The notes beneath the pieces are model-generated. The model was not told the DNA's origin. It did not search any database and saw nothing but the letters and a program-made list of their open reading frames with translations. From NCBI RefSeq assembly GCF_001512305.1, contig NZ_LNUT01000002.1, positions 64,618-128,617 on the forward strand: DNA of 64,000 nt, given 5' to 3'. Below are positions 1 through 64,000 of the stretch, one piece after another. Each line of letters opens with the position of its first letter. Within the stretch, counting starts at the first letter, position 1. A program made the translations under genes and the position numbers. This stretch comes from Arthrobacter sp. EPSL27. GTDB taxonomy: Bacteria > Actinomycetota > Actinomycetes > Actinomycetales > Micrococcaceae.

Positions 1-138
1 GTCCGGAGGTGACCACGGCCCGCATCATGTCCGCCAGCGCGGATGCCTCCGCCCCCGCTGCAGTTCCCGCCACCCCGGTCACGGCGGCGGAGGCATCCGC
101 GCTGGCGGACATGATGCGGGCCGTGGTCACCTCCGGAC
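1..138. repeat. Perfect 53-bp inverted repeat at the window edge
   Basis: Bases 1-53 pair without mismatch with bases 86-138, leaving a 32-nt spacer. The right arm is sensible coding sequence of the penicillin-binding protein; the left arm is its reverse complement. A perfect long foldback inside a protein domain, exactly at the sequence end, is best explained as an assembly or library foldback artefact. Confidence 0.9.
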
Positions 139-347
139 ACACCGGTTTTCTCGCGTCCGTGCCGGGCGCCCCTGTGGCGGCCAAGACCGGAACGGCCGAG
201 TTCGGCAGCGACAACCCGCCCAAGACCCACGCCTGGATTGTGGCCGTGCACGGGGACCTCGCCGTCGCCGTCTTTGTCGAGGAAGGCGGGCTCGGCGCCA
301 CCGTCTCCGGCCCGCTGCTGAAGGAATTCCTGACGGCGGCCGGCTGA
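3..347 (+). CDS. Penicillin-binding protein, C-terminal fragment (transpeptidase domain)
   Basis: This is the end of a peptidoglycan transpeptidase; the rest lies before the window. The KTGTAEF motif (bases about 181-200) is the third conserved penicillin-binding motif (KTG), followed by the HAWIVAV strand and a short C-terminus typical of FtsI/PbpA-like class B proteins. The frame is open from the first bases, but bases 1-53 are the exact reverse complement of bases 86-138. The residues read from the first ~53 bases are therefore probably not real, and only about 86-347 can be trusted. The exact paralogue (PbpA, FtsI or other) cannot be decided from this piece. Confidence 0.75.
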   Translation, partial: PEVTTARIMSASADASAPAAVPATPVTAAEASALADMMRAVVTSGHTGFLASVPGAPVAAKTGTAEFGSDNPPKTHAWIVAVHGDLAVAVFVEEGGLGATVSGPLLKEFLTAAG

Positions 348-413
348 CGCATCCCCGCGGGCGGCCCTGGCCTTGGAACCGGGCCGCCGGCGCCGCCGTG
401 GGAGGATGGAAGG

Positions 414-2096
414 GTGGCTCATATTGACGTTTCCAGCATCGATTACTTCCTTTCCGACGGCACCCAGCTGCTCAACGGCGTCACCTTCAAGGTCCCGGAC
501 GGCACCAAGACGGCGCTGATCGGACCCAACGGAACCGGCAAGACCACGCTGTTCCGGATCATCGCCGGCGACCTCGTTGCGGACGAAGGTGTTGTGGGCC
601 GGTCCGGCAACATGGGCATCATGCGGCAGTTTGTGGGCCAGGTCCGGGACGAATCCACCGTCCGCGACCTCCTCGTCTCCGCCGCGCCGCCCGCCCTCGC
701 CGCCGCCGCCCGCGCCGTCGACGAGGCGGAGATGGCCATGCTGGAGCACGACGACGAGCCCACCCAGATGGCCTACGCCCAGGCGATCGTGGACTGGGGC
801 GACGCCGGCGGGTACGACGTCGAGACAGTCTGGGACGAGGTCTGCATGGCCGCCCTCGGCCTGCCCTTTGACCGCGCGCAGCACCGCCCGGCGTCGAGCC
901 TGTCCGGCGGCGAGCAGAAGCGCCTGGTGCTTGAGGCGCTCTTCGCCGGCCCCGACGAGCTGCTGCTCCTCGACGAGCCGGACAACTACCTTGACGTTCC
1001 GGGCAAGCGCTGGCTCGAGGCGAAGCTCAACGAGTCGAAGAAGACCGTGTTCTTCATCAGCCACGACCGCGAACTGCTGAACAACGCCGCCGGCCGCATC
1101 GTCACCCTGGAACCGGGCATCAACGGCGCCGGCGCCTGGGTCCACGGCGGCGGGTTCGGCTCCTACGTGGACGCCCGGGCGGACCGGAACGCCCGGTTCG
1201 AGGAGCTCCGCAAGCGCTGGGACGAGGAGCACGTCAAGCTCAAGGAACTCGTCAACATGTACAAGAACAAGGCCGCGTTCCGGTCCGACATGGCCAACCG
1301 GTACCACGCCGCCCAGACCCGCCTGGCGAAGTTCCTCGAAGCCGGCCCTCCCGAGGCGCTGCCGATCGAGCAGAACGTGCAGATGCGGCTCAAGGGCGGC
1401 CGGACCGCCAAACGTGCCGTGGTGGCCGAGAAGCTGGAGCTCACCGGGCTGATGAAACCCTTCTCCACCGAGGTCTGGTTCGGGGACCGCGTCGGCGTAC
1501 TCGGCTCCAACGGCTCCGGCAAGAGCCACTTCCTGCGCCTGCTGGCCACCGGCGGCACCGACCCGGAACGGGAACACCTCCCGGTGTCCGACGTCGACAT
1601 CGCCGAGGTCCCGCACGAGGGCACCGTGAAACTCGGCGCCCGCATCCGGCCCGGCTTCTTCGCCCAGACCCACGTCCGGCCGGACCTTCTGGGCAAGACC
1701 CTGCTGGAGATCCTGCACCGCGGCGACGAGCACCGCTCGGGGCTGGCGCGCGAGGCTGCCGCCGGGGCCCTGGACGGCTACGGCCTGGCAGGGCAGTCCG
1801 AGCAGAAGTACGAATCCCTCTCCGGCGGGCAGCAGGCCCGGTTCCAGATCCTCCTGCTGCAGCTTTCCGGGGCCACCCTGCTGCTGCTCGACGAGCCCAC
1901 GGATAACCTGGACCTGCACTCGGCCGAGGCGCTGGAACGGGCCATCGACCACTTCGAAGGTACCGTCCTGGCCGTCACCCACGACCGCTGGTTCGCGCGG
2001 ACTTTCGACCGCTTCCTGGTATTCGGCTCGGACGGCAAGGTCTACGAATCAGCCGAGCCCGTCTGGGACGAAAAGCGCGTCGAGCGGGCCCGCTGA
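414..2096 (+). CDS. ABC-F family ATPase (duplicated ATP-binding cassettes, no membrane domain)
   Basis: A 560-residue protein with two complete nucleotide-binding domains in tandem and no membrane segments, the architecture of ABC-F translation factors and ribosome-protection proteins. Domain 1 has Walker A GPNGTGKT (residues 37-44), signature LSGGEQKR (163-170) and Walker B LLLLDEP (183-189). Domain 2 has GSNGSGKS (364-371), LSGGQQAR (469-476) and LLLLDEPTDNLD (489-500). A charged helical linker lies between them (about 255-320). The GTG start is preceded by GGAGG at 401-405. Family members act on the ribosome; whether this one is housekeeping or gives antibiotic resistance cannot be told from sequence alone. 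Confidence 0.9.
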   Translation: MAHIDVSSIDYFLSDGTQLLNGVTFKVPDGTKTALIGPNGTGKTTLFRIIAGDLVADEGVVGRSGNMGIMRQFVGQVRDESTVRDLLVSAAPPALAAAARAVDEAEMAMLEHDDEPTQMAYAQAIVDWGDAGGYDVETVWDEVCMAALGLPFDRAQHRPASSLSGGEQKRLVLEALFAGPDELLLLDEPDNYLDVPGKRWLEAKLNESKKTVFFISHDRELLNNAAGRIVTLEPGINGAGAWVHGGGFGSYVDARADRNARFEELRKRWDEEHVKLKELVNMYKNKAAFRSDMANRYHAAQTRLAKFLEAGPPEALPIEQNVQMRLKGGRTAKRAVVAEKLELTGLMKPFSTEVWFGDRVGVLGSNGSGKSHFLRLLATGGTDPEREHLPVSDVDIAEVPHEGTVKLGARIRPGFFAQTHVRPDLLGKTLLEILHRGDEHRSGLAREAAAGALDGYGLAGQSEQKYESLSGGQQARFQILLLQLSGATLLLLDEPTDNLDLHSAEALERAIDHFEGTVLAVTHDRWFARTFDRFLVFGSDGKVYESAEPVWDEKRVERAR

Positions 2097-2105
2097 CAAA
2101 CAGCA

Positions 2106-2164
2106 ACGCGGGGTCACTTCGCGCCCATTCCGGTGGGTTTTATGGGCGCGAAGTGACCCCGCGT
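2106..2164. repeat. 23-bp palindromic intergenic element (possible bidirectional terminator)
   Basis: Arms 2106-2128 and 2142-2164 are perfectly complementary around a 13-nt loop. The element fills the gap between the converging ABC-F and gntR genes, where a bidirectional terminator would be expected, but no clear T-tract follows either arm. The arm core GGGGTCACTTCGCGCCC looks like a dispersed intergenic repeat unit. Confidence 0.8.
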
Positions 2165-2172
2165 CCGGGCGG

Positions 2173-2865
2173 CTACTGCGGGAGCAGCCCCGACGGCAGC
2201 TCGGCCTCCGGGCCGGCGGTTCCGCCCATCGCTGCGACCAGCCGCTCCCGGGCGCGGCCCAGGTGCTCGTCGAGGAGTTTTGCGGCGGCCTCGCCCTGGC
2301 CGGCTTCGATGAGCTCAAGGATTTTCTGGTGTTCGGCCTGGATCAGCGCCGTGTCCAGCAGGTGCAGCGACTGGATCCGGACCATGCAAAGCCGCACCTC
2401 GCCCACCAGTGAGCGGTACATCCGGCTGATGCGCTCATTCCCCACGGCATCAATCAGGCTGGTGTGGAAGCGCATGTCCGGCTCGACGACGTCGAGCGGG
2501 GCGCCGGTCTGCACCGCCGCGATGTCGCGGTTGGCCTGCACCGCGGCCGCCGGCACGTCCCGGGTGCCTGCGAGCCGGCGCAGCACCTCGCTTTCCAAGT
2601 ACGCGCGGGCCAGGTAGATGTCGCGCACAGACTCGGGGCCCAGCTCGACCACCCGGGCCGTTTTGTGGGTCCCCCGGTCCAGCAGCCCCTCGGCCACCAG
2701 TTTTTCGATCGCGGCCTTCGCCGTCGGCCGCGCCACGTCGTAGGAGGAGGCCACCTCTGACTCCGTCAGGGCGTTCCCCGGGCCCAGCTCGCCGGCGAAG
2801 ATCCGGCTCCGCAGATCCGTTGCGACCGCGTCCACAATCGAGACTGCTGCAATGCGCCCGGCCAC
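2173..2865 (-). CDS. GntR/FadR-type (FCD) transcriptional regulator, LldR-like
   Basis: A 230-residue regulator with an N-terminal winged helix-turn-helix (LTESEVASSYDVARPTAKAA in the recognition region) and a C-terminal all-helical FCD ligand-binding domain (RAYLESEVLRRLAG, DMRFHTSLIDAVGN, EHQKILELIEAG). The frame runs open upstream to 3009, but GTG at 2865 is preferred because GGGAAGGGAG lies just before it. It is divergent from the lactate permease and dehydrogenase genes. The gap holds two copies of the FCD-type operator (TTGTAAGACAA and TTGCCAGACAA). The inference is a lactate-responsive repressor like LldR. Confidence 0.85.
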   Translation of the reverse strand: MAGRIAAVSIVDAVATDLRSRIFAGELGPGNALTESEVASSYDVARPTAKAAIEKLVAEGLLDRGTHKTARVVELGPESVRDIYLARAYLESEVLRRLAGTRDVPAAAVQANRDIAAVQTGAPLDVVEPDMRFHTSLIDAVGNERISRMYRSLVGEVRLCMVRIQSLHLLDTALIQAEHQKILELIEAGQGEAAAKLLDEHLGRARERLVAAMGGTAGPEAELPSGLLPQ

Positions 2866-2908
2866 CGGAGCTCCCTTCCCACCACGAGCTTGATATGTAC
2901 TCCCAATC

Positions 2909-2919
2909 TTGCCAGACAA
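2909..2919. promoter_or_regulatory. LldR-type operator, copy 1 (TTGCCAGACAA)
   Basis: It matches the FCD-GntR operator pattern TNGTNNNACNA at all but one fixed position (C for T). It lies 43 bp, about four helical turns, from the second copy, suiting cooperative binding between the divergent genes. Confidence 0.6.
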
Positions 2920-2934
2920 GGCATCAAAGCACTC

Positions 2935-2963
2935 TTGACGATCATGTGTACTTGTAAGACAAT
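2935..2963 (+). promoter_or_regulatory. Lactate operon promoter with overlapping operator
   Basis: TTGACG (2935-2940), a 17-bp spacer and GACAAT (2958-2963) form a sigma-70-type promoter pointing to the permease. The operator TTGTAAGACAA (2952-2962), a full match to TNGTNNNACNA, covers the -10 box, so bound repressor would block polymerase. Confidence 0.6.
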
Positions 2964-3009
2964 CGTAGGGCGCCACGGAGTTGTGACGCCTCACACATTC
3001 TGGAGACAC

Positions 3010-4728
3010 ATGTTTCAGCAGATCCTCGACCCCATCGCCGGGTCCCTCGTGATTTCAGCGCTCTGCGCGGCGCTTCCGCTCGTTCTGCTTTTCGTCCTTC
3101 TGGGCGTCTTTAAAGTCAGGGCCCCCATTGCCGCCCTGGCCGGCCTGGCGCTGTCGCTGGTGCTGGCCGTCGTCGGCTGGCAGATGCCGGTCAACCAGGC
3201 GCTGAGCGCCACCGCCGCCGGCATGTTCTACGGTTTGTTCCCGATCCTGTGGATCCTGGTCAATGCCCTGTGGATCTACCGGCTCACCGTGGCCACCCCG
3301 TGGTTCGAGGTCCTGGGACGCACCATCCGCTCCATTTCAAACGACCTGCGGATCCTGTCCATCCTGATCGCCTTCTGCTTCGGTGCGCTGCTGGAGTCAC
3401 TGGCCGGCTTCGGCGCGCCGGTGGCGATCTCCGCCGCCATGCTGATGGCGGCCGGCATGAAGCCCCTGAAGTCCGCCGTCGTCTCCCTGCTGGCCAACAC
3501 CGCTCCGGTGGCCTTCGGCGCCATGGCCGCGCCCATCATCGCCCTGAACGGTGTCACCGGCCTGCCGCTGCATGACCTGTCCTCCATGGCAGGCCGCCAG
3601 ACGCCGTTCATCGCCCTGCTGGTTCCGCTGCTGCTGGTCTTCATCGTCGACGGCCGGCGCGGCGTGCGGCAGACCTGGCCGGTGGCCCTGGTGGCCGGCG
3701 TCGCCTTCGGCGCGGCCCAGTTCGTCACCTCCAACTACTTCGCCGTGGAACTCACCGACGTGGTTGCCGCCGTCGTGACCGTGGCCGCCGTGCTGCTGAT
3801 GCTGAAGGTCTGGCAGCCGAAGGAAATCGTCGGAATGGAGCAGGCACCGGAGGACGCCCGCGTCGCCGTGGCCAGCGGCTCCCGCTCCGGCGGTCCCGCC
3901 GGTGGCGGCACCTCCGGTTCCGCCGGCGCCGGGAACGCCGCCGCCGGAAACACATCCGGCGCCACCGCGGACGATGCCCGGCCCGCACCCCGCCAGATCT
4001 GGATGGCGATCGCTCCCTACCTGATCATCATTGCCGTGTTCTCGGTAGCCCAGCTTCCCTCCGTCAAGACCTGGCTGGGCCAGGTGGGCAGCGTGACGTT
4101 CGCCTGGCCCGGCCTGGACATCACCGATGCCGCCGGCAAGCCGGTGGCCGCCACCAAATTTAAGCTCGACCACCTCAAGGCGACCGGCACCCTGCTGCTG
4201 TTCTCGGGCCTGCTCACCATGGCGCTGTACAAGGTCTCCGCCTCACAGGGCCTGCGCATCTACCGCGACACGATCGTCCAGCTGCGCTGGACCATCGTCA
4301 CCGTCACCGCGGTCCTGGGCCTGTCCTTCGTGATGAACCTGTCCGGGCAGACCACCACCCTGGGCTTTGCACTGGCCTCCGCCGGCGGGTTCTTCGCCAT
4401 CCTCTCGCCGCTGATCGGCTGGATCGGCGTCGCCCTCACCGGCTCCGACACGTCCTCCAACTCACTGTTCGGCCAGATGCAGGCCACCGCGGCCGAGCAG
4501 ACGGGCCTGTCACCGGTGCTGATGGCTGCCTCCAACTCCTCCGCCGGCGTGATGGGCAAGATGCTCTCCGTGCAGAACCTGGCCGTGGCCGCCGCCGCCG
4601 TCGGCCTCGACGGCGCGGAAGGGACCCTGTTCCGCAAGCTGATTGGCTGGAGCCTGGGCCTGCTGGCGCTCATCACGGTGCTGATCTTCCTGCAGTCCAC
4701 CCCCGTGCTCGCCTGGATGGTGCCCTGA
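3010..4728 (+). CDS. lctP: L-lactate permease family transporter (LctP/LldP)
   Basis: A 572-residue polytopic membrane protein of the lactate permease family, which imports L-/D-lactate or glycolate with protons. It is built of about a dozen hydrophobic helices, with conserved stretches such as ESLAGFGAPVAI and TGSDTSSNSLFG. A low-complexity Gly/Ala/Ser loop sits near residues 285-320. The frame is open from 2890, but ATG at 3010 is chosen because GGAG lies 5 nt upstream and the protein then starts like family members (MFQQILDPI). The stop overlaps the start of the dehydrogenase gene (TGATG), so the two are coupled. Confidence 0.92.
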   Translation: MFQQILDPIAGSLVISALCAALPLVLLFVLLGVFKVRAPIAALAGLALSLVLAVVGWQMPVNQALSATAAGMFYGLFPILWILVNALWIYRLTVATPWFEVLGRTIRSISNDLRILSILIAFCFGALLESLAGFGAPVAISAAMLMAAGMKPLKSAVVSLLANTAPVAFGAMAAPIIALNGVTGLPLHDLSSMAGRQTPFIALLVPLLLVFIVDGRRGVRQTWPVALVAGVAFGAAQFVTSNYFAVELTDVVAAVVTVAAVLLMLKVWQPKEIVGMEQAPEDARVAVASGSRSGGPAGGGTSGSAGAGNAAAGNTSGATADDARPAPRQIWMAIAPYLIIIAVFSVAQLPSVKTWLGQVGSVTFAWPGLDITDAAGKPVAATKFKLDHLKATGTLLLFSGLLTMALYKVSASQGLRIYRDTIVQLRWTIVTVTAVLGLSFVMNLSGQTTTLGFALASAGGFFAILSPLIGWIGVALTGSDTSSNSLFGQMQATAAEQTGLSPVLMAASNSSAGVMGKMLSVQNLAVAAAAVGLDGAEGTLFRKLIGWSLGLLALITVLIFLQSTPVLAWMVP

Positions 4729-7553
4729 TGGCACCCCTGGACCTCGGGGCATTCCGGGATGCCGTGCAGCAGCCCGGCCAGGTGAAGACCCGTGCCATCG
4801 ACCTGCACGCAAACGCCCACGACGCCTCGCATTTCCTCCTGATCCCGCAGGCCGTGGTCACAGCCGGCAACGCCGCCGAGGTGGGCGGGCTGCTGCGCGC
4901 CAGCGCCGCCCAGGGCGTGCCGCTGACGTTCCGCTCCGGCGGAACCAGCCTCAGCGGCCAGGCTGTCACCGACGGCGTGCTGGTGGACGTCCGCCGGAAC
5001 TTCAGGGACATTGAGGTGCTCGACGGCGGCGCGCGGGTCCGCGTGCAGCCCGGCGTCACTGTGCGGGCCCTCAACGCACGGCTCGCCCGCTACGGACGGA
5101 AGTTCGGCCCCGACCCGGCGAGCGAGGCGGCGTGCACCATCGGCGGCGTTGTTGCGAACAACTCCTCCGGCATGAACTGCGGCACCGTGGACAACACCTA
5201 CCGCACCCTGGAATCCCTGACGGTGGTGCTGCCCTCCGGCACGGTGGTCGACACCGGTGCGGCCGACGCCGACCAGAAACTCCGCGCCCTTGAGCCGGAA
5301 CTCTATGAAGGACTGGACCGGCTGGCCGCCCGGGTCCGGAGCAACGCGGATTCGGTGCAGCGGATCCGCCAGCAGTTCTCGATGAAGAACACCATGGGTT
5401 ACGGCCTGAACTCCCTGCTGGACTTCCAGTCTCCGGTGGACATCATGGCCCATCTGATTGTCGGCAGCGAAGGCACCCTGGGGTTCGTGGCCGAGGCGGT
5501 GTTCCGCACCATTCCCCGGCTGCCGCACGCGGCCGCGGGGCTGCTGGTGTTCCCCGACCTTGAGGCCGCCAACGCTGCCCTCCCGGCACTGGTGGAAACA
5601 GGCGCCGCCACCGTCGAGCTGATGGACGCGCTGTCGCTCACGGTGGGACAGACGCTCAAGGGCACACCCGCCGTCGTACGTGACCTGGCAGTCCGGGACC
5701 ACGCGGCCCTGCTCGTGGAGTATTCGGCCGGAAGCGCCGGCCAGCTGGCGGAGCTTCAGGACCACGGTGAGGGCATCCTCCCCGGCCTCGGGCTGTCCGC
5801 CCCCGCCCGGTTCACCGGCGACGCCCAGGAGCGCGCCCAGCTCTGGCAGCTGCGCAAGGGCCTCTACGCCTCGGTAGCGGGGGCGCGGCCCCAGGGGACC
5901 ACCGCCCTCCTGGAGGACATTGTGGTTCCCGTCCCGGTACTGGGCCGCACCTGCCGGGAACTGATCCGGCTCTTCGACAAGTACGGGTACAGCAACAGCG
6001 TGATCTTTGGCCACGCCAAGGACGGCAACGTCCACTTCATGCTCACCGACGGCTTCGCCACGGCGGCCGAACTGGACCGCTACAGCGCCTTCACCGAAGA
6101 CATGGTGGACCTGGTCCTGGCCGAGGGTGGATCGCTGAAGGCCGAGCACGGCACCGGGCGGGTCATGGCCCCCTACGTCCGCCGGCAGTACGGCGATGAG
6201 CTCTACGACGTCATGCGCAGCATCAAGAGGCTCTTCGATCCCGCCGCCATGCTCAATCCCGGCGTCCTGATGGACGAGGATCCGCAGGCGCACCTGCGGC
6301 ACATCAAGACGGCGCCGCCCGTCGCCGAGGAAGTGGACCGCTGCGTCTCCTGCGGCTACTGCGAACCCGTCTGCCCCAGCAAGGACCTCACGCTCACCCC
6401 GCGGCAGCGGATTGTCACGCTGCGCGCCATTGAGGCGGCGCGGCTGGCCGGGGACACGGCCCTGGTCAAGGAACTGGAAAAGGACTACGAGTTCGAGTCC
6501 GTGGACACCTGCGCCGTGGACGGGATGTGCCAGACCGCCTGCCCGGTGGATATCAACACCGGATTCCTCGTCAAGCGCCTGCGGAAGGCCGACGCCGGTC
6601 CGCTCGCCAACGGCGCCTGGAACGCGGCCGCCAAACACTGGGACGGCGTCACCCGCGGCGCGTCCCTGGCGCTGACGGTGGTCGACAGGATCCCGCCCGC
6701 CGCCGTCGCGCTGCCCAACAAAGCCGCCCGGGCGGTGCTCGGCGCGGACACGGTGCCGCTGTATTCGGCTGAGCTGCCGGGCGGGGGCACCGTGCGGAAG
6801 CGTCCGGCGCCCGCCGGCGAGGTTGACGCGGTCTACTTCCCGGCCTGCGTGGGGACCATGTTCGGGCCCGCAGGGACAGGCCAGGGCGCCGACGGGCGCG
6901 GCGTCCAGTACAGCTTCGAACAGCTGTGCGCCCGGGCCGGGCTGACCCTCCTGGTGCCGGACGGCATCGACAGCCTGTGCTGCGGCACCCCCTGGTCCTC
7001 CAAAGGCATGGCCGCCGGGCAGGAGACCATGCGGGAGAAGACCCTGGCCGCGCTCCGGACGGCAACCCGGGACGGCGAGCTGCCCATCGTCTGCGACGCG
7101 TCCTCGTGCACCGAGGGCCTGCGCCAGACCGTGGAATCGGACGTCCCCGACGCCGGCCGGCGTGCACTGCGGATTGTGGACGCGGTGGACTTCGCCGCCG
7201 AGAAGGTCCTGCCGCGGCTGCCCGGGCACGCGAAGCTCGAGTCGCTGGCACTGCACCCCACCTGCTCCTCCACGCGGATGGGCCTCAACGACGCCCTGGG
7301 TGCCGTGGCGGGCGCCGTCGCCGAGCGGGTGGAGGTGCCGGAAAACTGGGGCTGCTGCGCGTTTGCCGGCGACCGGGGCATGCTGCACCCGGAGCTGACA
7401 GCCTCGGCCACCGCCAAGCAGGCGGCGGAGGTCAAGGACATGGGTGCCGCCGCACACGCCTCGTGCAACCGCACCTGCGAACTCGGCATGACCCGGGCCA
7501 CGGGAGCGCAGTACCGGCACGTGCTGGAGCTGCTGGAGGAAGTCACCCGCTAG
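4728..7553 (+). CDS. FAD-linked and Fe-S-binding dehydrogenase, probable D-lactate (2-hydroxyacid) dehydrogenase
   Basis: A 941-residue two-part flavoprotein. Residues ~35-270 are a PCMH-type FAD-binding domain (FRSGGTSLSGQAV, GSEGTLGFVAEAV) followed by an FAD-linked oxidase C-terminal domain (AEHGTGRVMAPY). Residue 539 begins a CxxCxxCxxxCP iron-sulfur motif and a second Cys cluster starts at 595. Two CCG-type motifs lie at ~751 and ~876, as in glycolate oxidase GlpC-like subunits. This matches D-lactate/D-2-hydroxyacid dehydrogenases that pass electrons to the respiratory chain. Coupling to the lactate permease supports lactate; D- versus L-stereochemistry cannot be proved here. Confidence 0.88.
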   Translation: MAPLDLGAFRDAVQQPGQVKTRAIDLHANAHDASHFLLIPQAVVTAGNAAEVGGLLRASAAQGVPLTFRSGGTSLSGQAVTDGVLVDVRRNFRDIEVLDGGARVRVQPGVTVRALNARLARYGRKFGPDPASEAACTIGGVVANNSSGMNCGTVDNTYRTLESLTVVLPSGTVVDTGAADADQKLRALEPELYEGLDRLAARVRSNADSVQRIRQQFSMKNTMGYGLNSLLDFQSPVDIMAHLIVGSEGTLGFVAEAVFRTIPRLPHAAAGLLVFPDLEAANAALPALVETGAATVELMDALSLTVGQTLKGTPAVVRDLAVRDHAALLVEYSAGSAGQLAELQDHGEGILPGLGLSAPARFTGDAQERAQLWQLRKGLYASVAGARPQGTTALLEDIVVPVPVLGRTCRELIRLFDKYGYSNSVIFGHAKDGNVHFMLTDGFATAAELDRYSAFTEDMVDLVLAEGGSLKAEHGTGRVMAPYVRRQYGDELYDVMRSIKRLFDPAAMLNPGVLMDEDPQAHLRHIKTAPPVAEEVDRCVSCGYCEPVCPSKDLTLTPRQRIVTLRAIEAARLAGDTALVKELEKDYEFESVDTCAVDGMCQTACPVDINTGFLVKRLRKADAGPLANGAWNAAAKHWDGVTRGASLALTVVDRIPPAAVALPNKAARAVLGADTVPLYSAELPGGGTVRKRPAPAGEVDAVYFPACVGTMFGPAGTGQGADGRGVQYSFEQLCARAGLTLLVPDGIDSLCCGTPWSSKGMAAGQETMREKTLAALRTATRDGELPIVCDASSCTEGLRQTVESDVPDAGRRALRIVDAVDFAAEKVLPRLPGHAKLESLALHPTCSSTRMGLNDALGAVAGAVAERVEVPENWGCCAFAGDRGMLHPELTASATAKQAAEVKDMGAAAHASCNRTCELGMTRATGAQYRHVLELLEEVTR

Positions 7554-7583
7554 CAGGACGCTCCCGCAGGTCCTGCCCCTTTT

Positions 7584-7625
7584 CCGCCGGCCCTCCCTCA
7601 CCAGATGAGGGGGGTCGGCGGTTTT
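7584..7625 (+). terminator. Intrinsic terminator of the lactate operon
   Basis: A strong GC-rich hairpin (CCGCCGGCCC.../...GGGTCGGCGG around CCAGA) directly followed by TTTT, 31 nt after the dehydrogenase stop. Confidence 0.75.
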
Positions 7626-7675
7626 CGTGCACAACGCGAGGGAGCGTTCGGGGAGAGAATGATTAAATGATCACG

Positions 7676-7693
7676 ATGCTTTAGCATTTGAGC
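7676..7693 (+). promoter_or_regulatory. Leaderless -10 box with palindrome before the deoR-type gene
   Basis: TAGCAT at 7682-7687 ends exactly 6 nt before ATG 7694, which has no ribosome-binding site. It is half of a perfect 12-bp palindrome (7676-7687, ATGCTTTAGCAT), a possible autoregulatory operator on the -10 box. Confidence 0.5.
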
Positions 7694-8467
7694 ATGAACA
7701 CTGACGAGCGGCACCGGCGCATCGGCGCGATCCTGCGCGTCCGGGAGCACGTGACGGTCGATGACCTCATCGCCGAGTGCGGCGCCTCCGGCGCCACCAT
7801 CCGCCGCGACCTCGACGTCCTGGAGCTGAACGGCGTCCTCCGCCGGGTCCACGGCGGCGCCAGAAGCCTGGTGCTCGGCGGCGAAAACCCCGAGTACGGC
7901 CAGCGGGAACTCGAAGACCACGCCGTCAAGGTCCGGATCGCCGCAGGCGTCGCCGGCTTGCTCAAGGACCGGAGCCACATCTGGCTGGACAGCGGCACCA
8001 CAGCCACCGAGGTGGCCCGCCGGCTGGAGCAGCGGGACCTGACCCTCATGCCCATGTCCCTCCGGGCTGTCAACGTCATCTCCGGCGGCGGCCCGGCCGC
8101 CGGCCGCCGGCCCGACCTGATCCTTCCCGGCGGCAGCCTCACTCCGGGGGAGCTGTCCTTCCGCGGGCCCATGGCGGAATCCAACATCCGTTCGCTGCGC
8201 TTCGACACCGCCGTGGTGACGCCGTGCGCGCTGAATCTCCGCGACGGACTCCTGGCCCACGACCTCGACGACGCCGCCGTCAAACGCGCCGGCCTGGAGT
8301 CCGCGGCACGGGTGGTGGTCGCCTGCTCGGGAACCAAATGGAACGCCAGTGCCGTCGCGCTGGTGGCCGCCCTCGACGCCGTGGACGTCCTCGTCACCGA
8401 CAAACAGTTCAGCCCTGAAGAACTCGCCCAGCTCACCCGACACTCGGTGGAAGTAGTGAACGTATGA
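7694..8467 (+). CDS. DeoR family transcriptional regulator
   Basis: A 257-residue regulator of sugar or nucleoside metabolism type. Residues ~1-55 form the DeoR helix-turn-helix with the usual DDLIAECGASGATIRRDL recognition region and LRRVHGG wing. The rest is the sugar-phosphate-sensing DeoRC domain (LDSGTTATEVARRL, LPGGSL, TKWNASA). ATG at 7694 is chosen over the in-frame TTG at 7688 because of the -10 box 6 nt upstream. It overlaps the following MFS gene by 4 nt (ATGA), so the two form a regulator-transporter unit. The inducer is unknown. Confidence 0.87.
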   Translation: MNTDERHRRIGAILRVREHVTVDDLIAECGASGATIRRDLDVLELNGVLRRVHGGARSLVLGGENPEYGQRELEDHAVKVRIAAGVAGLLKDRSHIWLDSGTTATEVARRLEQRDLTLMPMSLRAVNVISGGGPAAGRRPDLILPGGSLTPGELSFRGPMAESNIRSLRFDTAVVTPCALNLRDGLLAHDLDDAAVKRAGLESAARVVVACSGTKWNASAVALVAALDAVDVLVTDKQFSPEELAQLTRHSVEVVNV

Positions 8468-9651
8468 CCAAAACAGCAACCCGCCCGCAGCTCAACGCAG
8501 CCGCCGCGGCGACCTTCCTGATTTTCGGCATCAACGGACTGGTCTTCGCCAGCTGGGCCGCCCGGATCCCTGCGGTAACGGAGATCCTCAACATTTCCTC
8601 GGGGCAGATGGGAACCCTGCTGCTCTGCGTGGCGGCCGGTTCCCTGATCGCGCTGCCCACCGCCGGCCACGTGGTGGGACGGATCGGGACCGCCAACGCA
8701 GTGCGGGCGGCCGGCCTCCTCGCCGCCTTCGCCGGCGCCGGTGTGGCACTGGCGCTGCTGGCGGAGTCCGTCCCTGGCACGGCAGTTGCCCTCTTCTTCT
8801 TTGGCATGGGCATCGGGCTCTGGGACGTCTCCCAGAACATCGAAGGCGCCGACGTCGAACACCAGCTGGGGCGCACCATCATGCCGCAGTTCCACGCCGC
8901 CTTCAGCGGGGGCGCCTTCCTGGGCGCCCTGATCGGCGCCGGCCTGGCGGGGCTGGGGGTCGGCCTCCCGGCGCACCTGCTGGTGATCGCGGTGGTCGTC
9001 GCCGTGCTGACCCTGACCGCACCGCGCTACTTCCTCCCCCACGCCCCGGCGTCCGCGCCGGCCGCCGGGGAGACGGCCGAACCGAAGGGGCGCTCGGCCT
9101 GGCGGGACGGACGGACGCTGCTGATCGGCGTTGTGGTGCTGGGGGCGACACTGACCGAAGGAGCCGGCAACGACTGGATCGCCAAGGCCGCCGTGGACGG
9201 CCTGGACGCGAGCGAGACCACCGGCGCGCTGCTGTTCGCGGCCTTTGTCCTGGCGATGACGGCGGTGCGCTTCTTCGGCGGCCGGGCCATCGACGCCTAC
9301 GGCCGCGTGGCCGTGCTCCGCGCCAGCATGGCCGCGGCCGCCGCCGGGCTGGCCCTCTTTGTGCTGGCCGGTGACCTCTGGCTGGCGACGGCCGGTGCGG
9401 TGCTGTGGGGGGCGGGGGCGGCCCTCGCATTCCCGATGGGCATGTCCGCCGCGGCGGACGACCCCAAGCACGCCGCGGCCCGCGTCTCGGTGGTGTCCAC
9501 CATCGGGTACGTCGCGTTCCTGGCCGGCCCGCCGCTGCTGGGCTACCTCGGGGACCTGGTGGGCATCCGGGTGGCCCTGCTGGCGATCATGATTCCGATT
9601 CTTGGCGCACTGCTGCTCGCCGGCGCCGCGAAGCCCTTGCGCGCCACGTAA
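8464..9651 (+). CDS. MFS transporter, YbjJ-like
   Basis: A 395-residue major facilitator with about twelve hydrophobic helices. The beginning (INGLVFASWAARIPAV) resembles the YbjJ/fucose-permease-like branch, whose members share the SWAARIP motif in helix 1. It is coupled by a 4-nt overlap to the DeoR regulator, suggesting that the substrate or its phosphorylated product is the signal. Its last 65 bases overlap, tail to tail, the 3' end of the PAP2 gene on the other strand. The substrate is unknown. Confidence 0.82.
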   Translation: MTKTATRPQLNAAAAATFLIFGINGLVFASWAARIPAVTEILNISSGQMGTLLLCVAAGSLIALPTAGHVVGRIGTANAVRAAGLLAAFAGAGVALALLAESVPGTAVALFFFGMGIGLWDVSQNIEGADVEHQLGRTIMPQFHAAFSGGAFLGALIGAGLAGLGVGLPAHLLVIAVVVAVLTLTAPRYFLPHAPASAPAAGETAEPKGRSAWRDGRTLLIGVVVLGATLTEGAGNDWIAKAAVDGLDASETTGALLFAAFVLAMTAVRFFGGRAIDAYGRVAVLRASMAAAAAGLALFVLAGDLWLATAGAVLWGAGAALAFPMGMSAAADDPKHAAARVSVVSTIGYVAFLAGPPLLGYLGDLVGIRVALLAIMIPILGALLLAGAAKPLRAT

Positions 9652-10300
9652 GCAGCCGGCGGGCATCACCGTTCTCCTGGATGCAGAGGTCCTGGTAGAA
9701 CAGCCAGATCAGCAGCGCCACCGGGACGGCCAGGCACACGCTGCCGACCGTGTCCATCAGCCAGTGGGCCGACAGGTACGTGCGGCTGACCATCATCGCC
9801 ACCACGCCGACCCCGGCCAGCACCCAGACCCAGGCGCGCCCGACCAGCAGGGCCACCACCACCAAGAGCACCGCCGTGCTGGCCACATGCCCCGACGGGA
9901 ATGAACCGGTGTCAGTCAGGACCACCGTGTTGTCCGGCCGGTCCCGGAAGATGCCGGCCTTGAGGATTTGGGTGAAAACCAGGACGGCGACGCCAGCAGC
10001 CGTGGCGAAGGCCGCTGCCTGCGGGCGCCTCCTGAGCAGCAGCGCCACGACCAGCAGTCCGTGCAGCACCAGAGCGCCCCGGTAGCCGGCAATATTGAGG
10101 AACGCATTGATCCCGTCCCAGAACGGGTTGCGCAGGGACGTGATCCAGCGGGCCCAGCCCTCGTCCAGACCTTGGAACGGCGGCAGCCTGACGTCCGCCA
10201 CCAGCAGCCCCGCCAGCACAACGCCCAGCGTGAGCAGCCCCGTGCTGACTGCGAGCACGCGTCCGGGCGGCAATCGCTGCGGGTCCAGCACTCGGGTCAT
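9587..10300 (-). CDS. PAP2 superfamily phosphatase (membrane)
   Basis: A 237-residue integral membrane phosphatase with the three-part PAP2 signature: KAGIFRDRP (motif 1), SFPSGH (motif 2) and SRTYLSAHWLMD (motif 3), separated by hydrophobic helices. Family members dephosphorylate phosphatidic acid, undecaprenyl pyrophosphate or related lipids on the outer membrane face. An Arg-rich tail ends the protein and overlaps the MFS gene by 65 bp. Translation starts at ATG 10300 with TAGGAT 6 nt upstream and no Shine-Dalgarno. It is divergent from a second PAP2 gene 55 bp away. Confidence 0.87.
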   Translation of the reverse strand: MTRVLDPQRLPPGRVLAVSTGLLTLGVVLAGLLVADVRLPPFQGLDEGWARWITSLRNPFWDGINAFLNIAGYRGALVLHGLLVVALLLRRRPQAAAFATAAGVAVLVFTQILKAGIFRDRPDNTVVLTDTGSFPSGHVASTAVLLVVVALLVGRAWVWVLAGVGVVAMMVSRTYLSAHWLMDTVGSVCLAVPVALLIWLFYQDLCIQENGDARRLLTWRARASRRRRAAVRQESES

Positions 10301-10306
10301 CGCCCC

Positions 10307-10312
10307 ATCCTA
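10307..10312 (-). promoter_or_regulatory. Leaderless -10 box of the PAP2 gene
   Basis: TAGGAT on the minus strand ends 6 nt before the ATG, placing the transcription start at or next to the start codon. Confidence 0.5.
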
Positions 10313-10343
10313 GCCAATCCGGGTCTCTCCGCCGCCCCGGCAG

Positions 10344-10349
10344 TATGGT
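10344..10349 (+). promoter_or_regulatory. Leaderless -10 box of the PAP2-DAGK gene
   Basis: TATGGT ends 6 nt before ATG 10356; no ribosome-binding site is seen. Confidence 0.45.
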
Positions 10350-10355
10350 GGCAGC

Positions 10356-11852
10356 ATGCGAAGCATGCTGCGAAAAGCACCGCGCCGGTTCAGCCGGCTT
10401 GACCGGCGGCTGGTGCGCGCCCTGTCCCGGGTTCCCGGCGGCAGCCACGATGATTTCTTCCGCCGGTTGTCCGCCGCGGCGAACAAGGGCAAACTCTGGT
10501 TCGGAATCGCCGCCGTTCTGGCGCTGTTCCCCGGCCGGACCCGCCGCGCCGCGCTCCACGGGGTGCTGGCCCAGGCCGTCGCCTCCGCGGTCACGAACCT
10601 CGGGTTCAAGACCTTGCTGCCGCGGGCGCGCCCGCTGCCGGAGCACCTGCCGGCCTTCCGGTTCGTCCATCCCCAGCCCACCAGCTCCTCCATGCCCTCG
10701 GGCCACTCCGCCTCCGCCGTGGCGTTCGCCCTCGGCGCCGGTCTGGTGCGGCCGGGGATCGGGGCCGCGCTGGCCCCCCTCGCCGCCGGCGTCGCCTACT
10801 CGCGTGTCCACACCGGGGCCCACTGGCCCTCGGATGTGTTCTTCGGCTCCGCGATCGGCGCGGGCGCTGCCATGGTCACGCGGAAGTGGTGGCCGGTGCG
10901 GCCGCCGTTTCCCGAGGCGCGGCGGACTGCCGTGAAGGCCCCGGAACTGCCGGACGGTGACGGCCTCGGCGTCGTGGTCAACACCCTGGGCGGCTCCTAC
11001 GCCGCGGAGACCGCAGCAGCCCTGGGGAAAGTATTCCCCAAGGCGTATATAAAGGAGGTCGATCCGGAGCTGAACCTCGCGGAAGAGATCGCCCGCCTTG
11101 CCGCCCGCCCCGGGATCAAGGCCCTGGGTGTGTGGGGCGGGGACGGGACAGTCGGAACGGCCGCCGCGGCCGCCGTTGAACATTCCCTCCCGCTCCTGGT
11201 CCTGCCCGGCGGGACCCTGAACCACTTCGCCCGGGACGCCGGAACCCCCACGCTCGCGGCCGCCGTCCAGGCCGCGGCCAACGGCGAAGCGGCCCGCGCG
11301 GATGTGGGCCTGGTGTCCGTGGAACGCGGACTCCCCGAAGACCCCGAGCTGCTGCACCTGACCATGCTCAACACGGCCAGCATCGGCCTGTACCCCAACC
11401 TGGTGCGTCGGCGCGAACTGCTGCAGCCGGCCCTCGGCAAGCCCCTGGCGGGGGTGGTGGCGATGTTCCGGACGTTCGCCGCCGGAACACCCACCACCCT
11501 GATCGTCAACGGCGTGCGGCACAAACTCTGGATCCTGTACATCGGCCGCGGCCGGTACTACCCTCGCGACCACGCCCCGCTGGTCCGCCCGGTACTCGAC
11601 GACGGACTGTTCGACCTGCGGCTCATCACCGCGGACGAATCCTTCGCCCGGCTCCGGCTGCTGTGGGCCGTGCTGACCGGAACCGTCGCCACCTCCGGGA
11701 TCACCCACCTCAGCGAGAGCAGCAGCATCCGGGTGGAACCGGGCAACTCAAGCATGGTGCTGGCGGTGGACGGGGAGGCCATGCCGGGGGTCCGCGCCGT
11801 GGAGTTCTCGATCCTGCCGGGCGCCCTGACCTACTATTCGCCGGCCTCCTGA
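10356..11852 (+). CDS. Bifunctional PAP2 phosphatase / diacylglycerol kinase family protein
   Basis: A 498-residue fusion. Residues ~35-175 form a PAP2 domain with KTLLPRARP, SSMPSGHSAS and SRVHTGAHWPSDV. Residues ~200-490 form a diacylglycerol/sphingosine kinase catalytic domain with the nucleotide motif GGDGTVGTA and LPGGTLNHFARD. This fusion is a known actinobacterial architecture thought to act in phospholipid or isoprenoid-lipid turnover, with opposing phosphatase and kinase activities in one chain; its substrate is not established. An in-frame ATG at 10365 is an alternative start. Translation from 10356 fits the -10 box 6 nt upstream. Confidence 0.88.
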   Translation: MRSMLRKAPRRFSRLDRRLVRALSRVPGGSHDDFFRRLSAAANKGKLWFGIAAVLALFPGRTRRAALHGVLAQAVASAVTNLGFKTLLPRARPLPEHLPAFRFVHPQPTSSSMPSGHSASAVAFALGAGLVRPGIGAALAPLAAGVAYSRVHTGAHWPSDVFFGSAIGAGAAMVTRKWWPVRPPFPEARRTAVKAPELPDGDGLGVVVNTLGGSYAAETAAALGKVFPKAYIKEVDPELNLAEEIARLAARPGIKALGVWGGDGTVGTAAAAAVEHSLPLLVLPGGTLNHFARDAGTPTLAAAVQAAANGEAARADVGLVSVERGLPEDPELLHLTMLNTASIGLYPNLVRRRELLQPALGKPLAGVVAMFRTFAAGTPTTLIVNGVRHKLWILYIGRGRYYPRDHAPLVRPVLDDGLFDLRLITADESFARLRLLWAVLTGTVATSGITHLSESSSIRVEPGNSSMVLAVDGEAMPGVRAVEFSILPGALTYYSPAS

Positions 11853-11877
11853 ACGCCGCTGCGTCATCCTCCCGGAT

Positions 11878-11926
11878 GACCCTGATTCGACCCTGAATCA
11901 TCCCTGAGGCCGGCGAAACCGGCCTC
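11878..11926 (+). promoter_or_regulatory. Three 11-bp direct repeats and a hairpin upstream of the ABC exporter operon
   Basis: GACCCTGATTC (11878-11888), GACCCTGAATC (11889-11899) and ATCCCTGAGGC (11900-11910) repeat every 11 bp, one helical turn, so a protein would meet the CCCTGA core on one face. A hairpin with 8-bp arms (11906-11913 and 11919-11926) follows. The downstream operon encodes a NarL-type response regulator, a likely binder. Confidence 0.5.
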
Positions 11927-11983
11927 CCGGCTCGGTAGGTTGGGAAGTACACAACCCCCACTGCCAAGCAAAGGAACGCTTCC

Positions 11984-12928
11984 ATGATCGAAGCACGAGG
12001 CCTGACCAAGGTGTACGGCGAAAAAACCGCCGTCGCCGGAGTCAACTTCACTGTCGAAGCCGGCCGGGTCACCGGCTTCCTGGGTCCGAACGGGGCCGGG
12101 AAATCCACCACCATGCGCATGATCATGGGGCTCGACCGGCCGACGTCGGGCACCGTCACCGTCAACGGCACCCCCTTTGCCCGGCACGCGGCGCCGCTGC
12201 GCGACGTCGGCGCGCTGCTCGACGCCAAGGCCGTCCACACCAGCCGCTCGGCCTACAACCACCTGCTGGCCATGGCCGCCACGCACAGCATCCCCAAGAA
12301 GCGGGTGCACGAGGTCATCGAGATGACGGGCCTGGCCGATGTGGCCAAGAAGAAGGTCGGCGGATTCTCGCTCGGCATGGGGCAGCGCCTCGGCATCGCG
12401 GCGGCGCTGCTCGGCGATCCGCAGACCGTCATCCTGGACGAGCCCGTCAACGGCCTGGACCCGGAAGGCGTGGTCTGGGTCCGCAACCTCGTCAAGTACC
12501 TGGCCTCCGAGGGGCGCACGGTGTTCCTCTCCAGCCACCTGATGAGCGAGATGGCCGTCACCGCGGACCACCTGATCGTGATCGGCCGCGGCCGGATCAT
12601 CGCCGACGCGCCCATCCAGGACATCATCAACGGCAAGGGCCGCATCCGCACCCGCGTCCGCACCGACCAGCCGGACCAGCTGATGCGCCTGCTCGCCGGG
12701 GACGGCGTGTCCGTGGAGCTCCAGGACCACGAACTGCTGGAAGTGACCGGGCTGGACCCGCGCGGGATCGCCCGCGCCGCGCTGGAGAACCACGTCATGC
12801 TCTACGAACTCACCCCGCTCCAGGCCAGCCTCGAGGAGGCCTATATGGAACTGACCAAGGATGAGGTCGAATACCACTCGCTGATCACCACGGGCGATGC
12901 CGCCCCCGCCCAGTCCGGAGGCCACTAA
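11984..12928 (+). CDS. ABC-2 type transporter, ATP-binding protein
   Basis: A 314-residue single ATP-binding cassette with Walker A GPNGAGKS, signature LGMGQRLG, Walker B TVILDEP and the switch His in FLSSHLMSEM. The C-terminal ~90 residues follow the pattern of exporter ATPases of the bacitracin/daunorubicin-resistance group. It is first in a four-gene run: ATPase, permease (3-nt gap), sensor kinase, response regulator. This arrangement usually answers membrane-active drugs or envelope stress; the exported substrate cannot be named. AAAGGAACG lies before the ATG. Confidence 0.88.
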   Translation: MIEARGLTKVYGEKTAVAGVNFTVEAGRVTGFLGPNGAGKSTTMRMIMGLDRPTSGTVTVNGTPFARHAAPLRDVGALLDAKAVHTSRSAYNHLLAMAATHSIPKKRVHEVIEMTGLADVAKKKVGGFSLGMGQRLGIAAALLGDPQTVILDEPVNGLDPEGVVWVRNLVKYLASEGRTVFLSSHLMSEMAVTADHLIVIGRGRIIADAPIQDIINGKGRIRTRVRTDQPDQLMRLLAGDGVSVELQDHELLEVTGLDPRGIARAALENHVMLYELTPLQASLEEAYMELTKDEVEYHSLITTGDAAPAQSGGH

Positions 12929-12931
12929 GCC

Positions 12932-13822
12932 ATGAGCTCGACCGCAATTGACCCCTCCCGCCGCGGCACCCCCGGCCCTGCAGGCACCGGCACGGCCCCC
13001 GCTGGCACCAGCACCGGCCCCGGGCCGAATTTCCTGCGGGTGCTGAACTCGGAATTCATCAAGTTCCGCACCCTCCTGTCCACCCTGATCCTGCTCGGCT
13101 CCACCGTCCTGGTGGTGGTCGGCTTCGGCGCCCTGTCCGCCTGGGGCACGGGGCAGTTCGCCGAGGCCGCGCTCAGCGACCCGGAAGCCGCCGCCGCGTT
13201 CGCCGCCCAGGGCGGGGACCTCGCCGTCGGCGTCCCCACCTCCGGCATCGCGTTCGCCCAGCTGATCCTCGGCTCGCTCGGGGTGCTGCTGATGAGCTCC
13301 GAGTTCACCACCGGCATGGCCCGGTCCACCTTCGCGGCCGTCCCGAAGCGGATCCCGGCGTTCGCCGCCAAGCTGCTGGTGGTCATGGTGACGGCGTTTA
13401 CCCTCACCGCGGCCTCCGTGTACCTGGCGGGCCTGGTGTCGCTGCCCATCCTGGAGAACTACGACCTCAAACTGGATCTGGCCAGCTCGCAGTCCGTGAA
13501 GCTGCTGCTGGTCAACAGCATCTACGTCGCCGCCGTCGCCGCCATCGGCATGGCCCTCGGCGCGCTGCTGCGCAACTCCGCCGGCGGCATCATGAGCCTG
13601 GTGGGCCTGTTCTTCGTGGCGCCCATCGCCTTCCAGCTGATCCCGGGCGACTTCTTCGTCGAGGCACGCAAGTACCTGCCGGGGAACACCGTGGAACCAA
13701 TGACCGCCGTGGAGCACCTCCCCGACACGCTGGAAGCCTGGCAGGCCGCCCTGGTGCTGGGCGCCTGGGTGGTCATCCCGGTGGTCCTGGCCGCGGTGCT
13801 GCTGAAACGGCGGGACGTCTAG
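12932..13822 (+). CDS. ABC-2 type transporter, permease protein
   Basis: A 296-residue membrane protein with a Pro/Gly/Thr-rich cytoplasmic start (~1-30) and about six hydrophobic helices, of the ABC-2 permease type (LLSTLILLGSTVLVVVGFG near residue 50, FTTGMARSTFAAVP in the first cytoplasmic loop). It starts 3 nt after the ATPase gene and is its membrane partner. The third to last hydrophobic segments resemble YhaP/ABC2_membrane exporters rather than importers, and no solute-binding protein gene is nearby. Confidence 0.85.
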   Translation: MSSTAIDPSRRGTPGPAGTGTAPAGTSTGPGPNFLRVLNSEFIKFRTLLSTLILLGSTVLVVVGFGALSAWGTGQFAEAALSDPEAAAAFAAQGGDLAVGVPTSGIAFAQLILGSLGVLLMSSEFTTGMARSTFAAVPKRIPAFAAKLLVVMVTAFTLTAASVYLAGLVSLPILENYDLKLDLASSQSVKLLLVNSIYVAAVAAIGMALGALLRNSAGGIMSLVGLFFVAPIAFQLIPGDFFVEARKYLPGNTVEPMTAVEHLPDTLEAWQAALVLGAWVVIPVVLAAVLLKRRDV

Positions 13823-13833
13823 GGAACGCCGTT

Positions 13834-13839
13834 TAGGCT
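13834..13839 (+). promoter_or_regulatory. Leaderless -10 box of the sensor kinase gene
   Basis: TAGGCT ends 6 nt before ATG 13846, in the short gap after the permease gene, so the two-component genes may also be made from their own transcript. Confidence 0.45.
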
Positions 13840-13845
13840 CAGAGC

Positions 13846-15180
13846 ATGATCGATGTTGCTGTGGTGAAGGACGCGCCGGCCGGCCAGGCCGACGCGTCCT
13901 TCGCTGAGATCACTGCCCGGCGCCGGGGCCGGATCAGGCGCTACCTGTTCCAGCACCCGCGGGCCATGGATGCCGTCGTGGTGGCGTGCTACCTGGTGCT
14001 GGTCACCCCCACCGCGGTGGAATCCGTGCTCGACGGCGTCTGGCAGGTGGCCGTCCTGCTCGCGGCGGCCGCTGTGGCGCTGCTGTTCCGGCGGAGCCGC
14101 CCGGTCCGGGTGGTGGCTGTGGTGGCGGCGCTCGAAGTGGGGGTGACCCTGCTCCACCCGTGGGGCTCCAATGTCTCCGCCGGGCTGTGGTTCGCGCTCT
14201 ACTCGGTGGCGCTGGTGCGCAGCCGGCGGTTTGCGCTGCGGACCCTGGCCGCGGCCACGGCGCCGCTGGTGGTCCTCTATTTCCAGCTGGCGGTCGGGCC
14301 GCTGGACGGCCGGCTGCCGGACATGGGCGTCAGCACCCCGGAGAACTTCCAGCTCATCACCAGCATCGCGGCCGGCGTGAGCATCACCCTCACCAACGTC
14401 ATCGCCACCGGGATCGGCGTTTCGGTCCGGCAGCGGCGCGAGCATGAGCAGGAGATTGCCGCCTGGGCCGCGAGGGCGGGGCGGCTGGGGCAGGTCACCG
14501 AAAGGAACCGCATCGCCCGGGAGATGCACGACGTCGTCGCGCATTCACTGACGGTGATGGTCGCCCTCTCCGACGGGGCCGCCGTCGTGGCCAGGCGGGA
14601 CCCGGCACGGGCGGCGGAGGTCCTCGGGGAACTCTCGCACACCGGGCGCACCGCACTGGCGGACATGCGGCGGGTGCTGGGGGTGCTGCGCGACGACGCG
14701 TCCCCCGGGCAGGCCCCGCGGGAGCCACTGGCGGCCGGCGACAGCCTGGGCAAACTGCTGGAAGGGTTCCGCACCGCCGGGCTTCCGCTGCACTACACGC
14801 ACACTGGCCCGTCGCTGCCGGACGATGCGGCGTTCCAGCTGACGGTGTACCGGATTGTGCAGGAATCCCTGACGAATGTGCTGCGCTACGGCCGCTCCCT
14901 GAGCCGGGTGGATGTGGCAATCGTCCGGGACGGTTCCACTGTCACCATCGACGTGGTGGACGACGGCAAGGGTTCCGTGGACTCCGGCGGCCGGGCCGCT
15001 GCTGCGCCGGGACCGCGGGACCCCGGCGGGCCCGTGGGCAGCGGCCAGGGCCTCGCCGGCATGCTGGAGCGGGCCCGGATCTATGCAGGCACCGTGGAGG
15101 CGGGACGGAGCGCGGACCACGGCTGGCGGGTCCACGCCGTCCTGCACTGGCACGGCGAGAACGAAAGCAGGAGCACATGA
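13846..15180 (+). CDS. Sensor histidine kinase, NarL/DesK type (HisKA_3)
   Basis: A 444-residue kinase. About five hydrophobic segments (~45-190) form the sensing part. The dimerisation/phosphoacceptor motif NRIAREMHDVVAHSL places the phosphorylated His at residue 228. A GHKL ATPase domain follows (YRIVQESLTNVLRYG as N-box, DVVDDGKG as the G1 region, GQGLAGMLERA). It overlaps its response regulator by 4 nt (ATGA), so they are a cognate pair. Linkage to an ABC exporter suggests it senses envelope stress or a membrane-active compound. Confidence 0.9.
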   Translation: MIDVAVVKDAPAGQADASFAEITARRRGRIRRYLFQHPRAMDAVVVACYLVLVTPTAVESVLDGVWQVAVLLAAAAVALLFRRSRPVRVVAVVAALEVGVTLLHPWGSNVSAGLWFALYSVALVRSRRFALRTLAAATAPLVVLYFQLAVGPLDGRLPDMGVSTPENFQLITSIAAGVSITLTNVIATGIGVSVRQRREHEQEIAAWAARAGRLGQVTERNRIAREMHDVVAHSLTVMVALSDGAAVVARRDPARAAEVLGELSHTGRTALADMRRVLGVLRDDASPGQAPREPLAAGDSLGKLLEGFRTAGLPLHYTHTGPSLPDDAAFQLTVYRIVQESLTNVLRYGRSLSRVDVAIVRDGSTVTIDVVDDGKGSVDSGGRAAAAPGPRDPGGPVGSGQGLAGMLERARIYAGTVEAGRSADHGWRVHAVLHWHGENESRST

Positions 15181-15935
15181 GTCATGGGGAACAGCCGGGC
15201 GGCACCGAGCCGATCCGTGTCCTGCTGGTGGATGACCAGCCGCTGCTGAGGATGGGGTTCCGCCTCATCCTCGAGGGCGAGGGGGACCTGCACGTTGTGG
15301 GGGAGGCGTCCGACGGCGCCGAGGCCGTCCGCCAGGTCCGGGACCTCGCGCCCGACGTCGTGCTGATGGACGTGCGGATGCCGGTGCTGGACGGCATCGA
15401 GGCCACGCGCGCCGTCACCACCTCCGGTGCCAGCGCCAAGGTCATCATCCTCACCACCTTCGACCTCGACGAGTACGCTTTCGCCGGGCTGCAGGCAGGG
15501 GCTTCGGCCTTCCTGCTCAAGGACGTGGCGCCGGCCGAGCTGGTCAGCGCCGTCCGGGTGGTGGCCGGCGGCGACGCGGTGGTGGCGCCGCGCGTCACGC
15601 GGAGGCTGCTGGAGACCTATGTCCGGAGCACGGACGCGGCGGCTTTCCCGGACGGCGACGGCAGCGGCGATCCCGGGAAGGGACTCCCCGCCGGGGCCCG
15701 GCCGGCCCGGGACCCGCTGCTCGAGGACCTCACCCCGCGCGAAACCGAAATGCTGGAAGCAATGGCGGAGGGTCTCTCCAACGCCGAGATCGCGCACCGG
15801 TACTTCCTCTCCGAGGCCACCGTCAAAACGCACGTCCGCCGGATCCTCACCAAACTGCACCTGCGCGACCGCGTCCAGGCCGTGGTCTACGCCTACGAGA
15901 CCGGCCTGGTGGTGCCCAGCAACCCGGACTACTGA
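15177..15935 (+). CDS. Response regulator, NarL/LuxR family
   Basis: A 252-residue regulator with an N-terminal receiver domain (LLVDDQPLLRMGF, phosphoacceptor Asp ~65 in LMDVRMPVLDG, conserved Lys in FLLKDVAPAEL). A ~45-residue Gly/Pro/Asp linker follows, then a LuxR-type helix-turn-helix (LTPRETEMLEAMAEGLSNAEI, ATVKTHVRRIL). It is coupled to the upstream kinase. It probably activates the exporter operon through the 11-bp repeats before the ATPase gene; that link is inferred. Confidence 0.92.
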   Translation: MSHGEQPGGTEPIRVLLVDDQPLLRMGFRLILEGEGDLHVVGEASDGAEAVRQVRDLAPDVVLMDVRMPVLDGIEATRAVTTSGASAKVIILTTFDLDEYAFAGLQAGASAFLLKDVAPAELVSAVRVVAGGDAVVAPRVTRRLLETYVRSTDAAAFPDGDGSGDPGKGLPAGARPARDPLLEDLTPRETEMLEAMAEGLSNAEIAHRYFLSEATVKTHVRRILTKLHLRDRVQAVVYAYETGLVVPSNPDY

Positions 15936-16267
15936 CACAGTCCGGGGGCGTATCCGGCGGTGCGGGGGCACTTCGGCGCGGACACGCCGTCGTCCCGGCC
16001 GGAAATGGCCCCGCCGCGGGCCCAAAGCCGCCCCGGAGCGCCGGACCAGTGGTTTCCGGCACATTTCAGAATTGCCCAGCAGGCAACATTCCTTGCACAT
16101 ACGGTGGATTTTCTGGAACTGTGCCCTCCCGCGACCTGCGTCATTTGTGGGATTGCACAGAACAGAGGGCACTTCCCCCGGTCTAGGGTGAAACGTCAAT
16201 GTGGTCCGCCGCACAACTTTCCACGCTTCACCCGCGGACCCGAACAATCCACGAAGGACGGCGCTTC
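15936..16267. other. 332-bp intergenic region before the GabP-like permease
   Basis: No gene is supported here. It is less GC-rich than the flanks and holds one inverted repeat, GTGCCCTC (16121-16128) and GAGGGCAC (16165-16172), which may be a regulator site. TAGGGT at 16184-16189 is the best -10 candidate, but no -35 box lies at normal spacing. GAAGGA at 16252-16257 is the permease ribosome-binding site. Confidence 0.4.
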
Positions 16268-17701
16268 ATGCAGGCTGACCAGCAACTCTCAAAGTCCCTG
16301 AAACCCAGGCATCTGTCGATGATCGCCATCGCTGGCGTGATCGGAGCCGGCCTCTTTGTCGGCTCCGGCGCGGCAATCCAGCAGGCGGGCCCCGGCATCC
16401 TGGTGGCCTACGCGGCGGCGGGACTGGTTGTCATCCTCGTCATGCGGATGCTCGGCGAGATGGCGGCGGCCAACCCGGAGACCGGCTCGTTCTCGACCTA
16501 TGCCGACAAGGCGCTGGGCCGCTGGGCCGGCTTCAGCATCGGCTGGCTGTACGCCTGGTTCTGGATCATCGTGCTGGGCATCGAGGCCACCGCCGGCGCG
16601 GCCATCATGCACCGCTGGGTGCCGGGCATCGACCAGTGGATCTGGGCGCTGCTGCTGATGGTGGTCCTGACCCTGACCAACCTGGGGTCGGTCAAGTCCT
16701 TCGGCGAGTTCGAGTTCTGGTTCGCGTCCATCAAGGTTGCCGCAATTGTGCTGTTCCTGCTCTTCGGCGTCGTGGCCATCCTGGGCCTCCTTCCGGGAGT
16801 TCCCGCCCCCCGCCTGAGCAACCTGCTGGAAAACGGCGGGTTCATGCCCAACGGTCCGGGCGCCGTGCTGGCCGGCATCCTCGTAGTGGTCTTCTCCTTC
16901 TTCGGCGCCGAGATCGCCACCATCGCCGCCGGTGAATCCGAGAACCCGGTCGACGCAGTGAAGAAGGCCGTGAAGTCCACCGTCTGGCGCATCCTCGTGT
17001 TCTACATCGGCTCCATCGCCGTGGTTGTCACCCTGCTGCCCTGGAACTCCGCCTCCGTGGCCAAGAGCCCGTACGTCGCCGTGATCGAGCTCTACGGCAT
17101 CCCCGGTGCCGGCACCATCATGGACATCGTGGTGCTGACCTCCGTGCTGTCCTGTCTCAACTCCGGCCTGTACACCGCCAGCCGGATGCTGTTCTCGCTG
17201 TCCCGCCGCGGCGACGCGCCCCGGTCCTGGATGCGGATCTCCAAGCGCGGTGTCCCCGCCGCCGCCGTCCTGGCCTCCACCGTCGTCGGCTTCATCACTG
17301 TCGGCCTCAACTACATCGCCCCGGACACCGTGTTCCTGTTCCTGGTCAACACCTCGGGGGCCATCGCGCTCTTCGTGTGGCTGGTCATCGCCAGCTCGCA
17401 GCTGATCCTGCGCCGCCGGATGGGCGCCGCGGCCAAGGACCTCCAGCTGAAGATGTGGCTCTTCCCCTACCTGACGTGGGTGGCCATCATCAGCATCGTC
17501 GCGCTGCTGGTCGGCATGGTGGTCCTGGAATCCACGCGTGAATCGCTGCTGCTGTCCCTGGCCCTCGCCGCCGTGGTGGTCGGCATCGGCCTCTGGCGCT
17601 ACCGCAAGGACCGCGGCAACACCCGCGTGGAGCACGACGGCGGCCCCGCGGCCCAGGATGCCGCAGAAGACGCCACCGTGGGGGCGAGCCCCGCGTCCTA
17701 G
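16268..17701 (+). CDS. Amino acid permease, GabP-like (APC superfamily)
   Basis: A 477-residue transporter with about twelve helices. It starts LKPRHLSMIAIAGVIGAGLF with the GVIGAGLFVGSG loop that unwinds helix 1 in APC carriers. TGSFSTYADKALGRWAG, VKSFGEFEFW and GGFMPNG are close to what is known of E. coli GabP, so gamma-aminobutyrate or a related amino acid is the likely substrate. The frame is open from 16199, but ATG 16268 is preferred for its ribosome-binding site and family-like N-terminus. No gab catabolic genes are in the window. Confidence 0.82.
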   Translation: MQADQQLSKSLKPRHLSMIAIAGVIGAGLFVGSGAAIQQAGPGILVAYAAAGLVVILVMRMLGEMAAANPETGSFSTYADKALGRWAGFSIGWLYAWFWIIVLGIEATAGAAIMHRWVPGIDQWIWALLLMVVLTLTNLGSVKSFGEFEFWFASIKVAAIVLFLLFGVVAILGLLPGVPAPRLSNLLENGGFMPNGPGAVLAGILVVVFSFFGAEIATIAAGESENPVDAVKKAVKSTVWRILVFYIGSIAVVVTLLPWNSASVAKSPYVAVIELYGIPGAGTIMDIVVLTSVLSCLNSGLYTASRMLFSLSRRGDAPRSWMRISKRGVPAAAVLASTVVGFITVGLNYIAPDTVFLFLVNTSGAIALFVWLVIASSQLILRRRMGAAAKDLQLKMWLFPYLTWVAIISIVALLVGMVVLESTRESLLLSLALAAVVVGIGLWRYRKDRGNTRVEHDGGPAAQDAAEDATVGASPAS

Positions 17702-17707
17702 CCCCTT

Positions 17708-17840
17708 GGGACATGCCCCTCCCTGTTGCCGAGCAACGGACATAATGCCGCTATGTCCACCCGCCGCGGCCAGGGGAGGGCATGTCCCGTGGGGAGCTGG
17801 GGGCATGTCCAGCCATGGCGGTGAGGGGAGGGCATGTCCC
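17708..17840. repeat. Cluster of GGGACATGCCC-type inverted repeats
   Basis: Four copies of one motif in 133 bp: GGGACATGCCCCTCCC (17708-17723), the inverse GGGGAGGGCATGTCCC (17773-17788 and, identically, 17825-17840) and a shorter GGGGGCATGTCC (17799-17810). An imperfect palindrome GGACATA/TATGTCC spans 17738-17758. The units can pair with each other into hairpins. The gap has no gene and looks like a REP/MITE-like intergenic element or a composite terminator after the permease gene. Confidence 0.75.
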
Positions 17841-17924
17841 GCGCCCGGCCGCTCCGGAGAGAGGCACAGCGGCCGCACAGGGAGGCTCTAGCCAGCGCAT
17901 AGCGGGCAGGGGTTCGATGGGCGC

Positions 17925-18827
17925 ATGACTTCTTCTCCGCAGCCTCCCCATGAGCCCCACCCCAACCACGACCGCGGCCTGGAGTTCGACCTCTCCACCC
18001 TGATGAGCCGCCGCTCGCTCGGCATGTTCCTCGGCGCCGGCACGGCCGCGGCCCTCGCCGCCTGCGCGCCGGGCGCGTCACCGGGTTCCGCGTCCTCCTC
18101 GACGGCGGGGGCGGCAGGGACAGCAGCCACGCCGGGCCCGACGGCGGCTGCCAGCGCGCCGTCCGCGTCGCCCACGCTGACCCGGGCCATCGCCGAATGC
18201 GGCGTTGAGATTCCGCAGGAGACCACCGGGCCCTATCCGGGGGACGGCTCCAACGGCCCCAATGTGCTGGCGGCCTCGGGCGTGGTCCGGCAGGACATCA
18301 CCACCAGTTTCGGCACCTCCAACACCAGGGCCGACGGCGTTCCGCTCACCGTCACGCTCACCCTGCTCGACAACGCCAGCGGCTGCACACCCCTGGCCGG
18401 CGCCGCCGTCTACGCCTGGCACTGCGACAAGGACGGCAAATACTCCATGTACGACGCCGGGCTCAGGAACGAGAACTATCTCCGCGGCGTGCAGGAGGCC
18501 GACGCCAACGGCCAGGTGACCTTCCGGACCGTCTTCCCGGGCGCGTACAGCGGCCGCTGGCCCCACATCCACTTCGAAGTCTTCGAGTCCATGGACAACG
18601 CGACGGCGGCCGGGCAGGTCCTCGCCGTGTCCCAGATCGCGCTGACGGACGCCGCCTGCCGGGACGTCTACGCCTCCGCCGGCTACGAAGCCAGCGCCCG
18701 GAACTTCCCCCGGACCACGCTGAAATCGGACAACGTGTTCCGCGACGACGGCGGCATCCACCAGCTCGCCACGATGACCGGATCGGTGTCCGGCGGGTAC
18801 ACGGCCGGTCTTAACGTCACTGTCTAG
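17925..18827 (+). CDS. Exported intradiol ring-cleavage dioxygenase-like lipoprotein
   Basis: A 300-residue protein. SRRSLG (28-33) plus a hydrophobic stretch ending in lipobox LAAC (Cys47) suggests twin-arginine export and lipid anchoring. A Ser/Ala/Thr/Pro linker (~48-85) precedes an intradiol dioxygenase fold with the iron-ligand pattern of protocatechuate/catechol dioxygenases: Tyr in ENYLRG, Tyr in PGAYSGRW, and both His of PHIHFEV. Cytoplasmic relatives cleave catechols between the hydroxyls. Cell-surface members are common in actinobacteria, but their substrates are largely unknown. It is not linked to the pca operon 39 kb away. Confidence 0.82.
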   Translation: MTSSPQPPHEPHPNHDRGLEFDLSTLMSRRSLGMFLGAGTAAALAACAPGASPGSASSSTAGAAGTAATPGPTAAASAPSASPTLTRAIAECGVEIPQETTGPYPGDGSNGPNVLAASGVVRQDITTSFGTSNTRADGVPLTVTLTLLDNASGCTPLAGAAVYAWHCDKDGKYSMYDAGLRNENYLRGVQEADANGQVTFRTVFPGAYSGRWPHIHFEVFESMDNATAAGQVLAVSQIALTDAACRDVYASAGYEASARNFPRTTLKSDNVFRDDGGIHQLATMTGSVSGGYTAGLNVTV

Positions 18828-18866
18828 CGGCGGGGCAGCGTCCCGTGAGGCCGGCGGCGCGGCGGC

Positions 18867-18872
18867 TAGACT
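18867..18872 (+). promoter_or_regulatory. Leaderless -10 box of the M18 aminopeptidase gene
   Basis: TAGACT ends 7 nt before ATG 18880, which lacks a Shine-Dalgarno sequence. Confidence 0.45.
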
Positions 18873-18879
18873 CGGAGCC

Positions 18880-20187
18880 ATGTCTTCACAGTCCCGCGCG
18901 TCCGCCCACATCCAGGACCTCGGTGCGTACGTCACCGCGTCGCCGTCGAGCTTCCACGCCGTCCACGAGGCCGCCCGCCGGCTCAATGAGGCAGGGTTCA
19001 CCGCCCTCGACGAGCTGCAGCCCTGGGACGGGGCCGGCGCCGGGAAGTTCTACATGGTCCGCGACGGCGCCCTCATCGCCTGGGTGACGCCGGAGGCAGC
19101 CGGCCCCACCACCGGATTCAACATCCTGGGCGCCCACACCGATTCGCCGTCGTTCAAGCTCAAGCCCAAACCCACCACCGGCAAATTCGGCTGGCTGCAG
19201 GCCGGCGTCGAAGTCTATGGCGGCCCGCTGCTCAACTCCTGGCTGGACCGCGAACTGCAGCTCGCGGGGCGCCTGGTGATGCGGGACGGCACCCAGCACC
19301 TGACCGCCACGGGGCCGCTGCTCCGGTTCCCGCAACTGGCCATCCACCTGGACCGCGCCGTGAACGAGGGGCTGGCCCTCGACAAGCAGCAGCACATGAA
19401 CCCGGTCTACGGGCAGGGGGATCCGGCCGGCGAGGACCTGCTGGGGCTGCTGGCGGACCGGGTGGCCGGCGCGGATGTGGACGCTGCGCAGATCGGCGGG
19501 TACGACGTTGTCATCGCGGACACCCAGGCCCCGGCCGTGTTCGGCGCGAAGGGTGAGTTCTTCGCGTCCGGCCGGCTGGACAACCTCTCGGCCACCCACG
19601 CCGGGCTCACCGCCCTGATCGACCACGCCAACGCAGCGCCGCCGGCGGGCGGGCCCATCGCCGTGCTGGCCGCGTTCGACCACGAGGAAATCGGCTCCGC
19701 GTCCCGGTCAGGCGCGAGCGGACCTGTCCTGGAGGACGTGCTGGTCCGGATTTCCGACGGGCTGGGGGCCTCGGCGAGCCAGCGGCGGCAGGCTTTCGCG
19801 GCGTCGTTCTGTGTGTCGGCCGACGCCGGGCACGCCGTCCACCCCAACTACGCCGAACGGCACGATCCGGCCAACCGGCCGGTGCTCAACGGCGGCCCGC
19901 TGCTGAAAATCAACGCCAACCAGCGGTACGCCACGGACGCCGCCGGTGCCGCCCTGTGGGCGCGCCTGTGCACCGACGCCGGCATCCCCTACCAGGAGTT
20001 TGTCTCCAACAACGTGATGCCCTGCGGCTCCACGATCGGCCCGCTGACCGCCACCCGCCTCGGCATCCGGACGGTCGACGTCGGCGTTCCCCTGCTCTCG
20101 ATGCACTCAGCCCGCGAACTCTGCGGCGTCGAGGACCCCCACCGGCTCGCGACGGTCACCGCGCTGTTCTTCCGCACCCCCTCATAG
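18880..20187 (+). CDS. M18 family aminopeptidase (aspartyl aminopeptidase type)
   Basis: A 435-residue cytoplasmic di-zinc peptidase that removes N-terminal, often acidic, residues from peptides. Metal-site motifs are present: GAHTDSPSFKLKP (first His/Asp), SGRLDNLSATHAG (bridging Asp), FDHEEIGS (catalytic Glu pair) and LLSMHSARE (C-terminal His). The length agrees with the family (about 420-450). It follows the dioxygenase-like gene by 52 bp, but its own -10 box suggests separate transcription. Confidence 0.93.
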   Translation: MSSQSRASAHIQDLGAYVTASPSSFHAVHEAARRLNEAGFTALDELQPWDGAGAGKFYMVRDGALIAWVTPEAAGPTTGFNILGAHTDSPSFKLKPKPTTGKFGWLQAGVEVYGGPLLNSWLDRELQLAGRLVMRDGTQHLTATGPLLRFPQLAIHLDRAVNEGLALDKQQHMNPVYGQGDPAGEDLLGLLADRVAGADVDAAQIGGYDVVIADTQAPAVFGAKGEFFASGRLDNLSATHAGLTALIDHANAAPPAGGPIAVLAAFDHEEIGSASRSGASGPVLEDVLVRISDGLGASASQRRQAFAASFCVSADAGHAVHPNYAERHDPANRPVLNGGPLLKINANQRYATDAAGAALWARLCTDAGIPYQEFVSNNVMPCGSTIGPLTATRLGIRTVDVGVPLLSMHSARELCGVEDPHRLATVTALFFRTPS

Positions 20188-20214
20188 CCGCGCGGGACAC
20201 CTGCGGCGCCCGCG

Positions 20215-21564
20215 CTACGGTGCACAGGTGCGGGCAGCCCCGCCGATCTTGTACAGATGGACGGCGTTGCCGTCGTCGAAGGTGTCCCGGAAGACGCCGT
20301 TGCTGAGCGTCACCGTGCGGTCCTCATCCAGGACGGTTGCGGGAACGGACGCGCCTGCCAGGCACGCCAGGATCAGCTCTGCGGTTTGGGGACCCGCCTG
20401 CGCCGATCCGGCGAACACGTACAGATCGTCGCCGTGCACCTTCACGGCCGTGTCAATGCCCGGGCCGTGGGCCAGGGCACCGTCCAGGAAGGGCGCGTTG
20501 AGGACCGGGGCGAGCCCGGTGATCTGCCGGTTGACCGCCGTCACCCAGGGCCGTATATCGTCACCGCAGGGTTCCCGCAGGACGTGAAAGGACTGACACG
20601 GGCCGCCAAAGCTGTGATTGAAGTAGACAATGCCCCGCGCACCGTGGATCAGACTGCTCCACACGGCGGCTTTGAGCTGCGGGCCGGTGATGGTGGGGGC
20701 ATCAGCCTCGCCGGCGGGGTGCCCGACCTCGACGAAAGCCCACACCGGTTTGCTTCCGGAAGGGTTGACCAGGGACCGGACGCGGTCGATGGTCCAGCCA
20801 TAGTTGGCGGCCAGCCGGCATTCCTTGTCCGTCAGGTTACGGTCCCGGCCGAGACTTCCGCCGCCTTCGCCCAGGCCGCAGATATTGGGGTCGGTGAACC
20901 AGTAGTTATCGACCGACACGACGTCTTGGAACTCATTGACGAAGACTGACGCCTCCGTGTTGCTTTCCCAGAAGCTGACGCCTTTACCGTAGTTGGCATA
21001 CTTCATTGTTCCGTCGGGTATGGGAGTTGACAGGGTCCGTTGCACCGAATAGCCGCACGGAGTATTCGCCGGATTGCATACCTCGCCCTGGCCGGGCCAT
21101 TTACCGGTCCATTCGGACGACCCCGGACCGGCCCACATGTCCGGCTCATCGGCAAGGACGAGGCCGGAGGTCCAGGGCGACGGCTCGCTCGTAACCGCAT
21201 GGACACCGCCGGGCTGCAACAGGGCGGTGTCGGAGTTTGCCGTGAGATTGACGTAGGTGTTGAGCCCAACGTTCTTGTCCATGGCGATGTCGCCTGGATC
21301 CAGGACGCTTTCCAGCCACACACCTATGGGAAAATACTCAAGCGCGTCCGGCAGCGGATTCGTGAACCGGCCGTAGAATCCCGGACCGCCGTCCACCTCC
21401 CGGAGCGCCGGAGCCGCAGAAGCTTCGGCCGACGGGAGAGGATTGGCGGCACTTCCCGTAAGGGCCGGTCCTGGCGGGACGCCGCTTCCACTGAGCAATA
21501 GTGCCGTCGACAGGCAAAAGGCGGACGTCAGGATGGCGCTGGCCTGTGCTGGGATGCTCTTCAT
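20215..21564 (-). CDS. Secreted glycoside hydrolase-like protein of unknown family
   Basis: A 449-residue exported protein: signal peptide ~1-29, Pro/Ala/Ser-rich spacer to ~55, then a globular domain with features of a TIM-barrel glycosidase. Acidic residues lie at strand-end positions: VLADEPDMW (Glu140), SVDNYWF (Asp219) and WAFVEVGHP (Glu279), followed by SLIHGARGIVYFNHSFGG. Four or more Cys fit an extracellular location. It starts 3 nt after the glycosyltransferase gene upstream and shares its operon, so it may trim or release the polysaccharide made here. No family was recognised; the enzymatic role is inferred. Confidence 0.65.
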   Translation of the reverse strand: MKSIPAQASAILTSAFCLSTALLLSGSGVPPGPALTGSAANPLPSAEASAAPALREVDGGPGFYGRFTNPLPDALEYFPIGVWLESVLDPGDIAMDKNVGLNTYVNLTANSDTALLQPGGVHAVTSEPSPWTSGLVLADEPDMWAGPGSSEWTGKWPGQGEVCNPANTPCGYSVQRTLSTPIPDGTMKYANYGKGVSFWESNTEASVFVNEFQDVVSVDNYWFTDPNICGLGEGGGSLGRDRNLTDKECRLAANYGWTIDRVRSLVNPSGSKPVWAFVEVGHPAGEADAPTITGPQLKAAVWSSLIHGARGIVYFNHSFGGPCQSFHVLREPCGDDIRPWVTAVNRQITGLAPVLNAPFLDGALAHGPGIDTAVKVHGDDLYVFAGSAQAGPQTAELILACLAGASVPATVLDEDRTVTLSNGVFRDTFDDGNAVHLYKIGGAARTCAP

Positions 21565-21567
21565 GGG

Positions 21568-22818
21568 TTATCTCCCTCGGATCATGTCTGCCAGGATGCC
21601 GGCGCCGCGAGTGCTGTCAAACTGTCCGACTACACGGTGCCGGCCCTCGGCGCCCAAGCGGCGCGCCAGGTCCGGCGTGTGCAGCACGTTGACGAGGGTG
21701 GAGGCCAAGTGAGCGGGATCATTGGCCCGGACGAGAAGACCGCTTTGCTGGTCCTGCACCAACTCCGCAACACCCCCTGAGCCCGTGACTACCACAGGAA
21801 CGGATAGCGACATCGCCTCCATGATGGCGACACCCAGCGGCTCCGCATGGCTGGCCAGGGCAAAGACGTGGGCCTCCTCCAACCGGGTTCGGACGGTTGC
21901 TTCGGAGACGGAACCCAGCAGCGTGACCCTGCCGCCCACATCCAGTTCGGTGACCAGCCGCTCAAGCTCAAGTCGGTACCCCTTGCCCCCGCGTTCGTCC
22001 TCGCCCGCTATGACGAGGCGCGCGTCGATGCCTGCATCCGCCAACATCCGGACAGCCGCGACGAGATCCCTGTGGCCTTTGCTGGGATTGAGCCTTCCGC
22101 AGCTGAATATCCTGGCGGGTCCCGTTCCCGTCCACGGTTCATACGGGGCACTCCGTACGAAGTCCGCCGTGTCGACCCCCATGGCAGCGATTCCCATCCG
22201 TTCGGGAAGGGCCGGGCCGAGCCGTTGCCTGATATCCCCGAGTAGGCCTTTGGTGATCACGACGCCAAACGATGCGTTTCGCCATTTGTCCGCTTGGTTC
22301 GGGCCGTAGTCGGCTAGGGGACCGTGCAGCGCCAGGCTGTACGGCAGTCCCGACAGCCGGTGGGCGAATAGCGCGACTTGGGCGGCGTCTGCGCAGGAAT
22401 GCACATGTACGTGCACCCATCCCCTGCGGCGGGCGACCCCAACGAGTTCCGACGCGGCTAGCAGCAGGGAAACCGACCGAAGAACGCCCATGATCCGGGC
22501 GCGCCACCCGTCCGCCGCGTTCTGGTTGTCGCTGTAGCCCCGGGCCGCTCCGCGCAGGGCTGCCGCTTTGCCGTGGATGAGTCCGTGGAGGAGTGCGGAG
22601 CCGGCGCCGAACGTATCCGCCAGCCCCGGCGGCACGAGGTAATGCGTTTCCGCCTCTGCGGCGTCCGCCCACTGGTGGGGCACCCTTCCCCCCTCGGGGC
22701 GGCGGGTGGAAATGAGCTCAGGTTCCATTCCCATCGACTTCAACGCTGCCATCTCACGCCAGAAAAAACTGTGCGTTTGCCCCGGAAACTCGGGGACCAG
22801 GTATCCGAATCGAGCCAT
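21568..22818 (-). CDS. Glycosyltransferase family 4
   Basis: A 416-residue GT-B fold enzyme. The N-terminal half has FPGQTHSFFWREMAAL and a HVHSCADAA strand. The C-terminal half has the GT4 donor-binding pattern: FSCGRLNPSKGHRDL, ARLVIAGEDERGG and, near the end, FALASHAEPLGVAIMEAMSLSVPVV with the E(x7)E motif. ATG 22818 is chosen over an upstream TTG at 22839 because GAAGGGG precedes it. It transfers a sugar from a nucleotide donor during polysaccharide assembly; the sugar cannot be read. It is the first gene of a two-gene operon with the secreted glycosidase-like protein. Confidence 0.88.
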   Translation of the reverse strand: MARFGYLVPEFPGQTHSFFWREMAALKSMGMEPELISTRRPEGGRVPHQWADAAEAETHYLVPPGLADTFGAGSALLHGLIHGKAAALRGAARGYSDNQNAADGWRARIMGVLRSVSLLLAASELVGVARRRGWVHVHVHSCADAAQVALFAHRLSGLPYSLALHGPLADYGPNQADKWRNASFGVVITKGLLGDIRQRLGPALPERMGIAAMGVDTADFVRSAPYEPWTGTGPARIFSCGRLNPSKGHRDLVAAVRMLADAGIDARLVIAGEDERGGKGYRLELERLVTELDVGGRVTLLGSVSEATVRTRLEEAHVFALASHAEPLGVAIMEAMSLSVPVVVTGSGGVAELVQDQQSGLLVRANDPAHLASTLVNVLHTPDLARRLGAEGRHRVVGQFDSTRGAGILADMIRGR

Positions 22819-23030
22819 CAGGGCCCCTTCACGGGTCAAGGTCTTAGGGGATCCGGTCCGGCAAGCCGGCCCTGTGGGCCATCCTACTCAGATAGCGCCA
22901 CCGGTACAGCAATAACCGAAAAGTCGTATTCGAAAAACACTGTTTCCGGAGCGCACCAGCGGCTACTGTCAGAAAAGATGGGCGCCGGTAGCGGCGGCGT
23001 CGAGATCGTTTAGGTAGGTGGGGGAAATGT
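22819..23030. other. Divergent promoter region inside the exopolysaccharide locus
   Basis: A 212-bp gene-free gap between the minus-strand GT4/hydrolase operon and the plus-strand polymerase/chain-length operon. The stretch around 22900-22950 is AT-rich for this genome. No promoter or operator could be assigned with confidence. The ribosome-binding site of the plus-strand gene is the GGTGGGGG just before 23031. Confidence 0.4.
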
Positions 23031-24476
23031 ATGCCCGGTACTGTCGGAATCGAGGAGGGCCGCTTCGGCGCGTCGCAGCGGCGAACACCCGCGCTTACGG
23101 ACTTTGAGATAAGCCAGGCGAGGAAGGGACATCCACCCCTGATCCTTCGGATCGTTGCGTTTGGGATCTTCTTTTTTCCGTCCAGCATGGTTTTGGGCGG
23201 ACTGGGCGCGGCGGGTACAGTTCCGCTCCTGCTCTCCGCTGGTCTCTTTGTTCTCTGGGCGGTGTCGTCACTTTTGGGCCTGCACGATCCCGTGGGATTC
23301 CGGCACCCCGGGAGGCTTGCCCTCGTCGCCCTAATAGTGGCATCTTGCCTGTCCTACATCGGCCTGGTGTCGGGTTGGACCGGCGGCAGCACCCCAGTTG
23401 TGCGGGCTTCGGCAGACCGATGGCTGATTCTACTTGCGGCCAGCGCAGGACTAGTTCTGGTGACCGCTGAACGCGTCAGGACCATAACAGACGCGTTGGT
23501 CCTGGTGCGGGCACTGCTGGCAGGTGGTGTGTTCTGCTGCCTGGTAGCGGTGGCCCAGTTTTATTTCCGGGTCAACCCGATGGAATGGGTGCAGTCGGCC
23601 ATGCCGGGTTTTACCTACAACGGCGGCGATACGGCCTTTCAGGCACGCGGTGCACTGGTCCGGGTATCGGGGAGCACCTTCCACTCGATCGAGCTCGCCG
23701 TCGTTGCGGCCATGCTGCTGCCGCTGTCCATTTGGAGGGGGCTTTACGATCCCGCTGGACGCAAATGGGTGCATTGGCTAGGGACAGCGCTGTTGGTTTT
23801 CGCTGTTGCGTCCACGGTGTCCCGTTCCGGTGTGCTCGGCCTTGCAGTGGGTACGCTGACCCTACTGCCGTTCCTTCCCCGTGGCGCCCGGAGGTGGTTG
23901 GGGATGGTGTTTCCGGTGGTGCTGGCAGCCCTTTTCCTGACGGTCCCGGGACTGGTCAGCACGATCAGCGCCAGTGTGACAGCCGATGAATCCGACCCCT
24001 CCATCAGTAACCGGACCAACAACTACCCGCGAGTCGCCGCCATGTTCGAGGAGCGACCCATCTTCGGCACGGGACCAGGCAACTACATCCCGCAGAACGC
24101 AGTGTTCATTCTGGACAACCAGTACCTCAATACGGCGGTCACGCTCGGCATCGTCGGACTGCTCGCCGTGGTGCTTTATCTGCTGCTCCCAGGGCTGGCA
24201 GCCGTCCAGGCTGCCCGGGTGGCCCGGTCTGAGTCGCTGAAATGCCTCGCCGGTGCCATAGCGGCAGCGGGCATGGTCGCCGGGGTGTGCTCCTTGGGCT
24301 TCGATTCCCTCTCATTTCCCGTCTTTGCTCTGGTATACCCGCTAGTTGTAGGCCTAGGCGGAGCCGTATGGATTCTCGTCAAGCGCGAGTCGAAACTCCC
24401 GGCGACCGCTGGGCGCAGCGGCTCCCAGACTGACGTGTCACCAACCGACCCAACTCCGCGAAATGGAGACTACTGA
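23031..24476 (+). CDS. O-antigen ligase/Wzy-type polysaccharide polymerase
   Basis: A 481-residue polytopic membrane protein with about ten to twelve hydrophobic segments and a large extracellular loop. The NYPRVAAMFEERPIFGTGPGNY region is typical of the Wzy_C/O-antigen ligase superfamily, where a conserved Arg and the GxGxGN turn sit near the loop. Such proteins join lipid-linked repeat units at the outer face of the membrane. It overlaps the Wzz-like gene by 1 nt (TGATG), which fits polymerase plus length control. Confidence 0.82.
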   Translation: MPGTVGIEEGRFGASQRRTPALTDFEISQARKGHPPLILRIVAFGIFFFPSSMVLGGLGAAGTVPLLLSAGLFVLWAVSSLLGLHDPVGFRHPGRLALVALIVASCLSYIGLVSGWTGGSTPVVRASADRWLILLAASAGLVLVTAERVRTITDALVLVRALLAGGVFCCLVAVAQFYFRVNPMEWVQSAMPGFTYNGGDTAFQARGALVRVSGSTFHSIELAVVAAMLLPLSIWRGLYDPAGRKWVHWLGTALLVFAVASTVSRSGVLGLAVGTLTLLPFLPRGARRWLGMVFPVVLAALFLTVPGLVSTISASVTADESDPSISNRTNNYPRVAAMFEERPIFGTGPGNYIPQNAVFILDNQYLNTAVTLGIVGLLAVVLYLLLPGLAAVQAARVARSESLKCLAGAIAAAGMVAGVCSLGFDSLSFPVFALVYPLVVGLGGAVWILVKRESKLPATAGRSGSQTDVSPTDPTPRNGDY

Positions 24477-25339
24477 TGGATCCTCTGGCAGTCGTTAAAA
24501 CTTTGTGGCACCACAAGTTCTTTGTCATTCCGGTGGTCCTGCTCACGCTCCTCGCCGCGGTATACGTCTATCAGTTCGGTCCGCGGTCGTATGAGGCCAG
24601 CATGAGCTATGCAGTGGTGAACCCAATTGTTCCGACGCCTGAGGAAATCGAGAAAGACCCGGAACTGGAGCTCCTCAACAAGGACAACCCCTACTTGCGG
24701 TCAGCGGACCCTGCCTTGGTCATCGACGTTCTCATCACCCGGCTGAACTCCCTGGCAACGGCCGACAAACTGCAGGAGGCCGGACTGGGGAGCGAATATG
24801 CCGTGAGCCGCGGCGTCGGCGGCAACGGCTTTGTCATAGACATCAGAGGCGTCGGCGAGACGGAGGAGCAAGCCATAGCGACGGCCTCGGCTCTAGGAAA
24901 GAACTTGGAGTCGGATCTCAAGGAGATGCAGAGCGTCAACGGGGCAGACGAGAGGTACCTGTTCACGTCCCTGACGGTCTCGACGCCGGACCGGGCCACA
25001 GAGCTGTATTCCAACCGCCTGCGGGCAGCCATCATCGTGTTCCTCGTGGGCACCATCCTCGTCTTCGCAGCGGTCTCCCTAGCCCGGGCGATCGAAGCGG
25101 CGAAGAAGAATCGGGCCGTCAGGAAGTCGGCGCCTTCAACGGCCGGTCTCCCTGCGGATGGGGCGGTGCCGGGAGGGCTACACCTCGACGCCATTCCGGA
25201 CAGTAAGGCGCGTCCGGTGCCAGGAGAAGCAACCGCCACGCGCGCCGGCCGGCGCCGTTCAGCCCGGACTCCGGATGAACCGCAGGAGACCCTAACCCCC
25301 AGCAGCGAGAAGGTGGGCGCCGACAAGGGTGCGCCTTGA
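24476..25339 (+). CDS. Wzz-like chain-length/polysaccharide co-polymerase protein without kinase domain
   Basis: A 287-residue protein with the two-helix layout of chain-length determinant proteins: membrane segments at ~15-33 and ~183-203 flank an extracellular helical domain (PTPEEIEKDPELELL, EEQAIATASALGKNLESDLK). The C-terminal ~80 residues are a charged, Pro-rich cytoplasmic tail with no Walker A motif, so the tyrosine-kinase domain found fused in many actinobacterial relatives is absent. It is coupled to the Wzy-type polymerase gene. Confidence 0.78.
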   Translation: MDPLAVVKTLWHHKFFVIPVVLLTLLAAVYVYQFGPRSYEASMSYAVVNPIVPTPEEIEKDPELELLNKDNPYLRSADPALVIDVLITRLNSLATADKLQEAGLGSEYAVSRGVGGNGFVIDIRGVGETEEQAIATASALGKNLESDLKEMQSVNGADERYLFTSLTVSTPDRATELYSNRLRAAIIVFLVGTILVFAAVSLARAIEAAKKNRAVRKSAPSTAGLPADGAVPGGLHLDAIPDSKARPVPGEATATRAGRRRSARTPDEPQETLTPSSEKVGADKGAP

Positions 25340-25405
25340 CGGAAGCGATCGGCACCCCAACGGCACTGGTGTCCCGCTCAGCGGACGCGCCTGCTTCCCG
25401 GTTTC

Positions 25406-26614
25406 TTAGGCTCCCATGCAGGCAGATTCGATGTAGTCGGCCACCAGGGCCTGGGTACGGCCCCAGCCCGCCCGGACCCGGGGTGAGCCGGCGGTTTCCG
25501 CAGGCCCGGCCACCAACGCCGAGAGTGCGGACGCCAAGGCCGCGGGCGTCGGAGAAGCCCAGACCGCGCCGTGCGCGGGAAGATCGGCGCGGGCAAGGTC
25601 TGAGTCGTTAAGGACCGGCGTGCAGCCGGCAGCCAACAATTCTTCGGCTGCCAACGAGATGTTGGTAAAGGACATCACCAAGCCTGCTCTAGTGCGGTTG
25701 TAGAGCCGATTCAGATCCGCGGGAGGGAGACTTCCGTGGTTGGTCACCGGGATAGGCCAGTTGTCCACGCGGTCGCCGTAAACGTGGATCTCCTCGTCCG
25801 GGTGCATCCTGTGGAAGCGTTCCAGTGCCAGTTTCGCCAGCAGGTAGCCTCGTCGGTCTGTGTTCCTCTTCGCGTAGAACACCACGCCCCGCCGGGGCTC
25901 TGACCGGGCGGGAACCTCCAGGAGCCGGTAGACATCCGTATCACAGCCGAACGGGACGGTCACGGCCGCGACGATGCCGGATTCCTGCTGCAGCCGCGAA
26001 GCCACCATGTCGCCCAAAGCAATCATGCCCAGGCCCAGGTGGTAGGAGTGCTCCGCAAGCGTGTACAGGGAACCGCGAGGGTAGAAGTAGGGCTCATAAT
26101 CCTGGACGAAATAGAAGCGGTGTGTGGCCAATGCGACCCTCGATGCCACCACGTGGGCTGTCGTCCACGAACTGGCCACCACGGCATCGACCCCGTCGAT
26201 GTGGGGCGTCGCCGACCTGATGTCAGCCTTCATTCCCGGCCAGAAGCGCCGGATTACCTCCTCATGGCGGGTGACATCGTCGGAATTAACGTCGTAGAGG
26301 AACAACGTGCAGCTGTGTCCGCGTCGCTCCACCCCCTCAACCATGCGGAAGAACGTGGTGTGCCCGCCGGAGCCGGCGCCCGGCGGAGTGCAGACCCAGC
26401 CGACCCGCAGGCCGCTGTCCCGCACCGCACGGACCGCAGGGCGGCTCATCGCGGCGGGATCGGCTATGTCCTCAGGCCGGAGGGGCAGGTCCAGGTCGTC
26501 CCAGCACAGCCGCTCCCCGAGTTTTTGCGCCATGCGGCGCGTCCCCCACCGGAAAACGTCGCCGGCTCCGTCGCGCCTGAGCCGCATCGCGAGTCCGGTC
26601 AGTGCATTACCCAT
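25406..26614 (-). CDS. WsaF-like glycosyltransferase (rhamnosyltransferase type)
   Basis: A 402-residue GT-B enzyme. WVCTPPGAGSGGHTTFFRMV, HRFYFVQDYEPYFYPRGSLY and VPFGCDTDVYR are hallmarks of the WsaF/rhamnan-synthesis group of family 4 enzymes, which often add rhamnose. The C-terminal half has FTNISLAAEELLAAGCTPVLND in the donor site. ATG 26614 (GGAG 6 nt upstream, 2 nt after the previous stop) is preferred to an in-frame TTG at 26620. It is the last gene of the five-gene minus-strand polysaccharide operon. The rhamnose assignment is inferred. Confidence 0.8.
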   Translation of the reverse strand: MGNALTGLAMRLRRDGAGDVFRWGTRRMAQKLGERLCWDDLDLPLRPEDIADPAAMSRPAVRAVRDSGLRVGWVCTPPGAGSGGHTTFFRMVEGVERRGHSCTLFLYDVNSDDVTRHEEVIRRFWPGMKADIRSATPHIDGVDAVVASSWTTAHVVASRVALATHRFYFVQDYEPYFYPRGSLYTLAEHSYHLGLGMIALGDMVASRLQQESGIVAAVTVPFGCDTDVYRLLEVPARSEPRRGVVFYAKRNTDRRGYLLAKLALERFHRMHPDEEIHVYGDRVDNWPIPVTNHGSLPPADLNRLYNRTRAGLVMSFTNISLAAEELLAAGCTPVLNDSDLARADLPAHGAVWASPTPAALASALSALVAGPAETAGSPRVRAGWGRTQALVADYIESACMGA

Positions 26615-26616
26615 GG

Positions 26617-27522
26617 TCAACTCCGTTCCTCTTCGCCGGCGAGCGTTGCCCGGACCTCCGCTAATGCCTGGCGGCGATCAAGCAGGGCTGTCCCCGACTT
26701 AGCCGAAACCATGACAGCGAGATCGGCGGACGTGACCCCGGCCAGTAAGGCGGAGAGCGCGGCCGGATCGAGGGGGCGTTCCTCGGAATACACAACGCTT
26801 CGCATGCGGTTTGTGGTTGTTTCAGCACCGCCCAAAACCTCGTCAACGTATACGCCGTAGAGAACCATCTCCGAGAAATGCAGTTGGCTGCCTACCGCCG
26901 TGGCCCACGCCCGGCCTGTGTGGGCTTCGATTGCTGACAGCAGGCCCCGCACTACCGTTGGCTCCCAAAGGCAGGGCCAGCTGATGTAATCAGTGAGGTT
27001 TCCAGCTGGAGGGGGCGTCAGTCCCAGGAGCGACCGGGAGGATTCGTGCCACTTTCGGTGCATCGGCAGCCCCTGGTGGACGGCGCCGGGGTTGCGGTAG
27101 AACGTGGGCTTTCCATTGAGCAGGAAGGAATCGAGGGAGGTCCTTCGGATCAGCACCATATCCGAATCCATCAACAGCACGCCGTCAGTTTCAAAGGAGG
27201 CCGCGGCGGACAGCTTCACCAGCTGCTGGGCGATCCAGCCGCGGACGGGCGGCCAGAGCTGTCGCGCGTTGAACCAAAGGTTAGCGCCGGGGGCCCTTAC
27301 CAGGTTGCCGGGCAGGAACTCACGAACGTCGCGGACGAACGTCCGCCTTCCCGCCAGATCGTTGAAGTACTTCCGGTCCCGGTGCGGAACGACGATGTGG
27401 TGTTCAACGTCCTCAGTCAGCTCCATGATCGAGCGGTTCAAGTCGGCGCACAACTCGGCGTCAGGTCCGTAGCTGGGCGTCAGAACGGTCAGCGCCGGAC
27501 CGCCTGGGTTTACGGGCAACAT
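26617..27522 (-). CDS. DUF6492 family protein, glycosyltransferase-like
   Basis: A 301-residue protein with a GT-A-like nucleotide-sugar fold: LTVLTPSYGPDAELCADLNR at the start and the metal-binding-type LLMDSDMVLIRR at ~110-125, followed by PTFYRNPGAVHQGLPMHRKW. These suggest a nucleotide-diphospho-sugar transferase. The frame runs open to 27660, but ATG 27522 overlaps the upstream stop by 4 nt and has GGAG 7 nt before it. Family members recur in surface polysaccharide loci, but their reaction is unproven. Confidence 0.75.
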   Translation of the reverse strand: MLPVNPGGPALTVLTPSYGPDAELCADLNRSIMELTEDVEHHIVVPHRDRKYFNDLAGRRTFVRDVREFLPGNLVRAPGANLWFNARQLWPPVRGWIAQQLVKLSAAASFETDGVLLMDSDMVLIRRTSLDSFLLNGKPTFYRNPGAVHQGLPMHRKWHESSRSLLGLTPPPAGNLTDYISWPCLWEPTVVRGLLSAIEAHTGRAWATAVGSQLHFSEMVLYGVYVDEVLGGAETTTNRMRSVVYSEERPLDPAALSALLAGVTSADLAVMVSAKSGTALLDRRQALAEVRATLAGEEERS

Positions 27523-28613
27523 CAGTACACTCCGTTTCTGTGCCAGCGCCACCATTGGAGCTCCGACCGGATCCGGGCCGCCAGACGTCGGACGAGCGGG
27601 CCGCCACTGTTCCGCAGCGGATGGGCCGTCGTGCCGGAACGCCGTGCCAGGCGGTCCCACGCGGAACGATGCACGACGCCGGGATCAAGTTCCCGGGCCA
27701 GCCCTAGGCTGGAGCGGTATACGTGGGAGGGGCCAGCGCCGCGATCCAGCTCGCCGCGCGCAGTCCTGAGCGCCTCATTGATCAGCGCGTTCCTAGCCAG
27801 ACGGCGGAGCTCGCCGGCCTGGGCTACCGACCCGGCGGGGCCGGCGAAGAGAACCTCGAAGGCTTCCCGGCGTTCCAGCAGGTCAACAAGGACGTCTACC
27901 TCGCGCGCCGAGAGGCTTTCGCTGTGCTCGCGGTGCCAGGCCTGGTCAGCTCCGTGAATGTAGGCGACGTCGGAGAAGGCTGCGAAGCGGAACCAGAACT
28001 CCATGTCATGGGTGTGCTTGAGCGGTGCCTGAAAGCCGATCCTGTCCAGCACCGATCGCCGCATCAGGACCTCCGGCGAGGTGATGACATTGACGCCACT
28101 CCGGCAACGGTCACCCAGCCATTCCCGCCCCGGCCAGACGGTCCAGGCGGAGGCCTCCAGCCGGGGCCGGGGAAGGGCGCCTCCGGAGAAATGGAGGGGG
28201 TGGCCGTATACAAGGCCGACCGACGGGTGGGCGCGCGCAACCCGAACGGCGCGGTCGAGGGACCCGGGCGTGAGCAGGTCATCGGCATCGAGCCGGACAA
28301 GGAACTCACCTGTAGCGGCCTTGGCGCCGTCGTTGAAAGTTTCCACTACGCCGCAGTTGGTCTCGTGGGCCAACGTGCGAACGTTGCCATGCGCGGAAGC
28401 GAGAGACCCGGCCACAGCGCGGCTGTCATCCGTTGACGCGTCATCGACGATGATGACATCGACAGCCACGCCACGCTGGCTAACTGCGCTGAGCACTGCG
28501 TCGCGGAGGAAGCGGCCGTAGTTGTAGCAGGCGATCACCACGGTGACGGTTGCGGGTTCGCCGCCAACGTCGCGCGGGCGTGCTTTGATCTTTCGGGTGA
28601 CGGGTTGCGTCAT
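27522..28613 (-). CDS. Glycosyltransferase family 2
   Basis: A 363-residue GT-A enzyme with the canonical start VTVVIACYNYGRFLRDAVLS, DVIIVDDASTDDS and the metal-binding LVRLDADDLLTPGSL. After the catalytic domain (~20-250) comes an Arg-rich helical C-terminus. Its start overlaps the flippase stop by 4 nt, and its stop overlaps the DUF6492 start by 4 nt. A role in building the repeat unit on the lipid carrier is inferred from context. Confidence 0.88.
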   Translation of the reverse strand: MTQPVTRKIKARPRDVGGEPATVTVVIACYNYGRFLRDAVLSAVSQRGVAVDVIIVDDASTDDSRAVAGSLASAHGNVRTLAHETNCGVVETFNDGAKAATGEFLVRLDADDLLTPGSLDRAVRVARAHPSVGLVYGHPLHFSGGALPRPRLEASAWTVWPGREWLGDRCRSGVNVITSPEVLMRRSVLDRIGFQAPLKHTHDMEFWFRFAAFSDVAYIHGADQAWHREHSESLSAREVDVLVDLLERREAFEVLFAGPAGSVAQAGELRRLARNALINEALRTARGELDRGAGPSHVYRSSLGLARELDPGVVHRSAWDRLARRSGTTAHPLRNSGGPLVRRLAARIRSELQWWRWHRNGVY

Positions 28614-30100
28614 GGTGTCCCCCTGGCCGGGGAAGCCTGGGCGGCGGTGCCGGACGGCGTGGGGCTATCTTCCGGCATCCAGTCCTTGAACTCACGGATC
28701 TGCCGCCAGAACCAACGGCCCAGAAGAAGGGCGTAGACAGCAGTTCCTGCGAGGGCGCCAGCGAGTATTCCCGCAGGGGAGGGTTGGGCCCATTCGAGGG
28801 CTGCCACAGCCGCTGCGGTTGCCGGGACGGCTGCGGTGAGGGGCGGCCACATCCGCGCGGCCACGGCGCGGAGATCAGCCCCGCTGCGGTGAAGCGCCAA
28901 GGCATAGGCAGGGCAGACGACGGCAGCTGCCGTGGCCAAATGCGCCACAGCGACGCCTGTGGTTCCCCCGGTATGGATGCCAAGCAGGACAGCCGGGATA
29001 AGGCCGGCAATCCATACGATTTGAACCAGTAGCGTCGGCGTGGAAGCGCCCCTGGCCAAAAGGTAAGAAGCGCTGAGGTCAAACAGGGTGCGTAGCGCGC
29101 CGAAGATTCCAAGCCACGCGAGGATGGCAGCGGCGGGCAGCCAAACGGTGCCGTAGACGAGATCTATGACGGGGCGGGCAAGTGTGGCCAGCATGAGACC
29201 CGCCAGAAGGGACAGCGCCCAAGTTGGCCCCAGGACTACTGCGAAACTCCTGTCAGCACTTCCCCGGGCCACTCGGGCGAAGGCAGGCATCGAAATCGAC
29301 CGGACAACCTGCCCCAGCGCGCTCATTGGCCAGTTCGAGACATTAAACGCCAGGAAATAGAAGCCGAGCGCCACAGGCCCGGCCAAACGGGATATTGCCA
29401 CATTGTCCACATTCAACAGGACCCATGAGAGCATGTTGGCGCCAGCGACAGGAAGGCCGAACGAGAGCACTTCAGGCGCTACTGACCGGTCGAAACCATA
29501 TCGCATCCGTTCCCCTGAGAAAACAAACTGTAGGACGAGGGCCACTGCTTGCGAAACTAGCCGTCCGACTGCGAGGCCCATGACACCCCACCCGGAGAGG
29601 ATGAGAACGATCGTCAATGCGGTTCCGATCAAGAAGTCCGCGACGGCAATTCCAAAGAGCTGCTTCTGCGCGAACCGGCGCTGGAGCATGGCGTAAGGGA
29701 CCACCCCGGCCCCCGCCAGCAACAGCGAGAACGCCATGACCGAGATCACCGGACCGGAGGCAGGGCTGCCGAGGAGCTCACCGATGCCTTGTCCCGAGAA
29801 CGCTACGGTGATAGCCAGAAGGGCACCCGAGGCGAGCCCCAGGCTCGCTACAGTCGGTGCTTTTCGCCCAGGATCGGCGGACCGGACCAAGTCTGCGCTC
29901 ATGCCCAGGTCCGCGATTGTCATCAAGACAGCCTGAACTGTCAGTGCGACGGCAAACACCCCAAACTGCTCGGGTGCAAGCAGGCGGGCGAGGACAATGC
30001 CCACGGCAAGACTGCCCACCCGCAGCACCAGGCTGTTAACGCTGCTCCAAGCGAGGCCGCGGCCAATTTGCCTGCCGAGCCCGGGTTGAGTTGAGCTCAT
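28610..30100 (-). CDS. Polysaccharide flippase, Wzx/MOP superfamily
   Basis: A 496-residue membrane protein with 12-14 hydrophobic helices. The N-terminus (GLAWSSVNSLVLRVGSLAVG, ARLLAPEQFGVFAVALTV) is characteristic of oligosaccharide flippases, which move undecaprenyl-linked repeat units across the membrane. ATG 30100 is chosen over 30121 because it makes an ATGA overlap with the upstream gene. Together with the Wzy- and Wzz-like genes of the same locus it makes a Wzx/Wzy-type pathway. Confidence 0.87.
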   Translation of the reverse strand: MSSTQPGLGRQIGRGLAWSSVNSLVLRVGSLAVGIVLARLLAPEQFGVFAVALTVQAVLMTIADLGMSADLVRSADPGRKAPTVASLGLASGALLAITVAFSGQGIGELLGSPASGPVISVMAFSLLLAGAGVVPYAMLQRRFAQKQLFGIAVADFLIGTALTIVLILSGWGVMGLAVGRLVSQAVALVLQFVFSGERMRYGFDRSVAPEVLSFGLPVAGANMLSWVLLNVDNVAISRLAGPVALGFYFLAFNVSNWPMSALGQVVRSISMPAFARVARGSADRSFAVVLGPTWALSLLAGLMLATLARPVIDLVYGTVWLPAAAILAWLGIFGALRTLFDLSASYLLARGASTPTLLVQIVWIAGLIPAVLLGIHTGGTTGVAVAHLATAAAVVCPAYALALHRSGADLRAVAARMWPPLTAAVPATAAAVAALEWAQPSPAGILAGALAGTAVYALLLGRWFWRQIREFKDWMPEDSPTPSGTAAQASPARGTP

Positions 30101-31335
30101 AGTGCAGGCCTCCGAGGCCATCGGAAACTTTCAGGATTCCTCAGGTGCATCACAGCCCGGAACTTCGTGACCTCGTACCCGGTGCGGAGCAAGGAGCGGC
30201 TGAGTCGTCCGGCCATCGGTTTCTGCAGAAGGGACCGGTATGTGGACTCCAGACTCCGGGCCGCCATGACAAGGCTGAACCTGTCCTCAACCAGTTCCCT
30301 ACCAAAGGAGCCGAGACGTGACCGCAGATCCTCATCGTCCAGCAGGCCGCCGAGTATCTTCTGCAGTTCGCCTGCTCCACCGCCACCGTGTCCGAACCAC
30401 CCATCCCGGAGGAACTGGGGAGCGGTTTCGGGACTGGCCAGCTTCCAGAAGCCGGCTGTCCCCTGAACTATCAGGGGTTTGGCGTAGGCCATCCCGCGCA
30501 GCGCCGAACTGCCCATCCCGAGAACGACGTCCGCGGCCTCGTAAAAAGGCCTGGGATCGCTGGCATTGCCGTGAACGCGGACCACGTCCCGGCCCCGCCG
30601 CTCGTTCACCGCCGTCGCCGCCGCGCGCACGGCGGCGAAGCCCTCGCCGTCGCCCGCCACAAGCAGCACCACGGCGCGATTCGCTGAAAGGCTGTCGATC
30701 ACCCGGATGGCTGCCTCCACGCCCTGCAGTTTCTCCAGATCTGTCGTGAGGCGGCCCACCACGGCGACGGCCAGGTGCTCTGGCGGAATGCGAAGGTGCC
30801 GGCGTGCGGCGGCGATTCCAGAGGGCTTGTTGCGGTCGGTGTCGACTGGCGGCTCCATCACTTGGACGTGAGAGCGCCGCATGGCCTCCGCGGCAGCGAG
30901 GGCATGGGTTCCGACAATGAGGGGAAAATGTCGTGGCAGGAAGTCCGGAATGTCCATCGACAGCACCGTCATGACCGCAGGGGTCCTGTAACGCAGCGCG
31001 GGGCCGAATGCTGTATCGATGCTGGGTGCCCATTCATAGGGATGGACAATGTCAATGCCACGTGTGCGGACTGTCGACGTGAGCTTGCGGATCGTCGCGG
31101 AATCCACGCTGTACCGCCGTGGCGGGGCCTCGACGAAGTCCAGTCCGAGTTGATTGATCTTGTCGATCAGGACGCCGGGAGTCGCGAAGACCGTCACATG
31201 ATGCCCCAGGTCACGGACCGCCCCGGCAAGCTCCAGCGCATTGATCTGGCTGCCGCCGGTGGCCAGTTCGTGCGGATAGACCAGCACCCGCATGGCACCA
31301 TCGACGCTCGTCTGGCTCCGGCGCGCGTTAGCCAT
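30097..31335 (-). CDS. Glycosyltransferase family 4
   Basis: A 412-residue GT-B enzyme and the first recognised gene of the five-gene minus-strand operon. VYPHELATGGSQINALELAGAV at the start is the usual GT4 acceptor-side glycine loop. VVGRLTTDLEKLQGVEAAIR and VLLVAGDGEGF lie in the donor half. The C-terminus (ESFRWPRRPAL) ends in a basic patch. An in-frame Met at residue 15 is an alternative start. Its first 8 bases overlap a small upstream ORF that could encode a zinc-ribbon protein. Confidence 0.86.
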   Translation of the reverse strand: MANARRSQTSVDGAMRVLVYPHELATGGSQINALELAGAVRDLGHHVTVFATPGVLIDKINQLGLDFVEAPPRRYSVDSATIRKLTSTVRTRGIDIVHPYEWAPSIDTAFGPALRYRTPAVMTVLSMDIPDFLPRHFPLIVGTHALAAAEAMRRSHVQVMEPPVDTDRNKPSGIAAARRHLRIPPEHLAVAVVGRLTTDLEKLQGVEAAIRVIDSLSANRAVVLLVAGDGEGFAAVRAAATAVNERRGRDVVRVHGNASDPRPFYEAADVVLGMGSSALRGMAYAKPLIVQGTAGFWKLASPETAPQFLRDGWFGHGGGGAGELQKILGGLLDDEDLRSRLGSFGRELVEDRFSLVMAARSLESTYRSLLQKPMAGRLSRSLLRTGYEVTKFRAVMHLRNPESFRWPRRPAL

Positions 31336-31627
31336 GAGGTCCCCGTCCTTCGAAGGAGGCCATATCCCTGCTGATCAGGGATATGGTGCTCCTGTCCCGG
31401 TGCTCACCAAGGCGGCCGCCGCAGGCGCAGTGATACGCCTTGCGTAATACCAGCGGAACCGGCCCTTGGTGACATTGACAGCAAATATAGCCGGGGGCGT
31501 TGGCAGGAACTAGGCCAAACGGATAGTCAAGTAGGACCGCGCTGGAAGACGAGTAATTTTTCCCCGGGTACTTTGTTTTTGATCCTGAAGCCCCCGTGTC
31601 GGAGGAACATGGCACAGGGTTGTCCAC
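31328..31627 (-). CDS. Possible small zinc-ribbon protein (uncertain ORF)
   Basis: An open frame of up to 99 residues (GTG start, possibly 31615) whose middle reads YICCQCHQG...YHCACGGRLG, a CxxC plus CxCGG pattern like a zinc ribbon. Its TAA overlaps the downstream glycosyltransferase start by 8 nt (ATGGCTAA), a coupling seen elsewhere in the window. Against it: no good ribosome-binding site, a low-complexity N-terminal half, and a perfect 27-bp palindrome inside the coding part. It may be chance. Confidence 0.3.
   Translation of the reverse strand: MDNPVPCSSDTGASGSKTKYPGKNYSSSSAVLLDYPFGLVPANAPGYICCQCHQGPVPLVLRKAYHCACGGRLGEHRDRSTISLISRDMASFEGRGPHG
31360..31386. promoter_or_regulatory. 27-bp perfect palindrome upstream of the polysaccharide operon
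   Basis: CCATATCCCTG (31360-31370) and CAGGGATATGG (31376-31386) are perfect inverted arms around 5 nt. It lies 25 bp before the first glycosyltransferase start and is AT-richer than the flanks, so it may be an operator or a leader hairpin controlling the operon. Confidence 0.55.
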
Positions 31628-31839
31628 ATGGAGGCCCGTTGCGCTTCCGCCCCACTCCCGGGAGTGCGTACGCTGGGCGGGCGCGGAATCGTGGAATCCG
31701 GTCCCGATGCACTAAGCTATTGAAGTCTGTGCTGCGTCCTGCCCCCGATCCTGGGGGCCTGCCGGCACATGGCACCGCAAATGAACCTCCTGTTACGGAA
31801 ATGCCGTAACCGCTTAGCCCAAAGGAGGTGGGTTCACAT
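31628..31839 (+). promoter_or_regulatory. rpsF leader region with stacked hairpins
   Basis: This gene-free region precedes the ribosomal operon. It holds the hairpins GCCCCC/GGGGGC (31741-31758) and GTTACGG/CCGTAAC (31792-31810). CCTCCT (31786-31791) is complementary to the Shine-Dalgarno core AGGAGG (31823-31828). Ribosomal S6:S18 is known to bind rpsF leaders in many bacteria; a similar feedback switch is plausible here but was not matched to the published motif. TAAGCT at about 31721-31726 could be a -10 box. Confidence 0.5.
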
Positions 31840-32145
31840 ATGCGTCCTTACGAATTGATGGTAATCATCGACCCCGAGGTCGAAGAGCGTACCGTTGAGC
31901 CAACGCTTCAGAAGTTCCTGAACGTCATCACGACCGATGGTGGAACCATCGAAAAGGTTGACATCTGGGGCCGTCGTCGCCTGGCTTACGAAATCCAGAA
32001 GAAGTCTGAAGGTATCTACGCCGTGGTGAACTTCACCGCTGAGCCGGCTACCGCCAAGGAACTTGATCGCCAGCTGAGCCTCAATGAGACCATCATGCGC
32101 ACCAAGATCACCCGCCCCGAAGAGCAGAAGGTCGTTGCTGAGTAA
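31840..32145 (+). CDS. rpsF: 30S ribosomal protein S6
   Basis: A 101-residue protein with typical S6 sequence ([46 protein letters not shown]). S6 binds 16S rRNA with S18 in the small-subunit platform. The strong AAAGGAGGTG at 31821-31830 fixes ATG 31840 rather than the in-frame GTG at 31828. It opens the conserved rpsF-ssb-rpsR-rplI operon. Confidence 0.98.
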
Positions 32146-32200
32146 TTCAGCTCCCGATTTTCACTCTTCACCCCCGCAGGAACGAACAAGGAGGCAGTAG

Positions 32201-32773
32201 ATGGCAGGCGAAACCACTATTACGGTCATCGGTAATCTCACCAATGACCCCGAACTGAGGTTCACACCGTCCGGTTCGGCAGTAGCGAATTTCACCATCG
32301 CGTCCACTCCCCGCACCTTCGACCGCCAGTCCAATGAGTGGAAGGACGGGGAAACCCTGTTCCTCCGCGCGTCGGTTTGGCGTGAAGCCGCCGAAAACGT
32401 CGCCGAATCCCTGACCAAGGGCATGCGTGTGATCGTTTCCGGCCGGTTGAAGAGCCGTTCCTACGAAACCAAAGAAGGCGAGAAGCGCACCGTTATCGAG
32501 CTTGAGGTCGATGAAATCGGCCCCAGCCTGCGCTACGCCAACGCCAAGGTCAACCGCACCCAGCGCTCCGGCGGTGGGGGTGCCGGAAACGGTGCCCAGG
32601 GTGGCTTCGGCGGCGGCTTCGGTGGCGGTTCTGGTGGAAACCAGGGCGGCAATTCGGGCGGGAACTGGGGCGGCAACCAGTCCGCGCAGCAGGATGACCC
32701 TTGGGCCACGCCCGGTGTCAGCAATGCAGGCGGCGGCTGGGGCAACGGCCCCGATTCCGAACCTCCCTTCTAA
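32201..32773 (+). CDS. ssb: Single-stranded DNA-binding protein
   Basis: A 190-residue SSB. The OB-fold covers ~1-115 ([55 protein letters not shown]). A long Gly/Asn-rich disordered linker (~120-175) follows, and the acidic tip DSEPPF recruits replication and repair partners. It lies between rpsF and rpsR and is preceded by AAGGAGG. The tail tip is a close variant of the usual DDDIPF-type ending. Confidence 0.97.
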
Positions 32774-32898
32774 ACAACATCTAAGCTTCGACGGCGTGAA
32801 CGCCGTTCCGCCGCAAGGCGGACGGGCACGCAGCGCCGTCGGATCACCACCATCCCGTGGATCAATGTCCACGGGCTCCATCGAATAGGAGCTCCACG
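32774..32898 (+). promoter_or_regulatory. ssb-rpsR intercistronic hairpins
   Basis: Three perfect stem-loops sit in this 125-nt gap: ACGGCG-TGAA-CGCCGT (32791-32806), CCGCC-GCAA-GGCGG (32808-32821, a GNRA tetraloop) and CCCGTGGA/TCCACGGG (32854-32875). None has a T-tract, so RNA processing, stability or translational control is more likely than full termination. Confidence 0.6.
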
Positions 32899-33138
32899 AT
32901 GGCTAAGGCTGAACTCCGTAAGCCCAAACCAAAGTCCAACCCCTTGAAGGCCGCTGACATCACTGTCATCGACTACAAGGACGTAGCATTGCTGCGCAAG
33001 TTCATCTCCGACCGCGGAAAGATCCGCGCCCGTCGCGTCACCGGCGTCACGGTGCAGGAACAGCGCAAGATCGCACAGGCAATCAAGAACGCCCGCGAAG
33101 TTGCTCTGCTGCCTTACTCCGGCGCTGGCCGCGGCTAA
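32899..33138 (+). CDS. rpsR: 30S ribosomal protein S18
   Basis: A 79-residue basic protein with the S18 core ([42 protein letters not shown] in pieces along residues ~20-65) and the ending REVALLPYS. It pairs with S6 on the 30S platform. ATG 32899, 6 nt after AGGAGC, is chosen; the frame is open from 32857 without support. No CxxC zinc motif is present, so it is the zinc-free form. Confidence 0.97.
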
Positions 33139-33155
33139 GGAAGGGATTAACTAAC

Positions 33156-33608
33156 ATGGCAAAGCTCATTCTGACCCACGAAGTAACCGGTCTCGGTGCT
33201 GCTGGCGACGTTGTCGAGGTCAAGGACGGTTACGCACGTAACTACCTGCTGCCCCGCAACTTCGCCCTGACCTGGTCCAAGGGTGGCGAGAAGCAGGTTG
33301 AGTCCATCAAGGCTGCCCGCGCTGCCCGCGAGCACGCTTCCCTGGAAGATGCTCAGAAGCAGGCTGCTGCACTGCAGGCCAAGCCGGTCAAGCTCGTTGT
33401 CAAGGCTGGCGAGACCGGACGCCTGTTCGGCACCGTCAAGCAGGCCGACGTGGCTGACGCCGTTGAAGCTGCAGGCCTCGGCCGCATCGACAAGCGCAAG
33501 GTTGAACTGCCGGCTCACATCAAGTCGACCGGTTCCTACCAGGCAAACGTCCGTCTGCACGACGACGTTTCCGCTGTGATCGAACTCGACGTCGTAGCAA
33601 GCAAGTAG
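33156..33608 (+). CDS. rplI: 50S ribosomal protein L9
   Basis: A 150-residue protein with the N-terminal L9 domain ([36 protein letters not shown]), a connecting helix and the C-terminal domain ([33 protein letters not shown]). It is the last gene of the rpsF operon and is followed by a strong terminator. Codon use is biased towards C/G-ending, highly expressed patterns like its neighbours. Confidence 0.98.
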
Positions 33609-33640
33609 TCCTTAGGGCGGCCTGCTGCCCTGAACTGCTG

Positions 33641-33691
33641 GAAGGCCCCCGTGGCCGGATTCCTCCCGAGGAACCGGACGCGGGGGTCTTC
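33641..33691. terminator. Terminator after rplI (bidirectional)
   Basis: Near-perfect arms GAAGGCCCCCGTGGCCGG (33641-33658) and CCGGACGCGGGGGTCTTC (33674-33691) close a strong hairpin between the converging rplI and DUF1801 genes. Confidence 0.8.
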
Positions 33692-33723
33692 TGCTTAACC
33701 CAGGCTTCGCTCGGGCGGAGGGT

Positions 33724-34158
33724 TCAGCCGTGGTGCAGCTCCGTCATCACGTGCCGGTAGCCGGAGCGCACTAGCTCCGCCAGCACCGCCTGGTCGACGT
33801 CCTCCAGCTTGTTGATGTACAGGCAGCCTGCCCCGGTCCTGTGCTTCCCCAGCCGGCCGAGAAGCTCCGCCGCCCCGGGGCCGTAGGTCAGCCCGTAAAG
33901 GGAAAGGCTGGTTTTCCGCGGCGAGAACCCGACGGCGGCCGCGTCGCCCTCCCGGCCGGACTCGTACTTGTAGTGGTAGCGGCCGAAGCCGACGATGGTG
34001 GGGCCCCACATCTGCGGGGGCTCGCCCGTGATCCCGGACATCAGTTCCAGCAGCCGGCGGCCGTCTTCCCTGCGCACGGGATGTTCGACGCCGGCCAGGA
34101 ACTCCTCCACGGAGGCGCCGGTGGCCACAGTTTTGTTGCCGGTCTTGTTCGCTGCCAT
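33724..34158 (-). CDS. DUF1801 domain protein
   Basis: A 144-residue protein matching the DUF1801 pattern (YdhG-like): VEEFLAGVEHPVRREDGRRL, MWGPTIVGFGRYHYKYESG, LYGLTYG and a C-terminal GCLYINKLEDVDQAVLAELV. Members are small soluble proteins, some linked to iron handling, but function is not settled. ATG 34158 has no Shine-Dalgarno; GAGACT lies 6 nt before it, a weak leaderless -10 candidate. Confidence 0.85.
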   Translation of the reverse strand: MAANKTGNKTVATGASVEEFLAGVEHPVRREDGRRLLELMSGITGEPPQMWGPTIVGFGRYHYKYESGREGDAAAVGFSPRKTSLSLYGLTYGPGAAELLGRLGKHRTGAGCLYINKLEDVDQAVLAELVRSGYRHVMTELHHG

Positions 34159-34211
34159 GGGGGCAGTCTCGCAGACCCAGGCGCCCTTGTCAGCCGGAAC
34201 GGCGGCGGTGG

Positions 34212-34217
34212 TAGCCT
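34212..34217 (+). promoter_or_regulatory. Leaderless -10 box of the phzF-like gene
   Basis: TAGCCT ends 6 nt before GTG 34224; there is no ribosome-binding site. Confidence 0.45.
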
Positions 34218-34223
34218 GCTCCG

Positions 34224-35084
34224 GTGACTCCGACTACGCCAACAGTCCCCCGTCTGAGGCCCTTCGGGCAGGTGGACGTCTTTTCCGCCGAACCCTACCG
34301 CGGCAATCCGCTGGCCGTCGTCGTCGACGCCGAGGGGCTTTCTTCCGCCGTCATGCAGCAGTTCGCGAACTGGACCAACCTGTCCGAGACCACGTTCCTG
34401 CTGCCGCCCACAGACCCCGGGGCCGACTACCGGGTGAGGATCTTCACCGGCAGCGAGGAGTTCCCCTTTGCCGGCCATCCCACGCTCGGCTCGGCGCACG
34501 CCTGGCTCGAGGCGGGCGGCGTCCCCCGGCAGGACGGCATGCTGGTCCAGGAGTGCGGGGCGGGGCTTGTCCGGGTCAGGCACGACGGCGGGCGGCTGGC
34601 TTTCGCCGCCCCGCCGCTGACACGTTCCGGGCCGGTGGCCGGCAAGGACCTCGCCCGCATCGCCGCCGGCCTGGGCCTGCCCCGGGAGGCGCTGCTGGAC
34701 GCTTCCTGGCTTGTCAACGGACCGGAGTGGATCGGCGTGCTCCTGGCGTCCGCAGAGCTGGTCCTGTCCATCAGGCCCGACTACGCGGCCATGGCCGGGC
34801 TCAAAGTCGGTGTGATCGGCCCGCATTCTGCCGGATCCGAAACGGACTTTGAGGTGCGCACGTTCATCCCCGGCGATGCGGCGGCGGAAGACCCGGTGAC
34901 GGGCAGCTTCAACGCCGGCGCGGCCCAGTGGCTGATCCGCAGCGGCCGGGCCCCCGAGTCCTACGTCGCGGCGCAGGGGACGGTGCTGGGCCGGGCGGGC
35001 CGGGTCCACATCCAGGCGGCGGGGGACGACATCTGGGTCGGCGGCAGCGCAGTGAGCTGCATCGAGGGCTTCGTGCTGCTCTGA
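34224..35084 (+). CDS. PhzF family isomerase/epimerase-like protein
   Basis: A 286-residue protein of the PhzF fold (two diaminopimelate-epimerase-like halves). The catalytic Glu motif LSETTFLL sits at residue 55, GHPTLGSAHAWL near 86, and the second-half DPVTGSFNAGAAQWL near 225, all hallmarks. PhzF of phenazine producers isomerises dihydro-hydroxyanthranilate. Most homologues, including this one without other phz genes nearby, have unknown substrates. It starts at GTG on a leaderless promoter. Confidence 0.87.
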   Translation: MTPTTPTVPRLRPFGQVDVFSAEPYRGNPLAVVVDAEGLSSAVMQQFANWTNLSETTFLLPPTDPGADYRVRIFTGSEEFPFAGHPTLGSAHAWLEAGGVPRQDGMLVQECGAGLVRVRHDGGRLAFAAPPLTRSGPVAGKDLARIAAGLGLPREALLDASWLVNGPEWIGVLLASAELVLSIRPDYAAMAGLKVGVIGPHSAGSETDFEVRTFIPGDAAAEDPVTGSFNAGAAQWLIRSGRAPESYVAAQGTVLGRAGRVHIQAAGDDIWVGGSAVSCIEGFVLL

Positions 35085-35134
35085 GGGGGAATAAACGGAG
35101 GTTGACGCGCCTTCTATGGATAGATGCAAACGCA

Positions 35135-35140
35135 TATACT
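35135..35140 (+). promoter_or_regulatory. Candidate -10 box of the FMN reductase gene
   Basis: TATACT matches five of six consensus bases and lies 32 bp before GTG 35173. The best -35 (TTGACG, 35102) is too far away. An imperfect palindrome ATGC-AAAC-GCAT (35124-35135) abuts it and may bind a regulator. Confidence 0.4.
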
Positions 35141-35172
35141 GAATCTGTCCTACTTCACCCCAGGAGCACTCC

Positions 35173-35799
35173 GTGGAAACCCGACGCATCACCGTTCTCT
35201 CCGCCGGACTCGGCGTCCCGTCGTCGAGCCGGCTGCTGGCCGACCAGCTGGCCGCCGCGGCGGAACGCCAACTCGCGGCAGCGGGGTACGGCGCGGACAT
35301 CGAGGTCATTGAACTGCGGGACCTGGCGGTGGACATCGCGAACAACTTCGTGACCGGCTACCCGGCACCCAAGCTGGCCGCCGTGATTGCCGGCGTCGAG
35401 GCCTCGGACGGCATCATTGCGGTCACCCCCGTCTTCAGCGCCTCCTACAGCGGACTTTTCAAATCCTTCATCGACGTCCTGGACCCCAAATCCCTAGAGG
35501 GCAAGGCCGTCCTGCTCGGTGCCACCGCCGGGACGGACCGGCACCAGCTGGTCCTGGACTACGCCATGCGGCCCCTGTTCACCTACCTGCGTACCCGCAT
35601 CGCCAGCACTGCCGTCTTTGCCGGCCCCCAGGACTGGGGAAACAACGACGGCGACGGCGCGGCGCTCTCCACCCGGATCGACCGGGCGGCGGGGGAGTTT
35701 GCCGGGCTGCTGCAGGGCCCACAGCCCCGGCAGAAGCCGGGCGCCGCTGAATCGCTGCCGTTCGAACAGCTGCTGGCGGGCATTTCCGGCGGTCAGTGA
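35173..35799 (+). CDS. NAD(P)H-dependent FMN reductase
   Basis: A 208-residue flavodoxin-like reductase: TVLSAGLGVPSSSRLLADQ at the start provides the phosphate-binding loop, ITVTPVFSASYSGLFKSFID the FMN-site loop, and LLGATAGTDRHQLVLDYAMR the NAD(P)H side. It resembles the reductases that supply reduced FMN to two-component monooxygenases (the CE1759/MsuE-like group). No monooxygenase partner lies next to it; the nearest LLM protein is at 52.9 kb. AGGAGC precedes the GTG start. Confidence 0.85.
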   Translation: METRRITVLSAGLGVPSSSRLLADQLAAAAERQLAAAGYGADIEVIELRDLAVDIANNFVTGYPAPKLAAVIAGVEASDGIIAVTPVFSASYSGLFKSFIDVLDPKSLEGKAVLLGATAGTDRHQLVLDYAMRPLFTYLRTRIASTAVFAGPQDWGNNDGDGAALSTRIDRAAGEFAGLLQGPQPRQKPGAAESLPFEQLLAGISGGQ

Positions 35800-35858
35800 T
35801 CCCCCGCCGCCGCGGACCGCAGCTGCGGAAAGTCCGTCGTAGGAGCGGCGCCCGGGGG

Positions 35859-36431
35859 TCAGTCCTCCAGCAGGGCGATGAATTCGCGGGCCTGTTTGAG
35901 CGAAATGTCCGAGTGGCGGGTCAGGGCCTGGGCCGCGGCTTCCGTGTCGCCGCTCCTGGCGAGGGTGCGGATCCTGCCGTAGATCTCGTCGTTGAGCATG
36001 TTGCTGCTGACCTCGCGCGTGACGTCGCCCTTGCTGGCGATGGCGCGGTAGCGGTACGCGAAGCGCTGGGGGGCGTCGTCCTCGTCCTCGCTGTTCGCCT
36101 GCTCCGGGGCCTCGGGCCGGAAAGGCTGCGGGTGGGCGGCCAGGGCCCCCACAGCGTCCCGGGAGGCGCGCAGGCCGTCACCGGTGGCCTCGAAGTAAAG
36201 CTTGACCGCGGCCATGGCCTGCCCCTGGGCGATCAGTGCATAGAGCCGCCGGTGCTGTTCCTCGGTGAGCCGGGCCGCGGAGGCGCGTGCCAGCTCGACG
36301 GGATCGGGTGCGGGCTGGGGGGCAGCGCCCGGCCGGAGGTGGCCCTTCCGGCGGCCGAGGGCCCGGGCGGTGAACAGCACGCCGACGCCGACGAGCGCCA
36401 GGATCAGGAGGGGGACAAGCAGGGATTCCAT
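35859..36431 (-). CDS. Membrane-anchored protein with ribosomal L7/L12 C-terminal-like domains
   Basis: A 190-residue protein. An N-terminal hydrophobic helix (~3-25) with an Arg/Lys stop-transfer is followed by LYALIAQGQAMAAVKLYFEATGDGL (residues ~65-90), closely following the L7/L12 C-terminal fold pattern (ALIxxGxxxxAVKxxREATGxGL). A second, weaker copy ends the protein (TLARSGDTEAAAQALTRHSDISLKQAREFI). True L7/L12 has no membrane helix, so this is not the ribosomal stalk protein. It lies 42 nt after a second small membrane-protein gene. Function is unknown; recruitment of a translation GTPase is conceivable. Confidence 0.68.
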   Translation of the reverse strand: MESLLVPLLILALVGVGVLFTARALGRRKGHLRPGAAPQPAPDPVELARASAARLTEEQHRRLYALIAQGQAMAAVKLYFEATGDGLRASRDAVGALAAHPQPFRPEAPEQANSEDEDDAPQRFAYRYRAIASKGDVTREVSSNMLNDEIYGRIRTLARSGDTEAAAQALTRHSDISLKQAREFIALLED

Positions 36432-36473
36432 GGAACTACAGCCGATCTGCAAAATTCGGGGCGGTCAAAAAAT

Positions 36474-36743
36474 CTAAGAGGGGTGCCTGCGGGCGTGGTC
36501 TGCCTGCTGGGACTTCTGCTGTTCATTCTGGCTGGGCCGCGTGACGGCGTCCACGCGCGCACGGGCGGCCGTGGCGGCCTGGACCTGCGCGGCGTAGTGG
36601 GCCTGCGAACGGGCAGCCAGTTCATGCTGGTAGCGCTCCGCTTCCGACATGCCGAAGTCGCGCGGCTTGAGGGCCGTGGCAACGGCCCAAAGGACCGCCG
36701 CCAGGATGAGGGCAGGCAGTATGACCAGCAGTACATCGCCCAT
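36474..36743 (-). CDS. Small single-pass membrane protein, unknown function
   Basis: An 89-residue protein with one N-terminal transmembrane helix (~4-24, VLLVILPALILAAVLWAVAT) and a hydrophilic, coiled-coil-prone Ala/Gln/Arg tail (SEAERYQHELAARSQAHYAA). No family was recognised. Its ATG follows TAAGCT by 6 nt, a leaderless promoter, and it is probably cotranscribed with the L7/L12-like gene 42 nt downstream. Confidence 0.65.
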   Translation of the reverse strand: MGDVLLVILPALILAAVLWAVATALKPRDFGMSEAERYQHELAARSQAHYAAQVQAATAARARVDAVTRPSQNEQQKSQQADHARRHPS

Positions 36744-36749
36744 ATGAAG

Positions 36750-36755
36750 AGCTTA
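36750..36755 (-). promoter_or_regulatory. Leaderless -10 box of the small membrane-protein gene
   Basis: TAAGCT on the minus strand, ending 6 nt before the ATG at 36743. Confidence 0.45.
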
Positions 36756-36768
36756 TGCCAGATCACAG

Positions 36769-37235
36769 TTATCCACAGCACATTCCGGAACGGGCATGCC
36801 TGCGGGGCGCGGCGCAGCCCGCGTCCCGGGCGGTTCTGTGGGCACCATCACTTAATGTGCATATTTCGGCCGAAGTATGGCCTCATGGCCCGCCGGGTAT
36901 CCCCAGCCGTCCCGGCGGGCTGTGGATGACCCGCTGCGAAAATTCTTTTGTGTCCACACAGCAAATGCAGTGTTTCCGCAGGTCAAAGCCCTGTTTCTCC
37001 GGGAACATTTTTTTAATCCACAGTTGTTCCCACAGGCTGTGCACAAGCAGTGGGCGGTAGTGCACAGGTTATCCACAGGGGCGGCGGCCGGCCGGGTTGG
37101 TGCCTGCCGGATGGGGCGATACCGTTGCTGGAGATCGGATCCTGGACGCGGAAACTGCTGCAGAAACAGGGGGCCGGCTGCGCGCGGAGCCCGCTCGGGT
37201 GCGGACGAACAGCACTGGCACCAGCCTGTGGACAA
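36769..37235. promoter_or_regulatory. DnaA-box cluster upstream of dnaB
   Basis: Perfect DnaA boxes TTATCCACA at 36769-36777 and 37069-37077 (+) and TTGTCCACA at 37227-37235 (minus, read as TGTGGACAA). One-mismatch boxes lie at 36921-36929 (-), 36950-36958 (+), 37014-37022 (+) and 37038-37046 (-). AT-rich patches (about 36940-36950 and 37008-37016) lie among them. This 650-bp gap before dnaB has no supported gene. The cluster may regulate dnaB, titrate DnaA, or take part in initiation. Confidence 0.65.
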
Positions 37236-37393
37236 CCGGCCGTTCCGCGAGCCGGCCAAAGTGTCGGAGCCGGCTGATAGGAATGAGTCCGTCGGGCATC
37301 CCGCGGGGACGACGGCACCGGGCACTTACGCCCATGGCACACACGCCGCCGGCGCACGGACACAGCCGCGGCACACAACGGAGGACGGCAGTT

Positions 37394-38776
37394 TTGTCAG
37401 TAACGCATCTGGACTCAGTCGAGGGGACCCGGGGAGCCGAAGGCAGCCGCAAGCCGCCACAGGACATTCCCGCCGAGCAGTCGGTGCTGGGCGGCATGAT
37501 GCTGTCGAAGGACGCCATCGCGGACGTCGTCGAAATCCTGCGCGGGGTCGACTTCTACCGGCCGGCGCACGAGACGATCTACGAGGCCATCATTGACCTC
37601 TATGGACGCGGCGAGCCCGCGGACGCCGTCACCGTCTCGGATGAACTGACCAAACGGGGCGAGGTCAACCGGATCGGCGGCCCTGCCTACCTGCACGAGC
37701 TCATCCAGACCGTCCCCACCGCCGCGAACGCGGGCTACTATGCCGAAATCGTGGCCGAACGCGCGGTCCTGCGCCGCCTCGTCAATGCCGGCACCAAGAT
37801 CGTCCAGCTGGGCTACGGCCAGGACGGCGAAGTGGAAGACCTGGTCAACCAGGCGCAGGCCGAAATCTATGCCGTGGCGGAGCGCCGCACCGCCGAGGAC
37901 TACGTGGTCCTCAAGGACGTGATGGAATCCACCGTGGACGAAATCGAAGCGTCCGGACACCGCGAAGAGGGAATGACGGGCGTTCCGACGGGCTTCTACG
38001 AACTCGACGAGCTCACCCACGGCCTGCACCCGGGCCAGATGATTGTCATCGCGGCGCGGCCCGCAGTCGGCAAGTCCACCTTTGCGCTGGACTTCGCCCG
38101 CTCCGCGGCCATCAAGAACAACCTCGCCACGGTCATGTTCTCGCTCGAAATGGGCCGGAACGAGATCGCCATGCGCCTGCTGTCCGCGGAGGCGACCATC
38201 GGCCTGCAGGACCTGCGCAAGGGCACCATCAAGGACGAGCAGTGGTCCAAGATCGCCACCACGATGGGCCGGATGAATGAGGCTCCGCTCTTCATCGACG
38301 ACAGCCCCAACATGTCTTTGATGGAGATCCGGGCCAAGTGTCGCCGCCTGAAGCAGCAGCACGATCTCAAGCTCGTTATCCTGGACTACCTCCAGCTGAT
38401 GAGCTCGGGCAAAAAGGTGGAGTCCCGGCAGCAGGAAGTTTCCGAGTTCTCCCGTGCATTGAAGCTGCTGGCCAAGGAACTCCAGGTCCCGGTCATTGCC
38501 CTGTCACAGCTGAACCGCGGCTCCGAGCAGCGCCAGGACAAGCGTCCCATGGTCTCGGACCTGCGTGAATCCGGCTCCATCGAGCAGGACGCCGACATGG
38601 TCATCCTCCTGCACCGCGAGGACGTCTACGACAAGGAATCCCCGCGTGCCGGGGAGGCGGACATCCTCATCGCCAAGCACCGCAACGGCCCCACCAAGGA
38701 CATTGTGGTTGCCTTCCAGGGCCACTACTCGCGGTTCGCCAACATGGCAGCCGACGCCGGGGGCGGCGGCTTCTAG
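37394..38776 (+). CDS. dnaB: Replicative DNA helicase DnaB
   Basis: A 460-residue hexameric helicase that unwinds DNA at the replication fork. The N-terminal helical domain begins at ~22 (PPQDIPAEQSVLGGMMLSK). The RecA-like motor has Walker A ARPAVGKST (Lys ~227), Walker B LVILDYLQLM and the GSIEQDADMVILLHREDVY segment of the DnaB C-terminal region. TTG at 37394 is chosen because GGAGG lies 9 nt upstream and the protein then starts SVTHLD, as in relatives. The in-frame extension to 37097 looks non-coding. No intein is inserted. Confidence 0.95.
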   Translation: MSVTHLDSVEGTRGAEGSRKPPQDIPAEQSVLGGMMLSKDAIADVVEILRGVDFYRPAHETIYEAIIDLYGRGEPADAVTVSDELTKRGEVNRIGGPAYLHELIQTVPTAANAGYYAEIVAERAVLRRLVNAGTKIVQLGYGQDGEVEDLVNQAQAEIYAVAERRTAEDYVVLKDVMESTVDEIEASGHREEGMTGVPTGFYELDELTHGLHPGQMIVIAARPAVGKSTFALDFARSAAIKNNLATVMFSLEMGRNEIAMRLLSAEATIGLQDLRKGTIKDEQWSKIATTMGRMNEAPLFIDDSPNMSLMEIRAKCRRLKQQHDLKLVILDYLQLMSSGKKVESRQQEVSEFSRALKLLAKELQVPVIALSQLNRGSEQRQDKRPMVSDLRESGSIEQDADMVILLHREDVYDKESPRAGEADILIAKHRNGPTKDIVVAFQGHYSRFANMAADAGGGGF

Positions 38777-39759
38777 CTGTCCCGGCCGGTTTCCGCCGGC
38801 CGCAGCAGGTGGTTGGGCAGCCGGTTTCCCGGCGCCCGGCCCCGGATCTCCAGCAGCTCGCGGGCGTGGGCGTGTAGCCGCTTGTCCTCCTCCGAGACCG
38901 GCACCCACTGCGGGACCGGGACGGACGTGCCGTGCTCGTCGCGTGCCACCATGACGGTCAGGCAGTAGGTGGTGAGCTCCAGCTCGCGTCCCTTCGGATC
39001 ACCGGAGCGGACATGGACCGCGATGTGCATGCCCTTGGTCCCGGTGTAGACCAGCCGGGCTTCCACTTCCACCACGTGGCCGATCAGCAGCGGCCGGTAG
39101 AAGCGCACTCCGCCGGAAAAGACGGCCACCGTGTCCATCCCGCAGTACCTCGACGCGCAGACGTACGCCGCCTCGTCGATCCACTTCATCACGATGCCGC
39201 CGTGCACCTTGCCGCCCCAGTTCACGTCCGTGGGGGCCGCCATAAAGCGCAGGACCACGTTCTCGGCCGTTCCGGCCGCGGTGTACTCCTGCCCGCTCAT
39301 CGCCTGGACAATGTCCTCGCGGACCTTGATCCGCGCCAGTGCATGGTCGCGCTGCTCAATCTCCTCCGGCGTCCGCGGCTCGAACTGCGGCACCGGAACA
39401 GGTTTGCCGTCTTCGCCCACGGCCACAAAGATCACCATGCACTGGCTGCGCATCGTGGCCGGGCCGCCCTTCGGATCGCCGGAGGACACCACCGTGCGGA
39501 TGTGCATGGAGGACCGTCCGGTGTAGACGATGGTCGCCTCGACCTCCACCATGTCCCCGCTGTTGACCGGATCCGCGAAGTGGATGTTCCCCACGTACGC
39601 CGTTACGCAGTAGGACTTGGCCCAGCCCACCGCGGCGGCGTACGCGGCCTTGTCCACCCACTCGAGCACGGTGCCGGCGTCGACCGACCCGCTGTGCCCG
39701 ACGTCGGTGGGGGCTGCCAGGAAGCGCAGGGTCACGGAGTTGGCGGCTTTCTCACTCAT
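38773..39759 (-). CDS. Acyl-CoA thioesterase with two hotdog domains
   Basis: A 328-residue protein made of two tandem hotdog (ACOT-type) domains that pair as a pseudo-dimer. Each half repeats the motif pattern: SVDAGTVLEWVDKAAYAAAVGW then MEVEATIVYTGRSSMHI-like in the first, and KVHGGIVMKWIDEAAYVCASRY then VEVEARLVYTGTKGMHI in the second. It hydrolyses acyl-CoA to fatty acid and CoA. The start follows TAAACT by 6 nt (leaderless). Its last 4 nt overlap dnaB tail to tail. Confidence 0.9.
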   Translation of the reverse strand: MSEKAANSVTLRFLAAPTDVGHSGSVDAGTVLEWVDKAAYAAAVGWAKSYCVTAYVGNIHFADPVNSGDMVEVEATIVYTGRSSMHIRTVVSSGDPKGGPATMRSQCMVIFVAVGEDGKPVPVPQFEPRTPEEIEQRDHALARIKVREDIVQAMSGQEYTAAGTAENVVLRFMAAPTDVNWGGKVHGGIVMKWIDEAAYVCASRYCGMDTVAVFSGGVRFYRPLLIGHVVEVEARLVYTGTKGMHIAVHVRSGDPKGRELELTTYCLTVMVARDEHGTSVPVPQWVPVSEEDKRLHAHARELLEIRGRAPGNRLPNHLLRPAETGRDS

Positions 39760-39765
39760 GCTCAG

Positions 39766-39771
39766 AGTTTA
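39766..39771 (-). promoter_or_regulatory. Leaderless -10 box of the thioesterase gene
   Basis: TAAACT on the minus strand ends 6 nt before ATG 39759. Confidence 0.5.
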
Positions 39772-39804
39772 CTGACCTGCCGCCGCCTGGTCGCCGCCTG
39801 GCCC

Positions 39805-40239
39805 TTAGGCCAGTACGTGGAGCCGGCTGCCGCTGCGGCCGAAGAGGGCCTTGTCCACAGAGACTTTGCCGGCGCCCACCAGGGCGACTGCCGCAGCCGC
39901 GGCGGCCAGGATCAGCACCAGTTCATAGCCGCCCGTGGCGGCAAATATTCCCGCCGGGGCATGGACGAGGAACAGGGCGCCGAGCATGTTCACCACGAGG
40001 AGCGCAGCGAACACGCGGGTGAGGACGCCAAGGATTAGGGCGACGCCACCGACCAGTTCCAGGGTGGCGATGACCGGGGCGGCGACGTTGGCGGCCGGAA
40101 CCCCCATCTGTGTAAAGGCGGCCTGGGTTCCCGCGATGGTGAACTCGTTGAACTTCTGCCAGCCGTGGGCGGCGAAGAGGAATCCGGTGACGACGCGCAG
40201 GATGGTGCGGGCCGTGGTGGTGAGGGTGGACTGGTTCAT
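39805..40239 (-). CDS. DoxX family membrane protein
   Basis: A 144-residue protein with four hydrophobic helices and the DoxX start ILRVVTGFLFAAHGWQKF, then ELVGGVALILGVLTR. Such proteins are integral membrane components implicated in thiol or oxidative-stress handling in some actinobacteria. The frame is open to 40338, but ATG 40239 with AAAGG 8 nt upstream is preferred. A set of TTTCAACTA half-sites upstream suggests control by a dedicated repressor not encoded next door. Confidence 0.87.
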   Translation of the reverse strand: MNQSTLTTTARTILRVVTGFLFAAHGWQKFNEFTIAGTQAAFTQMGVPAANVAAPVIATLELVGGVALILGVLTRVFAALLVVNMLGALFLVHAPAGIFAATGGYELVLILAAAAAAVALVGAGKVSVDKALFGRSGSRLHVLA

Positions 40240-40298
40240 GGGTGTGCCTTTCAGGGCGCGGGAGGCGGCAGTACAGCCTGCTGCGAATTTACTTGAAC

Positions 40299-40341
40299 TT
40301 TCAACTACAAGTGTTCCGCTGGATAGTTGAAAAGTCAACTA
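40299..40341. promoter_or_regulatory. Operator cluster between doxX and the MATE gene
   Basis: TAGTTGA-AAAG-TCAACTA (40324-40341) is a perfect 7-bp inverted repeat. TTTCAACTA (40299-40307) also forms a 9-bp inverted pair with TAGTTGAAA (40324-40332). Three evenly placed half-sites of one sequence suggest a dimeric MarR- or HxlR-type repressor site upstream of doxX. Confidence 0.6.
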
Positions 40342-40372
40342 ATGCGAAGCTGTACGACGCCCCGCGTGACGC

Positions 40373-40378
40373 TAGGGT
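40373..40378 (+). promoter_or_regulatory. Leaderless -10 box of the MATE gene
   Basis: TAGGGT ends 6 nt before GTG 40385; no ribosome-binding site is seen. Confidence 0.45.
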
Positions 40379-40384
40379 GGTGCC

Positions 40385-41740
40385 GTGCCCGCCTCCGCCC
40401 CGACTCCCGCAGCCCTCCCGACAAAAGCTGGCCAGCGGCGTGAAATCCTCCGCCTCGCGGTGCCGGCTTTCGGGGCGCTGATCGCCGAACCGCTGTTCCT
40501 CCTCGCCGACGCGGCCATCGTGGGGCACCTCGGGGTGGCCCAGCTCGCCGGCGTCGGGCTGGCGTCCGCCGTGCTGCACACGGTGGTGGGTCTGATGGTG
40601 TTCCTTGCCTACTCCACCACTCCGGCTGTGGCGCGGGCCATCGGCAACGGCCAGCTCGCCAAGGCCCTCGCGGCCGGGCGCGACGGCGTCTGGCTGGCGC
40701 TGCTGCTCGGCACGGTCCTGGCCACCGCAGGGTTCTTCGCCGCGGGGCCACTGGTGGACCTGATGGGTGCCACCGGGGAGGTGCGGACCTTCGCCGTGGA
40801 GTATTTGCGCTGGTCCATGCCGGGGCTTGTCGCGATGCTCCTCATTTTCGCGGGCACGGGGGTGCTGCGCGGCCTGCAGGACACGCGGACCCCGCTCCTA
40901 GTGGCCGCTGCCGGCTTCACCCTCAACGTGGTGCTCAACCTCTTCCTGGTCTACGGGCTGCAGTGGTCCGTCGCGGGCTCGGCGATCGGCACCAGCATCG
41001 CCCAGTGGGCCATGGCCCTGGTCTATGTGGTGATGGTCCAGCGCAACGCCCGCAACCACGGCGTGTCCGTGCTGCCGGACTGGAAGGGCATCCGCGCCCT
41101 GGGCGGCGTGGGCTCCTGGCTTATGCTGCGGACGCTCAGCCTGCGCATCGCGATTCTCGCCACGGTTCTGGTGGTCACGGCCCAGGGCCCGGTCAATCTG
41201 GCGGCCCACCAGCTCGCCATGACAATCTTCACCTTCCTGGCGTTCGCCCTTGATGCTCTCGCGATTGCCGCGCAGGCGCTGGTCGGGAAGGAGCTTGGCG
41301 CGTCGCGTCCGCTGGCCGTGCGGGAGCTCACCGGGACCATGGTCCGGTGGGGTGTCGGCTTCGGCGTGCTGACGGGCGTGCTCCTGGCCGCCGTTGCGCC
41401 GTGGGCGGGGTTGCTCTTCACGTCCGACGGCGACGTGCAGGCTGCGCTCACGCTGGCGCTGTGGGTGCTTGCTGCCGGCCAGCCGCTGGCCGGCTACGTG
41501 TTTGTCCTGGACGGGGTGCTGATCGGCGCGGGCGATGTGCGGTACCTGGCGATTGCCGGGGTGGCCAACCTGGTGGTCTATCTTCCGCTCCTGCTGGCCG
41601 TCGCGGGATCCGCGGCCACCGGCGCCGCGGGGCTGCTCTGGCTGTGGGTGGCGTTCTCGCTGGGCTACATGGCCGCCCGGGCGGTGACGCTGGGCCTCCG
41701 GGCCCGGACGGACCGGTGGATGGTTCTCGGCCCGCAGTGA
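40385..41740 (+). CDS. MATE family efflux transporter, DinF-like
   Basis: A 451-residue carrier with about twelve helices in two similar halves. REILRLAVPAFGALIAEPLFLLADAA at the start, and GVLRGLQDTRTPLLVAAAG ahead of the second half, are typical of the DinF branch of MATE drug/sodium antiporters. Substrate unknown. It begins with GTG on a leaderless promoter and is followed after 17 bp by a second membrane-protein gene with its own -10 box. Confidence 0.9.
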   Translation: MPASAPTPAALPTKAGQRREILRLAVPAFGALIAEPLFLLADAAIVGHLGVAQLAGVGLASAVLHTVVGLMVFLAYSTTPAVARAIGNGQLAKALAAGRDGVWLALLLGTVLATAGFFAAGPLVDLMGATGEVRTFAVEYLRWSMPGLVAMLLIFAGTGVLRGLQDTRTPLLVAAAGFTLNVVLNLFLVYGLQWSVAGSAIGTSIAQWAMALVYVVMVQRNARNHGVSVLPDWKGIRALGGVGSWLMLRTLSLRIAILATVLVVTAQGPVNLAAHQLAMTIFTFLAFALDALAIAAQALVGKELGASRPLAVRELTGTMVRWGVGFGVLTGVLLAAVAPWAGLLFTSDGDVQAALTLALWVLAAGQPLAGYVFVLDGVLIGAGDVRYLAIAGVANLVVYLPLLLAVAGSAATGAAGLLWLWVAFSLGYMAARAVTLGLRARTDRWMVLGPQ

Positions 41741-41745
41741 CGCAC

Positions 41746-41751
41746 TAAACT
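41746..41751 (+). promoter_or_regulatory. Leaderless -10 box of the HdeD/DUF308-like gene
   Basis: TAAACT ends 6 nt before GTG 41758, immediately after the MATE gene stop. Confidence 0.5.
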
Positions 41752-41757
41752 AATCGG

Positions 41758-42351
41758 GTGACTCTCCCCGCAGCCCCCGCCGACCCCGCATCCCTGCCGG
41801 CCGCAGCAGACCTTTGGAAACCTGTGCTGGTCCGTGCGGCGGTCGCGCTCGGATTCGGTGCCCTGACCGTGTTCTGGGCCGCACCCTCGGAGGCCGGCAT
41901 GGCCTGGGCGGGCGGCCTCTACCTGCTGGCCACCGGCGTCGTGCTGCTCTGGAGCGTGAACAGGACTGGCCTGGCTGCCGGTTCCCGCCCCAGCAAGATC
42001 CTCTCTGCCGCCGGCGCCGTGCTGACCGGCACCGGCGCTGCGGTGGCTTTCCTTCCCAGCAGCCTGGTCTTTGGTGTGCTTGTAGCCCTTGGCCTTGGCC
42101 TGGCCGGCGCCGCGGAGCTGTACCTTGGCGTCACCCACCGGGGCCGGTCGGTGCTCGCCCGCGACTGGATGGCGTCCGGCGCCGTCGCGCTGGGTACAGC
42201 CGGCCTGCTGCCCTTCTTTATCGACCTCGGCCCGCACGCCCTCCTCGGGGTGGCCGGCGGAGGCGCCATCATCACCGGGGTGCTGTGGGCGCTTGCCGGG
42301 CTGACCCTGCGGCACGATGCACGGGCAGATTCCCCGGAGGCCGTAAACTAG
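41758..42351 (+). CDS. Six-helix membrane protein, HdeD/DUF308-like
   Basis: A 197-residue hydrophobic protein with about six helices arranged as three similar pairs (VLVRAAVALGFGALTVFWA; GVLVALGLGLAGAAELYLG; LLGVAGGGAIITGVLWALAG). The pattern resembles the HdeD/DUF308 family of small membrane proteins, but the match is only by general layout. Function unknown. It has its own leaderless promoter. Confidence 0.6.
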   Translation: MTLPAAPADPASLPAAADLWKPVLVRAAVALGFGALTVFWAAPSEAGMAWAGGLYLLATGVVLLWSVNRTGLAAGSRPSKILSAAGAVLTGTGAAVAFLPSSLVFGVLVALGLGLAGAAELYLGVTHRGRSVLARDWMASGAVALGTAGLLPFFIDLGPHALLGVAGGGAIITGVLWALAGLTLRHDARADSPEAVN

Positions 42352-42434
42352 TAGCGACAGGTTCTACCACGCGTAGAACGATTGCGGCACCACAACTGCC
42401 ACGCCGGGCGGCGTCGGCTGCAGGAGGAAACACC

Positions 42435-42803
42435 TTGGCACAGCAGAAATCCGGAGAACCGCGCAACCTGCGGACCTCGGTCAAGGGCCCGCTGATGTTC
42501 TCCGCCTTTTGGGCTGTTGTGGCCTTCTTCGCCACACTGATCTTTGCCTCCGGCGGCTCCGCCAAGGTTCCCCGCTTCGATCTGGCCTTCATTGCCGCGG
42601 GCATCGCGTTCATCGTGATCCTGGTGGTGCTCGCGATGCTGTCGATGGGCCACAAGCCCAACGCCGAACATCTCGGCAAGGGCTCCGGCGTCAACCTGAG
42701 CTCCCGTAACCCCGGCCACGGCGGCCACCAGGGTGCTTCCAGCCCGGAAGCCGGCGCTCCGGAGTCCAGGACCGGGGACACCCCCGGCGAGAACCTCCGC
42801 TAG
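42435..42803 (+). CDS. Small two-helix membrane protein, unknown function
   Basis: A 122-residue protein with two transmembrane helices (MFSAFWAVVAFFATLIFASG and FDLAFIAAGIAFIVILVVLA) and a Ser/Gly/His-rich cytoplasmic tail. The start is a TTG, fixed by AGGAGG at 42422-42427, 7 nt upstream; the in-frame stretch back to 41814 only overlaps the preceding gene in another frame. No family recognised. Confidence 0.72.
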   Translation: MAQQKSGEPRNLRTSVKGPLMFSAFWAVVAFFATLIFASGGSAKVPRFDLAFIAAGIAFIVILVVLAMLSMGHKPNAEHLGKGSGVNLSSRNPGHGGHQGASSPEAGAPESRTGDTPGENLR

Positions 42804-42837
42804 AAACCCTGCTCAAACCCCGCTGGAGCCCAGGGCG

Positions 42838-43380
42838 TCAGGATGCCGCCTTGCGGGCCCGGTACGCTGCCACGTGGGCGCGGTTCGCGCAGTTGCCGGT
42901 ATCGCAGTAGCGCTTGGAACGGTTCCGGCTCAGGTCCAGGACCACGGCGTCGCAGTCCTCGGCGGCGCACACCAGCATCCGGTCCATTTCCTTGCTGCGG
43001 ATGACGTCAACCAGGGCCATCGCCGCCTCGGTGCTCATCCGGTCCGCAAGCGGCGCTTCCGGTGTGGTGGCGTGGAGATGCCAGTCCCACTGATCGTGCT
43101 TGACGAGGTGGGGGAGTGCCCGGGCCTCCCGCAGCAGCCGGTTGACGGTGTCCACCGCGGCGGATTCGTCCGCCAGCCAGAGGGTGGCGAGCTCCCCGCG
43201 GAGCCGGTGCACGCTGGCCAGTTCGGCCGCGTCCCGGGTCCGCGAGCCGGTGAACCCCTCGGCCGCCAGGAACCGGTCCAGGTCCTCGGTGGTGGCGAGC
43301 TGCTCGTCCCCGTTGGCCGCAGAGTTGATCAGGTTGACCACGGTCCGCAGGGCCACCTCTGTGTCAGGGGCAAAAACCAT
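42838..43380 (-). CDS. CGNR zinc finger (ABATE) domain protein
   Basis: A 180-residue putative regulator. The N-terminal ~130 residues match the stress-induced ABATE domain (TVVNLINSAANGDE, VNRLLREARALPHL). The C-terminal zinc finger is a CGNR variant: four Cys in CAAEDC...RYCDTGNCANR, with Ala replacing Gly in the family's CGNR signature. It is divergent from an EamA exporter, a pairing that suggests it controls that gene. AAGGAG precedes its ATG. Confidence 0.85.
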   Translation of the reverse strand: MVFAPDTEVALRTVVNLINSAANGDEQLATTEDLDRFLAAEGFTGSRTRDAAELASVHRLRGELATLWLADESAAVDTVNRLLREARALPHLVKHDQWDWHLHATTPEAPLADRMSTEAAMALVDVIRSKEMDRMLVCAAEDCDAVVLDLSRNRSKRYCDTGNCANRAHVAAYRARKAAS

Positions 43381-43432
43381 CTTGACTCCTTACGTCGGCG
43401 TGGCGTACTGTCATGAGCATAACCCCACTTTA

Positions 43433-43445
43433 CTCCTGACAGGAG
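43433..43445. promoter_or_regulatory. Short palindrome over the EamA ribosome-binding site
   Basis: CTCCTG-A-CAGGAG is a perfect 13-bp palindrome that includes the AGGAGG used by the exporter gene. A protein bound here, or a hairpin in the RNA, would affect translation start. Confidence 0.35.
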
Positions 43446-43452
43446 GCAGTCC

Positions 43453-44514
43453 GTGTCTGCCGCACGCCGCACCGCCGAAGCACCGGCCACTACTGTGTCG
43501 GGCACGCCTGCCCCCGGACGGGCCGGCACCGGCGGCCACGCCGCGGGATCGGCCTTTGTGGCATCGGGCCTGGGGGTCGCCCTGTTTTCCTCCGCCGTGT
43601 TCGGGCTGTCCGGGTCTTTCGCCAAGGCGCTGCTGGAAACCGGGTGGACCCCCGGCGCGGCCGTCACGGCCCGGCTCACCGGCGCGGCTCTCATCCTGGC
43701 CGTCCCGGGCATCATGGCGCTCCGCGGCCGCTGGCACCAGCTCCGGGACAACTGGCTCACCGTCCTGCTCTTCGGCCTGATCGGCGTGGCCGCCTGCCAG
43801 CTGTTCTACTTCAACGCGGTGGCCAGGCTGTCGGTCGGGGTTGCCCTGCTGCTGGAATACCTCGCACCCGTCATCATTGTGCTGTGGCTCTGGGCCGCCA
43901 GCCGCAGGCGCCCGCGGGTCCTGACAATTGCCGGAACCCTGCTGTCCCTGGGCGGGCTGGTCCTGGTCCTGGACCTCACGGGCGCCGTCAAGATCGATGT
44001 GGTCGGCGTGCTGTGGGGCCTCGCGGCCGCGGTCTGCCTCGCCATCTACTTCTTCATCACGGCGAAGGAGAACGACACCCTTCCGCCGATCGTCCTCGCC
44101 TCCGGCGGGCTCCTGGTCGGTGCGGCCACCATGTGGATCGCCGCGGCAACGGGCCTGCTGCCCATGGCCTTCAGCGCCGCCGACACCCGTCTTGGACCGT
44201 GGGTAACCCCCTGGTGGGTGGCCCTGGGCGGCCTCGTGGTGCTGGCCACCGTGCTGGCGTACGTCTCCGGCATCGTCGCGGCGCGGGCACTCGGATCCAA
44301 AGTGGCATCCTTCATTTCGCTGACCGAAGTGCTCTTCGCCGTCATCTGGGCGTGGCTGCTGCTCGGTGAACTGCCGGGGCCCATCCAGCTCGTGGGCGGG
44401 CTGCTGATTGTCGGCGGCGTCCTCCTGGTCCGGCTGGACGAGCTGCGGGCGCCGTCCGGCGCGGCCCTGCCGGCGGCGCTGGACCACGCGAACGACGTCG
44501 AGCCCGTCCCGTAA
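43453..44514 (+). CDS. EamA family (DMT superfamily) exporter
   Basis: A 353-residue transporter with ten hydrophobic helices in two EamA repeats (ALFSSAVFGLSGSFAKALLE and GVLWGLAAAVCLAIYFFIT begin the halves; the second contains the ISLTEVLFAVIWAWLLLGE motif). Members export amino acids or metabolites. GTG 43453 follows GGAGG. It lies head-to-head with the CGNR regulator. Confidence 0.88.
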   Translation: MSAARRTAEAPATTVSGTPAPGRAGTGGHAAGSAFVASGLGVALFSSAVFGLSGSFAKALLETGWTPGAAVTARLTGAALILAVPGIMALRGRWHQLRDNWLTVLLFGLIGVAACQLFYFNAVARLSVGVALLLEYLAPVIIVLWLWAASRRRPRVLTIAGTLLSLGGLVLVLDLTGAVKIDVVGVLWGLAAAVCLAIYFFITAKENDTLPPIVLASGGLLVGAATMWIAAATGLLPMAFSAADTRLGPWVTPWWVALGGLVVLATVLAYVSGIVAARALGSKVASFISLTEVLFAVIWAWLLLGELPGPIQLVGGLLIVGGVLLVRLDELRAPSGAALPAALDHANDVEPVP

Positions 44515-44531
44515 GCCAGCGCTGACGCCAA

Positions 44532-44581
44532 CCGGCCCGGACGCTGCTGCGTCCGGGCCGGCTGTGTGTCTGCGGGTTTTT
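44532..44581 (+). terminator. Intrinsic terminator after the EamA gene
   Basis: A perfect 12-bp stem (44532-44543 with 44550-44561, CTGCTG loop) is followed by TTTTT at the end of the gap, between the converging EamA and WXG100 genes. Confidence 0.75.
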
Positions 44582-44583
44582 GC

Positions 44584-44847
44584 CTAGCGCGAGGCGTTTT
44601 CCTGCTCGGTGGCGTTGCGGCTGGCCTGCTTGCCGGCCTCCTGCAGCGCCTGGGAGACCTTCGCGAGGGCCGCCACGTGCTGGCCGTTCCACTCGCTGCG
44701 GAACTTGTCGGCGTCCGGGCCCTTCCAGTCGGTGCCCTCGAGCACCTTGGTCAGCAGCGACTTCTGCTTGTCGATCTCGGACGAACCGGCCTGCAGCTTC
44801 GTCCCAAGAGTCTTGAGCTGAGCAATGTCTGCACCCCAAATAGCCAT
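44584..44847 (-). CDS. WXG100 (EsxA/ESAT-6-like) family protein
   Basis: An 87-residue helical-hairpin protein with the central W-x-G turn as DWKGPDADKF (residues ~40-50), flanked by two amphipathic helices, and no signal peptide. Family members are secreted as dimers by type VII systems, often next to their ATPase EccC. No type VII component is in this window, so this copy is an orphan that may use a system elsewhere. GGAGAT precedes the ATG. Confidence 0.88.
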   Translation of the reverse strand: MAIWGADIAQLKTLGTKLQAGSSEIDKQKSLLTKVLEGTDWKGPDADKFRSEWNGQHVAALAKVSQALQEAGKQASRNATEQENASR

Positions 44848-44909
44848 TCGAAAATCTCCTCAAGTGATAGAAGCGGACGCGGACCCTCGATCCGGGAGGC
44901 CCGGGCGCC

Positions 44910-44915
44910 TAGCAT
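44910..44915 (+). promoter_or_regulatory. Leaderless -10 box of the DUF2277 gene
   Basis: TAGCAT ends 6 nt before ATG 44922. Confidence 0.5.
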
Positions 44916-44921
44916 GGAGGC

Positions 44922-45194
44922 ATGTGCCGAAACATCCGGACCCTCCACAATTTCGAGCCCCACGCCACCGACGCCGAGGTGGAAGCCGCCGCGCTGCAGT
45001 ATGTGCGGAAGATCAGCGGCAGCACCAAACCGTCCAAGGCCAACGAGGAAGCCTTCAACCGTGCCGTGCACGAGATCGCCCATGCCACCCAGCACCTGCT
45101 GGATGCCCTGGTGACGCACGCCCCGGCCAAGGACCGCGCGGAGGAGGCTGCGAAGGCGAAGGCCCGGGCGGCTGTCCGCTACGGCACCGCCTGA
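44922..45194 (+). CDS. DUF2277 family protein
   Basis: A 90-residue protein beginning MCRNIRTLHNFEP, the invariant opening of the DUF2277 family, followed by EAAALQYVRKISGSTKPS and an Ala/Lys-rich tail. It is small, soluble and widespread in actinobacteria, with unknown function. Cys2 and Arg3 are conserved family features. It converges on copA with a 32-bp gap. Confidence 0.85.
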   Translation: MCRNIRTLHNFEPHATDAEVEAAALQYVRKISGSTKPSKANEEAFNRAVHEIAHATQHLLDALVTHAPAKDRAEEAAKAKARAAVRYGTA

Positions 45195-45226
45195 GCAGTC
45201 GTCCGTTGCGGCACCGCCGCAGCTGC

Positions 45227-47506
45227 CTACCGGCCGAAGCGCCGCAGCCGCAGCGAGTTGGCCACCACCAGCACCGAACTGGCGGCCATGGCCGCGCCCG
45301 CGATCATGGGGTTGAGCAGGCCCAGGGCCGCCACCGGGATCCCCACGGCGTTGTAGAAGAACGCCCAGAAGAGGTTCGTCTTGATGGTGGCCAGAGTGCG
45401 GCGGGACAGCTCGATGGCCTGGGCCACCTGCCCGAGGTCGTTGCCCATGACCGTCAGGTCGGCAGCCTCAATCGCCACGTCAGTCCCGGAGCCCATGGCA
45501 ATGCCCAGGTCCGCCTGCGCCAGGGCGGCCGCATCATTGACGCCGTCGCCGGCCATGGCCACGGTGGCGCCGCCGGCCTGAAGCTTCCGCACCGCCTCGA
45601 CCTTGCCCTCGGGCAGGACCCCGGCGAACACATCGTCGGCGGCGATTCCGACGGCGGCCGCCACCTGTGCGGCCACGGAGGCGTTGTCACCGGTGAGGAG
45701 GATCGGCCGGAGGCCGAGGCTGCGCAGCCGGGAGATCGCGGCGGCCGAGCCGGGCTTGACGGTGTCCCGCAGGCTGATGATCCCGGCCGGCTCCCCGTCC
45801 ACGGCGAGCCAGATCGCGGTGGCGCCGGCGGCTTCGGCGCTGCTGAAGACCTCCAGCTGCGCCGCCGTGGGCGTGATGGCGTTCTCCTCCAGCCACGCGG
45901 TGCGGCCGGCCGTGACCAGCCTGCCCCCGACCGTTCCCTGGACCCCGCCGCCGGGTGCGGAGCGGAAGCCGTCGACGGCGGGCAGCGCACCGGCGCCGCG
46001 GGTCCCCTCCCCGCGCTCCGCCGCAAGTGCCGCGGCGGCCACGGCGCGGCCGATCGGGTGTTCGGAAGCGGCCTCCACCGCCCCGGCCAGCCGCAGGACC
46101 TCGGCCGGGCCGGCGGTTCCGAACGACTCGGCGCCGTCCACCTCGAGGTGGCCGGTGGTCACGGTGCCCGTCTTGTCCAGCAGGATGGTGTCCACCGTGC
46201 GGGTGTCCTCCAGGACCTGCGGGCCCTTGATGAGGATGCCCAGCTGCGCACCTCGGCCGGTTCCTGTCAGCAGCCCCACGGGGGTGGCCAGGCCCAGGGC
46301 GCACGGGCAGGCGATGACCAGCACGGCGACCGCGGCAGTAAAGGCGGCCCGGAGCTCAGCGTCGCTGATGTCCGGGGCGGCCGCCAGCAGCCAGCCCGCA
46401 AAGGTGGCCACGGCGATGGCGAGGACCACCGGCACGAACACGGAGCTGATCCGGTCCGCGAGCCGGGCAATGGGCGCTTTGCCGGTCTGCGCCTGGGAGA
46501 CCAGCCGGCCCATCTGGGCCAGGGTCGTTTCGGCGCCGACACGGGTGGCCCGGACCAGCAGCCGGCCCGAGGTGTTGATGGTGGCCCCGGTGACCGGGCT
46601 GTCAGGGCCGACTTCCACCGGCACGGACTCGCCCGTCACCAGGGAGGCGTCGACGGCGGAGGTGCCGTCGATCACGACGCCGTCGGTGGCGATCTTCTCG
46701 CCGGGGCGGACCACCATCACGTCCCCGACGGCCAGCTGGTCCGCCGGGAGTTGCTCCTCACGGCCGTCCCGAAGGACGGTGGCGTCCTTGGCGCCCAGGC
46801 TCAGCAGGGCCTTAAGGGCATCCCCCGCCTTCTGCTTGGCGCGGGCCTCCAGGAACCGGCCCAGCAGCAGGAAGGTGGTGACCACCGCGGCGACCTCGAA
46901 GTAGAGGCCGCCGGAGGCCATCTCCTCCATACCGTCCATACTCCCCATACCCTGCGGGGAATCCGTCATCCACGGGTCCGCAATGAGCTGCCACGCCGAG
47001 AACGCATAGGCGGCGGTCACGCCGATGGACACCAGCGTGTCCATGGTGGATCCGAAATGCCGGGCGTTGACCAGGGCGGCCCGGTGGAACGGCCATGCCG
47101 CCCAGGTGACCACGGGCAGGGCAAGGAACCCCACCACCCAGCCCCAGTGCGGGAACTGGAGGGCCGGGACCATCGACACCAGGAACACGGGCACTGTCAG
47201 GACCGCAGCCACGATGAGGCGTGGCCGGAGCGCGGCTGCCGGATGGTCGGGGGTGCGCGCGGCCGGGGCGCGGACGGTGGCCTTGTAGCCTGCCGCCGCG
47301 ACCGTCTCGGTGATCTGGGCGTCGGTGATGGCGGCGGGCACCGTGACGCGGGCCGATTCCAGCGGCAGGTTGACGGATGCGGTGACGCCGTCGAGCTTTC
47401 CGAGCTTGCGCTCGACGCGGCCGACGCAGGACGCGCAGGTCATGCCCTCGATATCGAGTTCAATCACCCGGCTTCCGGGCTGGTCCAGCAGTTGCTCTCT
47501 ACTCAC
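45227..47506 (-). CDS. copA: Copper-translocating P1B-type ATPase CopA
   Basis: A 759-residue copper export pump. An N-terminal heavy-metal domain (DIEGMTCASCVGRVERK) is followed by eight membrane helices, the actuator TGES (LVTGESVPVEV), the CPC metal site in helix 6 (ACPCALGLATPVG), the phosphorylated DKTGT, EHPIGRAV in the nucleotide domain and GDGVNDA. These residues mark the Cu(I) subtype. It starts at GTG with GAGGAA just upstream. It is last in the csoR-copZ-copA operon, and a 16-bp tandem repeat precedes it. Confidence 0.96.
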   Translation of the reverse strand: MSREQLLDQPGSRVIELDIEGMTCASCVGRVERKLGKLDGVTASVNLPLESARVTVPAAITDAQITETVAAAGYKATVRAPAARTPDHPAAALRPRLIVAAVLTVPVFLVSMVPALQFPHWGWVVGFLALPVVTWAAWPFHRAALVNARHFGSTMDTLVSIGVTAAYAFSAWQLIADPWMTDSPQGMGSMDGMEEMASGGLYFEVAAVVTTFLLLGRFLEARAKQKAGDALKALLSLGAKDATVLRDGREEQLPADQLAVGDVMVVRPGEKIATDGVVIDGTSAVDASLVTGESVPVEVGPDSPVTGATINTSGRLLVRATRVGAETTLAQMGRLVSQAQTGKAPIARLADRISSVFVPVVLAIAVATFAGWLLAAAPDISDAELRAAFTAAVAVLVIACPCALGLATPVGLLTGTGRGAQLGILIKGPQVLEDTRTVDTILLDKTGTVTTGHLEVDGAESFGTAGPAEVLRLAGAVEAASEHPIGRAVAAAALAAERGEGTRGAGALPAVDGFRSAPGGGVQGTVGGRLVTAGRTAWLEENAITPTAAQLEVFSSAEAAGATAIWLAVDGEPAGIISLRDTVKPGSAAAISRLRSLGLRPILLTGDNASVAAQVAAAVGIAADDVFAGVLPEGKVEAVRKLQAGGATVAMAGDGVNDAAALAQADLGIAMGSGTDVAIEAADLTVMGNDLGQVAQAIELSRRTLATIKTNLFWAFFYNAVGIPVAALGLLNPMIAGAAMAASSVLVVANSLRLRRFGR

Positions 47507-47540
47507 GGTGTTCCTCGTCTGTCCGGGTGCTGTGCGCTGT

Positions 47541-47604
47541 GGTGCCGTGTTCTGGTGGTGCCGTGTTCTGGGTGTGCCGGGTTCTGGGAGTGCCGGGTGC
47601 CCCG
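47541..47604. repeat. 16-bp tandem repeat between copZ and copA
   Basis: Four consecutive 16-bp units: GGTGCCGTGTTCTGGT, GGTGCCGTGTTCTGGG, TGTGCCGGGTTCTGGG and AGTGCCGGGTGCCCCG; the first two differ at one base and a decayed fifth unit precedes them (47525-47540). It fills most of the 109-bp intercistronic gap of the copper operon. Confidence 0.75.
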
Positions 47605-47615
47605 GCGGGGGGTGA

Positions 47616-47846
47616 TCAGGCCTCGTTGGCCACCACCAGGTATCCCGCTTCAGCGACCGCCTCGCCGATCTCGGTGGTGGAGAGGGCTCCGGTGGACGTG
47701 ATGGTGACGGTCGAAATCCCGCCGGAGTTAAGGTCGACGTCGACCGTCTCCACGCCGGCGAGGGCTTCGAGCTCCTCGCTGACGGAGGACACGCAGTGGC
47801 CGCAGGTCATGCCGGAAACGTTGACGGTGGTGGATACGTGGCTCAT
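47616..47846 (-). CDS. copZ: Copper chaperone CopZ-like (HMA domain)
   Basis: A 76-residue cytosolic metallochaperone with the single HMA fold and the Cu(I) site GMTCGHC at ~12-18. It delivers copper to the CopA pump. ATG 47846, preceded by AAGGAG, is chosen over the in-frame ATG at 47864. It lies between csoR and copA on the same strand. Confidence 0.92.
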   Translation of the reverse strand: MSHVSTTVNVSGMTCGHCVSSVSEELEALAGVETVDVDLNSGGISTVTITSTGALSTTEIGEAVAEAGYLVVANEA

Positions 47847-47887
47847 GGCGTGCTCCTTATTCATGGGCTGCCGGTCCGGCTGCCCGA

Positions 47888-47919
47888 TGGTGTGGTGGGT
47901 GGTGGGTGGTGGTGGTGCC
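47888..47919. repeat. G-rich TGG microsatellite upstream of copZ
   Basis: GGTGTGGTGGGTGGTGGGTGGTGGTGGTG: many closely spaced GG/GGG runs on the plus strand between csoR and copZ. It could form a quadruplex in DNA; it is on the non-coding strand of this operon. Confidence 0.55.
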
Positions 47920-47920
47920 G

Positions 47921-48310
47921 CTACCGCAGCAGGCGCCCGATGGCATCGGTGGCCTCCTTGACCTTCAGGTCGATGGCCTCGGAGCGCAGCTGGGCGTCAG
48001 GTTCCGATGCGGCCCCGACGACGCAGTGGCCGATGTGTTCCTCGACCAGGCCGAGGCTGACGGCGTGCAGGGCCTTGGTCACGGCGGCAACCTGGGTGAG
48101 GATGTCGATGCAGTACTTGTCCTCATCCACCATCCGGGCAATGCCGCGCACCTGGCCCTCGATCCGCTTGAGCCGCAGGAGGTAGGCCGCCTTGTTGGCG
48201 GAGTAGCCGTGCTGCTGGTGCGCCCCGGCGTCGGCCGTGTCCGGGCCTGAGTCCAGGCCGGGGTCCAGGGCGGAGTCTAGGGCGGTGGAGGGGGTAACAG
48301 GTTCGCTCAT
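47921..48310 (-). CDS. csoR: CsoR-type copper-sensing repressor
   Basis: A 129-residue repressor of the CsoR/RcnR family. An Asp/Ala-rich N-terminus (~1-38) precedes the four-helix core with the Cu(I) ligands Cys (YCIDILTQV), His and Cys (EEHIGHCVV), and LLRLKRIEGQVRGI for DNA contact. Copper binding releases DNA. ATG 48310 is fixed by TATGTT 6 nt upstream (leaderless). Two CsoR boxes lie in its promoter, so it represses itself and the whole copper operon. Confidence 0.94.
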   Translation of the reverse strand: MSEPVTPSTALDSALDPGLDSGPDTADAGAHQQHGYSANKAAYLLRLKRIEGQVRGIARMVDEDKYCIDILTQVAAVTKALHAVSLGLVEEHIGHCVVGAASEPDAQLRSEAIDLKVKEATDAIGRLLR

Positions 48311-48316
48311 ACGGCC

Positions 48317-48345
48317 AACATATACCCCAAGGGGGTATCGCGCAA
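48317..48345 (-). promoter_or_regulatory. csoR-copZ-copA promoter with CsoR box in the spacer
   Basis: On the minus strand, TTGCGC (48340-48345), a 17-bp spacer and TATGTT (48317-48322). The palindrome TACCCC-AAG-GGGGTA (48323-48337) lies within the spacer, so bound CsoR would block both boxes. The -10 ends 6 nt before the ATG. Confidence 0.75.
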
Positions 48346-48346
48346 G

Positions 48347-48361
48347 TACCCTCTGGGGGTA
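48347..48361. promoter_or_regulatory. Second CsoR box
   Basis: TACCCTCTGGGGGTA, an imperfect copy of the first CsoR palindrome, centred 24 bp upstream of it. Confidence 0.65.
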
Positions 48362-48394
48362 TCGGTTCACCCAGAGCCGGAGGGGTCCGGACAC

Positions 48395-48439
48395 AAAAAA
48401 GCTCCGGAGTGCGTTATTGGGGGATACGCACTCCGGAGC
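48395..48439 (-). terminator. Intrinsic terminator after the universal stress protein gene
   Basis: A perfect 13-bp stem (48401-48413 with 48427-48439) precedes a run of six T on the minus strand (AAAAAA at 48395-48400 on the plus). It ends the minus-strand transcript before the csoR promoter. Confidence 0.8.
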
Positions 48440-48523
48440 AGATTTTGGTAGGACTTCGATCTCTCGCGCCTACGGATTCAAGCTTACTTGGCAGTAGATG
48501 GGGAACGCCAGCACCCCGAATAA

Positions 48524-49030
48524 CTACTTTCGCTTTATTTTCCGGGCCGCCCCGCCCACCGGAACGATGAGGATGGGCCGGTCCTGATGGTGGCTCAGCC
48601 ACGCTGCCACCGACCCGTTGAGGGCCGCGGCAAGACGGTGGCCCAGGCCGGGCTCCGGTGTGCCGACGATGATCATCGCCGCCCCGGTCTCGGCGGCGAG
48701 CCGGCCCAGCGCCCGGGCGGGGTCCCCGGCCAGGGACCGCAGGGACCAGTCGATGCCCAGCGGACCGCAGGCTGACTCGATACTGGCCCGCAGTTCCTGG
48801 GTCACAGCCCGGATTTCGGCATTGTCCGTGTCCGGATGGAGGGACAGCCGGTGCGCCGAGCGCGCGGGGTCCCATTCCACAAGGTAGCTTGCCTCGTCCA
48901 CATAGGCGCAGATCAGCCGGGTGGCGAGGCTCCGGGCCAGGGCGCCGGCGATCTGCAGCACCTCGGGGCTCTGGGCCGGGAGCACGCCGACCACCAAGGG
49001 CGGCGGGCCGGTGGCGCTCTCGTCGGACAT
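48524..49030 (-). CDS. Universal stress protein (UspA) domain protein
   Basis: A 168-residue single-UspA protein: VVGVLPAQSPEVLQIAGALARSL at the start and the nucleotide-binding signature IIVGTPEPGLGHRLAAALNGSVAAWLSHH, then PILIVPV. The Gly-rich loop (G-x2-G-x9-G-S type) suggests ATP binding. Such proteins aid survival under stress. It ends in a basic KIKRK tail and is followed by an intrinsic terminator. Confidence 0.85.
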   Translation of the reverse strand: MSDESATGPPPLVVGVLPAQSPEVLQIAGALARSLATRLICAYVDEASYLVEWDPARSAHRLSLHPDTDNAEIRAVTQELRASIESACGPLGIDWSLRSLAGDPARALGRLAAETGAAMIIVGTPEPGLGHRLAAALNGSVAAWLSHHQDRPILIVPVGGAARKIKRK

Positions 49031-49158
49031 ACTTCATTGTGGCCCCGGCGTCGGGGCCACAACAGGGGCTTTCTTCCCGGACCGGCCCGGGGCCCGGCGG
49101 CTCTTGAAGACCTCCCGGCCGGGGCCTACCGTTGAAGCACTGACGAAAGGTGACCGCC

Positions 49159-49359
49159 GTGGAAATCTTCATGTGGTGGCTGGATCTGGATCTGGCGAGC
49201 AAGGAGTGGCTGCGGGAAAACCTCCGTGCCGCGGAACTGCCGCTGCCCGTGCTGCAGGGCATCGCCGAGGCCGGCGGGCCGCACCCGGACAACGTGTCCG
49301 GAGTGCTGACCGAAGCGGACTGGGACTTCATCGAGACGCAGTCCGAATTCGTCGACTGA
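49159..49359 (+). CDS. Small conserved-looking protein, unknown function
   Basis: A 66-residue protein rich in Trp and acidic residues (FMWWLDLDLASKEWLREN, LTEADWDFIETQSEF). No membrane segment, signal or recognised motif. GTG 49159 is preferred over GTG 49150 because AAAGG lies 8 nt upstream. It is 32 bp before the BNR-repeat gene, so both may share a transcript. Confidence 0.6.
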   Translation: MEIFMWWLDLDLASKEWLRENLRAAELPLPVLQGIAEAGGPHPDNVSGVLTEADWDFIETQSEFVD

Positions 49360-49391
49360 AACCATTGCGGGCACCCTGACGGGGTGGTTGC

Positions 49392-50540
49392 ATGGGGGGC
49401 ATGTCTACCGCAGAGAGTTACCTCCTGGCAATCGGCACCAAAAAAGGCCTCTGGCTCGCGACCAGCCCGGACCGCAAGGAATGGTCCCTTTCCGGTCCAC
49501 ATTTCCTGATGAGCGAAGTCCCCAGCATCGGCATCGACACGCGTGGGGGCCGGACGCGGATCCTGGTCGGCGTCCGTTCCGAGCACTGGGGTCCCACCGT
49601 CTTCCACTCCGATGACCTGGGCGAGACGTGGAACGAACCCGAACACGGCGCCATCCGTTTCCCCGAGGACGCCGACGCCGCGCTGGAGCGCGTCTGGCAG
49701 ATCCATCCCGACGCCGACTCCCGCCCCGGGGTGGTCTGGGCCGGGTGCGAGCCGATCTCGGTCTGGAAGTCCACCGACGGCGGCGAACACTTCGAGCTCA
49801 ACCGCGGCCTGTGGGACCACCCCCACCGCGGCGAATGGGGTGCCGGGTACGGCGGCGCCGCCGCGCACTCGATTGTCATCGACCCCTCAGGCGAGAAAGT
49901 CCACGTCGCCATGAGCACCGGCGGCGTCTACCGCTCGCTCGACGGCGGCAGCTCCTGGGAGCCCCGCAACAACGGGATCTCCGCCTACTTCATGCCCGAT
50001 CCCAACCCCGAATTCGGCCAGTGCGTGCACAAGATCGCTGCCGATGCGGCCGTGGACGGCCGGCTCTACGCGCAGAACCACCACGGCGTCTACCGCAGCG
50101 ACGACGGCGCCGAGAGCTGGGAATCGATCGCGGACGGGCTGCCGGCGGACTTCGGCTTCGTCATGCTGACCCATCCCCGCCGGGCCGGAACCGCCTGGGT
50201 CATCCCGCTCAAGGCTGACGGCGAGCGGATTCCGCCGGAGGGAAAGCTGGCCGTCCACCGCACCGACGACGCCGGGGCAACGTGGAAGCGCCTGGACGAC
50301 GGCCTCCCAGCGGCCGAGTTCAACTCGGTGCTGCGGGATGCCGCCTGCGTCGACGCGGCGGAGCCTGCCGGCGTGTACTTCGGAACCCGCGGCGGCACTG
50401 TCTACGCCAGCGCCGACGAGGGCGAACACTTCAGCGAGGTGGCCTCGCACCTGCCGGATGTGCTGTGCGTGCGCGCCTCGGCCGTGTCCGCCGCGGGCGT
50501 TGCCGGTTCCGCGAGCCTCGGCGCCGCTGTGAATGCGTAA
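49392..50540 (+). CDS. BNR/Asp-box repeat (sialidase-like) beta-propeller protein
   Basis: A 382-residue cytoplasmic beta-propeller. Six Asp-box type repeats (SxDxGxxW) are visible: SDDLGETW, STDGGEHF, SLDGGSSW, SDDGAESW, TDDAGATW and SADEGEHF. These boxes hold blade turns in sialidases, but sialidase catalytic residues were not recognised and there is no signal peptide, so hydrolase activity is unlikely. It starts LLAIGTKKGLWLATS. It is followed after 6 bp by a MoaD-like gene, a pairing that recurs in actinobacteria as far as is remembered. Confidence 0.8.
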   Translation: MGGMSTAESYLLAIGTKKGLWLATSPDRKEWSLSGPHFLMSEVPSIGIDTRGGRTRILVGVRSEHWGPTVFHSDDLGETWNEPEHGAIRFPEDADAALERVWQIHPDADSRPGVVWAGCEPISVWKSTDGGEHFELNRGLWDHPHRGEWGAGYGGAAAHSIVIDPSGEKVHVAMSTGGVYRSLDGGSSWEPRNNGISAYFMPDPNPEFGQCVHKIAADAAVDGRLYAQNHHGVYRSDDGAESWESIADGLPADFGFVMLTHPRRAGTAWVIPLKADGERIPPEGKLAVHRTDDAGATWKRLDDGLPAAEFNSVLRDAACVDAAEPAGVYFGTRGGTVYASADEGEHFSEVASHLPDVLCVRASAVSAAGVAGSASLGAAVNA

Positions 50541-50546
50541 GGTCCC

Positions 50547-50834
50547 ATGGCCGGAATCAGTGTGATGCTGCCCAGTGTCCTCCAGCCGCTCGCCGGCGGG
50601 CAGTCCTTGCTGACTGCGCCCGCGGAGACGGCGGTGACGGTGGAAGGAGTGCTGGACGCGGTGACCGGGGAGTACCCGGCCCTGTCGAGGCGGTTACGGG
50701 ACGAGACCGGGGCTGTCCGACGTTACGTGAATATATACGTCAACGGGAATGAGATCCGGCGTCTTCAAGGCCTGGCCACCGAGGTAGCCCCCGGCGGGGA
50801 GGTCCTGATCATCCAGTCCGTCGCGGGAGGCTAG
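50547..50834 (+). CDS. MoaD/ThiS family ubiquitin-like protein
   Basis: A 95-residue beta-grasp protein ending in the diglycine VAGG, the site where MoaD/ThiS proteins are adenylated and carry sulfur or are attached to targets. The NIYVNGNEIRRLQGLATEV stretch and VLIIQSVAGG are typical. No molybdopterin or thiamine genes are near. It sits directly after the BNR-propeller gene, so the two probably work together in an undescribed sulfur-transfer or conjugation process. Confidence 0.85.
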   Translation: MAGISVMLPSVLQPLAGGQSLLTAPAETAVTVEGVLDAVTGEYPALSRRLRDETGAVRRYVNIYVNGNEIRRLQGLATEVAPGGEVLIIQSVAGG

Positions 50835-50839
50835 CGGCC

Positions 50840-51076
50840 TCAGGCGACCCGCCACAGGCTGCATTCGTCGGTGTTGATGGCTTTCCGGGTTCCGGACAGC
50901 CGGTCCAGGATCCACACGACCCCGATCCCGGGCGCCGTTTCCTGGACGCAGCCGCGGCGGATCACCACGTCGTCGTAATTGGGGCCGACCTTGAGGCGGG
51001 CCTCGATCTCGTCGCCGCGGTGCAGCTGATCCAGGGCGCGGATACGGGTGACAGGGGCGTTGGCTTCCTTCAACAT
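50840..51076 (-). CDS. Small protein, unknown function
   Basis: A 78-residue protein (MLKEANAPVTRIRALDQLHR..., ending WRVA) of mixed beta-strand character (VGPNYDDVVIRRGCVQE, GIGVVWILDRLSG). The frame runs open to 51406, but the start is clear: AGGAGG lies 8 nt before ATG 51076. It converges on the MoaD-like gene with a 5-bp gap. No family recognised. Confidence 0.68.
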   Translation of the reverse strand: MLKEANAPVTRIRALDQLHRGDEIEARLKVGPNYDDVVIRRGCVQETAPGIGVVWILDRLSGTRKAINTDECSLWRVA

Positions 51077-51227
51077 GGCGGGGCCTCCTGGACTGGAGAA
51101 TGATGCCTGCTCTTGCCGGCACTTCCAGTGTCCTGCGCCAATGTTGCCGCTGCGTTTCAGCCCGGTAAGGGCCGGGTAAGCGTTCAGCGCCGCCGCCGTT
51201 ACCGGGCCGGCACCGCGGCCGGAGGCC

Positions 51228-52922
51228 TCAGGGGATATGGCGCTGGCCCGGCCGCTGGACCCGGAACCAGCGGTGGCCGTAGCGGTCCAGCTCCAGTTCG
51301 AACCCTCCGTCCTCTGCCAGTGCCACATCCTCACCGTCCAGCAGGTCCCGCAGGTAAGCCCCCTCAAACCCGGATTCCGGGTCCCCGGCCGCGGCCAGGC
51401 TGGCAACCACAGAGGCCGGCTCGGCCCCGAAATTGTGGGCCAGGACCACCGTGGAGCCTTCCCAGGTGCACCGGTGCAGGAGCACCTTCGCGTCCGGTTG
51501 CTTGATCAGCTCAAAGTCGCCCCAGCCCAGTTCTGGACTCTCCCGGTAACGCTGGATCAAGGTGGCCATGAAGTTCCACAACGACGCCGGATCCCTCTTC
51601 GCCGCTGCCGCGTTGACGTTTTTCGGCCCGAAGTATCCGTCCACGACCTGCGCCACCAGGTCTTTCGCGGGAGCCGTGGAGAACCCGCCGTTGTCGCCGT
51701 CGGTCCACTGCATCGGGGACCGCACAGCCGAGCGGCCCTTCGCCGACAGGTCCTCGCCCATGCCGATTTCCTCGCCATAGAACAGCACGGGGGTCCCGGG
51801 CAGGGCGAACATCAGCGAGTAGACCATCCGGATCCGGGCGGGGTCGCCCTTGAGCATGGTGGGCAGCCGGCGGCGCAGGCCGCGGCCGTACATCTGCATG
51901 TCCTCATCCGGGCCGAACGCCGCAAAGACCTCCTCGCGCTCACTGTCGCTGAGCTTGTCGAGGGTCAGCTCGTCGTGGTTCCGGACAAACATGGCCCACT
52001 GGTTGTCCGGGTGGATCTTCGGCCGCGAGGCCAGCGATTTTGCCAGCGGCCGGGCTTCCTCGCGGGCCAGGGACAGGTACAGGTTCTGCATGGACAGGAA
52101 ATCGAACTGCATGTTCAGCTCGTTTCCCGCCGCCCCGCCGAAGTACTTCAGCTGGTCCTTGTAGGGGACATTGACCTCGCCCAGGAGCATCCCGCTGCCG
52201 TTGCGGCGGTTGAGGAAACTGCGGAGCGCGCTGAGGTAGTCGTGCGGGTCGACCGTTGCCGAATCTTCCTTTGACGTGCCCTGCAGCTCAAGGAAGAACG
52301 GGACGGCATCCAGCCGGAAGCCGTCCAGACCCAGCTGCAGCCAGAACCCCATGGACTTGGCGATCTCATCCCGCACCCGCGGGTTGGCGACGTTCAGGTC
52401 CGGCTGGTGCTTCGCGAACATGTGCAGGTACCACTCACCGGTGGCCTTGTCCTGGGTCCAGATGGACGTCTCCTCGCCGGGAAACACCACCTGGTCCGAG
52501 GTGTCCGGGGGTGTCTCCTTGCGCCAGACGTAGTAGTCGCGGAACGGGTTGTCCACCGATTTGCGGGACTCCACGAACCAGGGGTGCTTGTCCGAGGTGT
52601 GGTTAAGGACGAAGTCCGCGATCACGCGCATGCCCCGGTCCTTGGCGGTCCGGATGAACTCCACCACGTCGCCCAGGTTCCCCAGCCGCGGGTCCACGCT
52701 GTAGAGATCCGTGACGTCGTAGCCGTCGTCCTTGTCCGGGGTGGGGTAGAACGGCATCAGCCAGATGCACGTCACACCCAGGGCCGCGAGGTAGTCCACG
52801 CGCTGGATCAGGCCGCCGAAGTCCCCGGTGCCGTCGCCGTCGTCGTCGAAGAACGTTTCCGGGTCCAGGCAGTAGATGACGGCGTTCTTCCACCAGAGGT
52901 CAGAGGTCTCGGCAATCCTCAC
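51228..52922 (-). CDS. GH13 alpha-amylase family enzyme, trehalose synthase-like
   Basis: A 564-residue GH13 enzyme. VIYCLDPETFFDDDGDGTGDF, then region I DFVLNHTSDKHPWF, region II GLDGFRLDAVPF (nucleophile Asp), region III LLGEVNVP (acid/base Glu) and region IV FVRNHDEL. The overall pattern resembles trehalose-synthase-type GH13 (glucoside isomerisation or hydrolysis), but no pep2/treS maltokinase fusion is present. GTG 52922 overlaps the LLM gene stop by 4 nt; the longer frame to 53792 overlaps that gene and is rejected. Confidence 0.87.
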   Translation of the reverse strand: MRIAETSDLWWKNAVIYCLDPETFFDDDGDGTGDFGGLIQRVDYLAALGVTCIWLMPFYPTPDKDDGYDVTDLYSVDPRLGNLGDVVEFIRTAKDRGMRVIADFVLNHTSDKHPWFVESRKSVDNPFRDYYVWRKETPPDTSDQVVFPGEETSIWTQDKATGEWYLHMFAKHQPDLNVANPRVRDEIAKSMGFWLQLGLDGFRLDAVPFFLELQGTSKEDSATVDPHDYLSALRSFLNRRNGSGMLLGEVNVPYKDQLKYFGGAAGNELNMQFDFLSMQNLYLSLAREEARPLAKSLASRPKIHPDNQWAMFVRNHDELTLDKLSDSEREEVFAAFGPDEDMQMYGRGLRRRLPTMLKGDPARIRMVYSLMFALPGTPVLFYGEEIGMGEDLSAKGRSAVRSPMQWTDGDNGGFSTAPAKDLVAQVVDGYFGPKNVNAAAAKRDPASLWNFMATLIQRYRESPELGWGDFELIKQPDAKVLLHRCTWEGSTVVLAHNFGAEPASVVASLAAAGDPESGFEGAYLRDLLDGEDVALAEDGGFELELDRYGHRWFRVQRPGQRHIP

Positions 52923-53914
52923 AGGGCTGCCGCCCGGTCCCGGCGCGGAGTTCCGGACCCGCGGAGCTGGGGCAGCACGTGTTCGGCGAAGGCCCGGATG
53001 AACGGCGCCTGTTCCTGGCCGACGAAGTGCAGGTACAGCTCGTCGAAGCCGAGATCGAGATATTCGGCGAGCCACTGGGCGTGCTGTCCGGTGTCGGCGG
53101 AGATGTTCACGACGTTCCGCACCTGGTCCTCGCCGACGTCGGCGCTGACGACGTCGAAGTGTCCCGCCGTCGGCAGGTCCCACGGGACCGGCGGGGCAAA
53201 GACGTTGCTGCGCCATTGGTCCATGGCCACCGCCACGGCTTCCCGCTCCGTGGGCGCCCAGGACAGGTGGACCTGCAGCACGGCATTTCCCTTGCCGCCG
53301 GCGTCGCGGTAGGCGGCGAGCATGTCCTTCAGCTTGGCGTGCGGCTGGTTCACGGTGACCAGGCCGTCCGCCCACGCGGCCCCGCGGCGGGCCGTCTCCA
53401 CGCTGATGGCCGGGGCGATCAGCGGCGGCTTGATCTCCGGAACGTCCCAGATCCGGGCCTGCTGGACGGTGACCAGGCCGTCCCGGGTGACCTCCTTGCC
53501 GTCGTGGAGGTCCCGGATGATCCGGACCGCTTCCTCGAGGCGCTGCTGGCGGGTGGCCTTGTCCGGCCAGGCCTGGCCGGTGACGTGCTCGTTCATGTAT
53601 TCGCCGCTGCCCGGCGCCATCCAGAAGCGGCCGGGAAACATGTCCGCCAGCGTGGCCGACGCATGCGCGATGATGGCGGGGTGGTAGCGCTGGCCCGGTG
53701 CCGTCACGGTGCCGAAGCGCAGCCCGGTGGTGGCCAGGGCCGCCCCCAGCCACGACCAGGCGAATCCGGAATGCCCTTGCCGGGCGGACCACGGCTCAAT
53801 GTGGTCCGAGCACATGGCGGCATCGAAGCCCGCCTGCTCCGCCAGCTGGACGTCCTTCAGGAGCTGGCCGGGACTGATCTGTTCATGGGATGCGTGGAAA
53901 CCGAGGGTAGCCAT
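52919..53914 (-). CDS. Luciferase-like (LLM class) flavin-dependent oxidoreductase, TIGR03885-like
   Basis: A 331-residue TIM-barrel flavoprotein with luciferase-family features (LGFHASHEQISPGQLL, AAMCSDHIEPW, GQRYHPAIIAHASATLADMFPGRF in pieces, PPLIAPAISVETARR). It resembles the TIGR03885 non-F420 flavin group, which is often linked to glycosidase genes. It is coupled to the GH13 gene by a GTGA overlap. The reaction is unknown. TAAAGA ends 6 nt before the ATG, a near-match to the leaderless pattern. Confidence 0.82.
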   Translation of the reverse strand: MATLGFHASHEQISPGQLLKDVQLAEQAGFDAAMCSDHIEPWSARQGHSGFAWSWLGAALATTGLRFGTVTAPGQRYHPAIIAHASATLADMFPGRFWMAPGSGEYMNEHVTGQAWPDKATRQQRLEEAVRIIRDLHDGKEVTRDGLVTVQQARIWDVPEIKPPLIAPAISVETARRGAAWADGLVTVNQPHAKLKDMLAAYRDAGGKGNAVLQVHLSWAPTEREAVAVAMDQWRSNVFAPPVPWDLPTAGHFDVVSADVGEDQVRNVVNISADTGQHAQWLAEYLDLGFDELYLHFVGQEQAPFIRAFAEHVLPQLRGSGTPRRDRAAAL

Positions 53915-54020
53915 CGTCCATCTTTACCGCCGCCCCTGCCGGTTGTCGAGGAAAACACTTGTGCGTCTTCCGCCGCCCCTCCTCTGGCGGGCGGCGGAAC
54001 GGCAGGCCAGAATGGGGCCT

Positions 54021-55097
54021 ATGCGACTGCCGCTGATGCCCCCGATAGCGCCCATGCTGGCGAAGTCCGTCAGTGCCCTGCCCGAGGGGCCGGTGATGTT
54101 CGAGCCGAAGTGGGACGGGTTCCGGTCCATCATCTTCCGCGACGGTGACGACGTGGAGATCGGCAGCCGCAACGGTAAGCCGCTGACCCGCTACTTTCCG
54201 GAGCTCGTCGAGGCGCTGAAGGCCAACCTTCCTCCGCGCTGCGTGCTCGACGGCGAGATCATCCTGGTCGGCGCCGCGGGCGACCGTCTCGACTTCGACA
54301 TGCTGCAGCAACGGATCCACCCGGCCGCGAGCAGGGTCCGGCTGCTGGCCGAACAGACTCCCGCACGGTTCGTCGCGTTCGATCTGCTGGCCCTCGACGA
54401 CGAGGACTACACGGCGCGCCCCTTCACCGAGCGGCGCGCGGCGCTGGAACGCGTGCTTGCCGGCAGTGCTGCGCCCGTCCACCTCACCGCCGCGACCCGG
54501 GACAGGGCCACCGCCGAGGAGTGGTTCCACCAGTTCGAGGGGGCCGGCCTCGACGGGATCGTGGCCAAACCCCTGGACGGGCAGTACCTGCCGGACAAGC
54601 GCTCCATGTTCAAGGTCAAACATGTCCGCACCGCAGACTGCGTCGTCGCCGGGTACCGTGTGCACACGTCCGGGCCGGGCCGCATCGGTTCCCTCCTGCT
54701 GGGCCTCTATGACGATGACGGCGCACTCGCGAACGTCGGCGTCGTGGGGGCCTTCCCGATGCGGCGCCGCGAGGAGCTCTTCGAGGAGCTCCAGCCGCTG
54801 GTGACCGGGTTTGAGGACCACCCCTGGGCCTGGGCGCGCCAGGAGGAAGGCAGCCGGACGCCGCGCAATGCGCAGGGGAGCCGGTGGAGCGGCGGCAAGG
54901 ATCTGTCCTTCACCCCGCTCCGGCCGGACCGCGTGCTGGAAGTGAAGTATGACCACATGGAGGGCGAGAGGTTCCGGCACACGACGCAGTTCGTCCGCTG
55001 GCGCCCGGACCGGGACCCGAAGTCGTGCACCTACGGGCAGCTCGAGGAACCGGTCAAATACGATCTTGGCGCCGTGCTGGGGACCGGAAAAGCCTGA
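54021..55097 (+). CDS. ATP-dependent DNA ligase, LigC-like
   Basis: A 358-residue ligase. The adenylation site Lys is in EPKWDGFRS (residue ~30), SRNGKPLTRYFPE follows, LDGEIIL gives motif III, and the C-terminal OB domain begins near VGVVGAFPMRRREEL. Length and start (MRLPLMPPIAPMLAKSV) fit the LigC group (about 350 residues) of actinobacteria, which joins nicks in repair, often in end-joining or base-excision routes. The frame is open from 53709, but ATG 54021 (or 54012) matches the family. CAGAAT ends 7 nt before. Confidence 0.9.
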   Translation: MRLPLMPPIAPMLAKSVSALPEGPVMFEPKWDGFRSIIFRDGDDVEIGSRNGKPLTRYFPELVEALKANLPPRCVLDGEIILVGAAGDRLDFDMLQQRIHPAASRVRLLAEQTPARFVAFDLLALDDEDYTARPFTERRAALERVLAGSAAPVHLTAATRDRATAEEWFHQFEGAGLDGIVAKPLDGQYLPDKRSMFKVKHVRTADCVVAGYRVHTSGPGRIGSLLLGLYDDDGALANVGVVGAFPMRRREELFEELQPLVTGFEDHPWAWARQEEGSRTPRNAQGSRWSGGKDLSFTPLRPDRVLEVKYDHMEGERFRHTTQFVRWRPDRDPKSCTYGQLEEPVKYDLGAVLGTGKA

Positions 55098-55140
55098 CGG
55101 CAGGGCCGGCCGGCTGCCTTTCCTGCGGACGCGGCACGGA

Positions 55141-55177
55141 AAAAGCCCGGCGCGTCCTGCGGACACGCCGGGCTTTT
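55141..55177. terminator. Bidirectional terminator between ligC and the transporter
   Basis: AAAAGCCCGGCGCGTCC (55141-55157) and GGACACGCCGGGCTTTT (55161-55177) pair with one mismatch; A- and T-tracts on both sides serve both converging genes. Confidence 0.85.
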
Positions 55178-55216
55178 GCGGCACTGCGGCCCGGAACAAC
55201 CGGGCCGGGCGCCCCG

Positions 55217-56536
55217 TTACTTCAGCCCGAGCTGCTTGGTGGGGACCTTGAAGGATTCCTTGGCAGTCAGGGCCGAGACCGCCGAGATGAGGCAGATGAC
55301 GGCGGTGAAGATGCTGATCTGGACCCACCCGCCGGGCTTGATGCCGCCCATGGCTGCGACGATCGCCGGGGCGAACCCCGCCATCAGGAAGCCGAGCTGG
55401 GTGCCGATGGCCAGGCCGGAGAAACGGACCTTGGTGCTGAACATTTCGGCGTAGAAGGCGGGCCAGACGGAGTTGGCGGCCGCGTAGCCGAAGGAGAAGA
55501 AGCCGATGGCGGCCAGGAACATCAGCGGGGTGCTGCCGGACTCCAGGCTGAGCAGGAACACCGGCGTCAGGACCGCGCTGGCCACGGCGCCGTAGACGAA
55601 GACCGGCTTGCGGCCGATCCGGTCCGCGAGCATGCCGAAGAGCGGCTGGGTGCCAAGGGCCAGGAAGTTCGCGCCGACGACGAGCCACAGGGTGGTGGTG
55701 CCGTCCACGCCGGCGACGGTCTTCGCGTAGGCGATGGCCAGGGTGCCGAACACGGTGGAGACGGCGGCGATAAAGGCACAGGCGATGACACGGAGGACGT
55801 CGCGCCAGTGGTGCTTGAGCAGGTCCGCGACGGGCAGCCTGGAGATCTGGGCGGACTTCTGGGCTTCCTCGAACGCCGGGGGTTCGTGCAGGGTGCGCCG
55901 GATGAAGAACGCCACAATCACCACGACGGCGCTGAGCCAGAACGGAATGCGCCAGCCGATGCCGTACTTGATCTCGTCCGGCAGGGCCAGGACGGGGATG
56001 AAGACGAGGGCGGCGAGGATCTGGCCGCCCTGGGTGCCGGTCAAGGTCCAGGAGGTGAAGAAGGCGCGGCGGTTGTCCGGGGCGTGCTCCAGCGTCATGG
56101 AGGAGGCGCCCGCCTGCTCGCCGGCCGCCGAGAGGCCCTGGCAGAGGCGCGCCAGCACCAGCAGGGCCGGAGCCCACCAGCCGATCGTGTTGAAGTCCGG
56201 CAGGCAGCCGATGGCAAACGTCGATGCGCCCATCAGCAGGAGCGTGAACATCAGGACCTTGCGCCGGCCCACCCGGTCACCGAAGTGCCCCAGGATCACT
56301 GCGCCCACCGGCCGGGCGACGTACGCGAAACCGAAGGTCGCGAAGGACATGATCGCCGCGTTGGCGCCGGCGTCCGGGAAGAAGACCGTGGGGAAGATCA
56401 GCGCGGCGGCGGATCCGAAGATAAAGAAGTCGTAGTACTCGACGGCACTGCCCAGGAAACTGGCGAGTGCTGCCTTCTTCGGCGTCCCGGCCGGCGCATT
56501 GGTGCCCGGAGTCGTAGACGGGAGTGTCTGGCTCAT
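55217..56536 (-). CDS. MHS family MFS transporter, probable shikimate/aromatic-acid importer
   Basis: A 439-residue carrier with twelve helices of the metabolite:H+ symporter family (ShiA/PcaT/ProP-like). ASFLGSAVEYYDFFIFGSAAAL in helix 1, the GRRKVLMFTLLLMG loop 2-3 and the KYGIGWRIPFWLSA motif are characteristic. It is divergent from the IclR gene that heads the quinate/shikimate-protocatechuate operon, so uptake of shikimate, quinate or protocatechuate is inferred. AAAGGA precedes the ATG. Confidence 0.87.
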   Translation of the reverse strand: MSQTLPSTTPGTNAPAGTPKKAALASFLGSAVEYYDFFIFGSAAALIFPTVFFPDAGANAAIMSFATFGFAYVARPVGAVILGHFGDRVGRRKVLMFTLLLMGASTFAIGCLPDFNTIGWWAPALLVLARLCQGLSAAGEQAGASSMTLEHAPDNRRAFFTSWTLTGTQGGQILAALVFIPVLALPDEIKYGIGWRIPFWLSAVVVIVAFFIRRTLHEPPAFEEAQKSAQISRLPVADLLKHHWRDVLRVIACAFIAAVSTVFGTLAIAYAKTVAGVDGTTTLWLVVGANFLALGTQPLFGMLADRIGRKPVFVYGAVASAVLTPVFLLSLESGSTPLMFLAAIGFFSFGYAAANSVWPAFYAEMFSTKVRFSGLAIGTQLGFLMAGFAPAIVAAMGGIKPGGWVQISIFTAVICLISAVSALTAKESFKVPTKQLGLK

Positions 56537-56734
56537 GGTGTTCCTTTGTGTGACGACATTGTCGCGGATGGATCAGGAAGGTCTCCGCCGCCGCTGGCCA
56601 TAAGTGTGCGGCGGCGGAAGGTTCATGGAAAGACCTGGACGAGTAGCCGCATGGTGGGAGCTACTTGTGCGATGTAGCAATCATGGCTGTGAGCGCGATC
56701 ACTTGTCAACAAAAATAATCACCATCTAGAAATA

Positions 56735-56753
56735 GCTCTCACCATGTGAGAGC
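56735..56753. promoter_or_regulatory. Perfect 19-bp palindrome, IclR operator candidate
   Basis: GCTCTCAC-CAT-GTGAGAGC lies 8 bp before the IclR start, in the divergent promoter region. GAGCAT (56750-56755) ends 6 nt before the ATG and may be a weak leaderless -10 box overlapped by the palindrome. Confidence 0.6.
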
Positions 56754-56761
56754 ATTGAGCC

Positions 56762-57628
56762 ATGAGTGTGAACCAAGACACAAAGCCGGCGGCCGATGAC
56801 GCCGCCGCTGATGCCGCCTCCGCGCCAAGCTCCACCTCTCCGGGATCCAAGGGCCCCAAGGGCGCCAGGGAGGATTCCCGGACGGACATGGTGGGGAAGG
56901 CCCTGGGCCTGCTGGTGCTGCTCGGCGACGAGCCGCGCGGCGCGAGTGCCGCCGAGCTGTCACGCCGGGCGGAACTGCCCTTCAGCACCACATACCGACT
57001 GCTGGGATCCCTGACGCGGGACGGTTTTGTGGACTACGAGCCGGACGGCCGCCGCTACCACCTTGGCCTGCGGATCTTCCAGCTGGGGCAGCGGGTGTCC
57101 AACCACCACGGCTTTGCCGGGACAGCGCTCCCCATCCTGCGGCGGGTGACGGAGGAGACGGGCGAGGCCACCATCCTCTCCGTCCGCGACGGGAACCACC
57201 ACCTCACCGTCAACAAGGTGGACGGGCCGCAGACCTTCCGCGTCACCAGCGACCCGGGCCACCTGGGCGCGCTGCACACCACCTCGGTGGGCAAGGCGCT
57301 GGTGGCGTTCGCCGATGACGCCACCCGCCACCAGCTGGTCGAAGAGCTGGAACTGGAGCCGCTGACCGACTTCTCCATTACCGACCGCGAGGCGTTCCGG
57401 GCCGAGATCGACCTGGTCCGCAAGCGCGGCTACGCGCTGATGGACCAGGAAAACGAGATGGGCATGCGGGCCGTCGCCGTTCCCGTGTTCAACACCCAGG
57501 GCCACGCCTTTGCCTCCCTGGCCACGGCGGTCCCGGTCTTCCGGATGACCGTCGAAGCCCTGGAGGCCCTGGTCCCGCTCCTCCAGTCGGCGGCGGCGGA
57601 GCTGTCCGCCCGGCTGCCCCAGCAATAA
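56762..57628 (+). CDS. IclR family transcriptional regulator
   Basis: A 288-residue regulator with a flexible Ala/Ser/Pro N-terminus (~1-35), a winged helix-turn-helix (ALGLLVLLGDEPRGASAAELSRRAELPFSTTYRLLGSL in pieces, ~40-85) and the IclR effector domain (ILSVRDGNHHLTVNKVDG, HTTSVGKALVAF, YALMDQENEMGMRAVAVPV). It separates the divergent transporter from the shikimate/protocatechuate genes. A PcaR/QuiR-like role is inferred. Confidence 0.9.
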   Translation: MSVNQDTKPAADDAAADAASAPSSTSPGSKGPKGAREDSRTDMVGKALGLLVLLGDEPRGASAAELSRRAELPFSTTYRLLGSLTRDGFVDYEPDGRRYHLGLRIFQLGQRVSNHHGFAGTALPILRRVTEETGEATILSVRDGNHHLTVNKVDGPQTFRVTSDPGHLGALHTTSVGKALVAFADDATRHQLVEELELEPLTDFSITDREAFRAEIDLVRKRGYALMDQENEMGMRAVAVPVFNTQGHAFASLATAVPVFRMTVEALEALVPLLQSAAAELSARLPQQ

Positions 57629-57648
57629 AACCCATGCGCAGCCTGTAT

Positions 57649-57667
57649 TTGTTCGCTAGTAGAACAA
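57649..57667. promoter_or_regulatory. Operator candidate before the quinate/shikimate genes
   Basis: TTGTTC-GCTAGTA-GAACAA is a perfect inverted repeat in the 145-bp gap after the IclR gene; a third GAACAA half-site follows at 57681-57686, 19 bp downstream of the previous one. Probably a site for the IclR protein. Confidence 0.5.
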
Positions 57668-57773
57668 CAGTGCAACATGTGAACAAATGCGGTACTGTAA
57701 TCCCCAGCACACGGTCCGCGGGCGCCCAGCGCGTCCCCGCCGGCCGGGCGCCGTTGTCAAAGGAGCTATACGG

Positions 57774-58655
57774 ATGAGCAACCGAGCAGAGTCCTTCCTC
57801 GTGGGCCTGATAGGCGATGGCGTGATGCCGTCCCTCACGCCCCCCATGCATGAACGCGAAGGTGATGTGCAGGGCCTCCGGTACCTCTACCGCCCCATCG
57901 ACCTCACCGAGCTGGGGCTTTCCGGCCGGAGCGTCGGGGAGCTCCTGACGGGCGCCTACCGCCTGGGCTTCAACGGGCTGAACATCACGCATCCGTGCAA
58001 GCAGCTGGTCCTGGAACACCTCGACGAGGTCACCCCGGACGCCCGGCGCCTCGGAGCCGTCAACACGGTGACCATCCGGGACGGCCGCTTCATCGGCCAC
58101 AACACCGACTTCTCCGGGTTCGCCGCGGCGCTGGCCGCCGGCCTGCCGGGAGCCAAGCTGCACCGCGTGGTGCAGCTGGGGGCCGGGGGTGCCGGCTCCG
58201 CCGTCGCCTACGCCCTGCTCACCGCCGGAGTCCGCGAACTGGACCTGGTGGACACCGACCCTGCCCGCTGCGCGGCGCGCGCCGCCGAACTGGCCGGCTT
58301 CTTCCCGGACCAGCTGGTCACCGCGCGGACGACGGCGGAGCTGCCGCAGCTGATGCCGATGGCCGACGGCCTCGTGCACTGCACGCCGGTGGGCATGGCC
58401 GCCCACCCCGGCGTCCCGCTGGACATGTCCCTTGTGTCCGCACGCCACTGGGTCGCTGACATCGTGTACCGGCCGATCGAGACCGAGCTGGTCCGCGAAG
58501 CCCGGGCCAAGGGCTGCGACGTGCTCGACGGCGGCCGCATGGCCGTGGGGCAGGCCGCTGACGCCTTCCGGATTTTCACCGGCCGCGAGGCCGACGCGGA
58601 CCGGATGCGCGCCCACTTCCTGGAGCTCGTCGCCGCCGAAGAGGTGGCCGCCTGA
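57774..58655 (+). CDS. Quinate/shikimate dehydrogenase (AroE-like)
   Basis: A 293-residue oxidoreductase. The substrate domain has GLIGDGVMPSLTPPMHE and the catalytic Lys76 in NITHPCKQ plus Asp112 in NTDFSGF. The NAD(P) domain has the Rossmann motif LGAGGAGSAV. The THPCK variant and context point to the catabolic quinate/shikimate dehydrogenases of actinobacteria rather than biosynthetic AroE. It oxidises quinate or shikimate towards 3-dehydroshikimate. AAAGGAG fixes ATG 57774. Its stop overlaps the next gene by 1 nt (TGATG). Confidence 0.87.
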   Translation: MSNRAESFLVGLIGDGVMPSLTPPMHEREGDVQGLRYLYRPIDLTELGLSGRSVGELLTGAYRLGFNGLNITHPCKQLVLEHLDEVTPDARRLGAVNTVTIRDGRFIGHNTDFSGFAAALAAGLPGAKLHRVVQLGAGGAGSAVAYALLTAGVRELDLVDTDPARCAARAAELAGFFPDQLVTARTTAELPQLMPMADGLVHCTPVGMAAHPGVPLDMSLVSARHWVADIVYRPIETELVREARAKGCDVLDGGRMAVGQAADAFRIFTGREADADRMRAHFLELVAAEEVAA

Positions 58656-60613
58656 TGCGCACCGGAATCGCCACCGTCTGCCTCTCCGGCACCCTGCGCG
58701 AGAAGATGCAGGCCTGCGCCGCCGCGGGCTTCGACGGGATCGAAATCTTCGAACAGGACCTCGTCACCTCCGCGCTCACCCCGGAGGAAATCCGCGCGAT
58801 GGCCGCGGACCTGGGCCTGGGCCTGGATCTGTACCAGCCGTTCCGGGACTTCGACAGCGTCCCCGGGGACCTGCTCGCCGCCAACCTGCGCCGCGCGGAC
58901 GCCAAGTTCCGGCTGATGTCCCGGCTCGGCATGGACACGGTGCTGGTCTGCTCCAACGTGGCCACCGCCAGCATCGACGACGACGGGCTCCGGGCCGAGC
59001 AGCTTGCCGCCCTCGCCGCCCTGGCCCAGGACCACGGCGTCAGGGTGGCCTATGAGGCACTGGCCTGGGGCAAATACGTCAACGACTACGAGCACGCCCA
59101 CCGGCTGGTCACAGCCGTGGACCACCCCAGCCTGGGCACCTGCCTGGACTCGTTCCACATCCTCTCCCGCGACTGGGACACCGCCCCGATCGAGTCCTTC
59201 GCCCCGGAGAAGATCTTCTTCGTCCAGGTGGCAGACGCCCCCCGGCTGTCCATGGACGTGCTGTCCTGGAGCCGGCACTACCGGGTGTTCCCGGGTGAAG
59301 GGCAGTTCGAACTCGCCAAGTTCCTGGGCCACGTGGTCCGGGCCGGCTACACCGGCCCGGTGTCCCTCGAAGTCTTCAACGACGTCTTCCGCCAGTCCGA
59401 CGTCGACCGCACCGCCGTGGATGCGATGCGGTCGCTGATCTGGCTCGAGGAACAGGGCGCCCAGTGGCTGGACGCGCAGCCGGCCGCCGCGCCGGCCGAC
59501 GCCGCCAGGGCCGGAGCATTTCCGGCCCGCCGCCGGTACCCGATGGAACTGGCCACGCTCCCGCAGGTGGCCGAGCCCGCCGGCTTCAACTTCGCCGAGG
59601 TGGCGGCCGCGGAGACCGCCGGCCTGGAAACCCTGCTGGGCCAGCTGGGGTTCGCGTTCAACGGGCGCCACCGGACCAAGGACGTGCAGCTGTGGACCAT
59701 GGGCCAGGCCCGCGTGATCATCAACGAGGTGCCGGCCCCCGGCTCCGGCGCCCCGGCCGCCCCCGCCATCTCCGCCCTCGGTTTCGACGTCGATTCCCCC
59801 GTGGTTGCCGCGGCCCGGGCCCAGCAGCTCAAGGCCCCGTCGGTGCCGCGCAAGAGCCAGGCCGATGAGGAAATCTTCCAGGGCTTCGCCGCCCCCGATT
59901 CCACCGAGATCTTCCTGTGCCAGGGCAGCCCCGACGGCACCGCCGTGTGGACCCGCGAATTCGGCGAAGGGCTGGACCACCCGGCTAACGCCGGGGCAGG
60001 GGCGCCGGGAGCCGTGATCGACCACGTCAACCTCGCCCAGCCCTGGCAGCACTTCGACGAGGCCGTGCTCTTCTATACGAGCGCGCTGGCCCTGGAAGCC
60101 CAGCCGTACGCGGAAGTGGCCAGCCCCACCGGGCTGGTCCGGTCACAGGTGATGGCCACCGGGGACCGCGGCGTCCGCCTGGTGCTGAACCTGGCACCCC
60201 TGGTCCAGCGCGACGGCGGGGCTCCGGAGGACGCGACGGCCGGCCCGGAGTGCACCGGCCGGCGCCGCACCTACCAGGAACACATTGCCTTCGCCGTGGA
60301 CGACCTCGTGGCGACGGCGCGGGCCGCCAAAGCCCGGGGCCTGGAGTTCCTGCAGATCCCGGACAACTACTACGAGGACCTGGACGCCCGGTTCGCCCTG
60401 GACCCCGCCTTCCTGGCAACCCTCCGGGAGCTCAACCTCCTCTACGACCGCGACGCCGACGGCGAATTCCTGCACTTCTACACCGCCACCGTAGGCAGCG
60501 TGTTTTTCGAGATGGTGGAACGCCGCGGCACCTACGACGGTTACGGGGCCCCGAACGCCCCGGTGCGGCACGCCGTCCAGTACGACCACCTGCACCAGCT
60601 CGCCACCACCTGA
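58655..60613 (+). CDS. quiC: QuiC-type 3-dehydroshikimate dehydratase (sugar isomerase-like/HPPD-like fusion)
   Basis: A 652-residue two-domain protein. Residues ~1-275 are a xylose-isomerase-like TIM barrel with metal-ligand acids (GIEIFEQDLV, VAYEALAWGKY, LGTCLDSFHIL, VSLEVFND), the dehydratase domain. Residues ~315-640 are a 4-hydroxyphenylpyruvate-dioxygenase-like VOC domain (DHVNLAQPWQHFDEAVLFY, EHIAFAVDDLVATARAA, GSVFFEMVERRG). This fusion matches QuiC1 of pseudomonads, where the dehydratase turns 3-dehydroshikimate into protocatechuate. Position between the dehydrogenase and pcaHG agrees. The HPPD-like half is thought not to be a true HPPD. Confidence 0.88.
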   Translation: MRTGIATVCLSGTLREKMQACAAAGFDGIEIFEQDLVTSALTPEEIRAMAADLGLGLDLYQPFRDFDSVPGDLLAANLRRADAKFRLMSRLGMDTVLVCSNVATASIDDDGLRAEQLAALAALAQDHGVRVAYEALAWGKYVNDYEHAHRLVTAVDHPSLGTCLDSFHILSRDWDTAPIESFAPEKIFFVQVADAPRLSMDVLSWSRHYRVFPGEGQFELAKFLGHVVRAGYTGPVSLEVFNDVFRQSDVDRTAVDAMRSLIWLEEQGAQWLDAQPAAAPADAARAGAFPARRRYPMELATLPQVAEPAGFNFAEVAAAETAGLETLLGQLGFAFNGRHRTKDVQLWTMGQARVIINEVPAPGSGAPAAPAISALGFDVDSPVVAAARAQQLKAPSVPRKSQADEEIFQGFAAPDSTEIFLCQGSPDGTAVWTREFGEGLDHPANAGAGAPGAVIDHVNLAQPWQHFDEAVLFYTSALALEAQPYAEVASPTGLVRSQVMATGDRGVRLVLNLAPLVQRDGGAPEDATAGPECTGRRRTYQEHIAFAVDDLVATARAAKARGLEFLQIPDNYYEDLDARFALDPAFLATLRELNLLYDRDADGEFLHFYTATVGSVFFEMVERRGTYDGYGAPNAPVRHAVQYDHLHQLATT

Positions 60614-60666
60614 CCAACCCCGCCCACCACCCCACCCCCCGCCCCATCCAACGAAAGGAGGCTGCT

Positions 60667-61575
60667 GTGCCTGAAGAACTGAACCTGGAAACCTACAACG
60701 CGGACCCGCTCACCGAGGACGTGTCCGACGACGCCGCGGGGGCCGCACCGACGACGCCTGCGCCCGCCCGCCCCGCCCTGGACACCGCCGCAGAGTCGCA
60801 GGCGGACCTCAGCGCCGAGATGAAGGCCCTCGGCGATGCCTACGCCCAGGCGCTCAGCAACGGCGCCCCGGCAGAAACCCAGCCACGCCTGGACTACGCA
60901 CCGTACCGCAGCAGCGTCCTGCGCCACCCCACCAAGGACCTGCACCACGCGGACCCGGAAACCATCGAGCTGCACTCCCCGGCCTTCGGGCACATGGACG
61001 TGCACGCCCTGGAAGCCGACCTCACCATCGCGCACAACGGTGAACCGCTGGGCGAACGCATCATCGTGTCCGGCCGGGTCCTCGACGGGGACGGCCGCCC
61101 CGTCGCCGGCCAGCTCGTGGAAATCTGGCAGGCGAACTCCGCCGGCCGCTACATCCACAAGCGCGACCAGCACCCCGCCCCGCTGGACCCCAACTTCACC
61201 GGCGTCGGCCGCTGCATCACCGGCGCCGACGGCTCCTACAGCTTCACCACCATCAAGCCCGGCGCCTACCCGTGGAAGAACCACCTGAACGCCTGGCGCC
61301 CGGCCCACATCCACTTCTCCCTGTTCGGCCAGGAATTCACCCAGCGGATCGTCACCCAGATGTACTTTCCCGGGGACCAGCTTTTCCCGCTGGACCCGAT
61401 CTACCAGTCGATCGTGGACCAGGACGCCCGCGACCGGCTCGTCGCCACGTACAACCACGAGCAGACCAAACCCGAATGGGCGCTGGCGTACACCTGGGAC
61501 ATCGTCCTGACCGGGTCCAAGCGGACCTGGACCGAAAACGAGGCCATAGGCACAGAAGGAGACCACGATGAATAG
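60667..61575 (+). CDS. pcaH: Protocatechuate 3,4-dioxygenase beta subunit
   Basis: A 302-residue iron(III) dioxygenase subunit holding the active site; it opens protocatechuate to 3-carboxy-cis,cis-muconate. The ligands appear as Tyr in AGRYIHKRD, Tyr in PGAYPWKNH and the His pair in RPAHIHFSLFG. GTG 60667 follows AAAGGAGG. The N-terminal ~60 residues are an Ala/Pro/Thr-rich extension, making it longer than the usual ~235-240. It overlaps pcaG by 8 nt. Confidence 0.94.
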   Translation: MPEELNLETYNADPLTEDVSDDAAGAAPTTPAPARPALDTAAESQADLSAEMKALGDAYAQALSNGAPAETQPRLDYAPYRSSVLRHPTKDLHHADPETIELHSPAFGHMDVHALEADLTIAHNGEPLGERIIVSGRVLDGDGRPVAGQLVEIWQANSAGRYIHKRDQHPAPLDPNFTGVGRCITGADGSYSFTTIKPGAYPWKNHLNAWRPAHIHFSLFGQEFTQRIVTQMYFPGDQLFPLDPIYQSIVDQDARDRLVATYNHEQTKPEWALAYTWDIVLTGSKRTWTENEAIGTEGDHDE

Positions 61576-62164
61576 GGCCAGCAGGGGTAAGCTCACCCCC
61601 ACCCCCGGCCAGACCGTGGGCCCTTTCTACGGCTACGCCCTGCCCTACGCCCAGGACCGTGAACTCCTGGCCCCCGGCTCCCCGGGCTCCATCCGGCTGC
61701 AGGGCACCGTGTACGACGGCGCCGGGCACCCCATCCCGGACGCGATCCTGGAAATCTGGCAGGCCGACGCGGACGGCAATGTGCCGCACCGCACCGGCTC
61801 CCTGGTCCGCGACAGCTACACCTTCACCGGCTTCGGCCGCAGCGCCGTGGGCAACACGGGCGTCTTCACCTTCACCACCGTGAACCCCGGCCCCACCGAG
61901 GACGGCGCGGCCCCGTTCATCGCCGTCGCGATCTTCGCCCGCGGCCTCATGAACCGGCTCTTCACCCGGATCTACCTGCCGGAAAACGAGAAGGCCCTCG
62001 CCACCGACCCGCTGCTGTCCTCCCTGGACCCGGAACGCCGCAGCACCCTGATCGCCCGCCGCGATCCCGACGGCGGCCTGACCTGGGACGTCCGGCTGCG
62101 GGGCGACCGCGAAACCGTGTTCCTTGATTTTGAAGGTGCCGACCCCGAGGGCGCCTCGACGTGA
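61568..62164 (+). CDS. pcaG: Protocatechuate 3,4-dioxygenase alpha subunit
   Basis: A 198-residue structural partner of PcaH with the same fold (LTPTPGQTVGPFYGYALPY, DAILEIWQADADG, FTGFGRSAVG) but lacking the iron ligands: the PHIHF equivalent reads RGLMNRLFTRIYLPENE. The two subunits make the (alpha-beta) active-site unit. It starts inside the pcaH end and ends by a GTGA overlap with pcaB. Confidence 0.94.
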   Translation: MNRASRGKLTPTPGQTVGPFYGYALPYAQDRELLAPGSPGSIRLQGTVYDGAGHPIPDAILEIWQADADGNVPHRTGSLVRDSYTFTGFGRSAVGNTGVFTFTTVNPGPTEDGAAPFIAVAIFARGLMNRLFTRIYLPENEKALATDPLLSSLDPERRSTLIARRDPDGGLTWDVRLRGDRETVFLDFEGADPEGAST

Positions 62165-63627
62165 CCTCCCGTGAAACTGGCAGCGTTACTGACGGTGACG
62201 TCGGGCTGCTGAGCCCCGTCTCGGCGTCGCCCCTCGTCGCGGAGCTCACCGGCGACCGGGCCGTGCTGGCCGCCATCCTCCGGGTTGAGGCCGCCTGGGC
62301 CGCGGTCCTGGAAGGCGCCTCCCTGGCGCCCGCCGGGTCCGCCGCGGTGGTGGCCGCGGCCGCCGACGTGGACAGCTACGACCTTGCCGGTGTGGCCGTG
62401 CGCGCCCAGGGCGGCGCCAACCCGGTCATCCCGCTGCTGGCCGACCTCCGTGGCCAGGTTGCGGCCCTCGATACGGCCGGCATCGGCGCCGCGAAAGCCG
62501 TCCACACCTCGCTGACCAGCCAGGACGTGCTCGATTCCGCGCTGGTCCTGCTGGCCAGGGACGCTGTCCGCGGGCTCCTCACCGAGCTGAAAGCAACGAC
62601 GGCGGCGCTGGCCGCCCTCGCGGAGCAGCATGCCGGCACCCTCTGCGTGGGTCGCAGCCTCACCCAGCACTCCCTGCCGTACAGCTTCGGACTCAAGGCG
62701 GCCCAGTGGTTCCACGGGCTCGCCGCCGCGGCACGCCGGCTCGAGTCCCTGGACTTCCCGGTACAGACCGGGGGAGCGGCCGGAACCCTCGCCGCCGGCC
62801 TGGTGCTCACGGACGGCTCCGGCGTCAGCGCCTTTGAGCTCTCCGACCGGCTGGCCGCCGAACTCGGCCTGGCACCCGTCCCGGCACCGTGGCACACCAA
62901 CCGGCTGGCGGTAACGTCCCTCGGCGACGCGCTGGCCGCCGTGACCGACGCGGCGGGCAAGATCGCCTCCGACGTGCTGTTCCTCTGCCGCCCGGAGGTG
63001 GCCGAACTCGCCGAACCCCGAGCAGCGGGACGGGGCGGGTCCTCCGCCATGCCGCACAAGCAGAACCCGGTGCTGTCCGTGCTGGTCCGCAGCGCGGCCC
63101 TGCAGGCACCCGGCCAGGCCGCCCAGCTGCACCTGGCCGCCGCCACCTTCAACGACGAACGCCCCGACGGCGCCTGGCACAGCGAATGGCCGGCGCTCCG
63201 CCAGCTCCTCCGGCTGGGGCTCGGCGCCGCCGAGCAGCTCCGGGAACTGGCCACCGGCCTGCAGGTCTTTCCCGACGCCATGCGCCGCAACCTGGACCTG
63301 TCCGGGCCGCTGCTGCTCAGCGAAGCCGTCGCGGCCGCCGTCGCGCCGCTCCTGCCCGGAGCCGACGGCCGGAGCCGGCTGCAGGCCGCTGTGGACCGGA
63401 CGCTCCAGGTCCCCGCCGCGGAGCAGGCCGCCACGTACCGGCGGCTGCTCCGGGAGGCCGTCCCGGCGGACCTCCTGCCGGATGCCCGGCTGGAGGAACT
63501 GCTCGATCCGGCCAACTACCTCGGCCACGCCGCCGACATCTCCCGACGCATCCTGGCGGCCTACCCGGAATACGCCGCACCCGCCTCATCACCCACCCCC
63601 GACCTGAACGGAGCCTCCCGTGGCTAG
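62161..63627 (+). CDS. pcaB: 3-carboxy-cis,cis-muconate cycloisomerase
   Basis: A 488-residue member of the fumarase/aspartase superfamily, with the signature loop GGSSAMPHKQNPV (Ser in the catalytic position) at ~297-309, HTSLTSQDVLDSAL at ~118 and RSLTQHSLPYSFG. It converts the ring-cleavage product into 4-carboxymuconolactone. Coupled to pcaG by a 4-nt and to pcaD by an 8-nt overlap. Confidence 0.93.
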   Translation: MTSRETGSVTDGDVGLLSPVSASPLVAELTGDRAVLAAILRVEAAWAAVLEGASLAPAGSAAVVAAAADVDSYDLAGVAVRAQGGANPVIPLLADLRGQVAALDTAGIGAAKAVHTSLTSQDVLDSALVLLARDAVRGLLTELKATTAALAALAEQHAGTLCVGRSLTQHSLPYSFGLKAAQWFHGLAAAARRLESLDFPVQTGGAAGTLAAGLVLTDGSGVSAFELSDRLAAELGLAPVPAPWHTNRLAVTSLGDALAAVTDAAGKIASDVLFLCRPEVAELAEPRAAGRGGSSAMPHKQNPVLSVLVRSAALQAPGQAAQLHLAAATFNDERPDGAWHSEWPALRQLLRLGLGAAEQLRELATGLQVFPDAMRRNLDLSGPLLLSEAVAAAVAPLLPGADGRSRLQAAVDRTLQVPAAEQAATYRRLLREAVPADLLPDARLEELLDPANYLGHAADISRRILAAYPEYAAPASSPTPDLNGASRG

Positions 63628-64000
63628 ACCAACAGTGAAGGCAGTACTGCTCTCGCCCCAGCGTCCGCTGGGCGACAAACCCCTCCTCGTGGCCGGCCCG
63701 TCCCTGGGCACCTCCACGCTGCTCTGGAGCCAGGCCGCCGCCGTGCTCGGCGACGACGTCGACGTCGTCGCCTGGGACCTCCCCGGCCACGGCATCTCCC
63801 CGGCCGCAGCCGGGCCGTTCACCGTCGCGGAACTGGCCGACGCCGTCGTCGACCTTGTCGACTCGATCGCCCCGTACGCCCGCTTCCACTACGCCGGCGT
63901 CTCCCTGGGCGGCGCCACCGGGCTGCAGCTGGGCATTAAGCACGGCGAACGGCTCAAGAGCCTGTCCGTGCAGTGCACCGGCGCCAAGCTGGGCACCCCG
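63620..64000 (+). CDS. pcaD: 3-oxoadipate enol-lactonase (alpha/beta hydrolase), N-terminal part
   Basis: The first 127 residues; the gene runs off the window. LLVAGPSLGTSTLLWSQ gives the oxyanion-hole region, VAWDLPGHGIS is the usual strand-turn, and YAGVSLGGATGLQL places the nucleophile Ser in G-x-S-x-G. This is the enol-lactone hydrolase of the beta-ketoadipate pathway. In many actinobacteria it is fused to the PcaC decarboxylase (called pcaL); whether it is fused here cannot be seen. GTGGCTAG joins its start to the pcaB stop. Confidence 0.9.
   Translation, partial: MARPTVKAVLLSPQRPLGDKPLLVAGPSLGTSTLLWSQAAAVLGDDVDVVAWDLPGHGISPAAAGPFTVAELADAVVDLVDSIAPYARFHYAGVSLGGATGLQLGIKHGERLKSLSVQCTGAKLGTP

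Follow-up and report, generated by a model that had tools for sequence, protein, structure and literature searches.

An Asp-box beta-propeller gene and its MoaD-like neighbour: a candidate stand-alone sulfur-carrier/client module

To our knowledge, few clients of bacterial sulfur carriers are known. The 64,000-nucleotide stretch of Arthrobacter DNA analysed here (the window) holds a gene for a beta-propeller protein and, 6 bp downstream, a gene for a small MoaD/ThiS-like protein that ends in two glycines. What does a propeller have to do with a putative sulfur carrier? The first-pass annotation of this DNA had pointed out the pair, its 6-bp spacing, the six Asp-boxes and the Gly-Gly end, and we find each of these in place on the plus strand. 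Here, we ask how widely the two genes stay together, and which relationship between their products best explains it.

The propeller gene (49392-50540, plus strand) encodes 382 amino acids from its first ATG, or 379 if translation begins at a second in-frame ATG (49401); in the residue numbers used here, the Ser encoded at 49404 is residue 1. The protein matches the Pfam families Sortilin-Vps10 (35 bits, cut-off 33) and BNR (32.8 bits, cut-off 27). A relaxed Asp-box pattern finds six Asp-boxes, all on the plus strand: SDDLGETW (49608-49631), STDGGEHF (49770-49793), SLDGGSSW (49935-49958), SDDGAESW (50097-50120), TDDAGATW (50262-50285) and SADEGEHF (50409-50432). The sole solved relative by sequence at E <= 0.1 is 3b7f (Reut_B4987, 'glycosyl hydrolase, BNR repeat'; E 7e-75), which belongs to the same family and fold, is 40% identical and matches over its full length in both sequence and structure. 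The predicted structure of the window protein superposes on it with a VIA Z of 50.3 and an rmsd of 1.8 A over 353 residues, and, like 3b7f, it probably consists of seven blades. In the available text of PMC2716378, the function of 3b7f (released 2007) is listed as not known. In Cupriavidus metallidurans the gene of the relative is directly preceded by one for a MoaD-like protein, and our search of the open-access literature found no paper on a carrier partner of 3b7f.

Relatives of the propeller are annotated 'exo-alpha-sialidase' or 'sialidase family protein', and the Asp-box propeller fold is shared with GH33 sialidases and GH74 xyloglucanases. The catalytic set of GH33 sialidases comprises an arginine triad, a Tyr/Glu pair and an acid Asp. 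In the Pfam and NCBIfam scans, the models for sialidases and GH74 all stay below their cut-offs on the propeller, and every NCBIfam match of both the propeller and the small protein lies under cut-off. The best GH74 structure gives a VIA Z of 28.1 against the propeller, and propellers of the 6-phosphogluconolactonase type score about equally. Moreover, GH74 xyloglucanases consist of two tandem propellers (PMC2716378, available text), whereas the window protein is a single propeller of ~360 residues.

The second gene (50547-50834, plus strand) follows after a gap at 50541-50546, and the two genes share one reading frame across it. It encodes 95 amino acids ending in SVAGG, with the bare Gly94-Gly95 pair encoded at 50826-50831. 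By its match to Pfam ThiS (PF02597; 39.1 bits, cut-off 22.5, E 1.1e-9) and its C-terminal Gly-Gly, the protein is, at the level of sequence, a member of the MoaD/ThiS superfamily. Its best NCBIfam match is SAMP1 (E 2.5e-14), at 53.6 bits under a cut-off of 60. The closest solved relative is CysO of Mycobacterium tuberculosis (3dwg/3dwm, E 1.8e-14), of similar length (93 versus 95 residues) and with the same Val-Ala-Gly-Gly end. CysO is the carrier of the CysO-CysM-Mec cysteine pathway, whereas the window carrier is not encoded with cysM or mec: a scan of seven proteins from this part of the window shows neither CysM nor Mec/JAB, and the genome as a whole gives no Prok-JAB match. In a carrier tree of 66 rows (45 of them propeller-linked) and 88 columns, CysO forms one group (96/82) with the window carrier outside it. 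Propeller-linked rows stand apart, by one change, from CysO and from a third group of 15 rows, a split with weak support (35/46). We thus reject identity with CysO because of the gene neighbourhood, to which the tree adds weakly. Four of the 15 rows in the third group were checked and all lie beside threonine synthase; carriers of this group (L176, L181, L185, L194) end in Gly-Gly or Gly-Gly-Cys, and their genes directly follow that of threonine synthase.

The carrier profile has exactly one match per genome in 41 of 41 genomes of the window's genus. As a marker of the gene pair it is unspecific: it matches 189 of 296 actinobacterial genomes, CysO and thrC-type carriers among them, and we therefore counted linkage from the propeller side. 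Among close relatives (the best 80 of 451 propeller relatives, all Arthrobacter, Paenarthrobacter or Pseudarthrobacter), a MoaD-like gene lies downstream of the propeller in 80 of 80 loci. The carrier match starts between 8 bases before and 117 after the propeller stop (<=60 in 77 of 80), and all 80 carriers, again from the best 80 of 451, end in VAGG. At the Arthrobacter Hiyo4 locus (L064:7136-7410) the carrier gene has an apparent frameshift, with two tblastn pieces 2 bases apart.

Across the phylum, 296 actinobacterial genomes were sampled and propellers called at E <= 1e-30, which gave 75 places in 74 genomes, all of them read. The carrier lies downstream at 40, upstream at 12 and fused in frame at 7 (seven genomes from three families), with none found at 16; that is, it is adjacent or fused at 59 of 75 places. 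Linkage limited to this one strain, which the first-pass annotation had named as the outcome that would speak against a functional pair, is clearly not what the genomes show. One genome (G114) has two propeller copies (L144, L202), each with its own downstream carrier. On the best quick tree of 85 propellers, parsimony gives five changes of arrangement among linked copies, or four for fused versus upstream alone; well-supported branches by themselves force two changes for the downstream, three for the upstream and two for the fused arrangement. With both gene orders and fusions arising through several changes, the two genes have stayed together through several rearrangements. In addition, no Pfam family occurs in more than two of the 63 same-strand flanking genes (within ~250 bases; 52 of 70 loci), and the conserved module thus seems to consist of these two genes alone.

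Beyond Actinobacteria the search covered plasmid records, with a carrier query from Pseudomonas aeruginosa. Twelve records matched, ten of them with at least 80% coverage. In all ten, which come from Pseudomonas, Mitsuaria, Burkholderia, Paraburkholderia and Cupriavidus, the carrier gene immediately precedes that of the propeller and shares its strand. The remaining two are from Arthrobacter (carrier downstream) and Piscinibacter (58% coverage, no propeller match). A propeller query gave a full-length match in 18 of 25 records, namely the same ten proteobacterial ones together with Arthrobacter, Nonomuraea (carrier downstream), Streptomyces, three Rhodobacterales, Roseomonas and Persicobacter. 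The module is found in actinobacteria from soil, in further classes of that phylum, in Burkholderiales and on a plasmid of Pseudomonas aeruginosa. A candidate propeller gene of P. aeruginosa, PA1356, is mentioned in the available text of a transcriptome paper (PMC11538994).

We propose, with a probability of roughly 0.45, that this gene pair makes up a stand-alone sulfur-carrier/client module, with the propeller as client of a carrier activated by an E1. A MoeZ-like E1-rhodanese would adenylate and thiocarboxylate the MoaD-like protein at its C-terminal glycine. With the thiocarboxylate in place, the tail would then dock in the central site of the propeller, where a set of His, Lys, Gln and Arg residues would receive the Gly-Gly. 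The propeller would play the part that MoaE has for MoaD, binding an acceptor and passing the sulfur (or the activated tail) on to it, and where the carrier is fused or extended past Gly-Gly, a Mec-like protease of the JAB type would first free the Gly-Gly, as in MoaX. The likeness to MoaD-MoaE lies in a carrier and a client that come as two proteins, or (MoaX) fused with Gly-Gly at the junction; the difference is that the client here is a beta-propeller and not MoaE. Support for the client reading comes from linkage in two phyla, the fusions and a structural model of one, the retained Gly-Gly, an E1 in every genome scanned, a conserved site in the propeller, the weakly supported split in the carrier tree, and the precedents of MoaX and of peptide docking. 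Against it stand carrier-less loci that keep the invariant residues, the Nonomuraea carrier without Gly-Gly, and the Piscinibacter record with a partial carrier and no propeller. The first-pass annotation had suggested that the propeller is a target or scaffold for the small protein. Its linkage holds as a conserved module; the propeller may be a target, a scaffold or a catalytic partner, and a sulfur-receiving client fits better than a conjugation target, given the MoaD-MoaE-like fusions, the invariant His/Lys/Gln/Arg residues and the lack of a recurring ligase gene.

A candidate activating enzyme is encoded in the genome. The same annotation had imagined a distant enzyme of the MoeB type, and one full-length ThiF-type E1 is present, far off on another contig (C8; the window is on C2). 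This is the only full-length ThiF match of the genome (261 bits); by reading of translations, its C-terminal part looks like a rhodanese domain and its gene appears to lie near a thi operon. A second ThiF match (28.6 bits) is just over cut-off and covers half the domain, and a scrap inside the window near 58161 scores 24.9 bits, under the cut-off of 28.1. The ThiS-family search found three genes in the genome, the window carrier and two on other contigs; of these two, the gene on C8 reads as the ThiS of a thi operon and the other lies on C4; thiamine and molybdopterin context was judged from the genome-wide search for the ThiS and ThiF families. A strong ThiF match occurs in 42 of 42 propeller genomes scanned (this one and 41 others, of 74), and the full-length E1 may serve the window carrier.

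The propeller itself carries a set of conserved residues that could form the receiving site. An alignment of 79 rows (60 carrier-linked, 19 unlinked) includes the window protein twice, as itself and as L097, and covers neither L096, L141 and L164, which were left out, nor L198-L202. Beyond the Asp and Trp of the Asp-boxes, conservation of polar residues reaches 95% of rows or more at Thr12, Lys14 (49443-49445; 99%), Trp98, Trp145, His155 (49866-49868; 99%), Ser171, His209 (50028-50030; invariant), Gln224 and His226 in a Gln224-x-His226 motif (50073-50081; both invariant), Arg231 and Arg311 (50334-50336; invariant), all encoded on the plus strand. Lys14, the three histidines, Gln224 and Arg311 align with identical residues in 3b7f. 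According to the secondary-structure prediction, the His and Gln residues sit where strands begin and in turns that face each other, which suggests that they may share one pocket near the propeller axis. Residues conserved in linked copies alone were considered as a signal of a docking site; three positions passed (60 linked versus 19 unlinked rows), none of them convincing.

How a Gly-Gly tail might dock on a propeller has a precedent. Foldseek matches include Ycf48 with the D1 peptide (5ojr, E 1.7e-8) and sortilin with neurotensin (3f6k, E 4.2e-8), which share the Asp-box propeller fold but differ in their biology and are 14% identical over the aligned columns. Both bind the C-terminal ends of their peptides, and by analogy these complexes may serve as a model for docking of the carrier tail. 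A more specific form of the client reading, which we hold as tentative and somewhat doubtful, is that the propeller is a new class of client: an enzyme whose His/Lys/Arg site (perhaps a metal-binding site of three histidines) takes the Gly-Gly thiocarboxylate, sometimes from a carrier-propeller precursor cut by a JAB protease.

Does the module depend on the two glycines at all? One alternative is that the propeller has in the small protein a subunit with a structural or regulatory role, the sulfur chemistry being lost or irrelevant. Fused carriers, at 7 of 75 places, have no free C-terminus; 10 of the 52 unfused linked carriers have 1-25 residues after Gly-Gly; and the Nonomuraea carrier beside its propeller (L087:5069-5380) ends in PALA, without Gly-Gly, and so offers a natural experiment on the need for the glycines. 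On the other hand, Gly-Gly is retained at 58 of 58 readable linked places of the sample, fusions included (the 59th, L130, is cut by a contig end), which is hard to explain if the glycines are unused. Among these 58 carriers, 41 have a bare end (one of them Gly-Gly-Gly), the 10 just mentioned are extended, and all 7 fusions have Gly-Gly at the junction. Processing of a fusion also has a precedent in MoaX, the MoaD-MoaE fusion, which is cut after Gly-Gly and needs the cut for its function (PMC4326299, available text). Models of the read-through window pair and of a natural fusion both show confident domains with a floppy linker or tail. In the natural fusion, pLDDT below 50 is limited to residues 83-86, Ile-Ser-Gly-Gly itself, and in the read-through model to the last three residues, Ala-Gly-Gly; the models thus predict a flexible, accessible tail for fused carriers too. 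We regard a role independent of the glycines as rather unlikely.

Another possibility is tagging in the manner of ubiquitin, in which the C-terminal glycine of the carrier is joined to lysines of other proteins and the propeller is the main target or an adaptor that picks targets (SAMP- or Urm1-like). The best NCBIfam match of the carrier is after all SAMP1, though below cut-off, and the fusions with Gly-Gly at the junction resemble ubiquitin precursors. The propeller also has one near-invariant lysine, Lys14, the only lysine kept in more than 70% of the 79 aligned propellers. Yet Lys14 is kept alongside the conserved His, Gln and Arg residues, which would fit a functional site better than a surface acceptor, and the same-strand neighbours described above, with no family in more than 2 of 63, leave no linked ligase. 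Proteases of the JAB family speak against tagging as well: of the 41 genomes from the window's genus, 35 show no match (the other six are over cut-off, at 35-57 bits), though all 41 have a carrier match. We consider tagging improbable.

The same protease family was considered as a necessary partner of the client module and rejected. A scan of 42 propeller genomes, with the extended-carrier genomes G044 and G094 outside it, found a Prok-JAB match in all 15 with fused (7) or extended (8) carriers. The match is present in 39 of the 42, so its association with such carriers proves nothing, and genomes with and without a fusion cannot be told apart by it. It is absent from the window genome (G000), G008 and G082; all three have carriers with bare Gly-Gly, and free carriers thus need no JAB protease. 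In one fusion-bearing genome, a CysO-type carrier (L174:1522-1782) beside E1, CysM and JAB genes ends in GGAA, so that trimming would be needed to expose its Gly-Gly.

The carrier-less loci bring a third alternative to the fore: the propeller could be an independent enzyme that uses any carrier (CysO, the thrC-linked MoaD or its own), the linked one being a convenience and not a requirement. The 16 carrier-less places of the sample, 14 of which were read with 1.5 kb per side, comprise 11 in one family with large genomes (f5), four in another (f45) and one (L164) at a contig end. Family f5 is probably Streptomyces, and the named Streptomyces plasmid (L086) likewise has no adjacent carrier. Among the plasmid records, no carrier was found beside the propeller in the one Streptomyces locus and the three Rhodobacterales loci, nor adjacent to the remote Roseomonas relative. 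As judged from sequence, then, the partnership is not obligatory everywhere, since some lineages (probably Streptomyces, and Rhodobacterales) do without an adjacent carrier and one carrier does without Gly-Gly. The conserved polar residues of the propeller are retained in carrier-less lineages as well, the invariant ones included in f5, f45 and the three Rhodobacterales plasmids, which speaks for this alternative. Sulfur carriers are shared between pathways in 2-thiosugar biosynthesis, so there is a parallel for such use. One carrier-less genome (G162) has two carrier-profile matches, one of thrC type and one a CysO copy beside JAB and CysM genes; no propeller-type carrier was seen in it among the 18 of 196 first-look candidates scored. 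What weighs against free choice of carrier is that, outside f5 and f45, 59 of the 60 places sampled have a carrier next to the propeller, and the 60th is cut by a contig end. We consider this alternative, too, to have a low probability.

Finally, mere neighbourhood, that is, unrelated housekeeping genes sharing an operon by chance, could persist within one genus through passive conservation of operon partners, but it is very hard to reconcile with both gene orders, fusions, two phyla and no other recurring same-strand neighbour, and we give it almost no weight.

A description of the propeller-carrier pairing was not found in the open-access literature, a body of work outside which most subscription papers lie. 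In the available text of Iyer 2006 (PMC1779556), the terms sialidase, BNR, propeller, glycosyl hydrolase, glucanase and WD40 are all absent. The available text of Burroughs 2007 (PMC1949818) names a propeller in a figure legend only, fused to some beta-grasp domain of unspecified kind. If the client reading is true, it adds a carrier client whose fold is not connected with sulfur carriers in any paper that the search brought up. It would also give a likely partner, and hence a testable function, to the 3b7f family, whose members carry sialidase labels. The natural fusions with an internal Gly-Gly would offer a clean test of bacterial ubiquitin-like precursor processing beyond MoaX.

Other observations concern the surroundings of the module. 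In Rhodobacter (L088:1592-5119), egtB-egtD adjoin the propeller gene divergently, and in one actinobacterium (L153:2531-6092) the order egtB-egtD-carrier-propeller lies on one strand; egt genes beside the module are rare in the sample, yet occur in two phyla. EgtD is found in 33 of 74 propeller genomes versus 57 of 222 others, and a link of the module to ergothioneine was set aside, as only 1 of the 33 is linked to it. Within the window, a small ORF on the minus strand (44584-44847) resembles, by eye, a WXG100 (ESAT-6-like) protein, and a trehalose-synthase-like alpha-amylase (TIGR02456, below cut-off) lies beside a TIGR03885 luciferase-like oxidoreductase at 51231-53914, also on the minus strand.
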